From: Paramacrobiotus metropolitanus
Lineage: Eukaryota; Tardigrada; Eutardigrada; Parachela; Macrobiotidae
Assembly (NCBI RefSeq): GCF_019649055.1
Contig: NW_026570230.1
Location: forward strand, 930,001 to 994,000
DNA: 64,000 bases
Direction: 5' to 3'
In this document: piece after piece, positions 1 through 64,000 of the stretch
Layout: each line of letters starts with the position of its first letter
Numbering within the stretch: the first letter of the stretch is position 1
Translations under genes and position numbers: made by a program
The notes under the pieces: model-generated
Database searches by the model: none
What the model was told of the DNA's origin: nothing
The model's input: the letters and a program-made list of their open reading frames with translations, nothing else

Positions 1-156
1 AGAACGGAGAGTGCCCTTTAATCCCACAAACGGATACTTTGTCCCAAAATCCAAATTCAATACCAAGCCCGTTCGTTCCTCGGCGATATGTAAGAAAGCG
101 TTTGATCAACTTGTTCTTTTTAAGAATATTTTTTCGTTTAATCTTGCCGGTTGCAG

Positions 157-1045
157 ACGAAATGTTACCGGACAAAGGACGAACCATGTTTTATGCGAGG
201 TGACTCTTATAATGAAGACTGTTTCGAGCGACTGCGTTACAATTTACGAGATCCATCTAAGCGAGAAGTTGTATGCTGTCCTGGAGCGTGTGGGGTAATT
301 AACAATATTAATTTTTCACTTGTTTGTGAATCTCCAGTAAGTAAATGGAAATAATCACTTATACATAAATTAACTTATTGTTACATAAATTAATATTCGA
401 AGATAATCAATAAGATTTATAAAAGCAGATTTATCAGTAGCGTAATGGTGATAATACATGTAGATGTACACACGCGAAATTCAGCTTGCGTTCAATTTCC
501 AGTGGGTGTTCAAGCATCCTTGGGTGTCCGGTCAAATCCTCTACCCCGGCGCACGTAAAACCTATCAGTCCGTTTACGGCTACGGATCGGTCCTGCAGAC
601 CCCGCCGCCCGGTGCTCCAGCAGGGCAGTTGCCCGTAGAAAGCCCGAGCAGCAGTCTGTATCCGGTACTACGTGCCGACTGCATCGTCAGTGCCCCCTAC
701 TCGCGCAGTGCCGCATCCGCCCAGAATCCACTGGCTGACATTGCCGCCATTCCCCACACGTGCCCGTCGCTGGCGCTCAATAACCCATCGGTCACCTCGC
801 CCATTTGCGTGCAGAAACTATACGCTTCCGGCACACAAACCCTCTTTGAGCCTGAGACATATTGCACCGTGCACTGCTGTAATGGAGATTATTGTAACGG
901 GATCGGCAGTGATTATGTTGGTCAAGGAAATCCGTACTATTCCAACGGAAGCAACGATAAGACGAAGATTTTGGCGCTAATTCCTGTAGTGATGATTGCG
1001 CTGAACGCAGTTATTCGCGCCCCTTTAGTTCAACAAATGTATTAA
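157..1045 (+). CDS. Ly6/three-finger domain protein, GPI-anchored, 3' part
   Basis: Two exons are visible. The first (157-294, after a TTGCAG acceptor and before GTAATT) encodes a cysteine-rich stretch starting TKCYRTKDEPC and ending CCPGACG. The second runs to the stop at 1043-1045; its acceptor is either before 464 or before 503, and both keep the frame. It contains CCNGDYCN, the C-terminal signature of Ly6/uPAR three-finger domains, then an Asn/Ser-rich linker and a hydrophobic tail (ILALIPVVMIALNAVI) typical of a GPI-attachment signal. The product is probably an extracellular, lipid-anchored surface protein. The segment between the cysteine blocks is Pro/Ser-rich and longer than in a minimal Ly6 fold. 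The start codon and signal peptide are not found and probably lie left of the window. Family assignment is good; the ligand or role is unknown. Confidence 0.6.
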
Positions 1046-1103
1046 TTTTGATTAAAATCGTGACTGTACAATACGAAATGCTAACCAAAACTGTTTAGTG
1101 CTT

Positions 1104-1109
1104 AATAAA
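1104..1109 (+). terminator. Poly(A) signal of the Ly6-like gene
   Basis: AATAAA lies 59 bases after the Ly6-like stop codon, in AT-rich sequence. Confidence 0.5.
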
Positions 1110-1201
1110 AAAGCGACGTTTCTGCGCAATTTCGTTAAGACAATAAGTAACTTCGTGTCTGTACTGTAGCCGCTAAGCGATTGATACGGAATCATGTACG
1201 C

Positions 1202-1207
1202 TTTATT
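1202..1207 (-). terminator. Poly(A) signal of the KANSL1 gene (minus strand)
   Basis: TTTATT on the plus strand reads AATAAA on the minus strand, about 330 bases past the KANSL1 stop. With the signal at 1104 it places two convergent 3' ends about 95 bases apart. Confidence 0.4.
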
Positions 1208-1534
1208 AGTAAAAAATAATCCCAAATAAAGAACAAAATTTCATCAAGATTCCGTATAATGTGGAAACGGAGCGGATGAATATCATACAAAAAAACGGTG
1301 ACCCCACACACAACAACAAAGAGAAATCTCAACCCAAAACGCAAGAGAGATAAAGGAAAAACCCAATTCCGATCTCGCTGCAATTTTACACTCCCCCCAG
1401 TTTGCAGATCGTAACTCTATACTGTACAACATCCCTTATACGCAGCACACACCTGTCCGATGCCCTTTCGAACCACCATCACAAGGTACAAAAAACCGTC
1501 CCACCCCCTGCAACAACACGCCCACTGCCCCTTC

Positions 1535-4500
1535 TCAGCCGTCCTCGTCGTCCGGTGACGCCCGGAACGTACTGCGCCGTGTGCGGACGGGCCGTGCCGG
1601 ACGCTGGGCATTCATCGCCGCGATCTCCTCCGGCGTCTTCCGGGGCCGTTTCACCGTGGCCGTTTGCACTTTGACCTCCATGGGAGGCGGCTGCTCCGCA
1701 CTGGCCATCACCACGACTCCACCGCCCTCCTCGCCGTCCGGCACCTTCTTCTCCCCTTTTACTTTCTTCCGCACATCATTCCGCCCAAAATACCGGTTCA
1801 CCTTGCTGGATTTTTTCGACACCTTCTTCCCGTGCAACAGGCTCTTCTTCCTCCGCGTGCTCTTCACCGGCGGCGGACGGGCGGCGGTGCCCTCGGGGGG
1901 CGGATTGCGCTTTCTGGTCTGCTTCTCCGGAACGGTGAAGCGGGTGCGCTCCTCCACCTCGCATTTGATATGGCGCTCAGCGAAGGCCGCATCGCTCAGG
2001 TCCTCGTCCTCGCAGGAATTATCCACCTCGACATCGGTCGGCAGCAGCGGCGGCTGGATGGTGTCCAGTTTCGGCAGGGACTGATCGCCGGCTTCCCCCG
2101 CGGCATCCACAACTTCCGCCCCATGGGGGACCAGGGGCACTGTTTTGAGATCACGGAATTTGGGAACAATGATTTCCTTGTACTGGATCTTCTCGATTTT
2201 GGACGGGGCGGTCATACCGTACGGTATCACAAAGCTCGTCAGGTCCGAGCGGGCCTCACGACGACGGCCGGCCGGATGGTTCTTGCCGGTTTCCGATTTC
2301 GAAGTGGTGCGGTTCATTTGACCTGTAAATCATGGAAACATGAGTTATCAATACTCCATAATCAGCTAACATTATATTTTGTAAACCTGAATGCATTTTT
2401 GAAAAAATTATTTGACAGTTTCAGATTTCTATTCGCATATGCTTTGTATTATTATTTTTTCAAGCTCCGAAGAGGTTCATTAATCCAAACAGAAGTGCAT
2501 TAACGATGTATTTTTCTCAAACAGCTGTTTTCTAACAGGCGGATGCGTGGCATGACATTGAGCCGTAAACTCCGTCATACACAAGCCACTTAACATTCTC
2601 ACACTACACAGCGCGGCAGAAACGTGTTTCCTGATCAAAGGTTCAAGCGATTGACAGTGCCCTACAGCCGGGGCGGCTAAACCATCGTCAAACAAGGCAC
2701 CAAAACAAATAGTAACGATGGTAAGTTATGCGCGCACTCAATGTCATTTTTACTGCTCAGCTGGCAGAAAAGCAGCTCACTACGGTGAAAATAAAACAGT
2801 TCAAAGTTCTCTGAATTGCCCAGCGCAATTACTTACGTTTCGTGGCGTTCTTCGATGTAACAACATTCATATCCGTGGAGCCCACACTGGTCGAACGTGT
2901 TAGATGGCTAACGGCCGACGATACCGTTGTATCCGAAGACACCGATGAATGCCGTCGTTTTCGATCTAATTAAACAGCCATAATCAATCCAGATTTGTCA
3001 CAGTGACAACAAAGCAGTTGAGTAGTCCTCGAGCCAACTCTACACTTACTTTTTGTGGAAATAGTTCGACTTCGATGTGCCTTCTGCTTCTTGTCGCTGA
3101 CGGTCTTACTGTTCTTCGGTCGCTTCTGCGTATCGCGGTTGTTTTCCAGCGCACCGAAACGCAGTGCCCGTAATCGCTCGCGCTCCGCCCGAAGTCGCTC
3201 CTCCTGTTTTCGCAAAACATGCGCCGCTTCCGCTTCGGTTTTGATTAAATCCAACGCGCGCTGTCGACGCATCGGCCTACAACAATTATCACACAATAAA
3301 GCGAATACTCATAAGACAAATATTTTCCTACTCAAGCAAGCTGAAACGTTCATAAATTAATTACCATTTACTCCATTTTAATTACAACTTTACGAAGTCT
3401 ATTTCTTTTGAAGATAATCTAAAACTGTCTTTTAAATTGACAAAAATCATTACTGACAGACTTACCGTGGCTTAAACGGTCCTCTAGAGCTAATAAACAT
3501 AGCGGGATCAAAATCCAACGACACACCGGATAATTCTGCATCTAACGCTCGAATGGAGGGTTGTGAAAGACGAGGATGGTATCCCGGATCAACTAGCGCC
3601 ATTGCTTCACTTCGTGGTGTCCGCAGCAGATTTGTATGAGATGAAAAGGTTGGCATGGGTAACAAGCCCATACAAATAGCACAGCTAACGGGACCTACAA
3701 GGTCCGGCAGTAAGCAGCGCGTTGAACAATCGCAGTGGCGAGGTTTTTCATCCATTTGATATCGTTTTGGAGGGTACGCTATAAAAACAACGAAAATATT
3801 AGTTGTTTAATTTCAAAGAAATTTTATAACAGTGATACAAAATACAGCAAAGGAAATTACAAAAGCAGTAAACTTTCTTCCTGTGACTTACCATCCATAT
3901 CAACAAACACCCGCTTCTTGAACGCCATTAACGGCCTGGCCCGCGCACATCCCCTTGCTGACGACACCACCGCTTCCGACAGCTCTCGGATCTGCTCTCC
4001 TTCCGCCTCTCCCATTTCCTCATCATCCGACCCATCCTCAATGATCCTCCCCACCGCTAATCTCTCCTTCCACATGGTGGCCTCGTACGTTTCAAAGGGA
4101 ATATTCAGTCCCGTACTGGGCAAGGCCACCTTCATCTTGCGACGAAATAGCCCCGCCGGTCCGGGATGCAGTGACTGTCCGGCATCGCTCTTGGCCGTGG
4201 GCAGCCGTAATACCGTCGAACAATTGGCCGTCTTCGCCACGCTGACGACCTCCCGATCATCCCAGGGCCGGGGTGTCGGGCCCTTGTGCGCTAGGAATGC
4301 GGTTTTCAATAATGGTTTGGAGTCATCCGCGGTACCGCCACCGAATGTCACGATGCCCTGTCGCTGCTGGATACGCTGAAGGAGATTGCCAGTAACCTAC
4401 ACATACAAAGTATTAGCACAATCATGCCAACAACCCTCGATCAATTTTAGCAAAAGCCTCTTTTTAATCGACTGTACCTGGTAGGCATATTCGGCTCGAG

Positions 4501-7008
4501 CTAATTGACGGTGAGCATAGCTGTATCGCGACGCAATGCCCTGCCGCGTCGTGGCGTACCGATACAGTGCCCGCTGATCACTGTAATAAAAGATTCATCA
4601 CATAAAAAAAATCAATCAGCTGATATTCCTCGTCAGCAGCACATCACATACACCGTAAAAAGAAACGATCTCTATTCCGTCAAATTAGACGATATATCCT
4701 CTAGCACACACTCAATTTCCTCTAGACACAGACAGGTAGGGAACAAAGAAAATCAATAATCTATGATTATCCATTACTAATTCCCCATTTCCCCCAGTGC
4801 ACGTACTGCACCGAATGTGGCGCTCATCATTAGCTCACAAATATCCCCATAACGGCCTGTAAATACCAAATAGGAAAAGATTCGATCGATGTGCACAGCA
4901 ACCCTTCGCAGCAATTCCCGTATGCCGTAAAAGCGCACAGTGGGAAGCATGAACCCTGTCGCATTGATCAAAGTCATAGCGCCTTTCAGACCAGCTACAG
5001 CCGTCGGATCCGGAATAACATATGGTACTTAATAAGTGGGCCAATTCTCCGTTTACATGGATCTCATTATTGACACAGGGGCTGTCCCGACTGATCCCGT
5101 CAATAAACAGCTTTTTACCAGGTACAAGTTAATCGAAAAAACCACCAACAGAAAAAGCGTTCAAACGGCTGCCTATCTATAACAAAATTCAATAATTATG
5201 ACTAAACATTTTACTGAAAAAATCCTGTCTCCAAAAAATTACACCCGCACCAAAATTATATCTACATGTCGCAGATGTCACTTTTTGTAGTCGTATAACC
5301 TTCAGATTTTCAACACCAAACAATTTTTTTTAAAAAAAAGTTCAAACCTTACTCACGGTTTCTAACTAGTTCCGTATTCACAAATCTTCAAAGAAATTTT
5401 GTTACAAACTCAGCACCGTTATAAGACGGATAAACATGTCTCAGCAAATTCGGCAAAACATTAGGTTGATAACCTATCTCGGTATTATGCAGATAAAAGA
5501 GCGAGCGCAGCAGAAATTACGCATTAATAAGGAAGCAAATAACTCCGCCACACAACCATCGATAAGAATACGGCCTAATCCGAATAATGCAGCTGATTAC
5601 GCTAACTCGTATCTAGGTATCTACCGGAATATAACGAACCAACCCGGCTAAAAATGCCTCCAAAAACGCTGATGCAATACAAACAAATTAAATTAAAAGC
5701 GGGAGAATGTCAAAGGTCAGACTGAAGGACCTCATCAGCACATTATACCCTGATGACCCGATAGCACAACAACGTGACCATCCCTAATCCGACGCTAATC
5801 GAAGTGCCTACAACCATAATCACAACCCCCCACTTACACTGGAATGAGTCGGTCCTGATCGAACTTCTTTTGAAACAGTTCCTCCTCGGCCTCATCAGCA
5901 CTCTCACCGCCGCTGGAGCTATCCGTCACCCAGGCATCGTCGTTAATCCGATCCACCGCGCGCTGAAATCCCTGTGCCACACCGGAGAACATTTTGGCGC
6001 GATCAACCGACTGCGTCCGTGCCAGCTTCAGCAGATACGCCGGGCGCTGCTGCTTCTCAAACGCCTCACGCCGCTGATTACTCTCCACGCGTTTAACAAA
6101 CTCCACCAGCTGGGACGGGGTTTTGTTCTTCATGTCATCACGCGACACCGATAGGACACCGAATAAATCCTGCATAGACTGCTGTTCCGTGCTGCGGGAG
6201 GAAATCACCATCGATGAACTGCTGGCGCCGTCCTCATTGCGTCCCTTCCGCTTCGGCGACGAGAACGCCGATTCCGTGCGAAACGATTCATCGCCGAGGA
6301 AGGAGAAGGACAGAGACGATTTCGTATCGGGTTTGTAACTCTCGCGATTGAGGAAATCATGAAAGGACGACGTCCCGGTCTTCAGCGTGTCATCGCCCGC
6401 ACGATTAACCATAAACGTCCCTAATCGCGAGAGACGGTGCTTCAGGGAGTGCAGATCCTCGGGATGGTGTTTACCCAGAACTCCTTTCAAGCAGACGAAC
6501 ATCTTCTTAACGGCGTCCGTGCCCGGTTCGCGGCGAGGTTTTTTCCGGGCTGGCGAACCCACGGTGGCCTCGTTGGTTGTTCCCGCGTGGACGCCCGCCG
6601 TGGTGGATGGTTTGGATGCCGTGGCTGTCACTCTGGATTTTTTATGGGCATTTTTCCGACTCTTGGACCGGACGACAGCCGTCGATGGGGTCAAAGGCTG
6701 GATCTTCTTGCTAGCCTTTTTGGGCACAGCTGGCACGGCGAAAACAGCGGGCTCGTCCAGATTCTTCATAATACCCGACGAGGAGGGCAACATGGGGTCA
6801 TTTAGGTCGTTGGTTGGTGATTTATCCGGGAAGTGTGGTGTTGGAGATGTGGGAGGAGCGATTTTTTCTTGGACGCCATTATCAAGTCGACGCCTGTTTA
6901 TCGAACATTTCTCCAGTTTTCTTCCCAATAGCCGAGGCAATGTGGTATAGTTAAGTAAAGGAATATTTTCTTAACTTACCACGATGGAGATTCCGATGAA
7001 GCCACCAT
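1535..7008 (-). CDS. KANSL1: KANSL1 homologue (NSL histone acetyltransferase complex subunit 1)
   Basis: Eight exons join in phase: 7008-6980, 6893-5838, 4580-4478, 4396-3892, 3778-3466, 3276-3050, 2965-2837, 2322-1535. They total 1050 codons, about 1049 residues against about 1105 in human KANSL1. KANSL1 is the scaffold of the NSL complex and binds the MOF/KAT8 acetyltransferase through its C-terminal PEHE domain. Here that domain starts near residue 813 (VIPYGMTAPSKIEKIQYKEI) and continues with LSDAAFAERHIKCEVEERTR, matching the family pattern. An acidic serine patch (DSSSGGESADEAEEE) lies near residue 345. The coiled segment ASRYSYAHRQLARAEYAYQ (around 385) and the ALVDPGYHPRLS block near residue 630 also match KANSL1. 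A Cys cluster (CDCSTRC...CAIC, about 577-596) could bind zinc. The N-terminal third is low-complexity and basic, so it is nuclear by inference. The ATG at 7008 is the first in-frame start giving a clean GT-AG join. Confidence 0.85.
4581..5837 (-). other. Large KANSL1 intron, no other gene seen
   Basis: This 1.26 kb intron separates the long N-terminal exon from the coiled-coil exon. Donor GTAAGT and acceptor TTACAG are clear. It is AT-rich; the short open frames in it show no family signature. Confidence 0.5.
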
Positions 7009-10000
7009 TAGAAGATTGATAAAAACACATTAGAAAGCCAATTGGGAAAAGGAACAGAATGGGTAAAAATTATATCAAGGGTTTTCGATTTCTCAACTGT
7101 GTCAGTTGAACTGCGTATGCTGCAAATAGCAAATGGTGCACACTGGTGCAAGGCTGCCTGGCCTGTGCGTTCCACGAAACCTTCGCCTTTCATGTACAAA
7201 CACTAGCCGAGAGAGCGACAGAGAGAAAGCCGGTTCACCCGGTTCAAACGGAAGTAACACGGCGCAGTTCAGCCGATTCACAGACATCTTGCCTGCGCTT
7301 TGTCACGCGCAGGGTATAAAAACATCAGTGGTGGCAGCACTGTCGGGCCTGTACCGGCACAGCCGCACAATGCGCTTAAAGCGCACACGAATGATATCAT
7401 CGATCGATTGTGGGCAGCCATCAATGGGCCCATATGAAATGGGCAGCCCATCCTCTAACTTTGTTGTGGCAAAGTGACGATTATCAGCCGTAGTCCGTGA
7501 TGAAACAACTGCCGCAAGATTTCGATTTTCTGGCGAATGATGCAAACATTCGCCGCCGCGTGTTATAATCCTCATAACAAACATCGTAAGGAGTTCTTCC
7601 GAAATTGGCATGATCAGTGATAATAATTTATAGTGCTCCATTGCAAACTCTGCAGGGAAATATCTGGATTATGATAAATTCCGTTTTGTTTTGATAAGGC
7701 ACTCGTACAGCGCGTGACGGATCTGAAAAATTAAAAAAACGATCGCTACAGTAAAGAACACACTGCGATTAAAACAAAATATAAAACTCAATAAGAAATT
7801 GTCCCTAAACTGTTCCCAAAGTGAATGCCGAAATCCCCAAATACAGTGCTTGAGGATTTATCGGGAGACAGACGGGAGTTAACTTCAATAACTATTTGCT
7901 AGAACATTCCTGTCTGTTAGTTTTAAGCTCGCGAACAAGAGTTAAACAAAGCAAAGCTTATAAACTGGGTGCAATATGCTGATGCAGAGCGTTGCTAGAG
8001 GGCCGAAAATACCATACAGAAACACCAAGCGAAAAAAAGGAAATTTTAGTATAATCTAATAATCACGTGAAATGAGAATATTGCAGTTGCAAATGTTTTA
8101 TACGAGTATAAAATGATCCGGTATTCACTACTGCAAAATTACAATCTTCTGTGTCATGGAAATACTTATCGACTTATCGTCAATTTTAAGCCGATTGTTT
8201 GAAATTTCTGGAACATATATGTACGTTACTACGTTGCCAGAATTTTAAAGTCAGAAAACACCTTAACTGAGAAACTTGTCACTGAACTGCACGAAGTGTT
8301 TGGATTTTCTGAAGTGGCACAAATAAGTACAAAAAGCCTGGATTATCGGTATTGTACTAACAGAAAATCTTGCATGGACACTATCATGGTCATGCGAAGT
8401 TGCAAACCAGTACAGTACTTATTCCAAACCGACAAATTACGGACAGCTTGCTGATATTTTTAGATATTGACATGAAAAATAACGCACAATATAGATACCA
8501 TCTGAAATATGAGCTCGTACTGTAATTTAAAAAAATTTTGGAATTACTGCGCCCTCATAATATCTACTGTCGCCCCACTCTGTTTCAGCAGCGCTTCTGC
8601 ACTGTCGATTGTGGTTTGTTAAATTTCGATCCAAATTTCTGGATCGAAATCCTGGTTGTAATTATAACCATAACCACAAAGAAAAGTTTCTTCAGCTGAC
8701 CATTACTCGCGGTCGAGGTATGGATGCCGAAAGTCGATTCGGAAGTTGAAAGCAACCCAATTTTTCTCCAGCAACTACCCTACGAAGCTAAATTAGCAAA
8801 GAAATCGAAAATAACAATTTCCTCGTGTTGATTCGTTCAAGTGGTCAATGCTGTAGTTACTGTATAAAGGATATCATCATCGGGATACCGGTATGTTACT
8901 TTTATCCTGTGATAAGAGAGCCCATTTATCCTGTTGACCTACTATTTATATTACTAGGACCATCATTGTATTTGTGGTACTTACTACCAAACGGTGCTAT
9001 GTTATGGAAGTGCGGGACTGTTAGCGCTACCGGGTATCCATGAATTTCTTACTGTTAGATTCGTTTGGTCAGTTCATAATAATTATTCTCATGACATGCG
9101 ACAATCTGTAATAATAATATAGAAATTTAATGTCTATACTACTAGCAGCGGCAAGACCTCTCAAATTTTTGGCTGACCATATAAAGTTTTACCTAAACGA
9201 AAACCGCGTGCTGTTTTCTGCGTCCCAGCAGGTGGTTAGCAACTTATTACTGCTAGCGCAATATGATGGAGAATTTACAGAAACGACAAAAATCTACGTT
9301 ATTAATCTCGTAAACCTCATAGATTATAGGGATTAGGGATATTGGTAAGGTACTCCAGGTGAACGTTTAACATCTACTCCGTAGCTACGGATATCACAGA
9401 GCTATCTGTATTTGAAGTTTAAAACCACATTATATTATATGGTTATGTACAAACTACAATACAACCTACATATGATATCAGCAAATCTAAATATTAATAT
9501 TTCTATGCACTAAAATATTGTTTACTGCGTTTACTAATTGTTTACTGCGGTTAACCTTCTCGACCACGGTCCACGGACGATAAACAGTCATAAACTTACG
9601 CGATGTCGCCACAAGGAATGGGGATAACAGTAACTGCTTACAGTAAATACTCGAGTAACAAGTTACAGTATAACTGTATAAACAAGACTTTGACATCTCA
9701 AGATTCCCACGTTTGAGGAATCTCAGGAAGATTCAAGATTCTCGCGGCTGCAGCCGAGCACAATAAATTGGGGACAGCGAGCAGAACACAATTCGGCAGA
9801 ACACCAGAATCATTGCCCAGCGGTTCTCGTTTAGACAAGGCCGAACCGGGAGCCCCACCACCACTCTATCTCTGTAGGGACTATAACACTGCACGCATGT
9901 TACGCCGACTGTGCGGTACCCTTGGGCGGATGACGGGAGTAAATGTATACAGAGAAACCGGGCACTGCGACAGAATTCTTTTCGCATAATTATTACTATT

Positions 10001-11069
10001 TATTAGAGCTTTCTTGCGCGTGCCGTAACTCTCTTGCAGTGATTAGAACTTTAGAAGTTTATGAAAACTATGAGTGATATAACCTCAGAAAATCACTCAT
10101 TTGCTTTGCGATCGATCTTACCGCACACTTCAAAGAATGCACGGTAGTTGACGGTACTGAATAGGGATGGTACAGCACTTTAGTGAGCACTACTGGTAAT
10201 GATGAATACGGCCATTTTTCCCACCCTGCAGCTCATAAAACTACAATGCTTTTAAAACTGGATCTGTTTTTTTAGGTAAATTAAGTAAAGCTATCGGCAA
10301 GCATTTGCTTATAAGTTTTAACTTTTAAGCAACCACTTTTATCCATAGAAGTGTCAATTCCAGTCTCGCAGCATATTTAGAGTATCGAGTAAGACATAAA
10401 CCGGGAGTGCATGAACATGGCGCCATCATGCTAACCGAGCTTTGCTGCTAACTCCCCTTTCAGCCCGGAAGCCGTTTTCAAAACTGTCTTCTCGTACTAA
10501 AATCACTTTTCAAGGCTGCATGGTAAATATAAAGGGATGCTGCTGCAAATCTCTTGGCATGATCCCCCCGGTCCGGCAGCATCCCCACCTTTCTGTATAC
10601 CGTACTATAGTGCATGCTGTACTGTACCTTAGCATACTTACATACCTCGTTGTTTATGCCGAAAGTTGAGCCAACACCTCCCTAAAAGGACCTACAAATA
10701 AAGAAAAGCACAATTACCTTTAGCTGTGTAACTTGTTTTATGCTTCTTGTACCTTTTAACGTCAACCTTTTCCTTTTTGAAGATCTTCAAAAGCTAGACG
10801 GAGAAATGTACAAGTCGCGTTAAAGTGTAGTGCGAGGTCTGTCGTACGAGTGTACGAACTTTCTAAAACGGCAAAAAATTACGGAACTGTGCTGCCGTCG
10901 GTGCCGTGCTGTGGTACACTACTGGTAGAGTCGTAGACGCAGCTGATGCTGGCGATCGCCAATGACGGTGTCGAGCGGCGCAACGAGCTCCGTTAAATTC
11001 TCGAACTCCCTCATTGTTCGGTTGTTCCTGTGGCTGCCATCAGTGGTGGTAGCTGGTAAAATTTGTCAG

Positions 11070-11099
11070 GTGAAGAGTGAAGACTGAAGAGTGAAGACT
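11070..11099. repeat. Short tandem repeat based on GTGAAGA/CTGAAGA
   Basis: The 15-base word TGAAGAGTGAAGACT occurs twice back to back in the intergenic region. It has no visible link to a gene. Confidence 0.6.
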
Positions 11100-11761
11100 C
11101 CATATACTGGAATCATAACACTGACAAAAATGCTAAAAGAAATTTGATGAAAACTTTATTCTGTTTTGCTGCTCTCACCATGGTCCCTTCACTCGGGCCC
11201 ACTCCTCGAATTCCGAAACAAATGCCGCTGTTGCCGCATCTCCTGATTGGATGGTTGACCCCTGAGACGAACCTCGTGTGGGTACGTTAGTCTTAGTGTG
11301 CGAGTTTTCAAAGCACGATAGTAGCAGGTTGATTATGCAACGTAACGACTTCCGGAGAATTATTTTACAATAGTCGTCTTAAATTTTGAGCCTGTTATTT
11401 TTTAACCTAGAGAAATTTTATACTTACATGTTGAAATAAAAATTATAACATAATTAATACTACCATGAAGTAGTTAGTTGCATGAAGTCGAGCAGACGCA
11501 AGAGCAGAAGTGGTGTGGAATTAAACCGATTCTGTTCATGAAAATTAATAGTGCAATGAAAACTCCAAAATCAATGTTTTTGTTGTTACAATACTGCAAC
11601 ATGACAACATCTAATTTTGATAATATTGCAGCGTTGTTGGTAATACGGAACTTAACGGATTCATTGTGATAAGATAAGTACTTAATAGCAGCACACACCG
11701 TACAGCTTTATACGACATACTCTTATAACAATAAGTTACCAACCTTTTTTTACTAACTTAA

Positions 11762-11804
11762 ATTACTGGAAGCAATAAAAAACTTTTATTACTGGAAGCA
11801 ATAA
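11762..11804. repeat. Direct duplication of a 17-base word
   Basis: ATTACTGGAAGCAATAA occurs at 11762 and again at 11788, separated by an A/T-rich spacer. It looks like a local slippage duplication. Confidence 0.6.
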
Positions 11805-12612
11805 TGCCGGTTAATGCAAGGGGAATTCGCTAAAACTGGAACACAAACATCGCAAGAAGCACTAATCTTATCTAAATAATATTAAATAGTAATTACGGAA
11901 TTAGAGCAGCCTGTTTAACTTACAAGTTTACATAATTGTAGTTTTATACTATATTGTGTATAAGTACTGTAAAAACATGTGCATTTATTTTCTACGGACT
12001 ACGAGTACGTACTGACTACCCTAGAAGCTAGAAAAATGCATTATGCATTTAATAATTATTTAGTACTTACCTATTAGAGGCAGCAAAGCATTTGCTTTGC
12101 GAGTGCACTTTACTTCTTTCGAGACTATCAATTGTTGCACCGGAAACACAGAATCACAGGATCGGCTCACCATCGGCATCAGGTCTCGAAGTACCGCGGC
12201 CGTAAGAGCATGCGTCAATGCGCTGTTGTCGGCAGACGGCAATCAAACGTTGAAAGGCGGAGTCTGTTAGTCAGAGAAGACGAGTACTCGTACTCACAAC
12301 TACAAGTCACAATCAGAGTCATCAGAGGGCATTAATTTTCATTTTCGGATTTGATCATTGGAGTGATGTCGAAATTTTTATGGATCGTCTTATTTTTACA
12401 ATAATTATGCGGTTTACCGTTACTTTAGAATTCGGTTAGATACTCGTAATTAGATTATAGGTGTTTTGTGCAGTTTAACTTTAGTTTATACAGGCGCGTA
12501 CCCATAATTTTTCGAAGCTTAACAGCCGAGCAACGGGAAAAGTGAGAAACGCTACTTCTTTCCATCTCCTGACTTTGACAGCGTCGCAACATCTTGATTG
12601 TTAGTAGTGGAC

Positions 12613-12621
12613 TATATAAAG
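12613..12621 (+). promoter_or_regulatory. Candidate TATA box for the tetraspanin gene
   Basis: TATATAAAG lies about 290 bases before the tetraspanin start codon on the same strand. The sequence between is less AT-rich, as expected for a 5' UTR. The position of transcription start was not verified. Confidence 0.35.
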
Positions 12622-12900
12622 CGAAAATCCTTGCTGCGATTTACGGTTTTACTTATGGTTTTACTTTTACCTCCAACCATCAGCCTACGTATTCCATGCT
12701 TTTAGATTGTTCGTCAACTGACTTCAAGTCCAACATGTAGCCAGCGCACCGTCAGCTGTTTCATTCACTTCAGCGTTGCAGTTGCATTCCCAAGGCGGTT
12801 TGTTGTGTGGCGTGGTGTCTGATTGTGAGTTGGTCCAGTTGGACAATATTATTCCTGTCAGTGTCATCCCTTTTCGGAGTGCCCCCAGAAACACCTGAGA

Positions 12901-15900
12901 ATGGCAGTTAGTGTACTTGGAGGATTCGGATGCTCCAGGAACGCATTGATTGCGCTGAACGTCCTTTACATAGTAAGCAGTAACCTGTAACCGTAAGCTT
13001 AAGTTAAGTCTGACTTTCGAAACTTCCAGCAGGATAGGGTAGTTTGACGTTCGAATTTTGAAGCAAATTTCGGATTCGTATGAATAGTTCCTACGGTTCT
13101 AGGCTTTTAGTGGATGTGATTAACGGATAAAATTATTTTAATATTTTGGCGATAGCGGATACTACCATATTTTGAAACATGGGTGTTGGTTATGGCTTAA
13201 TATTTCCAGTCCAGCTTTATTAACAGTTTTTTTTCATATTTTTAAAGGGCTTGTGAACGCTAATACCTGGCAAGTACTAAGTAAAAGTGCTCTAGTTTTT
13301 TAATGTTCGATAGACCAATCTTTACTTACTTTGCACTGAGTTTGCAGACGCCAAAAAGTACTAGTACTGTTTTAGTGTGACAGCTACCGTACCATAGCTA
13401 CTCTAGATGGGTATAAATTTAAATTTTAGTATTTTATAGTTTATGAATTTACCGTGAACCATTTTATGCCAGCCCTATATTTTGTACGAATAGAAATGAT
13501 AGAATACTCCATTCAGTTTACAGCGATTTACTGCAACATAAGCGTACTGTGCCTTGTGAACTGAAAATTTGGGATGCAGGAGACAGTATAACTGTATACT
13601 GTAATTGTTAACTGCTAACGATTTAAACAGCCTAGAGGTGATTTCCGTTCCTCCAGTGGCAGGAGAAACATGTAGGCTCTGAAATCTACCACATGTTGCA
13701 ATTTGCAAACAGCCATCCATTAACTCTAATCAGTCGGCGCTGTTTATCTCATGAACGGCGTATTATTAATGCATAATCCGTTCGATGCGTAATAATAATT
13801 CTGATAAAATGTGCTTAATGTTTCCAGTGTGTGGCTTTCATCCTGATTGGAGTGGCCGGGTATGGGATCGCCGCCAGCAGTATATCCAATTTCGGTGTAA
13901 TTATTGCCATCGTCATGGTGAGCGTCTTCCTCTTCATCATCGCCATCATCGGGATTGTGGCGGCCATGAAGCATCATCAGGTTATGCTCTTCTTTGTAAG
14001 TATCATGTCTCGGCTGGTACCAGCTCTGAAATTTCCACTGGAATTTTTCTACGATTTTGACTAATATATCGTGGCTCATGTGAGGGTTTCTGTTGACAGC
14101 TCTTGAGAGCATTATCGTGTTGTTGCACTGTCAATCCGTTTGACGTTGAACATGTGTGAGGCGTGAGATTGATTAGCGAAACGATGCGCGCACGGGTTGT
14201 CCTGAAGAGAGACGTAGGATTTGGAATTCGGTCAGCTGTCGTTATTTGAAAAGAAATCTCTTGATGAATTATTTGAGAAGCATGATCCTTTTACTATATC
14301 GGTGGATAACTTGGTAACTTTTTAACCATCGTAGCTATCGAAAATTAAATTAAACTTTAAATTGTTCGACAAGGACACTAACAAAATTACCATTTCCTGG
14401 GCTATTGAATTTCATTCCGTCCTAATTGTAAGTTCACAACTTATTGAAAACGGAGTAATTGATTTTACTCCGAGTGCTTTTCTTTGAAAAGTTTTCGGAT
14501 CCGAAAAGTTTTCGAATCTGAAAAGTTTTCGGATTATAATAACGATCAGTCTTTCTTGAAAATGTACGGTATTGGAAGCTGATCAGAAAAACGTTAAGGC
14601 GGTTCAGTCCTCCCCCTTTCCATCTCACGCCTGTACTGTATTTCGGTGAAATTGTGGAATATAGATCGAACGTTTTTCTTTATCAGATCGCTTAAGCAAA
14701 TGCCAACTGTGCAAATTGATTTTGCATTCTTTATCATTTTTGACTTTAATTCATCAGCTAACGATCAGATAACCGTCTGCAGTCAAAAACAGTTTAGCTT
14801 CTGGTCGTTTTGTTTATTCATGGAATTTCTTACAATGCAGCTCATTTGGATTCACTGAAAAACCGGTATTAACTGTTAAATCGTTAAGAGTACCATAAAA
14901 CTTCCGAATTCCTGCTGCGAGTGCAAATTTCGGGTGCAGTGTACTTATTAATTGTAAAAGTCAAGTTGATGTTCGCTACACTTTTGAAAAAGGCGTTTTA
15001 GTTCCGTTGTGAGCACTGTTTCCGATATGAAAATATCGATGAGTAATGTTAGTGAAGTTGTAAACTGACCTATTTTATGTTTGGTTAAAATGTTAGAAGT
15101 AGTGGTGCATACTTGATAACAACTTAACAGACACCAAATGTTTCACTCTTTAATTTGGGGCGGGTGTGTGCTGTTTTTGTTGTAGCGTGAGTCAGGAAAT
15201 GGATATGGCCATGGTAGGGGAACATGTTGAAAATTCTAGGTTACACTTTTCTGCCGTTAGATTTTCCGGCACAAATGAAATCTGGCTAAACCGCGACGCA
15301 TAAGCGAGATTGTATGCTTAACAAGTGAAAGTGATTGTATTTCCGGCAGTTAGTCAACATTCCATGCTAATATGGGGAACTTGATAAACAGCGCTTGACG
15401 TCAGGGCTGCCTTGTATTCTCGAGATTCCAGAATAGGCCGGAAGAGGATTTTGTATGGTTTCTCCCTGGTCCGGTGTGTTTGGTGTGCAATGGCTTTGCA
15501 TAAATAAGGAAACCGGCGATTTGATTTTTTCCAGTCTGCAAGTCTGTTTAAACACTTGAATAAGAATGTGGCTAATTCCAGGAGAGCACGGTATTTGTTA
15601 GAAAGTGCTGCTAAACGGTCTTATTGAATTTGTATGAATTTGCCACTTTTGTGGTCGGCGCTGTAGTATGTTCCTTCGATCGCTATGACGTTAGTGATGG
15701 GGTAACAACAAACAAAAAAACGTGATCGCTGTATTTCGAGCTTGACGGCTTTTGGAAATTATTTTTGCTGAAATTGCGCCCAGATTTGAGATCGGATAAT
15801 GAAGACTTGGTATAAACAATTCTCTTAGGATTTCATGTCGACATGATCAATGTCTTATACACAAAGTACACATACATCTACAAAATTATACAGATCTACA

Positions 15901-17488
15901 GTACAAGTAGTTGCTTATGGATTAGCAATATTTCCGATATTGGTAAACCAAATCGTATATCATGCTTTTTATTTTATTGCAGTACATGGTCATCCTGTTC
16001 CTTCTGTTTATCGTCCAGTTCAGTGTGGCTTGCGCGTGCTTAGCAGTCGGAGAGCAACAAATATACACTCTCATGAAGGAAGGATGGAAGATGTCCAAAA
16101 ACTCAACGCGGGATTCCGTAGAGGGGTATTACGAATGTTGTGCTTTCGAAAAAGCACCGTCGGACTGGAATAGAATTAAAGATAACCACACGGAAGAGGA
16201 AGTGCTTTACTCACGGCGCGGCTGTAGCAAGGTACAACGATGTTGTGTAATTGTAGTTGCGGAAGACGAAAGTAAGAATAGCGCTCCATGCAAGAGTCGT
16301 TATCGATTGCCGGTATTTACTTACGTTGGTACTCGCGAATTCGAAATACGAGCGGTGATTTTTCAGCTGAAAAGAGACAGAAAGCTGTACGTTAAATAGG
16401 ACTGAGTGCTGTAATTGTGGGACTGCTTGGGATTGGGAATTTGGGATGGTATTCCAGGAGGGTTACTGTTACGTGGATCAGCATTTATTGTTTAGCTAGA
16501 TAAGAGGTGGTTGGTGAATAAGTTGTCGAAGTATCTTTCTCCTTGATTATGTCTTCGAGTATCGATCTCGGCTAAGTTAAGAGGTACTGACGATTGAACT
16601 TTTTATCGCTCCATAAATATTCGTATGCTTCCGGTGGGGGTTAGGTTATCCTGCTGTGCACTGCTGAATCTCATTGCTCATAGATTTATTCGGGCAATAG
16701 CCAATTAAGATAACAACAAGCTTGCGCTGATAGAGACTAATTAAAAATTTCCAAATTCACACATTGAAAAAACAACCAACATTGCTCATTGATCATTAAG
16801 CTTTGAAGTTGAATTTTTTGTCAGATAGATAGCTGTCCGAGTGAAGGAATAGTTAACATTTTAGGCAGAATCCGCAAGTAAAAATGTATAATTGAGTTTT
16901 CCACTTACGTTGTTGTCGCGAAATCTACTGGAGACGGATAGTTAAATGCAGACGGTTAATCCTTTCAAAAGAATAACTTAACTGAAACTTGTTCTCTTGC
17001 AGTTGCATTGTTGTTCCGGGAAAGAATCCATGTGCACGGAACAAACGGAGTGCGAATTTTGCTACACTAGGTTACAATCAATCGTTCAGCCGTCTCTAAG
17101 GCTGTGTGGAGGAATTGGATTGTTTTTCAGTTTTACTGAGGTAAGCGCCGCACCTGCATGTAGCGTATATGTAGCCAAGCATCTTTGACCGGCATTAAAC
17201 GGGAAAAAATTAAAACTTCTGAATGAGCAAGTGAATCTGCTTAAAATATCCTGTACCAGCAACACATTGTTTTAACTGCTCGTTGATGGAAGTGATTGAT
17301 TCTAGTCGGTTTCCTGATTTACAGTAATCGTATTTAAATCAGTAGCTTAAGCAAACGATTAGCGGGGACAGACAGTTTCATATTTATTTCTGATTTTTCT
17401 GCAGCTGATGGGTGTTTTATTAACCATACGCTACCGCAACCAGCGCAATCCTTTCATCAATCCGTCTGATCTTGTATATTTCAAATAG
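12901..17488 (+). CDS. TSPAN31: Tetraspanin-31/13-like protein
   Basis: Five exons join in phase 0 throughout: 12901-12972, 13828-13995, 15983-16231, 17003-17140 and last exon 17405-17488, giving about 236 residues (vertebrate TSPAN31 is about 210). Tetraspanins are four-pass membrane organisers. Seen here: an N-terminal GGFGCSRNALIALNVLYI, matching the TSPAN13/31 start; membrane spans 1 and 2 in exon 2; the loop MKHHQVMLFF; span 3 in exon 3 (ILFLLFIVQFSVACACL); a large extracellular loop with YYECCAF and HCC; and span 4 starting GGIGLFFSFTE. The family CCG motif is CCA here. The tail RYRNQRNPFINPSD matches the TSPAN31 tail pattern. A second last exon at 17678-17752 can replace the one used in this model. 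The introns of 0.8-2 kb are longer than elsewhere in the window. Confidence 0.85.
14486..14536. repeat. Three tandem copies of a 17-base unit in a tetraspanin intron
   Basis: GAAAAGTTTTCGGATCC, GAAAAGTTTTCGAATCT and GAAAAGTTTTCGGATTA follow each other directly. Each unit contains the near-palindrome GAAAAGTTTTC. Confidence 0.7.
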
Positions 17489-17677
17489 AACCTGTCCGTG
17501 TTTGTGATAGATTTCTACATAATTTATTGATGATGTACGTAGTAAAATGCGTGTAGTACGTGATTTCGTCTTCACTATGTTTGTGTGCTCTTTCATACTT
17601 GGTTTTCTTATTTTACATGATGGGAACCCGCTTCTGTTGCCCGATTTGTGACCCGGTGTTGCTATTTTTGATTGTAG

Positions 17678-17752
17678 ATTGTTGGAATATTTATTGCGTT
17701 AAGGTATCGCAATCAGAAAAATCCCCATGTTGATCCTGCCGATTTCCTATAG
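17678..17752 (+). CDS. TSPAN31: Alternative last exon of the tetraspanin gene
   Basis: After the acceptor TTGATTGTAG a phase-0 exon reads IVGIFIALRYRNQKNPHVDP and ends in ADFL-stop. It aligns residue for residue with the other terminal exon (LMGVLLTIRYRNQRNPFINP...). Both can follow the same donor at 17140, giving two forms that differ in the end of the fourth membrane span and the cytoplasmic tail. This copy is closer to the vertebrate ending RFRNQKDP. It is probably a duplicated terminal exon with its own poly(A) site; use of both has not been shown. Confidence 0.7.
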   Translation: MVGIFIALRYRNQKNPHVDPADFL

Positions 17753-19247
17753 CGATTTCCGATTTTCTTTGATTTCTGGGCCACATGGCCGGATACCTTG
17801 ATTTCAGTTTTTTTTTGCATATTTGTGTTACTCTTTTTGTTGCTGTTTTTATCTCGTTGAAATGGATGATGATAGAGATGTCGCAGATGTGGCATCTCAT
17901 GGGATCTGCGGAAAACCCGGATAACATTCGGTGAATGCCTGTTGTACTGAAGTACTGGATATAGATATCTCAGCCAAACACGTCTCTGATTACTTCTGAT
18001 GCCAAATTGGAGAAACATATTTCCTCTGATTTTCCGCTGTATTTTCTATGCATGATTGTACATGGAGTAAATCGTGCGCCTTTTATGATTTTGAGTTTTG
18101 TTACGAATATGGAATGGACATCTTTGCTTGTTGGTCTGCTGTTGTAAACGGAAAAACTAAAGATAATGAACGCAAAGTGTCTGGCAGTAATGATCAGAAC
18201 CAGTTGAGATAAAGAAATGCAATATTTATCTATACTACCAGTATATCGAAGATATTGTAGATTAATAGACAAGTACTACTCGAGTAGTACTGTACTGTAC
18301 TACCAGTACACGAGAAATCTACATTCGCACACAGTTTTTCGGCGAACATTTGCTTTTCGGCGGAAATACGGATTTCTAACGATTGTAAAAAATCCTAAGA
18401 AAATCTAAAAAAAACTAACAAAATCTAAGAAACCTATGAGTATGGTTATTCGCACTGTTTAAGGTTGTTGGTACTTAATTTACGCTTATTAATTTTAGAT
18501 TGTACATATTGGCGTTCACGTTTAACATGCATTTCGCCGAGGCCGCATGCCTCGGTCTGGTTCGTTCGTTCGTATAGTCGTTCTTTAAATGCAGTTGTAT
18601 GGAGGCCCATGGCAACAGTTTTAATTTTTTGCCCCCTCTTTTCCCTTTGAGCGTAAAACATGTACACCCGCAATACCGTATAATGACCCGGGGCGTTGCG
18701 GCGATTCTGATGTACTTTACCGAGTGGAAATCGGTTCCCCCGTACGCCCAAGCATCGCGGTGGTCAGCAGTTGCTGTTCGAATTAACTGTTAAGAAGCGG
18801 CTAATGTAACTGTTCGAATGTAACGGCTAATAACTGTTCGATTGTACAGAGTATGTACTATGTACTGCTGCTACAGTAGCGCAACACCCCTTTCAAAACG
18901 AAAGTTTAATTTTTAAGCCCGCACAACTTGCACCTGTCGGCTGTCGTGCCACCGTGGGGAAAGTCATAATCATTTGCCGAAACAGAGTTTTTGATGTGCC
19001 AAATGTCCGGTGTCACCCATATAAAAGGAATATCGCAGTCGCATATAAAAAATTTTGTTTTCGGATATGTGCGCCTTTTAAAAAATTACACATAGCTAAC
19101 AGGTGCATGTAGCAAAAAAATAAGCAAATACCTAATTAGATTCGAAGTACTTGTTCTTAAATGCTAAACGGCGAAAAATAGTGTAATAAGACATACGTAT
19201 TTTTAAAAACTTCCAAACATAAGCGAAAGACTGTTAAATTTCTAAAT
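17753..19247. other. Intergenic, no gene recognised
   Basis: This holds short open frames without family motifs. It contains a perfect 20-base palindrome at 18272-18291 and repeated TACTGTAC words just after it. Confidence 0.4.
18272..18291. repeat. Perfect 20-base palindrome
   Basis: AGTACTACTCGAGTAGTACT equals its own reverse complement. It sits next to TGTACTGTACTACCAGTAC, which extends the imperfect symmetry. Confidence 0.7.
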
Positions 19248-19455
19248 CGACCACGATGGGTCCTGAACCCACTTACTTCTGAAGTCAGACACCGTAAACA
19301 AATACTGAAAATAGGATAACATCAAAAAAGCTTCGAATTACAGGCGAAAAAACTAGAAAAATCGACCACGATGGGAATTGAACCCACATACTTCTGATTC
19401 GAAGTCAGACGCCTTAAAAGAACATTATTTAATCACTAAAAACGGTATCAAGGAA
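19248..19455 (-). pseudogene. Two outlying truncated tRNA-Arg copies
   Basis: The copy at 19248 is diverged (GGGTCCTGAACCC in place of GGGAATTGAACCC, and the anticodon loop shortened). The copy at 19363 matches the main array unit through its tRNA part and the following AAAGAACATTATTTAATCAC spacer. They lie 1.2 kb left of the main array and are separated from it by unrelated sequence, which suggests an insertion or that the array was once larger. Confidence 0.7.
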
Positions 19456-20607
19456 ATAGATCTATATTATGATCTGCCGCCCCGTGGAACATGGCTGGAA
19501 AAAACCACCAAACAAATTAAAAAACCGACATCACCATTAAACTTAGCATGTTCCAAAAGGGTTGCACATGCATTTTGTTTTCAAAAATATCGGCCCTGAG
19601 ACCATCCTCGGATGCCGGTACCGGTACAGACATGGGTTCAAGGTGACCTTGAAGGACACTTACAAAAACTGTTGCGTGGAGCAATTAATACATACAGATA
19701 GTGTATTAAAAAACTGAATTTTTTCCGGATTAACTTAAAACAATATTTCAGCTTGTGACCTTTCTATAAAATCAAGCGAAGCAATTCACTGGCCTAGCTC
19801 CAAAAATTTTTTAGCAAACAAAACGAACAACTGGAGTACATAAAATAACTGTACGTATGATGATACCAAACTTATGTTTTTACATGCACGGGAGATTTCG
19901 CTTTCACGCGCTCTCATACACTGCAAATTTTAAAACGCATAAATTACAAAAACATAAATTCTGAAATTCATTTTAAAATTTAAAAAAGAACTGTGGTTAA
20001 AAACGACCTTGATCCTCGCATTCGTTTACATGCAAATTTGGGTGAAGAGCGGTTCCTAATGAGGCTTGGTACACCTAAATGATGAGGTACCGGTACCGGG
20101 TACGCGAAAGCAAGAGTTCCCGTGAATTCATACGAACGTAGCGCCTTATGCCGGCATAGTTTGACACGAACAGACAGTATATTACCATAAAGTTCGACTA
20201 CCAACTGCTCGGGCAGTGTTTGCCCCGGGTACGTCCAAGGCCGGCCCTTGACCAGACCAACCGAAAGAACGGAAATTACGGGAACATTGTAAACATAGAA
20301 CATTGTTCCTAGAAATTAAGACCGTATGAGAGCGGAACCAGTACCCATATGCGTGCCCGCCGGTCAGTGTTGTAATAGTGTACTTGAGCTGTCAAATGAA
20401 CTGAAACGCGCAAAGAGTCACACTTTCCACTGACCAAACCTACACAATAACAGGAACCGCACGTTACCGCCGGTGAAGTCTGCTGTTGAGTGAACAGAAG
20501 CAGGATCCCTATTGGCGCTAGTGGCTGGGTATAAGCGGAGCTATACTGCTCTAGTCCAAGGTCACGCCTCCCTTTGATCGTTACTATACTGATCGGAACA
20601 TGCTAAT
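19456..20607. other. Unrelated sequence splitting the tRNA-fragment repeats
   Basis: About 1.15 kb without repeat units or a recognisable gene. The minus-strand open frame at 19980-20303 has no known motif. Its boundaries with repeat sequence on both sides make it a candidate insertion. Confidence 0.35.
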
Positions 20608-22777
20608 TAAATTCGCTAGTCAGACGCCTTAAAAGAACATTATTTAATCACTAAAAACAGTATAATATTTTAAAAAGCTTCAAATACCGACAAAAAAATG
20701 GAAAAATCGACCACGATCGGAATTGAACCCACATACTTCTGATTCGAAGTCAGACGCCTTAAAAGAACAGTATTTAATCACTAAAAACAGTATAATATTT
20801 TAAAAAGCTTCAAATACCGACAAAAGATGGAAAAATCGACCACGATGGGAATTGAACCCACATACTTCTGATTCGAAGTCAGACGCCTTAAAAGAACATT
20901 ATTTAATCACTAAAAACAGTATAATATTTTAAAAAGCTTCAAATACCGACAAAAAAATGGAAAAATCGACCACGATGGGAATTGAACCCACATACTTCTG
21001 ATTCGAAGTCAGACGCCTTAAAAGAACATTATTTAATCACTAAAAACAGTATAATATTTTAAAAAGCTTCAAATACCGACAAAAGATGGAAAAATCGACC
21101 ACGATGGGAATTGAACCCACATACTTCTGATTCGAAGTCAGACGCCTTAAAAGAACATTATTTAATCACTAAAAACAGTATAATATTTTAAAAAGCTTCA
21201 AATACCGACAAAAAAATGGAAAAATCGACCACGATGGGAATTGAACCCACATACTTCTGATTCGAAGTCAGACGCCTTAAAAGAACAGTATTTAATCACT
21301 AAAAACAGTATAATATTTTAAAAAGCTTCAAATACCGACAAAAAAATGGAAAAATCGACCACGATGGGAATTGAACCCACATACTTCTGATTCGAAGTCA
21401 GACGCCTTAAAAGAACATTATTTAATCACTAAAAACAGTATAATATTTTAAAAAGCTTCAAATACCGACAAAAAAATGGAAAAATCGACCACGATGGGAA
21501 TTGAACCCACATACTTCTGATTCGAAGTCAGACGCCTTAAAAGAACATTATTTAATCACTAAAAACAGTATAATATTTTAAAAAGCTTCAAATACCGACA
21601 AAAAAATGGAAAAATCGACCACGATGGGAATTGAACCCACATACTTCTGATTCGAAGTCAGACGCCTTAAAAGAACATTATTTAATCACTAAAAACAGTA
21701 TAATATTTTAAAAAGCTTCAAATACCGACAAAAAAATGGAAAAATCGACCACGATGGAATTGAACCCACATACTTCTGATTCGAAGTCAGACGCCTTAAA
21801 AGAACATTATTTAATCACTAAAAACAGTATAATATTTTAAAAGCTTCAAATACCGACAAAAAATGGAAAAATCGACCACGATGGAATTGAACCCACATAC
21901 TTCTGATTCGAAGTCAGACGCCTTAAAAGAACATTATTTAATCACTAAAAACAGTATAATATTTTAAAAAGCTTCAAATACCGACAAAAAAATGGAAAAT
22001 CGACCACGATGGGAATTGAACCCACATACTTCTGATTCGGAAGTCAGACGCCTTAAAAGAACAGTATTTAATCACTAAAAACAGTATAATATTTTAAAAA
22101 GCTTCAAATACCGACAAAAAAATGGAAAAATCGACCACGATGGAATTGAACCCACATACTTCTGATTCGAAGTCAGACGCCTTAAAAGAACATTATTTAA
22201 TCACTAAAAACAGTATAATATTTTAAAAGCTTCAAATACCGACAAAAAAATGGAAAAATCGACCACGATGGGAATTGAACCCACATACTTCTGATTCGAA
22301 GTCAGACGCCTTAAAAGAACAGTATTTAATCACTAAAAACAGTATAATATTTTAAAAGCTTCAAATACCGACAAAAAATGGAAAAATCGACCACGATGGG
22401 AATTGAACCCACATACTTCTGATTCGAAGTCAGACGCCTTAAAAGAACATTATTTAATCACTAAAAACAGTATAATATTTTAAAAAGCTTCAAATACCGA
22501 CAAAAAAATGGAAAAATCGACCACGATGGGAATTGAACCCACATACTTCTGATTCGAAGTCAGACGCCTTAAAAGAACATTATTTAATCACTAAAAACAG
22601 TATAATATTTTAAAAAGCTTCAAATACCGACAAAAAAATGGAAAAATCGACCACGATGGGAATTGAACCCACATACTTCTGATTCGAAGTCAGACGCCTT
22701 AAAAGAACATTATTTAATCACTAAAAACAGTATAATATTTTAAAAAGCTTCAAATACCGACAAAAAAATGGAAAAAT
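20608..22777 (-). repeat. Tandem array of 5'-truncated tRNA-Arg copies, about 130 bp unit
   Basis: A partial unit at 20608 is followed by sixteen full units beginning (at CGACCACGAT) at 20708, 20837, 20967, 21096, 21226, 21356, 21486, 21616, 21746, 21873, 22001, 22132, 22260, 22388, 22518 and 22648. The intact tRNA gene at 22778 is the seventeenth. Read on the minus strand, each unit holds tRNA nucleotides 19-73 (anticodon arm, T arm, 3' acceptor strand), then a T run, then a spacer of about 75 bases. The 5' acceptor strand and most of the D arm, including the A box, are missing. Units are nearly identical; differences are single-base losses (GATGGAATT at 21746, 21873, 22132), an inserted G in the unit at 22001, and ATT/AGT or AAAAAA/AAAGA spacer variants. 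The homogeneity points to recent expansion by unequal exchange. Confidence 0.9.
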
Positions 22778-22850
22778 CGACCACGATGGGAATTGAACCC
22801 ACATACTTCTGATTCGAAGTCAGACGCCTTAACCATTAGGCCACGCGGCC
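22778..22850 (-). tRNA. trnR(ucg): tRNA-Arg, anticodon UCG
   Basis: The 73-base minus-strand sequence folds as a full cloverleaf. The acceptor stem GGCCGCG pairs with CGUGGUC and the discriminator is G. The D stem is GCCU/AGGC, the anticodon stem UCUGA/UCAGA around loop CUUCGAA, the variable loop AGUAU, and the T stem GUGGG/CCCAU around UUCAAUU. The anticodon UCG reads CGA. The A box and B box (GGTTCAATTCC) are both present, and a T run right after the discriminator serves as the Pol III terminator. CCA is not encoded, as usual in eukaryotes. It is the only complete copy and sits at the right end of the truncated-copy array, so it is the likely source of it. Confidence 0.93.
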
Positions 22851-23045
22851 ACAGACTTGTAGTAATCAAAATATACGGCAAGGAAGTGGTCGTTTTATCT
22901 CTTGTTGACTGTGCGTCAATAAAAGTCTGTACCTACTCATACTCTACAAGCTTATTCTGTCAAAATATATTTTAAAATATATTTATACGTCAAATTTGTT
23001 TAATTACGTCTGAGATAAATTTTAACCATCAGCAAAATGAATTTT

Positions 23046-23095
23046 CGCTTAACCATTAGGCCATGCGGCCACAGACTTCCAGTGATCAAAATATA
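23046..23095 (-). pseudogene. 5'-half tRNA-Arg fragment with 5' flank, copy 1
   Basis: CTTAACCATTAGGCCATGCGGCC matches tRNA positions 1-22 with one change. It continues into ACAGACTT...ATCAAAATATA, the same 5' flank as the intact gene at 22841-22874. The 3' half is absent, the mirror image of the array units. Confidence 0.75.
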
Positions 23096-23245
23096 AGGTT
23101 ACAAGTTGGTGCCATCACCTTAACCGCACGTTGATTGTACCCCTGATACTTGGAATACGAGTACATAACAGATCAAAAATAGTTAATCACAGATTCACAG
23201 CAGCAAAATTTCAGTTAACTATTAATGCATTTAAAATCTCATCTA

Positions 23246-23300
23246 GCCTTAACCGTTAGGTCACGTACACGGCCATCAGCCTTGTAGCTGTCAAAATATA
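23246..23300 (-). pseudogene. 5'-half tRNA-Arg fragment with 5' flank, copy 2
   Basis: GCCTTAACCGTTAGGTCACG and the following flank (CTTGTAGCTGTCAAAATATA) are a more diverged copy of the tRNA 5' half and upstream region. Its left end joins unrelated sequence and its right end abuts a MITE-like element. Confidence 0.65.
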
Positions 23301-23536
23301 GGGGGAATTTAACTGCTGAGGCCAGCACTCCCTGTACTTGATGCCGTCACCTGCCTAGTGGAGCCACAGTGTGACCACTGTGACGTTACGGCAATACATT
23401 CGGTTAAATCGGGCTCAGTACATATTACATAAGCAATTAATCGTAAGCACCATGTTTAGCCACAACGTAAAACTCCAGCCGGGTGACGGCAGCAAGTACA
23501 GGGAGTGCTGGCCTCAGCAGTTGAACACCCCCTATA
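23299..23536. mobile_element. MITE-like element with about 50 bp terminal inverted repeats
   Basis: The left end (23301-23353: GGGGGAATTTAACTGCTGAGG, then CCAGCACTCCCTGTACTTG) is repeated in reverse complement at the right end (about 23481-23532), with small differences. The element is about 235 bp, has no coding capacity, and is flanked by TATA on both sides, a possible target duplication. Short non-autonomous inverted-repeat elements of this size are mobilised by a transposase elsewhere; the family is not identified. Confidence 0.75.
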
Positions 23537-24687
23537 TACGGGAACGAAGTGAGTGGTATGATCGTTTTATCTCCTGTTGACTGTGCGTCAACACTACTTT
23601 GAAAATATCTGTATACATATAAATATCCGTCAGATTTATTTAGGTTTAATTATGTCCCCTGAGCTTTATTAAAGAGAAATTTCAGGGAAAACTTTTCCGT
23701 AAACCTTAAGTTCCTAACTTCCTAACACAAAAAATCAGTTACCGGCAAAATATTGTTAAAATTCCTTTATTTTAGAGAATTTCGCGCTAATTTTTGAATG
23801 CAATACTGTACGGTAATACGGAGCAGCGAGTTTTAAAGTAGTAAAAACGAAGTATAAGTAATACACAGGAAACTAAAATAATTATTGTTAGTTCATCCAT
23901 GGTTGTTTCACCGGGCAAAGCAGCTGCACGTCGCACGATCAGCAGACCCAGCACCGACACATCGTGATCCGTACAAGTACGACTGCGTTTTTCTCGGTTT
24001 ATTGCTCGCTTTTTCCAGTTTTACTAGTTCTCGGTTTTTCTCGGTTTGATTGTAAGATTTCCGCTTGCATTGCAAGCTGGTGCTTACTATGAAATGCATC
24101 ATAACATGCACGTACATTACCTGTACCTTTTAATAATATAGATATAAATATACTGTACGATAATATCTATTAACGTTATACAATATTACAGTACTGGCAT
24201 GCGTACAATGCCTTATCTTAATGCTTTCGAACGTAATAACCGTTTTCGTTCTCTTACAACAAAACCGGAAGCTGTGGATCACATCCCTTTTGGCAGACGG
24301 TGCAAATACATACGCATTTGTGCCTGCTTCCGGTGGAAGGCCGAATATATGTACATACCGGCATCAACATATACTCTTATGTTGCCATAATACTCTCACT
24401 CGTGCTCTTGGCTTTCGGATATCACGTTCATCATACAACCTTTCCCTGAACGTATTAATATTATTTTTGTTTCCTTTTTTCGCTGCATCAGCGGAATGCT
24501 ATATCAAGTCCTTCGATGAACAATTATTTGTGCATCAATCAGTTTTGTGCGACTTGGGAGTTTATGTACGAGTATTAGTCACATACTTCTCGCTAGGCTA
24601 TATAAATTAAGTGCAAGCTCTGAATGCTTTCCTCCTTCGGAAAACAATGTGTGAATTGAATCACCATTTGTTCCAGTAGAAGTAGTG
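23537..24687. other. Intergenic upstream of the first guanylate cyclase
   Basis: The word GTTTTATCTCCTGTTGACTG near 23563 repeats, with one change, the sequence near 22891, so the tRNA 5' flank was duplicated as a longer block. The plus-strand open frame 24221-24610 contains a hydrophobic run (LSLNVLILFLFPFFAAS) but no recognised domain; I do not call it a gene. Confidence 0.4.
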
Positions 24688-25236
24688 ATGGTAGACATGG
24701 TGCAGAAATATATTCCCGTGCTATTCTTCCACATTCTCTACTGTAAATTGCACTGTGCACGGGGAAATACTGTTAAGGAAATCATTTCTCCGCCGGCCAG
24801 CAATGCAAGTGTGCCCCTGCATATTATTACTGTGATTAACGGGAATAATAATATTTTTGGATACAACGCGATCGCTCCTGTATATGATGCGGCATTAGCA
24901 AATGCAAAAAAGACTTTTGGATTCAGTAATGTCACTTACACTATGGTATACAAACGGGGATCATTCCTTTGTTGGGAAGCAGGCGCGGAAATGTTAACCA
25001 CAAGTGCCCCGATATTCGAAAGCATTATGAAGCGACCAAACGATTTTACCGTCATGTTTGCCCCGGGTAATAAATAAATTCAACTCGCACAAAATGTAAT
25101 GAAATGTGAATTATTTTTTGTTGTGTTGTGAGTAGACATATATAGATGAAAATGGTAACAATAAAACTGGTTTAGTGTTATTTTTGTGCATTGGAAGTAA
25201 ATACGCTAATTATTGCCCAAAAAGCATAAGGTTATG

Positions 25237-25256
25237 CTGCCGTGTTAACACGGCAG
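25237..25256. repeat. Perfect 20-base palindrome in an intron
   Basis: CTGCCGTGTTAACACGGCAG is its own reverse complement. It lies in the first intron of guanylate cyclase A and would form a GC-rich hairpin. Confidence 0.7.
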
Positions 25257-28200
25257 TAATATCATCTTTCTGTCACTCAATGTTTACCTTACCGTTGCTC
25301 CTTCCTACCTTGTATTCGTATTTTTCGTAATATGTACTTCGTATTCTTTATAATGTTAGCTGAACTTGCAGGCTGCAGTCTGGAAATCATCTCTTTGGGA
25401 GACTTTGTCAGAGGTAAACCAACATATTATGATATTTGAAAATTTTTGTCCTAAAGTCAAATTAATCGACGGAGGTTCTAGGTTCTTGGCATAGCAATTT
25501 CGTACAGTATTCAAATTTTACATCCAAATGACATTGCCTATAATTAAGTAAAAGCTCACTGCATGTAGATTCTAATTACATAGCTAACAAATTAACTGCC
25601 TGATTGAATTCCATCGCATATCGACATAAGCAGACTAAATTTTGCAATTTTGCAGAATGGGATATACCATTGTTTTCTGCGTAAGTTTCCTGCCGGCTTC
25701 CCTTTCCGATCGCAAAACAGCTAAGCGTATACCCATAATCATGTTAACTGCGTGTGCTCTTTATTTCCTATTTTTTTCAGTTTTTTTATTTACATCGGTC
25801 CACTAGAGACTCTTGTCGATTTTTGTAGTCTTTGTGTACATGTTTCTTTAATTATAAAGATAACGGAAGGGTGCAACGTTATAATTTCTAAGCGGCTTCT
25901 AATTAGTAAACGTCATCATGACCTTCAGACCTTGTAATGTTGCTCGGATTAATTTTGTCTGATCCCCGGTCACAGGTGTATACTACCGGATTGTTCAACG
26001 CGTTTTAAGCCGGGCGTACTTGTACTTACCATTAGTGATGTCTTCCTGTTCGCAGAATTGCTAGCGACCGGCTATTAGCGAATAAAAAGCGGTATCCGAC
26101 GGTTCTGACATTTGCCGCCGTTGATCACAATACGGTGTCGCAATCGGTGCAGCTCCTTTTGGAGAAGTACAAATGGCGAACTCTGACCTTTTTCTGTGAT
26201 TCCCTTACCCAATATCCGGCGCTGCAGACATACTATACTATGTCGTGCAGTAATATGCGACGGAATCTCGAAGCGTATTTACCTGTCCAGTACGTCATTT
26301 CTCAGCTGGATTTTGACTCTAAGAGCTTCCAGGATTATGGTTACCTTTTACGACGGATGCAGTCAAGCAGTCGAGGTATGCGCACATCACGTAAACTGTC
26401 TTTTTTCATGATTTCTGCATACACCGTAAATGATGGAAATTAAAACAAACCGGAGCCCAAATGCCTAACTCGCCGCAAAAACTATGCAATTTTAGGTTAT
26501 CAGGGGCAAAAAGAACGATCGTAAAAAGTGATTGAGAAAATTTTAATCAAATTTCATTGCAGTTGCTGTTCTTTTCACTCATCCAAAAATACTGCGACAA
26601 ATCATGGTAAGGCTTACCCATGCAAGATTATAATAATTGTTATACCTCGTAAAAAGGCAATTGCATGCTGACCCATGGTAGTTTATAAACGTTTATCGTG
26701 TCTTTGATTACGTATATACGCACTCGATGAATTTATGATTATGACAAAGTTACGATTACTGCATTCTGTTCAACTGCGTATCTTTTGACGAACATTGTTT
26801 TTTTAATTTTTTTAATTCGTTTTAATGGCTGTTTTGACGTTAAGTATTTGTAGGCCGCTGCGATATGCATTAATTCTACGTTTTTAGATAACTGCCAAGA
26901 AGCTGAATATGACCAATGGAGATTATGTTAGTACCATCGTTGGCATTGTCAACGAAAGTAATCCCAATCTTAGCTAGTGGTTTGGCTTTCTAATAGTTAT
27001 ACAGCTAAAACTTAGTGTAGCAGATAGAATTTATTTGAGAATTTATATACTTCATAGACATGCAGGAGAAATGATTATTTTTGCAGGAACCAGTCTATGT
27101 TTTGCGATTTGATATCAGGCTGTATCGTTGTGCTGGTAGACGGGAGTGCTTTGAACTGCTCCTTACTTTGCATCAATGTTAAAGATTAGGTTTTATACTG
27201 AATGATAAAACAGCAACTTCTCCGTCGTTCCTCCTAAAAATTAAGGAGAATCCCGTGCAAACTTATTTCATAGAATATGTCATTGTATTTTTTGTTACAG
27301 ATATACCTATCGTCTCAACCTACGCAAGTGCCGACACTCGGAACCGTTGAGTGGAAGCTTCTTGATGATCACGATAATGTACGGAAGGAGTTCATGCAAA
27401 ATTTCCCATAGACCTCGAGCAACTTTGATGTTAATTCCACTGACAAAAACTGACTAATTTAGCTTAATTTTTCAATATAGTGTAAAATGTCCTAATATAT
27501 ATATATATGATGTAGGCGAAAATAGAACACGACGTCGTTTGCAAATAGTCTTACAGCATACATTTCTATGTATTGTTAGTATCATTTGATTTCATAAAAT
27601 TGTAAGCACGTGTGCATTCGCATTTGGTGGTGGATTACTGCAGGCTGCTTTTGAGGCCTTTCAATCCCTCATATACTTCAACAATGTCAATCCGAATTGG
27701 AAAAACATGCAAGATATTCTTGGGATGAGCGAGCGGATATCGGAGACCTTTTACAACACCACAATACCGAAATCCGACGTGGTAAAACACCAGATATCGT
27801 CTTCTGCTATCCTGGATATGCACAACAATAAGCTTGTTTTTAGGAAAATGATATGGCTGTTGCGGCATACGAATCCTTCTCTGCTTTCGCGCAGGTAGTT
27901 TAACTGACCTCCTCCATTTTTAATATACTGTGTTTTGTTAGGGCGCGTACAATTACACCAGTGTGACCGGAATTAAAAATTTTGACAACAGATTTGGAAT
28001 GATGTTGCAACGCGGAGAGGTCAAAAACTAACCGGAAGCGCGTTTGCACGTGAGTTGTGGAATCGGACATTTGTCTTCCCATCCAGATCGATGTACATCT
28101 CTGAGAACGGAATGCGGAGAACGGATGTGACCTTTAGTAAACTGAACAAGACGTCCGAGTTGTTTGAGGTGCCTATATGCCTTATACGTAATAGTACAAA

Positions 28201-31200
28201 AGGACATTTGCACCAACTGGAATTTATTTGATTAATTAGCTATAGCCGCGTAGCGATCATTATACTACGAGTACTTACTTGAAGAGTCTTCCGGGTTGTG
28301 CAGATGTATTTCGGTTGCATTACACCATAATTCATTATGTTTTGTGATTAATTGGACTTGTTTATAAAATTATTGGATTTATGAAATTCTAGGTCGCTTG
28401 GCAGTTTGACGCGATTTCATCTACGTTAAACGAAATAACACCGGCTCTGGCTGAATCCTGGTACGGTAACAACGGTGCCCCTGTGGATGTGCCACGATGT
28501 GGTTTTCACCAAGATCTCTGTCCAGAAGCTTTGAGTGGTAATTCACTGTCTGTTAAAACATACGGTAAATGTAAAAATGTATTTTAGGATCATAATAATA
28601 ATAGTCTTAACGACTATCTGCCATTTAAGCAAAACCATTACTTAGGATTTTATTCGTATAAAGGCCAAATTTAACAGCACGTGGCTTATTTTACGTGTAT
28701 AATGGATCATGATTAGACGGTTTAATGACGCTTGAATATGAACACATTTAAGAAAACAAAGCAAAAATTCAGCATCATCTGAAATTGTAGGTAACCATGC
28801 AATAACAGGAGTGACGATTGGCGTATCGTGTTGTGTCATAATATTGGCGATCGGTCTGTTCATTGTCTGGAAACGCCGTTTCCGGCATGACGACAAACGT
28901 TTATGGTGGTGTTTGGAAGAATCGTTGCTCCAGACGAAAGAATCCCTGAAAACTAGTAACCGGTCTTCAAGTTGCCTGATTGTTAGCAGAAGCACTGATG
29001 TTACTGTGCGGCACGAGCAAAAACTGCAGCTGTTTGGTCAGTATGATCAAGCGGTGTGGGCAGAAGCAATTGCACCTTATTATGTATCACCGGAAGAGAT
29101 CACCCGCCAGAAATATCTACGGGAAACGCTTAATGTGGTTAGTGCGTGCCGCACACCAAATCAGCAATATTGCATGTATTGTAATTACGTAATTTAGCCT
29201 CATTATAATTTCGCTCTGTTTTTCGCAGTTGAAAGATATGAATCACAACAATATCGGGAGATTTTTTGGAGTGCTACCAGCCGCCAGTCTGACCACTTTA
29301 ATATTCGAATTCGGAAGTCGCGGTACTCTTTTGCGCTTTTGCAGAATGATCGGCTGCTGCTTGATCGTGAAATTCAAGCTGCCATCATATGGGAAATAAT
29401 AGATGTGCGTGATCAAAATTAATTAAAATATTTCGGCAAAAAACAGACCTTTGATGTGAAAGCTTTTCCTTGACTATATATACACCACTTACACAAAAGA
29501 CGTTTATGCAGTCGAAAGTATTTTTTATAAAATAAATATTTTTAGCAAGGATAAAGTCCAGTTATTCTTTAATATAAAGTCAAAAAATCTAACAATGAAC
29601 TGAATCCGGAATTTTCAAAGAATTCAAAATATTGGTGTAAGTTGCAACTGTCCCCAAAGTTTTTTTTTATGCCGCAGGGTTTGAAATTCATCCATTTATC
29701 CACCCTACGATTTCATGGATTGATGTCAAGCCTGACTGTCACGGTCAATCAACGTTTTCGTCCTTTGTTGATCAACCATGTGGTAACCCGGTTCAGGAAA
29801 GCACTGCACAACAACACCTTTCCCGAATGCTTACCACCTGATCCAGCCATATTGTGGGCTGCACCGGAAATGATCCAGCAGCAAACCCATGTCGCCTGCA
29901 TTGGTTCAAAAGAAGGGGATATCTTTAGCATGTGCATCATACTGTATGAGATGATGTCACCGAAATCGGTGCCCTTTCTGCTTAAAATTACGGAATTATC
30001 TATGCCGCTATTTAATGACGGTACGAAACTAATGTACTCATATATTTGTAGGTCACACATGAATGAATACCGGCCCTATATTTAGTTTACACAGATGCCT
30101 TGTAGTATGCGACGATTAAAATTAATAGCGCCCAAGTCATTAGGAAATGAATGACCATTGTTATGCATTCTGCTCATTCAGAAGGCTGGAAATTTCTGAA
30201 AGATATATGCATGAAAAGGACATTTCAACCTCCATCAGATGAACTTCCGGAAGGCTTGCAGAAGATTATCCAGTACGGCATCGCTGCCGATCCACTGAAA
30301 CGCCCTCTTATGGCACAATTTACGGCGATTATAGCGCGGCACATTCCACGCCGGAAGCTGATGGACACTATCTTGTCCCGGCTGGAGAATTACTCCATCG
30401 AGCTGGAAATCACAGTTACCCAAAGAACCACCGAATTAATATCCGAACAACGCAAAGTTGACCAACTGCTCCGGGAATTAATTCCACCGTAAGTTCTATA
30501 CAGCGAACTGCAGAATATGATTAGGTACCGGCATCGTACGCTTCATTGTGCAAGTCTACATATACCCATTATACTGAACTTATATTTTTGTGCAAAGAAT
30601 GTACTGTTATATTATGATTTTACTGCGTTTGCTTAGGTCGCTAATACACAGTCTTCGGAACAAAATTCCTATCCATCCAGAAACATTTGATTCTGTGACA
30701 ATATCCTTCAGCGACATTCCGCAGTTCGATGCCATTTGCTCACGGTCCACCCCACTGGAATGCGTACAGTTGTTGAACACAGTGCACAACACGTTTGATA
30801 CGATCCTTTCCCGCTTTAATGTGTATAAAGTGGAGACCGTAAATGATTCTTACATGGTAACTTTATACTTCTGCACACAATGCGAAATTCATTGCGCACA
30901 ACGTTGTCGGTAAAAGCAGATTTTTGAGCCGGTTAGGTAAGACTAATTAATACTGCAATCTGCATTTAATTTTTTCAGCTAGTAAGCGGGTTGCCGGTTC
31001 GCTGGGAAACTGTTCATGCTGCAGAAATAGCGAAAATGGCTTTGGCTATGCGACAAGCAACACAGATGCTCCCTGTACCATCGGCATCATCCGACCGAAA
31101 ACGTCTTTTAATTCGAACAGGCATAAATTCTGGTATAAGACCTTGACCGAAATATGTACCCATTTTAAATTAATCAAGAAAGCAACATCTTGCAAGCGTG

Positions 31201-32439
31201 TGCTGATAGGGGGTTGTGTCGCTGGCGTTGTTGGGTCACGGATGCCTCGATACTGTTTGTAAGTTACTGTTGGTTCCTCTATGTACTGTTTGTAAGTTAT
31301 TGTTTTTCTGGCTTACTGTTGATTCCCGTCAAATTAAATTTTGCTTAGGTTAAAACTCTGATACAACGGATGATACAACATTTTTATACCAGATTATTTA
31401 AAGGCTTTTCGTAGGTTTGGAGATACCGTTAATACAGCCAGCAGAATGGAAACCACAAGCGAAGGTACAAGCTAATTGGTTGCATGAATGGATGAGTGAT
31501 TTGGTTGAACTTGTATTTGGTACCAGACCGATGCTATTACGAAAAATTCACCCATCGTAATTCCTAAGAGAAAGAGAGAGTAACGTTAGAGTTAAATTTT
31601 TGGGGAAGCGAGTAACGCTTCAAAGTTGCGTTATACTTCGATAACTCGAAGATTACTCCCGTTAAGGAAAATTGTAAATAATAACTGCACAGGTCTGATT
31701 AGTGTATACGTTACCGGAAGTCTTGTGAATAATTAAGAAACCAATTTAGGAAGAGCTGTTGAAAGTGATGCAAAATGTGGCTATTTTAGAAGACAAAATC
31801 CAAATGTCCGAGAGCACCAAAATTTTATTGGATAAAATAAGCGGATTTGTGGTCGAACCCCGTGGAACAATTGATGTAAAAGTAAGTTGCGTACAACATT
31901 TTTAAATGTTACGTTTCGCAGGGAGAACAACCATAAAAATTGAAGAAGCTCATGTCAGTTTGGGTTAAAGATATATTGCCAAAGAAAACAAATTGCTAGT
32001 ACACACAGAGTAGAGTGTCTTGGAATGCTGCTGAATATAATATACAGCGCAGCGTATATGCGTATAATTTTTCACTGCTAATTGTTATTGTTAACGTTAA
32101 TTTCAAAGTTAAAAGATTTAGAAAATACAGGCAAAATGAATCTTCAAAATATGGTATTTGTCTTGCCCAAAATGTTTTATATATTGCAACTATGCCATAG
32201 TAAATGTAATTATTTTTCTTCTCTGTAAGCAGTTTAACTGGTGAACACAAACTATGCACAAACTAAAAATAAACCATCCAGCTCATGCTGCTTTTCAACA
32301 GTTCCCAAGACACAAGCAGCATTACCGCGCTGATTTCAATACTAAAACGTTGTAGCAGAAAATACTTTGCGCGAATTTCACCAGTCTGCTCTCTGATGCG
32401 CCTGGCCAGCTCATTAAATCCATGGTGAGAGGACCGCCG

Positions 32440-32506
32440 CTTAAATAAATTATAATAATATAATTTATTTAAGCTGTCGGTATAATTATAATAAAATTAT
32501 ACCGAC
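32440..32506. repeat. Two adjacent hairpins in the last intron of guanylate cyclase A
   Basis: 32440-32473 is a near-perfect inverted repeat (CTTAAATAAATTAT / ATAATTTATTTAAG). Two bases later 32476-32506 has 12-base arms (GTCGGTATAATT / AATTATACCGAC) around a short loop. Together they form a double stem-loop just before the last exon. Confidence 0.75.
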
Positions 32507-32702
32507 TGAAATCCATTAAATTTCTTAAAAGCAAAACTACCAACGTTGTGTATATATTTGCGGTTTGTACATAACGGTTTCTTCAACTGCGATTTAAAAG
32601 CTCACTTTCCTATCAGTCGTAATTGTTCTGTATTTTCAGGGAAAAGGCTCCATGGAGACATTTTGGCTAGTTGACTGCACCAAAGCCTCTAGAGTCAGTT
32701 AG

Positions 32703-34059
32703 CTACAAGCCCTTTTATTGCCCATATTTTGTATTTCCTAGCGCAATTGCACAAATCCTTTCATAATGCCTTTTCGAATGCTGTATGTTTATGCCGGACT
32801 AATGACGGCTCTGCTGATGCTTAGAAATGGTTTTGTTAATAAGTGACCTTTTTGTTATCTCGAGTCATTTCATAGCAATATCATGTGCAGTATGACCATT
32901 ATAATCTGAATGGAGAAAGGTTAATTGTCTTAAAATTTACATCAGTAGGACAATACCATATTATGCAGTTCTGTATTCTCTAATGTGCGCGGAATCGTAT
33001 TTTCCTGAGGTTACGACAACGTACGAGGTGTATTACAGCACATGCTACCGAACTGAACGAATGCCTAAAACGCATGTTCCGCGTTCCGCCGGAATTCGCC
33101 GTAAGAGTGTGCCAAAATTATACAAATCATCTTTCATATGTCGTCACGATATAGGAGAAAACACAGGTTTTAATAATTATTAAAATGGCTCCCGTGATTT
33201 GAATTACAAGAACCTATGGTCACGATTTCACGATCAGTCTGTTCGGCTCTCCCCACGGAACAAATTTACATAGTGTACGAGCGATGTAGTGTACGAGCGT
33301 ACAAAATTTTTTTTCGTTTAGTAGCTAACAAAATTTGTAGTTTCACGAATCCAAAACCATTGCTGTACGACAACCGGTTCATGAACAGCAAACAAAAAAC
33401 TGAGACCGCCATTCTGTTGGGCCACCCGGTAGTATTTAAATGTAGCAGTGAAGTAGTACGTACTTTGCTAGGTTGCAGTAAGCAGTACGGTATGTAGTAG
33501 TACTAGATACTACTCGTAATACGATTGTGGCGACAAATTTTCAATTTTCTCTTTTTGCCTTCAGTTGTTTGTGCAGCAATACTCTACAGCGCTTAAAAGT
33601 TGTACCGCTTATACTGTACAGTGGCGTATCAAGTACGCCTATAAACAAGATACTTGAATACGGTAAATCTTCACGACGCAACTGGTGACGGAATTCGCCA
33701 ATAGGGCTCCGTTTGCTGACTGACCTGTGCCCCTCGGCATTATGCAATTGTTTTGTGTTGTTATAATTGTCGCGACATTAAACACCACGCCTTAACTGCT
33801 CGATCGGCATATTTTTACCAAAGATCAATTTGTCAATAGAAATATTTCTAAAATATGTCGATACTACAGCTATATAGGTTCTTTAGTACTCAGCACGTAA
33901 AGGTGTAGTCATTTGAGCTGTGTTTCTATATCGCGAAATTATTTTCCAGCGAAAAGCTAACCCAGAGCGGTTGGCAAGTCGAATGCTCTAATGGTAGAAT
34001 GTTCAGGACAGCTTGTATTTAATACTGTTTACTTTCGGATGCTATTGTGATCGTGGATA
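32703..34059. other. Intergenic between cyclase A and the spare first exon
   Basis: No recognisable gene. Short open frames at 32983-33183 and 33216-33497 lack known motifs. Low-complexity TAGTAGTACTAGATACTACT sequence lies near 33490-33520. Confidence 0.4.
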
Positions 34060-34429
34060 ATGCATTTAGTTTTGATCAGTGACTTCCGTAAAAGGAAGAC
34101 ATCGTTGCTGGTAACAATATTACGGATGATTGTAATAAGTGAAATTTCAATGCAGCCGGTTTACTCAGTAAAACTGCATTTGGTGATGGTTCTCAACGGC
34201 GACAATCCTTTTTTCGGATATTATGCAATCGCTCCGTTATATGACATTGCTTTGACAAAGGTCAACCGTGTCTATCGGCATATATTGGAAGATGCCACTC
34301 GAACAACAATACACAACCCGGGAATGTTCGGTTGCCCCGACGGAGCAGCGAAAATGCTGATCCTATCACAAAGAATTTATCGTGCCATTCAACAAACACC
34401 CGACCGTTTTCCCGTATTATTTTTTCCAG
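34060..34429 (+). CDS. Spare first exon of a receptor guanylate cyclase
   Basis: The frame from ATG 34060 reads a hydrophobic start (TSLLVTILRMIVIS), then LHLVMVLNGDNPFFGYYAIA and the conserved HNPGMFGCPDGAAKML block, and ends FFPG at a GT donor in phase 1. Length (370 bases) and phase equal those of the first exon of cyclase C. No matching second exon lies between it and the first exon of cyclase B at 35200. It could splice to the cyclase B exon at 35741, skipping 35200-35548, and so give an alternative N terminus; or it is the relic of a deleted cyclase gene. The frame is intact, which favours use. Confidence 0.65.
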
Positions 34430-35199
34430 GTACGAAAGCAAACAGAGTACATACTTTATAGCCTCTGCAAACTCTTCTATTAAATGTAGCCTGATCTGGA
34501 AACTACGCTATTTGTGTACGGACCTGTAACAGTGAGCGCCATTCGTAGGTCATAACTACGTTACAACGAGAAAACTGCACAGTCACAAATGATTTACGTC
34601 ACTTTGTCGTATGTTTTTTTAATTTTTATCACCCACAAAACCTTCTGCCATACGACAACAAATGCCTATGTAGTATATAGTCATACTATATACTTCATCG
34701 TTTGCAAAATTAAATGTGTTGACGCATTTGTGGATTTTGTAATTTGAGTCTTGAGAGCGATAAACAGCGTTGAAATAAAATAACAATTAACTGAAGAGAA
34801 GTACACTGCATTTGTATAAATATCTGTGTCAACTTAACAGAAGAAGATAGTCCGCCGCGGAAGCGGAAACAACCGGCGTGCGTATATCCTGCCTTGAGTG
34901 TCCTTCGATGCTTTTCGCGTACTGAATATAAAAGGCACATCTGTGCATGTTGTTAATTATGCACGTTACCAGGTCATTAGCAGGATTGGTACTCAGGAAA
35001 CTTATTTCAGTACTTCTTGCATATTGTACGCACATGCACCAAGCACGATATATCAGGGCGTAGCAGAACTATCCGCCTGTCGCTGAAATTATTACAAGTA
35101 TTACTTAACAAGATATTCCCGTTTACGACTGTACGAAGAAAAAGCACACCTTTCTTGTACAAACAAATTTACCAGGGGGATGATACGCCTCATGATAAA

Positions 35200-38100
35200 A
35201 TGTGTAAACTGCAGAATTATGTGTATTTTGCGCATCTGCTGTCTTTGGGGATCGGTGTTGTCTCGGGTAATGGGATATTCCGTTTGCATCTGATAACGGT
35301 TTTGAATGGGGACAACAGGCTGTTTGGGTATTATGCCGTTGGTCCGTTGTATGATGTTGCATTTCGTCAAATTATCACTGATTATCCTTATGTGTTTTCT
35401 CATGTACATGTCGTACATACTAATGCTATTCACGAGCCCGGAATGTTTAATTGCCCAGAAGGAGCTGCAAACATTTTAACAACGACGGAGAAAATATATG
35501 CTGTGATCCAACAGTATCCACATTATTTCACAGTTATATTTTTCCCTGGTATAGACCCTCTGGTTTGCGTAAATCATTTAATTTTAGTTTTTAAAGATGG
35601 TATTGATTGTGTACGGAACTGTATTTGTGACTGACCGCAAGTTTTGTAGGATTTTCGCAAAAATTCGCAACAATTTCACCAAATGCAGCATTTGTATTGC
35701 TTTTATTGATGGAGACTTAATTTGTATCGTTTTTTTGCAGGATGCAGTTTAGAAGTACTTGCTTTGGGCGATTTTGCACGAGGTTAGCGACAAAATGGAA
35801 AAATCAACCACTTTTTTTGCTTCACGTTGGCCGCTAAATGACTGTTTTCAACTGGGGTGTTTTCGTACCAGTCGTTGCATTTTGTGCGTGATTTTGGTAC
35901 TATACAAATCATTTGATCACATCGATTTATGTTATTTATTGAATGGTAGTACACTTTCTGATTGGCATGAAGATCAGTGTGTTCTGAATTATGAAAAATT
36001 AGACACTTTGTTCTGTCTCACGTTTAGCACGAAGAAATTTACGACAGTGCTACGTTTTGTTGGTTTATAGAGTGGGACGTGACGTTAATCGCAGCGTAAG
36101 TACGAGTACCTTGTTCTAATGTAACATAAGCGGGATCATTATACAGCTTTAATTTTTTGTGACTAATGAGTGACTGTTTCCGAAGCTTTTTTTTTAATTG
36201 AATGCTGTTGTTTAGCTCTATACTTCTATGTGAAAAATTCTTTTGTCACAGATTAGCCGGTGATCAGGCATTGGCTAATAAGCAGCGTTATCCGACAGTG
36301 GTGACCTTCCCCGCACCCGATCATGTGACAATGCCTGCCGGATTTGAGCTGTTTGCAGAGACATACAAATGGCGGACCATTACGTTCCTCTGCGATGGAT
36401 TATCCCAGTTCCAAGCCATGAGCACTTTCTACTTCATATCCTGTAGCAACATTAAAAGGAAATTAGAAGCCTCCACCCGAGTACAGTATCAGATCAACAA
36501 ACTCGAGTTTGACTCAAAGTTTAACCAAGACTACGAAACGCTGCTGAGACTCATGCAACCCCAGAGTCGAGGTATTATGCAATATCATGACACGTAAACA
36601 GTTCGATATTTGTCACGCTTCTTTTATTAAATGTAGTGGCCATAATATTCAGCCATCCTAGAATTGTCCGGGATATAATGGTAAGTAATCAACTGCGTAA
36701 GTTTATTATGCCCAAAAATTTTGCAAGTTATACAATCATGAATCATCTGCCGTGTTTACCTACCATGTTGTCCATAAAGGTCACTGCACATCGTCTTAAC
36801 ATGACAAACGGCGATTATGTACGGTGAAAAATATTTTCCTTTACTGTTCATGTTGCTGGTTATAAACAAATGTATCTTGTTTATAGATTTTTCTTACGTC
36901 GCAAACCACGCGTGTGCCCCAGATGACCGATATGAACTGGCAATTTTTCGATGGCAGTGACGAGGTAACTGATTTCTTCCAGGATTTCGGCCACTGTTTG
37001 TACGTATTGGATTTTGAATATCTGTACGTTTATCGAACCTGTTTTGTCAGGCGGCATTTGACGGATTCAGGTCATTGATTTCCTTTGTAAATCCTAACCC
37101 AAACTGGGATCGCATTCAAGACGTGCTGGATGAAGCAAAAAACATTTCTCTAATTCGTTATAACCGCACTGTTACTCGTGACGATCAGGTACATGCAAAC
37201 CCCAAGTTTATGATTGTACTACTGTGTTTTCCGATTCCAGCATTCATGTTATAAACATTTCAAATCCAAATTCGTAGTAATTTTACGTTCTCTTTGCAGT
37301 TGAATGACATATCAATTTCCGCGTACGAATCCGTGATAGGATTTGCCCAAGTGTGTATTTGTGGCCTAACGCATGCAGAACAAAATTAGGATTTGATTAA
37401 AACCATTTCTGTACAGGTTTTAAATGATACTTTATCAGAAGTACCCAATATGACCGGCACACAATTTGCACGGAAATTCTGGGACCGGTCTTTTGATTTC
37501 CCGTCCCGCAGTTTCCATATCGGACGTAATGGTATGCGCGTTAATGATGTGGTTTTCTCCCGGCTGAACACCACATCCGGCATTGTCGAAGTTAGTAAAC
37601 CGCTTAAACAGAAGCGCACGGAAATCGGCTACCACTCGTACATAAAAATTAAACGTTTTGACTAATTACAGTTTTGCTGTGCAGGACACGTGGCGATATT
37701 ATGCCGTTCCCAAGACATTAGAAAAATTAAATCCGGAGCTGGCAGACGCTTGGCGTGACAAGCGCGGCCCTCCACCAGATGTGCCGAAATGTGGATACCG
37801 CAGTGACCTTTGTGCTGTTAGCAATCGTAAGACGATAATATATTGATGCCTTTTTGAGGCATGATGTAGATTTGATGTAGATTTGTTATGATCATGTTTG
37901 CTGATCCGCAAAAAGTGATAAAATACAGCTTTGTGCCAATACGATAGCAAAAATAAGCTTATAAATAATTTTTGCTTCGTAGTCTCCCAAGGCATCACTA
38001 TTGCAGTCAGCTGCGCGGTACCAGTGCTTGTGGCGATTGGGTTGGCCCTTATAGCTTATTGGTAATAGTAATGATGTCTGCGTAAAAAAAACGCGGACAA

Positions 38101-40579
38101 ATGGATTTGTACCTTAATTCCATCTGATTTTCTTAGGAAGTACATGGAGCTGCAAGAAACGAGAAACCTTTGGTGGTATCTAGATTTGCACAATTTTGAA
38201 AGCCCACAACTGCAAGTGTCACTCCATATCCACGATCTGGATCGTAAACCTGCTGCGGCAAAACTACAAAAAGACAATAAACCTGCAGACAAACGGCGGC
38301 TATACCAAAAACAACCGGTTACCCTAGAACAGTTCTCCGATCAAGTTCTCTCTGCCGAGAAAATACTGGATCGCAAAGCCTTACGACCACGGCTAATTTT
38401 GGTATGATATCGTCCATGGCATAGATTTAATCGAGGATGAATATTTCGATTATTGTATTTGTACTTTGTAGCTGAAACATTTCCACCACGACAACATCAC
38501 CCGATTTATTGGTATTTGTACATCCACTAATCCGAATATTGGCTCCTATGCAGTATACGAGTACGGCGCAAGAGATACGCTGCACGTCTTTCTACACAAC
38601 GACCGAATTACCATTGATCAGACTCTACAAAGTTCCATGATCTGGGAAATCATAAACGTATGGACTACCGGAAATGACTCGTAATAAATACCTCCTAAAG
38701 GTTACCGTTTCACACGTACAGGGATTGCGTTTTCTACAAAACTCTTCCCTCAAACAGCACGGAATGCTGTCAAGTTTGAACATTATGATGGATAAAAGAT
38801 TTTCTGTCCGGATATCATCATATGCGTTAGCGAAGTTTCGTAAAGCATTTGGTGGACATATATTCCCAACTAATCTTCCATTGGATCCCACAATGCTGTG
38901 GGCGGCGCCGGAAATTCTATTAGCCAATAAGACCAGCGGCAGCCGTGAGGGAGATGTGTATAGCCTCGGTGTCATTATGACCGAAATCTTCACCAAACGA
39001 ACACCTCTTTCAACAAATCTTGACGATTACAACAGCATAAAAGGTGCTACGTTGTGAAAAGCTGGCAAATTTTAAATTAATAATGCTACTGTTTTTAGAA
39101 AACATTTCGCTGTTGAAAGAGAAGCCCAGCAAAGTTAGGATCGACGAAGTTTCTGAAGTGCCGAAAAACATCCTTCCAATAATCGAGTCGTGCATTGATC
39201 CGGATCACTCTAAACGACCAACTCTATCGCATCTGGTCAGCACACTGTCACGGGTGCTGTCCAACCGGAAGTTAGTGGATACCATACTAAGGCGGCTGGA
39301 AAACTATGCCAATGATTTGGAAAATATGGTGGAAGCCAGAACGCATGACCTTTTGGAAGAACAACGCAAAGTGGATGTACTCCTTAAAGAAATGATACCG
39401 GCGTAAGAAATGACTTCGTCTTATTAATAATAGCGCTGATATTGTAATACTTGAAGTGCACGTATAGGTCACTCATAAACAGCCTCCGAAATAAACAGAT
39501 TGTCAACGCCGAAGACTTTGATTGCGTGACGATTCTGTTCAGCGATATTCCGCAGTTTGGACCGATTTGTGCCCAGTCTGCTCCGCTACACACCATTATC
39601 TTGCTCAATACACTGTACAGTACATTCGATATGATACTCCCAAAATTCGATGTGTACAAAGTGGAAACCATCAATGATTCTTATTTGGTAAAAACTGATC
39701 GCGTTACGTTTTGTGATTTTGTGTTAATAACAAAAAAACAGCACTTTCTGTTATAGCTGGCCAGCGGTTTGCCAATCAGAAATGGCATTCAGCATGCCGG
39801 CGAAATTGCTCGAATGGGTCTGGCCATGCGCGATGCAACGGAAACCATCTCGTCTCCTCTCAATTCGGCGGAGAAGTTGCAGTTGCGCGTGGGGATCAAT
39901 TCAGGTACGGGGTATTTGTTTCAATATTACTGTAACAGGAATCGTTGGCTGTTCGTCGAAGTGTAACTTTTGCAGGTCATTGTGCCGCCGGAGTTGTTGG
40001 CTTGAAAATGCCACGATACTGTCTGTAAGAGCGTTCCAGCTGATTATCTCGCAAACGGCACAAATTGCGCATTGCAAAATTGTAGGTTTGGGGATACGAT
40101 CAACACAGCGAGTCGCATGGAAAGTCATGGAGCTGGTATGTCAAAAGCTTAAGCTGTTAGTCAACCATATCGATTCGACAATGTGTTTGTTGTAATTAAG
40201 CTACCCTGCATTTCAGTGTCAAAGATCCACCTCAGTCGGTCAGCCAAAGATCTTCTGGATCAACTAGGAGGTTTCGTTACAGAATCGCGTGGCAACATTG
40301 TTGTAAAGGTATAAAATGTCAGAATTTCTCGTTATACGCGCAGATTTTGTAATGTTTGCAAGTTTTATGGAAATTATCATTGTGATCCAAGTTTCATGAA
40401 ACTTAAATTACTTGCAATCCTAGACGAAAGATACAGTTTATATTTTTGCCAGAGTTTCCACTATGGCAGAACCATATTTCCGCTGTGGTTCTGCTACTGT
40501 GCCCGTGCAGTCCTAATCAAATATGCGTTTGCAGGGAAAAGGTCAAATGGAAACATTCTGGCTCACCAGCACGTTTTGA
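35200..40579 (+). CDS. Receptor guanylate cyclase B
   Basis: Twenty-two exons in phase, about 1053 residues: 35200-35548, 35741-35782, 36071-36095, 36252-36571, 36637-36680, 36780-36818, 36887-36964, 37051-37188, 37300-37350, 37417-37590, 37685-37826, 37983-38061, 38137-38401, 38472-38657, 38722-39043, 39099-39402, 39468-39687, 39757-39904, 39976-40024, 40086-40135, 40217-40308, 40535-40579. Ectodomain: ANF-receptor-like ([33 protein letters not shown]). Membrane span: ITIAVSCAVPVLVAIGLALI. The kinase-homology domain has HGMLSSLN in place of a catalytic HRD loop and no DFG, so it is a pseudokinase. The coil [20 protein letters not shown] leads to the cyclase domain, where the metal Asp residues (FSDI, NDSY), guanine-site Glu and Cys (KVETIND, RYCLFGD) and transition-state Asn/Arg (NTASRMES) are present. 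It is probably an active plasma-membrane receptor making cGMP; the ligand is unknown. Confidence 0.9.
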
Positions 40580-41452
40580 AGAATTACTGCGCAATACGTC
40601 GTAGTGCGCGGTGACCTATACCTCTCTGTCTCAATATGAAAAACGTTGCTGCAGTGGAAACTGCAAAATATTGGGTTGTTTACCATTAGATGTATAGCTG
40701 ACGTACGTCTGCGGGTATATGAATTTATTGTTCTGGTTTATGTGATTTAGAAACCACAGATGACCATGAAAGCAGCAATACAGTAAATGGCACTTTCCTT
40801 ATGCCGGCAAGGCAGTTGTATCGGCGATTGCAATTGACGAGTTTTAAAAAACCCTTCGGAGAAAACCATTAAGAAACCACTGTCTGCGAAGGTACTACTT
40901 AAAAATTACAAAACCATTAATGGTGTCTGAAGATCAAGAATTTGTAAAGACCCAGAAATCTTGACTGCTGTTATGCACACCGCAAGGCAAAAGTGTACTT
41001 CCACTTGGAGGCAGACGGCAACGGACGAACGGACAGCATACTTTTGATACAAAAATAACTGTTACAAGGACAATATGGTGTTAATAACTATGCGCTGCGG
41101 TTTTATCAATCGCCATTGCAATGTAGTTACCTGAAACCGAAAAAAAAACAAATGTGAATGACTGTACCGTACTTATTAAAATGCATGTGTTACGCTAAAG
41201 ATAAGAATTACCACATCACGGTCTATTGACAGAAATTTTGTCGCTCTTGATAAGTCATAAATGTAGCAGATTTACAGCCACAAAGTGATCAATTTCTTTA
41301 TAGCTCACACCTCTGAATTTTTCGTGCAACTACGCTAATTAAATTGTAACTTACCTATACCGTGCAGCATGCCATATTTCTATGATTTTGAGTAAAACGT
41401 TTTTGTATTAATTTTTCGTGTGTCCGGCCGATCGCAAGGAAAGTAGCTGGAA
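40580..41452. other. Intergenic between cyclase B and ACE-like copy 1
   Basis: AT-rich, with no open frame of note. It must hold the 3' end of the cyclase and the promoter of the peptidase; no clear TATA box was seen. Confidence 0.4.
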
Positions 41453-44400
41453 ATGCTCCGTCATGTGTCTGGTAAGGTCAATCATGATTTATCGCGAAGG
41501 TTGCAAAATGGCAAAACTTTTAAAGTAATTCTCCAGCTTTTTCCAGGCCTCCTGGTTTTACTAGTCCTCACTGAATCCAAGTTTTATCCGGTTGACCTGA
41601 CCAATTTCACGACCAATGGGAATCCTGATCCATATAAAACTGCCGACCCAGACTACTTCCGCCAGTGGTTGAGAGACTGGTAAATTATAAATCCGCTTCC
41701 GCAACGTGCAAAGGCTCAGTTGGTTTTGTTTATTGTCAATAAAATCAAAAGGCTCAACCCGGCGGCACTGGAAGTTTTCCATAATTCCAACTTGGCGGAC
41801 TGGGATTTCAATACGAATATTACGGATGAATCGGAAGCCGGTTCGGTGTGTAAATGCGTGGACTTCCGGCAACTGACCGGCTCAGTGTTGCGATCAGCAT
41901 TGAAGACCATTACTATTATCATAAAATTACTGTATGCAACGTTTCATTCGTGCAGGTGCAACAAAGCAACCTTTCGGCCAACTTTACCAATATCGCCGCA
42001 AAAATGGCGAGTACCTTCCAGATTGACAAGATGCCACCGGACGAACAGCTGCAACGCATATACAAAGCGTTGACCATCTTGGGCAACAGTGCCCTGCCGC
42101 CCAGTGAATTCGAGGAATTAACCACGATCATTAACAATATGAGCAGTACATATTCTACGGTTGTGCTTTGTTTTGACACAACAAGCAGTGTACAGACCCT
42201 GCAGGACTGGCAGACAAGCGGCACCTGTCCCGCCGACAAGCAAACCGTTTTCGATCCCCGTAAGGTCATCTAAATAACTGTGCAAATGAATTGAAAATGG
42301 TGATGCGAATACTTGCTAAACGATAAAGACAACGCGGTATATCATCATCCGCGCATGTCGGAAAAGAATAATCCCCTACCTATTTGCAGCCATTTTCAAT
42401 TATATGGATACGGTTTTTAACGATACGGATCGCAGGTTGTATTTATGGAAAACTTGGAAAGAAGTCAGTGGAAGACCTGTTCGGGCTGAATATCAGCGCT
42501 ACATAGATTTAAAAAATAAAGCAGCGCAACTTTCGGGTACGTGCTTATAACCGAGTACAAATAAGGCTTACGGTTTTTTAAACAACAAAATTTTACTTAA
42601 CTAGATTGTAGCTTATCAAACATATTTACTGCAATTTAATAAACAAACAAGATATTGAATTTTCTAAAAATCTCCTGGGCTAAATTTAACAAAGTAAAAA
42701 CCGTAAAGCAAAACGTTTTGGGGAGGAAAATTGGCATAAGCAATTTATGTACTTAATTACAACCGTACCGCATAGGTTACGCGGATAACGGTCAGCTTTG
42801 GCGCTCCAACTACGTTGTCGATAGCCTCAATTACACCGATGCAGCATTCCTGGACAACATGGACAACTTATGGCAGCAGCTGAAACCATTCTACTTACAA
42901 CTGCATGCCTATATGCGGCGCATATTAATCAACAAATTTCCCAACGCAAATATATCGGCAACCGGACCAATTCCCGCCCATTTGCTCGGTAAGCAAAGGT
43001 CGCAAAGAAATACTCTCGATTATATAAGGATGTAATTGTTTTTCTGCTAGGTGACACGAACTCCCAAGATTGGACCGGAATGCTGAGTTTTACGCAACCT
43101 TTCCTAAACCAACCACTACTGGATGTGACCACGGAGATGCAGGCTCAAGGCTACACCGTCGAGCGGATGTTTCGTCTGTCGGCCACCTTCCAGGAAGACC
43201 TGGGACTGATACCTATGCCGGATACATTCTGGAACCGTTCAATGTTCGTCCGGCCAACTGATCGGGACGTGGTATGTCATGCGTCTTCTTGGGATTTTCT
43301 TACCAGCTTTCCTGACGACACCCGGCAAGTGCCGCAATCCCTGCGCATGCATGAAACAATTTGCAATCACGTCAAATAATCATTATTCTTATACTTTTAT
43401 TTCATCTCTACAGGATCAAGATGTGTACCCTTGTAAATATGCCGGATCTCATTACCATTCACCAGTAAGCTTATAAGCGTTCATTACGCTGGACGTCGCA
43501 AAATGATACGAGAGTAAAAGCACATAACGCTAATTCTTACTTGCAAGACTCGGTTTGATTAGCGTTATAATGTGATCTACATACGTAACATTACGGTTTC
43601 TTACTAATAAGTTTTTTTGCAGTGAAATGGGACACAGTCAGTATTTTCTGCAGGTAAGCAGAATTATACTTGCAAAATAGCGATGCAGTATGTGGGATCA
43701 CAAGATGATAATACTCGTATAATTGTAAAATTTTTTCAAAAATCGAATTCAGTGATGAATATTGCGTTGTAAGAAATACGATACGTCATATTTCTCACAA
43801 CGCTGTAATTATTGTTACCGTGTGATCATCTGATTTCCAGTTTTTAAAAAACCGAATGCGATTGACGCATGTGTAAAAATTACACTTTATTGTTATAGTA
43901 CACTAATCAGTCGGTACTCTTCCGTGATGGAGCAAATTCCGGATTTCACGAGGCTGGTAAGAATTTAACATTAAAAATTGTCCAGAAAATCACAGTGTGA
44001 TATGATAATTGTATGTAATCACTTATGAAGCAATGGCCGATAATCTCTGCATTCAGAGCTGTTAATTGTGAGCTGCATACCGGTACCTTCTTGGGGAAGG
44101 ATGCTACGGCTGACATTACCAAAACAAAAAATTCTTTAGCAAGAGATTCCCAATATGATTTTTGTTTGCAGTCGGAGATACGTTAGCTCTCAGCGTGCGA
44201 ACTCCTAAACACTTGGCATTGATAGGACTGAATAAAAATAATACCGACGACCAAGGTACGCAGTGCATCGCAAGTGGTTTTGTAGTAACACCATCTCAGC
44301 AGTGAAATCCTGGTAAAAATATACAGAAAACAACCTCAATTTCCTCTACCAAACTGCGCTGGAAAAGGTGGCCAATCTGCCGTTCTTGTATTTGATGGAC

Positions 44401-45179
44401 CGCTATCGCTATGACGTATTTTCCGGAAAAATTTCGAAGGATAATTTGAACTCCGGCTGGTGGAAATATCTGTAATATCTGTATGCTAGCCAAAAAAAAG
44501 AAAACTTTTCGTAATGTGCGTTTTTCGAAACATTGACAGTACGGATTATCAAGGGATTTCTTCCCCTGTTCCCCGATCGGAGGTTGACTTCGATCCAGGA
44601 GCAAAATTTCACATTGTTGCCGATGTCGAATACATGAGGTCAATGGTTTATACGACTAGAAGGATTGGAAATAAATCTTAATACCGGCTTTTTGTGTTTA
44701 TGTGGAATACATATCGGCACCTATCGAATGCAATCGGTACATAGCGATGAAGAATTTCCTTTTTTCTTTAGGTATTTCATCAGTTTCATCATTCAGTTCC
44801 AGTTTCATAAGGCTCTGTGCCAAGCTGCCGGTCAAACTGGACCACTGTACCAGTGCGACATTAACGGGTCAAAGGCGGCTGGAAAACTGTTGGGGTAATG
44901 TTGACATGTGTCTGCTAAGCATGATGCGGCACTGATGCCCTTTATTGTGGCGTAATATATGTGTAATTAATTATACGGACGTTGGTTGTCAATTGAAGTT
45001 GAAAACTTTTTAGTGACATGTTATCACTCGGCTCCTCACAGCCATGGCCGGTGGCTATGCAGCGGATTACCGGCTCTCAGAAAATGGACGCCGGGCCGCT
45101 GCTGGAGTATTTCGACCCCCTGTACAAGTATCTCCAAACTTTTAATGCCAAGAATAATGAAATGATTGGCTGGAAGTAA
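41453..45179 (+). CDS. ACE: ACE-like peptidyl-dipeptidase (M2 family), copy 1
   Basis: Fourteen exons in phase give about 671 residues: 41453-41679, 41752-41845, 41956-42259, 42390-42536, 42776-42988, 43051-43324, 43414-43464, 43623-43653, 43899-43956, 44172-44255, 44327-44471, 44540-44638, 44772-44894, 45014-45179. The family removes C-terminal dipeptides from peptides, using zinc. A signal-anchor-like stretch ([15 protein letters not shown]) precedes one catalytic domain, with no C-terminal membrane span, like the secreted single-domain insect enzymes. HEMGH is assembled across the 43464/43623 splice; the third zinc ligand is in GFHEA. Substrate-site residues are kept: CHASSWDF (His353 of testis ACE), AKFHI (Lys511, His513), EYMRYF (Tyr520, Arg522, Tyr523). 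The intron after 43324 starts with GC (GCAAGT), a GC-AG intron. The enzyme should be active. Confidence 0.9.
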
Positions 45180-45247
45180 TTTATATGCATGGTTGATGTC
45201 AGTGGAATTGTATTGGTTTTTTATGTACTGGCGCTATTTATTTTTAC

Positions 45248-45253
45248 AATAAA
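45248..45253 (+). terminator. Poly(A) signal of ACE-like copy 1
   Basis: AATAAA lies about 70 bases after the stop codon. Confidence 0.4.
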
Positions 45254-45462
45254 CAAAAAAGGCGATGCTGTTTGACATTAGTACAAGCGGCACAAGTATT
45301 ATCATAATTTGACAAAAAAAGCGTTTAGGTCTGTACGAGCCGAATAGTAATAAAGAACTCCATAAGGCAGAATATTATGATGGAAACCAACATTAAATGC
45401 ATGCAGGGTTTCATAAGAAGACGCTGGTGTACTGCAACCTGCGATGGGTTATCGTTCACACT

Positions 45463-45697
45463 TCAAATTAACTGGAAACATCTTTCTAGGTTCTTAAAAT
45501 TAAAAGCGGTGACAGTGTTTTCTTTTGCATGAAATTTATGCCAACCCAGGTAAATGTTTAATCCGTCATAAAAATATTCCTGTTCATCATCAGTTGGTTT
45601 TTTTGCTGCATTTCCGACAGGCTTGACGTTTCGAATATCGTCATCAAAGTGCACCAACCGTGTGCTAACGCTTTGTATATACGTAATCAATCCATTG
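45463..45697 (-). CDS. Possible terminal exon of an unrecognised minus-strand gene
   Basis: After the acceptor TTCTGTTACAG a minus-strand frame reads NGLITYIQSVSTRLVHFDDD and continues with acidic and aromatic sequence to a stop, about 77 residues. Another minus-strand frame at 46252-46572 (with ELSPGFFKVLVLKNIQANPQ) might be an upstream exon, but the phases of its likely donor and this acceptor do not fit directly, so a middle exon would be needed. I recognise no family. If real, the gene lies antisense between the two ACE-like genes. Confidence 0.3.
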
Positions 45698-46710
45698 CTG
45701 TAACAGAAAACTTCGGCATAAAGTTTTGATATCGCAGCCTTACAACACCACACTGCAGGAAATCCTGTTTTTATTGAGCTAGAGCAAAATCTGATGGATA
45801 TTGACAATCCGATTATAGACTCTAAATTTAAGGGGAAAAGAACAGGTCACAGTACTGTAATTTTCAATAGTGTTTTTCCGTGTATGTTCCCGATGTGCTG
45901 GGAAACCAGTCAAGGGCCGAAAATCTTTCGGCGGTATTTATACAAAATAATAGCGAACATCTTGCCGAACCAAATCTGAAGCTACGGTATACAATTACAC
46001 TTCAGAGAAATAATATGGTACATATTCATTTCCAAATTGTGTACATAATGTTCGATTAAATCTAGCGCGGACGTTTCTGGAAAACAAATCGCCTGTTTTG
46101 TAAGGAGAAGAATAACATATTTACAACTTTCTAGACACGCAAACAGAAACGTGCTGATTTAGAATTATGACGGGTCGTCTTCGTCTGTAGACAACACTTG
46201 CACCGTGAAATACGTACTCGTATATATACAGCCAAGTCAGCATTCGGTCGGTCATAACAGTAAAACGCAGTTTCTTTCCTTCCACTGCATGAAAATTGTA
46301 TAAGTTGAATGACGTAAAGCGCAAAATTTATTAAACGGTAGCGGGTTATTGCTTTTGTTCCTTGATCTTTTACAATGATGGGGAAATGAGTTTACATTTT
46401 GACATATGAATTTGAGAAGCTGTGCGGTGTACTGAGGATTCGCCTGGATATTTTTTAAAACTAGCACTTTGAAAAAGCCTGGTGATAATTCACTGCACCA
46501 TATCATGCTGCGGAACATTATCTCGTTATCGGAGTGTCTCTTTGGTAAAATTATTACTGAACATATGCGCATGCATGAGCACCAAGCTTACACAATTAAT
46601 TAACTAGTATTATGCTGCTACAATCTGCAAAAGACCATGTAAAATTCAGTATGCAGTTTTATTGTGAAACGAGAAGAGGAAAATCAGTTTAATTTGTTGG
46701 ACCTATTTGA

Positions 46711-49700
46711 ATGAAAACTTTCTTGGTGTTTAGTGTGTCTCGTCTTGGTGCCCAAAGCGAGTGCCAAATTTCATCCTGTGGATCTTAGTGACTTCTTGAA
46801 AAATGGCGTTCCTGACAAGAAACAAGTTGGTAGTGAAGACCACTTCCGCGAGTGGCTCCAGAGTCGGTAAAAGTTCCATTAACACAAAAATATGCTTCCT
46901 TGGTATTTTTCCAACCAAATTCTATTCGTGTCAATCCGGCAAAGGTCAACCTAATTATGGAAGTCCTGCCAAGAAGAACGCAACATAAAATATATTATAT
47001 TTCTTTACTTGGGCGCTAGCAAAAAATTCTGAGTTTTCAAAGTCGAAATATCGCAATACACAGTGCATATATGTAGGTACAACCCGATTGCACAGAAAGT
47101 GCTCCAGGAGGATTCGCTTTCTCAGTGGGAGTACAACACCAATATCACCGATGAAGAGGAAGCAAATACGGTAGCCCGTGGCCGGACATAGATTTTCCTA
47201 CCACTTTCCACAACGTGTTCTTTGTCAAAAACTCAAATTTATGTGCAGGTCAAGCAAGCCCAATTAAGTGCCAACTTTTCCAAAATCGTGGCCAAGATGG
47301 TGCAGAACTTCCAGGTTGAGAAGCTGAAGGATCTACAGCTGAAGCGGTTGCATAAAATGCTGACGGAGATTGGTGATCACTCACTAGAAGAGGCGGACAT
47401 TACAGAATTGACCTCCATTGTTAACCACATGAACACTGTATACAATACAGCAACTATTTGTTTTAACGCCACAAGGAGCGTAGAAACCCTGGAGAGTCTC
47501 ACAAAATCGGGATGTCCAAAGGAACTTCAAACAGCTGTTGAGCCGGGTAAGCATTTGGTGTCTTAACAATAAACGGTTATCTCTTACTCCAGCGTCATTA
47601 AATGACATGCATTAAAGTAATAGCAAATTCCATATCTCCGCATTTTATGTATTCTAGTTCTTAATAAGTACGCCGAAAACGCTTGGGATGACCCGGCCAA
47701 GAGAAAATATTTATGGAAATCTTGGAGAGATGCTAGTGGGAAGCAGCTGCGGGATAATTATACAAGATATATTGATTTGAAAAATAAAGCGGCGCGGCTT
47801 TCAGGTAGGAGAACTTGAACGCTAGTTTTGGGTGTACTGGGTGTACTTTAACGGAAGCGCCGCTCCAGTATAAACAAACTTGACCGTCATTTGCGCTGTT
47901 GACAGGATATCCGGACGCAGGTGCATTGTGGCGTGCTCACTATGTGGTGGACAGTCTCAACTACACTGATGCAGTATTTCTCACAGAACTGGACGATTTA
48001 TGGCAGCAAATCCGACCCTTGTATTTGCAACTGTTTACCTACGTGCGAAGAAAATTAATCCAGCATTTTCCTAAAGAGAATTTGTCAGCAACGGGACCGG
48101 TTCCGGCGCACCTGTTAGGTAGGAATATATTGAAGACGTGCGCTAAAAGTAAAGCAGGATTTGATTATAGGAGACCTGTTAAGTCAATACTGGGCTGGGA
48201 TGCTCAACTTTACGCAGCTCTTCCCTGCGAAGCCGTTGCTGGATGTTACCGCCGAAATGAAAGCACAGAATTATACTGTAGAGAAAATGTACCGCTTGTC
48301 CGAACAATTTCAAACCGGGTTAGGTCTGAAACCTATGCCGGCAAGTTTCTGGAATTTGTCCTTGCTGAGCAAGCCGGAAGACGGCCGCAAAGTCGTGTGT
48401 TTTGCCTCTTCCTGGGATTTTCTCACGAATTCACCTGACGATACACGGTGAGCACCCAGCACATGAAAGCACACTTTTAATCAGTAAGAAACTTTTTTTA
48501 AGAGTTAAGACATGTCAATGTGCATGTTCCTCTAATTTGCATGTTACTAGCTTGAAGATTTCGCCATTTCGGTGAACCGATTTGATTATAACATCGATGC
48601 GCATGCTATTAGCTCTGCGTAGACATAGATGTACGAGTGCAAAAGTTTCTCTTGTAATTACGTGTATTATTTAAATGCCAAGACTTATAACCTGCCAAAT
48701 GTTGTGCTTACAGAATAAAAATGTGCACACAAATCGATATGTCCGACCTTTTGACAGTCCACCAGTAAGAACAACAAGTATTTGTATGAAATTTATCCCA
48801 TATATACTGCTAAATTTGATTAAATTTAATTTTTAACCAAGTTTTAAATTCTTTAGATTTATTGTTTTATACACCTTCATACAGTATGCATCGGTCTAAC
48901 TTAAATTTTAATCTATTATCTGCGTATCTCAGGTTTTACAGCGGAAGTACTCGTATACAAGTGTTGGTTGATTTCATTCTGTATTAATATTTGTAAATTT
49001 ATTCTTGCAGCGAAATGGGGCACAGTCAGTATTACCTGCAGGTTAGTAACCGTTAGTCATCTGCACAATAATTTTTGTTTTTATAAAAGTTTTGAAAAAT
49101 TAATATAAAGTTAAACAAGATCATTAAGTATTCTGATCATTAAGTATTCTGATCATTCTGATCAGATCATTAAGTATAAAGTTAAACAAGATCATTAAGT
49201 ATCCAACAAGGTTATTGAACAAAGCGGTTGCTGGTTTTTGTGAATCATGTATATTTTATAACTAAACTATGTGCTAATTAATCAATAATAATGTAGTTAA
49301 TTAATATAATTAAACGCATCCAGACTTCGTAATTACAGTATGAAGACCAAACCCCGGTGAATTTCCGTGACGGTGCAAACAATGGATTTCACGAAGCAGG
49401 TAGCAGTTGACCTTTCATTATCTGAACTATGCTGTATTTCCTTTGAGCGAGAAATGTTGTTTTTCCAGTGGGTGATACTTTAGCATTAAGCGTTGCAACT
49501 CCTAAACATTTAGCATGGTTGGGTTTGCTAAAGAACAATTCGGAAGATGAAGGTACCGTACAGCAAGATTTAAACATACGAGTACATGCATATCTGTGGC
49601 CAAATTGGTGAATTTGCAGAAAGCGCTCTGAACCATCAGTTTGCCACTGCTCTGGACAAAATTGCCAATCTTCCGTTTTTGTATCTAATGGACAGATATC

Positions 49701-50531
49701 GCTATGACGTGTTCTCAGGGAAAATCCCCCAACGCAGTCTTAACGCGGGATGGTGGAAATACGTGTAAGAACTACGATGAAACGCAATTATTTTGGATGC
49801 CCGAATAACTTTCCCTCTTTTAATTTCACCCTGCTGGCTAAACATATACTTCTTCTCCCGCTGTAGATTGCAAGTTGTGTTCATTTTTTAGGAAAGACTA
49901 CCAGGGAGTCGTTGCTCCATTCCCACGATCTGAATCGGATTTCGATCCCGGCGCCAAGTTCCACATCGATGCCGATGTTGAATACATGCGGTGCGCTATT
50001 CAACAACACGGTTACTTTTATATGTTTAATATTCCGAAAAGAGTTTAATTCTTTTGGAAAATCAAAATTGAAGTAAGTATAAACCACTCCGAACATCTCA
50101 AAACGCCTACCGTGTCGCAGGTACTTTATAAGTTTCGTGATACAATTCCAATTCCACAAGGCCTTGTGCAAAGCAGCCGGTTACAGCGGACCGTTGTATC
50201 AGTGCGACATTAACGAGTCCAAGGCCGCTGGTAAATTGTTCAGGTATGTAGCGTGTCATCGGTTCCAAAAAGGATATACGATGTAGGCACCGATTGCTGT
50301 AAAGGTCAAACCGTAAAGGTTAAAATTAATTAAGGCGGGCTAACAAAAACCTTTTTGTATCGCAGCGACATGCTCTCACTGGGCTCCTCTCAACCGTGGC
50401 CCGTCGCCATGGAACGGATAACAGGCTCGCCAAAAATGGATGCGGCGGCACTTTTGGAATATTTTGATCCACTGCACAAATATCTCCAAAAAATCAATGC
50501 GGAAAATAAGGAACTTATTGGCTGGAAATAG
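46711..50531 (+). CDS. ACE: ACE-like peptidyl-dipeptidase (M2 family), copy 2, altered active site
   Basis: Exons mirror copy 1: about 46734-46866, 47077-47170, 47249-47546, 47658-47804, 47906-48118, 48171-48447, 48714-48764, 49011-49041, 49339-49399, 49469-49552, 49620-49764, 49892-49990, 50121-50243, 50366-50531. All internal phases agree. Zinc ligands are kept: HEMGH is assembled across 48764/49011, and the Glu is in GFHEA. AKFHI and EYMRYF are also kept. The residue equal to His353 of testis ACE is Phe (CFASSWDF at about 48389-48412), where copy 1 has His; this should change how the C-terminal end of the substrate is held. The 5' end is broken: ATG 46711 starts a signal-like MKTFLVFSV in one frame, but [18 protein letters not shown] continues in another. 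Either a small indel or an unseen first exon explains this. Secreted; activity may differ from copy 1. Confidence 0.82.
49105..49202. repeat. AT-rich short tandem repeat in an ACE-like copy 2 intron
   Basis: ATCATTAAGTA is repeated four times with CTG or AAGTTAAACAAG spacers, and a longer block starting ATAAAGTTAAACAAG occurs at 49105 and 49175. It lies in the intron after the HEMGH exon. Confidence 0.65.
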
Positions 50532-52227
50532 CTGTCACGGTTGCAGCGACACTGAAGGAAGTACGACTATCAAGCTATGCTCGATGCCCCGACGTAGCGA
50601 GTGTCATCCTTTCGTACTGGCAGCTTTCATTTTGCTTGTACAGCAACACATGGTAACCTGATTTTCTAACGCTTTCGTCTGACTATTTTTTGTAGCCATA
50701 GGAAGTGTCCTTTCAAAATCGCCCTGCAATTAAAATGTTATTGATCTTCGGTGGTACCTCCATGTTATGCAGCTTAAAAGATAGCTATAATTCTTTTTTA
50801 ATCGGCATCAGCCAGCAGTGCACTTAATTATTGGCGTGCGCAGGTTTACATTAATTAAAAGCATCAGACTTTAAACATTAAAAAAACATCAAAAATCTTT
50901 GGAGTCACTCGTGACCTTAAGCCGCGTTTAAGTGTACCCAAAACAGCTGTCCTGTTTGTCTGTTTGTGGTCGCCGAAATCCGCTTTCTTACGTTTGTGGA
51001 GGACAGTATGCTACACCAGCTGAGGCAATTTTTGCCATGATTAGGTAATGTTAGTAAAACAAGTATATTAAAATGTGTATTTTTCTACTTCCTAAATTTT
51101 AAAGTTTAAAATACATAATTTTAAATTTTGTTTTAGTGGATGCGATAAAGTATAAATCATGCTACTTGATAGCACTTTCACTTATAGCATAACTGTTGTC
51201 ATACAATTAGTGGTTTAACTGAAAGTGAAGGACTTTTAGGTAATTATTATAAATTGGTCCCCCTTAAACGCGTACGTTATCTTAAAAGGCCGTAGAGCGC
51301 GGTTCCAGGCCATAAAGATAGGTTATAACACGGTGGATAGTGACCTCTACTCGCCTACGGGATGAAGCGGTAATACCCGGATCAATCTGATGATCTTTAA
51401 TACGATTCGCACACATGTTGATACAACAACTGCGCAGAATAGGCAGGCAATGCTAAAAACGCTGGCTCAAGAGGCGTCATTGAGAGGCTGCAGCCAATTG
51501 CAATGTCGCCAGCCAGCTGGCTGACGACATATATGTACACCACAAAAAAGCTCTTAATCATGTTCAGAAGCCCGTTTCCGAGGATCCGGTGTATCCCTTT
51601 GAATTTCGATATCATGGCTGAAGCTTCTTAATGAATAGGTTAATGAGTTGTGACTAGGGAACTGGCTTGTCGTAACTCAAAAAAACGATTCCGTTCCCTT
51701 TTTCCATGTTTGTACGGTACGGTACGGTTACTACGGTACGTTTTTATGCAACACAGTTGCGTTACTGGGGAAGAGCGACGTCAAACAAACGTATTTATAT
51801 GTTGATACTCGTGAATAATTTCAGTTATATCTATACATTTTCAACAGCGATGGTTGCATATGCTTAAGGTTGCACAATTGTATCACGGTTTAATACCCAT
51901 AGTCTGTAAGGAACGCCGACGGCACATATGGTTTGCAGATCAACTCCAGTGCTAAAACATTCACTGTATTCTTCAGCTTGATCAAGTTATCGGGAACATT
52001 GAAAAAATCGTTTTAACAGCGACACATGCATAGTATTGACAAAAATGGTTCAATATTGACATCCTTGCTCATGTACAGTCACAGAAATTGCGATGAGCAT
52101 CGTGCTACTTCCTTACAGTAAGCAAAAAGCTAACATTCTGACATCAAGGCACTGCAGTACATGCAGTGTCATTGCAATTGTATAATGCTTTATTAAACCA
52201 TATACGTGCCGATTTGGTTTTCGTAAT
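50532..52227. other. Intergenic between ACE-like copy 2 and cyclase C
   Basis: No gene recognised in about 1.7 kb. It holds a short GTACGGTACGGTACGG run near 51714-51740. The promoter of cyclase C must lie here; no clear core element was identified. Confidence 0.4.
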
Positions 52228-55200
52228 ATGAAAGCTTCGCCAATGCATTCTGCTGGATATGTTGCAGTAAAGTACTCAGTTATATGTGTTCATCTCTTTC
52301 TGCAAATGCTTGTGGGCGCAGACATTATCAAACAGAAACGACTGCATATTGTTACCATTTTGAATGGAGACAATCCTCTTTTTGGATATTATGCCATTAA
52401 TCCCGTGTATGATACAGCGCTGGTCAAGCTGGCACAGAACTATCCACTGATCTTGACCAACGTGACCAGAAGCGTTATTCATCAGGCTGGACTATTTAGT
52501 TGCCCGGACGGTGCCGCCATGATACCCCTCGTGTCGGAAAAGGTCAGCGAAGCCATTCAGCGGTATCCCGATCATTTTACAGTCATGTTTTTTCCAGGTA
52601 ACTTTCAAATAATTTTTCAATAGCGGACGTATGGTGTTCACAATTGTAGGACCAGATACAATTTGAATTCATCATGCAGCTGTAACAAATTGCCGTCTTT
52701 GATCAATTTAACCATAACCAAGCATAACCAATATGGGTGCATTTTAAAATACTGCTGCTTGTAGGGAAGCTGGCACCTAGCTTAATTTTTTAAAAACACA
52801 AAACTGTTATTACAAGGTTTAAAATTCTAAACGCGCAGTAATCAGTGTATACGTATATTTAATTTATCGAATTTGTCTCTAGTTTCTTGTTGGGCGATCT
52901 CTGTACGTGGCCAGACTGGTTTGATTGACTTGTAGGTTGCAGTATGGAAGTTTTGGCTCTCGGAGATTTTGCTCGAGGTATTTAAAAAAAACAAATCGGG
53001 CGAACCGAAATACAAATTTGTATCATTCATTTTACTCTATGTGCAAAATTAATCATTATCGATTATGTCTTACTTAATACGAGTATGAATATTCCAGAAT
53101 GGAACGTTCCCCTACTGGCAGCGTAAGTCATTGCCAAAGAGATATTGTGATTACAGTATGCAGAAGAAATGTTTAGCGTAATTAATATTATTGCCGACTA
53201 TATACTTTGTATATGCTATGTGCTCTGCAAACTTGAAAACTGATTGATACCTCCTTACACCAGGCAGAACTGTTAACGGGCAGCTTGGTTTACTACAGTG
53301 CTTCTAGTAAATTCATGATCAAATGGCAAAATTTGTTAATTGCCCTTTTCTTACAGTGTAATTTGTCACAAAGTTGTTTCCTGCGTTTTAAATTCTAATG
53401 TAGGATGTCTTGTACTATATCTGTAGCAACAAGCTACCGGAAGCGGTAATTACACAAAACATTTCCCCTGTAATTTTGTTCTGCAGTATATCGGGAGACA
53501 TGACACTGGGCGATAAACAGCGATATCCAACTGTTGTGACCTTTCCTGCTCCGGATCATGTGACAATGCCGGCTAGTTTTCAACTGTTTTTGGAGAAGAA
53601 CCGATGGCGTACCGTTACCTTCTTGTGTGATGCTTTGTCGCAGTTTCAAGCGGTGGCCACGTTTTACCTTATTTCGTGCATCAACATCAAGCGAAAGCTG
53701 GACACATCCACAAAAACCAAGTACCAAACATATAAACTGGATTTTGACTCAAAAATCAACCAAGACTACGAAACGCTATTGCGGCGCACTCAAGCGCAAA
53801 GTAGAGGTGAGATATTATGTTTTGGATAGATCGGAATAGGGACGTTTCACATTTCTCATACGGTACAGTAAAACAAATAATTAGAAATTGTTTTTTAGAC
53901 TGTATATATAAGTGCGCGCATACACTGAATTAACAGCAATTTGTTTTTAATTTAGTGGTCATTATATTCAGTCACCCACGGATCATTCGCGATATAATGG
54001 TAAGGATAGATGGGCTGCCAGCGGCGTTCAGTTAGATTCGGCTCAGAATTTAGAAGCTTGACAATACGAATATATATATAATCAATTAAAAAATTATTGT
54101 GTGCCAATTAAAAACATTCAGTTAAGAATTATTATATGTCGTACTGCAATGAAAAATAAAGAGTGGGAAATGTGACAAATCTAGAAGTTGGCCAAAAACT
54201 TTATCGTGATAGGTTACCGCATATCGCCTCAACATGACCGGTGGTGACTACGTAAGTTACCTTCTTTTATTTCAGTTACGAAGTATAAAATATCAGTAAT
54301 CATCGATATTTTTTATATCATGTGTACATCATACATGCATGGAAGATATTATAACGTCAGCGTAACTAGCACTATAATACGATTTTTTCTAATAATTATG
54401 TATAGATTTTCTTTTCATCCCAAACCACACGCGTTCCCCAAACAACCGATATGTTGTGGGAATTTCACGACGGCAATGACGAGGTAACATTTTCTTGATC
54501 GCGAGTGACTTTATTGCCTTTCCTTGGTTGTAATTCGTCGATGCCGCTCCCTTGCGCCGGTTGCTTTCCAATATAATAAATGGGATGCTTCCACGCCGTC
54601 ACATGAAATGTTTTTGGTAACAGGCTGCCTATGACGGATTTCGATCGTTAATTTCCTTCGTTAATCCCAACCCAAACTGGGATCGGATAGAAGATGTCCT
54701 GACGGAGGTCAAAGACATCACGTTTAAACAGTACAATAAATCGATTACCCGGATTGACCAGGTGAATAAATTATGGCAGTTTCTTGCCGGACACACCCAG
54801 TTATAAGAGCGCTTGTTTAAATTAGTTGATTGTGTAATTTCTCGTTCAACGTGCATGAATATAGCAGTGTCTAATTTACAGTTGGTGTTGTAGCTGAATG
54901 ATTTGGCAATTTCGGCATACGAATCGATGATGGCACTGGGACAAGTGAGGCAATCAGTCGTAAGGCAATTGATTTCCGGCCGAAATATACCTAAACTTTG
55001 TTACAGATTCTGAATGAATCTATTGCGGAAATCGGGAATTTAACGGGAAAACAGTTTGCTAAGAAGTTTTGGAATCGTTCTTTCGATTTTCCTTCTCGTA
55101 GCTTTTCCATTGGATCGAATGGAATGCGCATAAACGATGTAATCTACTCCCGACTGAATATCACTTCCGGAATAGTGCAGGTATCACTAGCAAAATACAT

Positions 55201-58200
55201 TAGTAACACCTTTGCACAGCCTGATATTACGATGCGGTAATGTACAGATAATACGCAAAACGAGTTAATGATCGTATACTATACGTATGTAATTCAGGAT
55301 ACCTGGCGCTACTATGCCTCCTCCAGAGCTCTGGTCGAACTGGAACCAGATTTAGCGCGCACTTGGAAAGATGTGAACGGCCCACCGCCTGATATCCCCA
55401 TATGCGGTTTTCACAATGACCTTTGCGGCACTAGCAATAGTACGCAACAAATGATAATATGGCATTCGTAAAGTATTCTGAGCAGATAATTTGAATGTGA
55501 TTAACAAAGCTCAGACTACATATTTGCAGTAGCCAAACCGTGCTTTTCGTATTCTAGTGCAGAGCGCAATAATTATTGGAGTGAGCGTTGCCGTTGCCGT
55601 GTTGGTTGTGATTGGATTAGGCGGCATTATTTACTGGTAACTGGCTGAATTGGGTTTTATTGACTAAGTTTTCTTTGTGCAGAATCATAACTGCACCTAT
55701 CGTGCAGTTCAGCGCTGTAACTGAAAGCTGACACTGTGTTATTGCTTTTACTTAGGAAAATAGTAGATTTAGCGGAGAAAAGGAACCTATGGTGGCACAT
55801 CCGCCAGAGTGACCTAACGGTTTTGGATAAACCTACACCGGCTGCTCAAGAAATGCCTCTAAATGCATCCAAAGTTGCTTCGCAGAAAAAGAACGCCATC
55901 AGTAGCAGCCGAGGCCTGTATCAGAAGCAGCCAGTAATATTCGAACAGTTTTACGATAAAGTTCTGCCACCCGAAAAGATCATTGAACGAAAAGTTGTCC
56001 GCCAGTGCCTCCATTGGGTTAGTATGCTGTATAATATCAGCTGTTTACACGAAAATAAAATTACTAATGCTGACATAATACAGCATAATATACTGAATGC
56101 AACAACAATGATGCACTGGCTGACGAGTGTACGAGTACTGTACATAAACTATACGTTCAGCAACCAAAGTATACGTGAACGTAGAGCAGTGGCAGTGCAA
56201 CTTGCACAGTCATCGTAGCAGGTGCAAATACGTAACTCACAAGGCAGGTTAAAGTATTTTTCAGTTCGATTCGAGTGTAATAAAGATGATGCGCCAATTT
56301 AATTAATTTTTTACCAACAATTAGTTGATCACAGTACTCATACATCCTGCAGTTTACAGTTAGCAATTATAACATTTTTGCCTACAGTTAGGCATGAAAA
56401 TTTCTACCACATGTCAATAAAATGTTAAATAAAAATACAGATTTGTAGATCTGATTCTTATAAGCTTACGTAGTATCAGTATTTATTTTTTAGCTGAAAC
56501 ACTTCCATCAAGAGAATCTGACAAGATTTCTCGGATCTACGGCCGGCACATCCCCAGCCGGCTCGTGTTTGATCTTTGAATATGGAGCACGTGGAACACT
56601 CCGGATGTTGCTACAAAACGACCGCGTCCCTATTGATTACTCCATGCAAAGCTCCCTGGTTTGGGAAATTATAAATGTAAGGTTACCATTTCCAAGCCGT
56701 AAGAATACTGACTAAAGTTTGTATTGCTAATTTTTGTTTTCCTTAGGGACTGAAATTTATTCATAACTCGCCACTGCATCATCATGGAATGCTATCCAGC
56801 ATCGGCATCATGATAGACAAGCGATTCTGTATAAAAATCTCATCGTATGCGTTGAGCAAATTCCGCATGCAGTTCTGTGGACACATTTTTCCCGTAATGC
56901 TGCCGTTGGACGCAGCTATATTGTGGGCGGCACCGGAAATTATTGCGGCTACTAAAACTAGCGGAAGTCGCGAAGGGGATATTTACAGTCTGGGTGTCAT
57001 TGTCAGCGAAATATTCACCGGTTACGCTCCATTGTCCATAAACCTCGATAACGACACAAGTATATCGGGTACGCAAGAGACGACTGATAAATTTATTTCT
57101 GTATGTCCAGCTGATGATCAATAGCGAAAAAATAACAACTGCGCGACAACAGCGCCAAGTAAAACGAATACGAGCACATAATCATGACGCAGATACTTTA
57201 TACATTTGGATACAGTACAGTAATAACACTATCGCGAAATAACTGTTACAATATATTAAATTCTATAAAATATTTTTTCAGAAAATATAACTGCCTTACG
57301 AGAAAAACCCGAAAAGACCCGTATTACGGACGTTTCCAAAATGCCGGCAAAGCTGCTGGAAGTGATATTGCCTTGCACTGCAAATGTGCCGGCGGATCGT
57401 CCTAACCTGACCAAATTAACTGGAAAATTAACGCATGTCCTTTCACGACAAAAACTGGTTGATATGATTATGCGGCGACTGGAACACTACGCTAATGACT
57501 TGGAAAATATGGTGGAAGCTCGCTCGCGTGACCTTTTAGAAGAACAAGTCAAAGTGGATTCCTTGCTGAAAGAAATGTTGCCGCCGTAAGCTTCGACGAA
57601 AACGTCAGCAAATCCAAATTTAAAAAAATTGCTTATCGCTATGTTTAGATCCCTTATTAATAAATTGCGTAACAAGGAAACCGTCAACGCAGAGAATTTC
57701 GACTGCGTGACGATCCTGTTCAGTGACATCCCGCAGTTCGGACCAATATGTGCGCAGTGCGCCCCTCTTCAGACCATTGTACTGCTGAATACGCTGTATA
57801 GTCTCTTCGATTCCGTCCTCCATAAATTCGATGTCTATAAAGTGGAAACCATCAACGACTCGTACCTGGTAAATTTTAAAAATGTTCTAGCATCCCTAAC
57901 GTGCGATAATAATTAAATGCGAATTATTAGCTGGCCAGCGGTCTGCCCATAAGAAACGGTAACCGCCATGCCGGTGAGATCGCTCGTATGGGATTGTCGA
58001 TGCGAGACGCGACGGAATCCATCTGTTCACCCTTGGAAACAGCAGAAAAATTACAACTGCGTGTTGGCATCAACTCAGGTGTTTAAACAACAGCCAAATG
58101 TAACGTGCAAACGAATTAACGTCTTACACAATCTCAGGTCACTGTGCTGCTGGTGTTGTGGGTTTACGGATGCCGCGATACTGTTTGTATGTTGCACGGT

Positions 58201-58683
58201 GGATTACACTTTTTTTTAAATTCCGTCTAGCAGTGCCATGGGTTGTTCGCAGGTTCGGGGATACCATCAATACAGCTAGCCGTATGGAAAGCCACGGCGC
58301 TGGTACGTTTAATAGAATCAGTTTCCGTATATCCATTACTTAATCCGCGTACAAAATAATCCAAAAAAAGAAGTTCAGAAAATCAGCGATTCCATTACTG
58401 CACTCAGAAGTTTACAAAAATTTGTTAAAGTGTACCACATTCAAAAAAGAAGATTAATTCTCTGTTATGAAAACAGTATCAAAGATCCATCTTAGCGGAA
58501 CGACCAAGGCGCTACTGGATGAACTTGGTGGATTTCAAATGGAATCGCGCGGGAGCATTGTGATAAAGGTAGGCAGCAGAAAGTAACATCCACACCTGCA
58601 ATATTATCGATATTTCTTTTCCGTTCCAGGGGAAAGGTGAAATGACGACATATTGGCTGTTAGACTTCTCCGCTCCGCCGTAA
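52228..58683 (+). CDS. Receptor guanylate cyclase C
   Basis: Twenty-two exons in phase, about 1061 residues: 52228-52597, 52936-52977, 53098-53122, 53487-53806, 53956-53999, 54213-54251, 54406-54483, 54624-54761, 54894-54944, 55007-55180, 55298-55439, 55558-55636, 55756-56017, 56494-56676, 56747-57068, 57282-57585, 57649-57868, 57931-58078, 58138-58186, 58253-58302, 58477-58568, 58630-58683. Most exon lengths equal those of cyclase B, so the two are recent duplicates. Signal peptide ([15 protein letters not shown]), ANF-receptor-like ectodomain ([19 protein letters not shown]), membrane span ([20 protein letters not shown]), pseudokinase ([17 protein letters not shown], no HRD or DFG), dimerisation coil ([20 protein letters not shown]). 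In the cyclase domain [23 protein letters not shown] and NTASRMES are intact, so it should make cGMP. The stop is 53 bases from the stop of the convergent esterase gene. Confidence 0.9.
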
Positions 58684-58736
58684 GCTCCAAATCGAAGGCC
58701 GCAAACAGCGCTTTTATGTACATATATCACCAGAGT

Positions 58737-60043
58737 TCAAGAGGCAATCTGACGAAAATCAGCCTCGGGACTATCCAGATTGACTTCCTTCCAGTCGGGA
58801 AAGCGCATGGGACAGGACTGTAAGATCGTGTCAAGAAGCGGTTCCAACAGGCCGAACATTTCCCGGGCGCCGTTCGCGTTGAGATGCAGTCCGTCCGACA
58901 AGAAGGACTTCCAGTTCGGACTGGCGAGCATCGTGGCGAAGAGATCCGCAAAGTGTGCTCCTTCACCGGAAGCCACGATGCCCGTCGACATGGAATACTT
59001 TTCAATGATACCGTTGTCCCGGGTGGAGACTGGGCGTCCCACGGCATGACATTCGCGTGTCCATGCCTCTTGATCGGTGGGCGGGGGAGACATTAAAATG
59101 ATACGGTTGGCTGGTACTCCGTGATTCTAAACAAAATAAAAATTCCATAAACACTGGGGAATTATCACTTTAAATTTACTGCCCAGATAGGATAATCGAT
59201 ACAATAAAACTCAGAAACGCTCACACACTGAGTTCGCAAACTGACTTCGACAAAACATATACGAGTACGAGTAGCAGTCAAAAAAGCAACCACCGAGAAA
59301 ACACAAGCTCTACGAGGAAAATGTTTGTTCCTCTCGAAGCGGCTGCAGACTGCTAAAGCGTAAACTCAGCAACTAACCGTCAATGTCTGGACGAAGTAAG
59401 TGAGATTGTCGACAAAGTCTCCCATACCCAGATGCACCTGATTGCCCGTCAGGCAGCAATCATTGGATCCGAACAGAATCACAAACGCAGCAATTTTCTC
59501 ACTGGGAATGTCCGGCAGAAACAGATCCAGTGCGCACCGTCCCAGCCGTGTGTTGTAACCATTGAAACCGCGGGTGAGGACGTCGCAGCGCCTGTACGAT
59601 ACCAAAAACATCAACAATCCAGCGGATCCTGGAGGATCCTCACAATTCGCACACAATTACGCTAAACAACAGACGCACCAACATCATAATATCGACCAGC
59701 TTAAAAACCTAAATACGTATTTCTGATGGATGTATGAAAGACTACAAGAGCGTAAGTCTCAAAAGCGGGTCTACGAATTATGCCAGATTCAACATCTTCT
59801 ACTTACAATAACATTATAACAGTCCAAAATGCAGGCTACACTGCAGAGTGCTTACCGTTGCAACTTTGCAGCGATTAAACTTGCAATTCCATTATTAGCG
59901 AATCCATTCTGAAAATGGGAATCGCCAAAAAGAACAACCTGCGGCCATGCTGTGGATGATTTCGAAGAACTCTGCTCCATCTCGGGTGTCCCTCTCTGCA
60001 ACAGAATTAGAAGCACTGCAACTTCTGAACCAAGCCTGATCAT
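58737..60043 (-). CDS. IAH1: IAH1-type SGNH/GDSL esterase
   Basis: Three exons join in phase (60043-59856, 59591-59378, 59126-58737) to give about 263 residues, close to the roughly 240-250 of IAH1 proteins. These are isoamyl-acetate-hydrolysing esterase homologues, small serine esterases acting on short-chain esters. All SGNH blocks are present: VLFGDSHFQNGF (catalytic Ser), RGFNGYNTR (block II Gly), LFGSNDCC (block III Asn), and DGLHLNANGA (Asp and His). The typical GDSIT is GDSHF here. The start at ATG 60043 is the first in frame; a second Met just before QSSS (MEQSSS) about 20 residues on is possible and would remove a short hydrophobic stretch (EVAVLLILLQ). The annotation of family is firm; the natural substrate is not. 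Confidence 0.85.
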
Positions 60044-60159
60044 CAGTTGAGGGCGCAAAGCCACAGGTATCGCATATTCTATGCGAAACTCACTGAGTGT
60101 GACGTTAGCGGTTAGCAAACGCTTATAATTAGCATGTACTGCAAGCTGCAATCATCGCA

Positions 60160-60516
60160 ATGATAAATAAAAAAAACCCGTCGACCAACCTCCAGGCGAG
60201 TACGTATGGCGTTTTTCGACAGAAATATACCCGTTTCCACACCGAGCCTAGCGGTTATCTCCCGCCAGGATTCCGTGGGATGACTCTTCACCAAGTTGAC
60301 AATCTCGGCGTCCTGTTTAGCCGTGGTGTTCTGCTTCCGTCCCCGTTTTTTAGGGTTATGAGGCAGCCCCGTTTGGCTATCGTACCGCTTGCAAGTTGAG
60401 CGAACCCAGGCTTCACCCTTCCCAAAGATTTGTCCCGTTGCAGCGTAAGTCAAACTCGCTCGGGCCCGGTGTACAGCAAGGGCCAACTCCGGATTTATCC
60501 CTTTCCCCCTTGGCAT
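60160..60516 (-). pseudogene. Tc1-like transposase DNA-binding domain fragment
   Basis: From ATG 60516 a minus-strand frame encodes about 120 residues with two helix-turn-helix segments: SLTYAATGQIFGKGEAWVRS and WREITARLGVETGIFLSKNA, joined by a basic KKRGRK hook. This is the bipartite paired-like DNA-binding module of Tc1/mariner transposases. The DDE/DDD catalytic region does not follow; the IAH1 gene starts about 120 bases downstream. It is either a transposon remnant or a stand-alone DNA-binding protein. A GTTGG donor-like site follows TRLE, so splicing onward is possible but no partner exon was found. Confidence 0.6.
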
Positions 60517-61931
60517 TCCTCAGACAAAACCACCGAAAAGCTGATAACAATGTTCAGCGATTAATTTTTTGGTACTTATCTTACGCAAATGTTGTCTGTC
60601 TCAACAGTCAACCAGACAAAAATCACAAAATTGAAATTCAGAGCATGCTGAGCAGCCACCTACGGGAGGGCGATTAATCGGCATTAATTTCCAATATTTC
60701 CATTGGCGGTGCTAACCTCCAAGGGGGAACAGTGTGCCCAGCTTGCAGTAAGTACTAAGTAGCACTTTTTAGCGTTTATTTTTTAAATACTTAATTACTA
60801 CCGAGGCATTACGTAACTTTCGTAATGCCTCGTTACTACTTATATTTATGGATTAATTGCCGGCGTCGCATTTCCAGTCGGACCTAACGCGGCATTTTTT
60901 GATCGACGATTGACCCTCGGAGTTGTCATTTGGTCACACTGTTACCATTTCATTTTCTTGTCAGAAACCATGTAGCCTTATTATTAGCTACGGCTTGTCT
61001 TTCTTTAATACTCGTACATGTCTTCCTTTAACTTTAACCTAGCAATAAATGAATTACTATTGTGATAAAGACTCGTGTAAAGGAAAGACCGGCGCTGATT
61101 ACTCACTGAATCAACAAAATGTACCCATTTGCCCATCCCCGATGAATGATTTTTTGAACATATCATGGTTTCTTTTTTTCCCAGCGTTAGCAAGCGTACG
61201 CTCCAGCATTTTTTCTCTTCCCAGGCAGTATTTCTTCTAAACGAAATATTTTGTCCATCGTCTCATTATACGCTTTTACAGCATTTTTTGGGAACATAAT
61301 TCTCTGCCCACTTGCAAAAAATTTCGGTATGATGACGCTGTTGAATTGACGTCAAACACACATTCACCCCTAGACTAACATTTGGTTTCCTGCGTTGCGT
61401 TGCAATGTCTACAGGGCCGATGTATTTCCGTCCACTGCTGCTGGCGTCTATTTTCGTAACTGCCGCCAAGGCATCTTATGCGCTATACGATTTCTGTCTA
61501 AACGCGCCTTTCTGGTTTCCTACTGCTCGGCATCTTTAATTGGGCTACTAAGCAATAAAATCTCCGGATAAACTAAACGTACGATTTCATACACGAACTG
61601 AGCCAAAAAAATATGCAAACGGCCATATCTTTCTCTCGATTCGCCGATATCCTTTCCAACTCGGTCATAAGGGTTATTTAATCAACGATCATGATGCGAA
61701 CATCTGCATCGGCGATTGCATACATCGAGCATATATACTGCCGGTACCGTTCTGCGGTGAGTTAGAAAAAAGGCATTCGTCTGGAGAGTGCGATTCATCT
61801 GCGTGTGAAATAATCAACAATACGAAACTAAGAAGAATAATCATGTGATACGAGTGCTGAGATTTGTTTGTAAGGCATAGTTATCCGTAAAATGGCAACA
61901 ACTGTGAAAGAGAAAGGTCAGCGGAGTTTTT
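60517..61931. other. Intergenic with one hairpin, no gene recognised
   Basis: The minus-strand frame 61266-61469 has no known motif. A 12-base-stem hairpin lies at 60802-60832. Confidence 0.4.
60802..60832. repeat. Inverted repeat, 12-base arms
   Basis: CGAGGCATTACG and CGTAATGCCTCG are separated by a 7-base loop (TAACTTT). It could be a transposon end remnant or an RNA hairpin. Confidence 0.7.
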
Positions 61932-62930
61932 TTATACACTGCTCGGCTTGTGGGAGCCGGAGCCGGAAGCGTTCTTGGCCGATCGGGAAGATGTATCACG
62001 GTCGCCGGTTTTGGGTTTGGACGACGGCGACGGCTCACCGTCCACCTTCCGGGCCTGGTCTTTGTGCATCTGGCTGTCCTTCCGGGCCTTGTATTCTGCA
62101 GCATGAAAACTGATAATGTCAATCGTCAATCAATGTACTGTTAAAGTATAATATAAGGTGTTGTCCGTAATTACGTACTTTCCGAAAACATTTCATTCGC
62201 AAACCGACCGTGCAAGAGTTTATTATTAGCAATTCTGAACTAAACAGGTTCACAACTTGACAGACTATATTGCCAAATAAGTAAATGAAAATTTTCATCT
62301 GAAGAAATTTCTTTGTTGATTAACATTAAACAGAATGGCAGACTATATTTTAAAATGACTTGTTATTTATCTGAAAAAAACTTTCTGTGTTGATTAACGT
62401 TATTTTAGACATTGCCGTGTATTCTCAAAACACTGTCGCAAAATTATCTCACGTTGTTAGGAACTGGTATAGTTCTGATTTCCGTGCCATTGTACTACGA
62501 AATCCGTTATCTCTGCACACTTGATGGGTACAAATTTACGAATACGAGAGAGAGTATTTACCATCATGAACGAAAACAAAAATCATGGACATGAAAAACT
62601 GATATTTATTAAAAACGCAAAATACATAGTGAAATCATGCTGTACATAATAAAGTCTGAATAATATTTAATGTTACGATATCGTTTGTGGACTTAACTTA
62701 CCCCTGTATTTGGCCTGAATTTTGGAGGCAGCCGCGTGCTTCTCCTGCTCATCGATTTCGTGTGCCATACCGGGGTGGAACATAAATGCCGGCTGTGCGA
62801 CTATGGGTTCCTCTTCGGGTAGGACAATAATTTTGCCCACAATGTAATTTGAATGCGACACCCAAGAAAATAATTCCAGTCGAGCAATGGAGCCGCGCCG
62901 AGTCGGCCAAAACAGATTGGCCAGTTCTGC
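61932..62930 (-). CDS. C-terminal exons of an IQ-motif protein
   Basis: Two exons join in phase (62930-62702 and 62095-61932; donor GTAAGT, acceptor CTGCAG), encoding the last 130 residues. The first reads AELANLFWPTRRGSIARLEL, then a segment with IVLPEEEPIVAQPAF, and ends with AAASKIQAKYRG, an IQ calmodulin-binding motif start (IQxxxRG). The second continues EYKARKDSQMHKDQARK and a Ser/Lys-rich tail. The protein is not recognised; a Met at residue positions upstream of the exon is not needed because the exon starts after a TTTGCAG acceptor. Earlier exons should lie right of 62930, possibly beyond the window. Confidence 0.55.
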
Positions 62931-64000
62931 CTGCAAATACAACATATCATACAATTTACAAAAATATCTTGGGCATATGCCTCCTGAAGTGGTACTGCAT
63001 AGTACACGAACGAGATTGAAAAAGATTTTTATAATGGTGACATTAATGTCATTATCGACGTTCCTGACCTGAGCATCCGTTTTTGAAAATTTTCAAACAA
63101 CGGCGAGTCCAAAAAAGTATCACAGAATGGCGTAGAATGTCCAGATCTCGTATGTACAAAACAATCCTCGAAAAAGCCGGTAATCAATCAGTAGTTATCC
63201 ACAATTTTGGGCTTAAAGAAGGGAGCAATAGTTTTTCAGCAAGAAGAATCCCAAAGTCGCCAGATTTGGTTATACAGAACGCTGCCGCATATCCGAGCCA
63301 CACACTACCACACCGTCGAACAAAAACCGCTCGGCTAACGTTACAGATGCAACATGTTCCTTTGGCGAAAATGTGTGTCCTCGGTGCAGTTCTCTTGCTA
63401 TCGTTGCACACTGTCGCAGCGTCTTCTCATTTCCGGCTGCCGAGATCTGCCGAATGACATACACGCCAGCGGTATAATATACACGATTTTACTGCAGAGT
63501 ACGGTAGTATGGAAGCTGCTGTTTTAAAAATATCTTTTCGATGGTTTTTTGCTCATGAGCAACGCCAGCAGTTTTCGCAGTGATGGCGCATGGGCTAATT
63601 GCCTACGTCAACTGCTTGGCACAGTTTAGCCCGCTGCCAGAGCTGCCCGGCATTTGCGTATCTGTATGTGACAGGGATTCATAGATTCATATTGCGAATG
63701 TTCAGCTGCCTGTTGAAATATGTATGTCTCATACAACATAAACGATCGGATTACTAACGTAATTTCACAAACGCCATGTTACTGGGTGACTTGGACAAAG
63801 CAAAAAACGCTGCCAGTCCTTATAAGCACGGAAAACATTTTCACATTTTTCGCACGTATGGAATGTGTATACTTAAAAAATTCTGTTAACGAATACCCAT
63901 TTGCAAGTACTTAGTTATCGGAAAAAGAAATCTGCCGATTCAGTTAAAACCTAGAAAATACTCCAAGCATAGACAAATTCGGCCAATTGTTTGCTATAAC
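62931..64000. other. Right edge, no firm gene
   Basis: A plus-strand frame at 63083-63457 ends with a signal-peptide-like MCVLGAVLLLSLHTVAASSH just before its stop; it lacks a mature part and is not called. Upstream exons of the minus-strand IQ-motif gene are expected here but none could be recognised. Confidence 0.35.

Follow-up and report, generated by a model that had tools for sequence, protein, structure and literature searches.

A row of truncated tRNA-Arg(UCG) units beside the intact gene: a likely early-stage local satellite in the tardigrade Paramacrobiotus metropolitanus

Organization of the locus

The window, i.e., the whole stretch of 64 kb that was analysed, corresponds to C10:930001-994000 of the P. 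metropolitanus assembly, and searches for further copies covered the genome of 169.8 Mb in 533 contigs. The assembly is very probably the one obtained by nanopore sequencing, with 45x long reads and a read N50 of around 17 kb (PMC8277472, PMC11191345). Trehalose-phosphate synthase genes, which have been reported for this species, occur in it. Within the window, one intact tRNA gene is flanked by partial copies of itself on both sides, as follows (window coordinates):

19248-19297, minus strand: the most ancient 3'-half copy that can still be recognised, matching at 44 of 55 positions (80%) and lacking 5 nt in the anticodon region
19298-19446, minus strand: older part of the 3'-half array, with diverged trailer, tRNA half, GCCTTAA/AAGAACA junction and the start of the next trailer
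19447-20619, plus strand: member of a dispersed repeat family interrupting the array, with a full 5' end and a 3' end cut short where it meets the array
20618-20632, minus strand: partial unit of 15 nt that bounds the main array on the left, its join to the truncated dispersed repeat being ambiguous by around 2 nt
20633-22702, minus strand: 16 tandem truncated units of 127-130 bp (Tandem Repeats Finder, unit alignment, box scan)
22703-22777, minus strand: trailer belonging to the intact gene; it equals the consensus spacer of the array, which is seen only there
22778-22850, minus strand: intact tRNA-Arg(UCG) gene, which is both the terminal unit and the parent of the array (ARAGORN, Rfam, box scan)
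22828-23047, minus strand: 5' part of the intact gene (nt 1-23) and its leader, the parental unit of the mirror duplication
23048-23245, minus strand: second copy of the tRNA 5' end and leader, starting at CTTAA, 90% identical over its first 51 nt
23246-23740, minus strand: third and most decayed copy of the tRNA 5' end and leader, interrupted by an inverted-repeat element; the right boundary of this copy is approximate
23296-23537, no strand assigned: MITE-like inverted-repeat element inside the third 5'-half unit, with 61-nt arms that are 90% complementary

ARAGORN finds one intact tRNA-Arg(TCG) gene here, on the minus strand, which scores 69.6 bits against the Rfam tRNA model (22778-22850). 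In the box scan, its A box TGGCCTAATGG is situated at 22833-22843 and its B box GGTTCAATTCC at 22789-22799, and runs of five and seven T follow immediately downstream. Two exact tRNA-Arg(UCG) genes were found in the whole genome, this one and another on contig C2.

The young row of truncated units

The array lies downstream (3') of the intact gene. Read on the minus strand, each truncated unit consists of tRNA nt 19-73 (55 nt), followed by a fixed AT-rich trailer of 75 nt. Tandem Repeats Finder reports it as the top array in the window (20618-22832, period 130, 17.1 copies, 98% matches, score 4295), and splitting at GCCTTAA delimits the partial unit, the sixteen truncated units and the intact gene's own unit (22703-22832). 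The sequence-only reading of this DNA had already described sixteen truncated units, each with tRNA nt 19-73, ending in an intact one, which is confirmed by Tandem Repeats Finder and the unit alignment; its start of the array at 20608, however, lies around 10 bases too far to the left, as these bases belong to the unrelated dispersed repeat.

All units break at the same base, as that reading had claimed: the single junction GCCTTAA/AAGAACA is present in 17 of 17 full units. The break (22832/22833) coincides exactly with the 3' edge of the A box, such that every truncated unit has kept the B box and lost the A box. The earlier designation of the units as half a tRNA gene is loose, since the cut lies directly 3' of the A box (nt 18/19), and not at the anticodon, where biochemical tRNA halves are produced. 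All 18 B-box matches within the 64 kb are situated in the array, in its old units or in the intact gene, and each unit contains four T runs of 5-7. Among the matches listed, the array units score 29.2-29.4 bits against the Rfam tRNA model.

The 17 units differ at nine alignment columns only, several of which are homopolymer indels. A T/G variant at column 8 is common to the non-adjacent units u02, u06, u12 and u14, and an A/G variant at column 65 to u02 and u04. Such scattered sharing is what exchange among the copies would produce; it counts for the origin proposed below, as do the single junction and the small number of variants. A search of the genome (170 Mb) for the 75-nt spacer, as the sequence-only reading had suggested, found it at this array only, and the 3'-half unit likewise has no copy elsewhere in the genome; this confinement to the locus counts for a local duplication.

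The older left edge and the interrupting repeat

Beyond the left edge of the young row, two older copies are recognisable. The unit at 19298-19446 has a trailer that is 68% identical to the consensus, whereas its tRNA half matches at 55 of 55 positions. The stretch from around 19354 to 19446 is nearly identical to the young units and comprises the tRNA half, the same junction and the beginning of the next spacer. Selection on the B-box half of this unit was considered in view of its 55/55 matches against 68% in its own spacer, but is not accepted as proven, because the identical stretch runs on into the next spacer as far as 19446, in agreement with the boundary of an exchange. An additional decayed unit to the left of 19248 was rejected: GATTCGAAGT is found at the right distance from CTTAA, but the similarity of the whole stretch does not rise above shuffles.

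Old and young parts are separated by a repeat (19447-20619) whose family begins with (T)ATCAAGGAAATAGATC and has 50 matching stretches in the genome (269 candidates at first look). Its ends were checked against ten other copies; the 5' end agrees with eight of them, whereas the 3' end is shorter than in two others. A Helitron-like identity of this 1.17-kb insert (TC start, CTAG end) is unsupported, other copies running past CTAG. The young and the old segments are probably parts of one former array that was split by insertion plus deletion.

Copies of the 5' part on the other side of the gene

On the opposite side of the gene, its 5' part and leader are repeated twice. The 5'-half units begin at CTTAA, the five bases that also terminate the 3'-half units. 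The intact gene thus stands where two rows meet, one made of its B-box parts and the other of its A-box parts. The second copy is recognisable over around 51-92 nt, the similarity of its remaining leader not being above shuffles. A dispersed-repeat fragment (23154-23218), of which around a dozen copies were found, replaces part of this leader. With the MITE-like element set aside, the leader of the third copy has a similarity score of 109.7, whereas 500 shuffles reach 67.2 at most. The element itself (23296-23537) has at least 35 genomic copies at around 76-79% identity.

The second gene on contig C2 and other tRNA loci

The only other identical tRNA gene is situated at C2:2226008-2226080, where there is no array. 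It has around 130 bp of leader in common with the gene of the window, but not the trailer. At C2:2242095-2242361, 16 kb beyond this gene, a 25-nt tRNA piece is followed by leader and by another 25-nt tRNA piece; this stretch is 75% identical to the window sequence that comprises the first 5' unit and the beginning of the second, and its leader-tRNA junction is homologous to that in the window, from which it follows that the duplication of the 5' half predates the separation of both loci. Another 9 kb further, at C2:2251544, a single tRNA piece is found, the right flank of which is 89% identical to that at C2:2242095-2242361 over 111 nt, with around 9 nt of the left flank in common. With A for the tRNA piece, L for the leader, and X and Y for the flanks, the two loci read X-A-L-A-Y and X-A-Y, a pair of states that recombination between short tRNA repeats would be expected to produce, in either order.

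At 24 further tRNA loci, which hold 26 genes, no partial copy of the respective gene was found within around 1.5 kb. The situation on C10 is thus exceptional in this genome, and the process belongs to the history of the C10 gene. One of these control loci (C37:710500-714700) contains two complete tRNA-Lys(UUU) genes around 1.2 kb apart, in opposite orientation and 97% identical.

Proposed origin

Taking these observations together, we regard it as likely that the array is an early-stage local satellite that arose from a tRNA gene through a tandem duplication with an intragenic breakpoint and subsequent unequal exchange. The founding duplication would have copied the 3' part of the tRNA together with 75 nt of trailer, its right breakpoint being intragenic and situated at CTTAA, immediately beyond the A box. 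When one end of a tandem duplication falls within a gene, a single event would yield a truncated copy next to an intact one; as the intact copy remains, the gene would not be lost, and neither a separate truncation nor selection is needed. Unequal exchange or gene conversion among the copies, a step that we infer, may then have expanded the row and homogenised it to sixteen units, while the older units at the left edge would have decayed and later been cut off by a transposable element. The copies of the 5' end and leader would stem from a separate, earlier tandem duplication on the opposite side of the gene, the breakpoint of which nearly coincides with that of the 3'-half array. As part of the same explanation, the truncated units are likely to be pseudogenes devoid of an A box.

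That a single truncated duplicate was amplified beside its parent, as the sequence-only reading had it, agrees with the one junction seen throughout the unit alignment. Its wording that the array had grown from one intact gene holds for amplification next to the parent but is too simple, as homogenisation has erased the direction of growth. It had recognised the young row but missed the decayed units on the left (19248-19446), the mirror copies of the 5' part and the duplication on C2.

Concerning the initial event, short homology (CTTAA or CCTTAA) or microhomology may have been involved, or else a fork may have broken at the transcribed tRNA gene. As the 3'-half array no longer preserves its founding junction, microhomology cannot be demonstrated there; in the 5'-half array, an apparent CCTTAA match is present in the flank after the third unit, within a weak alignment.

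Alternative explanations

Apart from this origin, the array could be a working element: its sixteen B boxes without A boxes might recruit TFIIIC in the manner of extra-TFIIIC sites and act as an insulator, or might increase the occupancy of TFIIIC at the intact gene; alternatively, the array might provide repeated Pol III terminators downstream of this gene. The retention of the intact gene's B box by all truncated units, the clustering of all 18 B-box matches of the window at this locus and the four T runs of each unit are compatible with such a role, and clusters of extra-TFIIIC sites are known in Caenorhabditis elegans (PMC6950938). However, the C. elegans sites have both boxes, the low divergence of the units is accounted for by their youth, and the conserved stretch of the old unit extends beyond the tRNA half into the spacer, which points to exchange rather than to selection on the B box. 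We therefore consider a working element unlikely. Somewhat more doubtful still is the elaborated version, in which the gene is seen as split between a row of A boxes on its 5' side and a row of B boxes on its 3' side, the sixteen B boxes forming a putative TFIIIC landing platform that would insulate or boost the intact gene. The array is most likely functionless.

The coincidence of both rows at one place could also reflect a site-specific nuclease or transposase that cuts the gene at TTAA or CTTAA, both arrays being repair scars of repeated cutting. While 3'- and 5'-half units meet at the same CTTAA, which both have kept, and the related 5'-half pieces on C2 begin at CTTAA as well, the chance of two breakpoints falling within 6 nt in a 73-nt gene is around 0.17, so the coincidence is suggestive only and does not establish a true breakpoint hot spot. 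Furthermore, the 5'-half junctions on C2 and C10 are homologous and hence not independent, none of the 24 other tRNA loci shows such copies, and no element was found inserted at the cut site; repeated cutting is accordingly very improbable.

Equally improbable is an assembly artefact, with only one or two units present in reality. Although several of the differences among units are homopolymer indels, which are typical of long-read errors, other variants occur in scattered units, and diverged units with the same junction are found 1.2 kb away, outside the array. At a read N50 of around 17 kb, single reads should span the 2.2 kb, the exact copy number being uncertain.

Least probable of all, and ruled out by the spacer being unique to the locus, is a tRNA-derived SINE or dispersed satellite lying beside the tRNA gene by chance: tRNA-derived SINEs and SINE-derived satellites do exist (PMC10702118), but the units retain the 3' part of the tRNA, whereas a SINE would have the 5' promoter head, and they run on into the trailer of the intact gene itself, and the search that found neither unit nor spacer elsewhere in the genome finds plenty of other dispersed repeats.

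Comparison with known tandem repeats

Like a satellite, the array consists of near-identical units arranged head to tail (Tandem Repeats Finder, unit alignment); satellites form large arrays, usually at many loci, whereas here a single locus of 2.2 kb with sixteen units is found, such that it is better called a local minisatellite-like array. It is not an array of functional tRNA genes, which would consist of complete units with A and B boxes; its units reach 29 bits versus 69.6 bits in the intact gene.

Satellites are known whose units derive from a portion of a SINE and whose terminal unit is longer and extends to the end of the parent (PMC10702118). Those of squamate reptiles (sSat) resemble the present array in the tandem repetition of a portion of a Pol III-type unit, in the longer terminal unit, here represented by the intact gene, and in the homogeneous middle part. 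Their parents, however, are SINEs dispersed over many loci (PMC10702118), whereas the present array has one functional tRNA gene at a single locus as its parent, without dispersed copies in the genome that would constitute a SINE family, and the unit comprises the tRNA 3' part and its natural trailer. The tRNA-containing repeats of amphibians (OAX satellite I, PolIII/TAN, Rana/polIII) also consist of tandem units with tRNA-like sequence, but form large families, and a join to an intact parent is not shown there (PMC10702118).

In the human tRNA macrosatellite at 1q23.3, tandem tRNA-containing units are around 98% identical and variable in number, yet they measure 7.3 kb and contain whole tRNA genes and a CTCF site (PMC4041453). 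The tRNA gene arrays of Entamoeba are homogeneous tandem arrays too, but with complete genes in each unit and making up more than 10% of the genome (PMC2652664). Like extra-TFIIIC (ETC) clusters, the array is densely packed with tRNA-like elements of Pol III promoters that do not belong to a working gene, as the box scan finds for its B-box motifs; the C. elegans ETC sites, however, have both boxes and are defined by occupancy (PMC6950938), whereas here B boxes alone are present and known from sequence.

No description of an array made of part of a functional tRNA gene and still joined to that gene was found in the literature searched, outside of which most subscription journals lie, so this silence is weak evidence of novelty. 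The array is a neat local case of satellite birth and not a new kind of element. Its value lies in showing a satellite caught at birth, with parent gene, young row, decayed edge, mirror duplication and the C2 locus with and without the duplication all present. If the breakpoint were recurrent, tRNA genes would be starting places of tandem repeats, at one exact base. Concerning annotation, tRNA searches with a low cut-off count the pseudo-units of this locus as genes.

Other features of the window

The G+C content amounts to 46-49% at positions 1-8000 of the window, compared with around 40% in most of the remainder. A weak tetraspanin match is found at 15947-16399, and an exon-like open frame at 47884-48438 matches angiotensin-converting enzyme (Peptidase_M2, E 4e-19).
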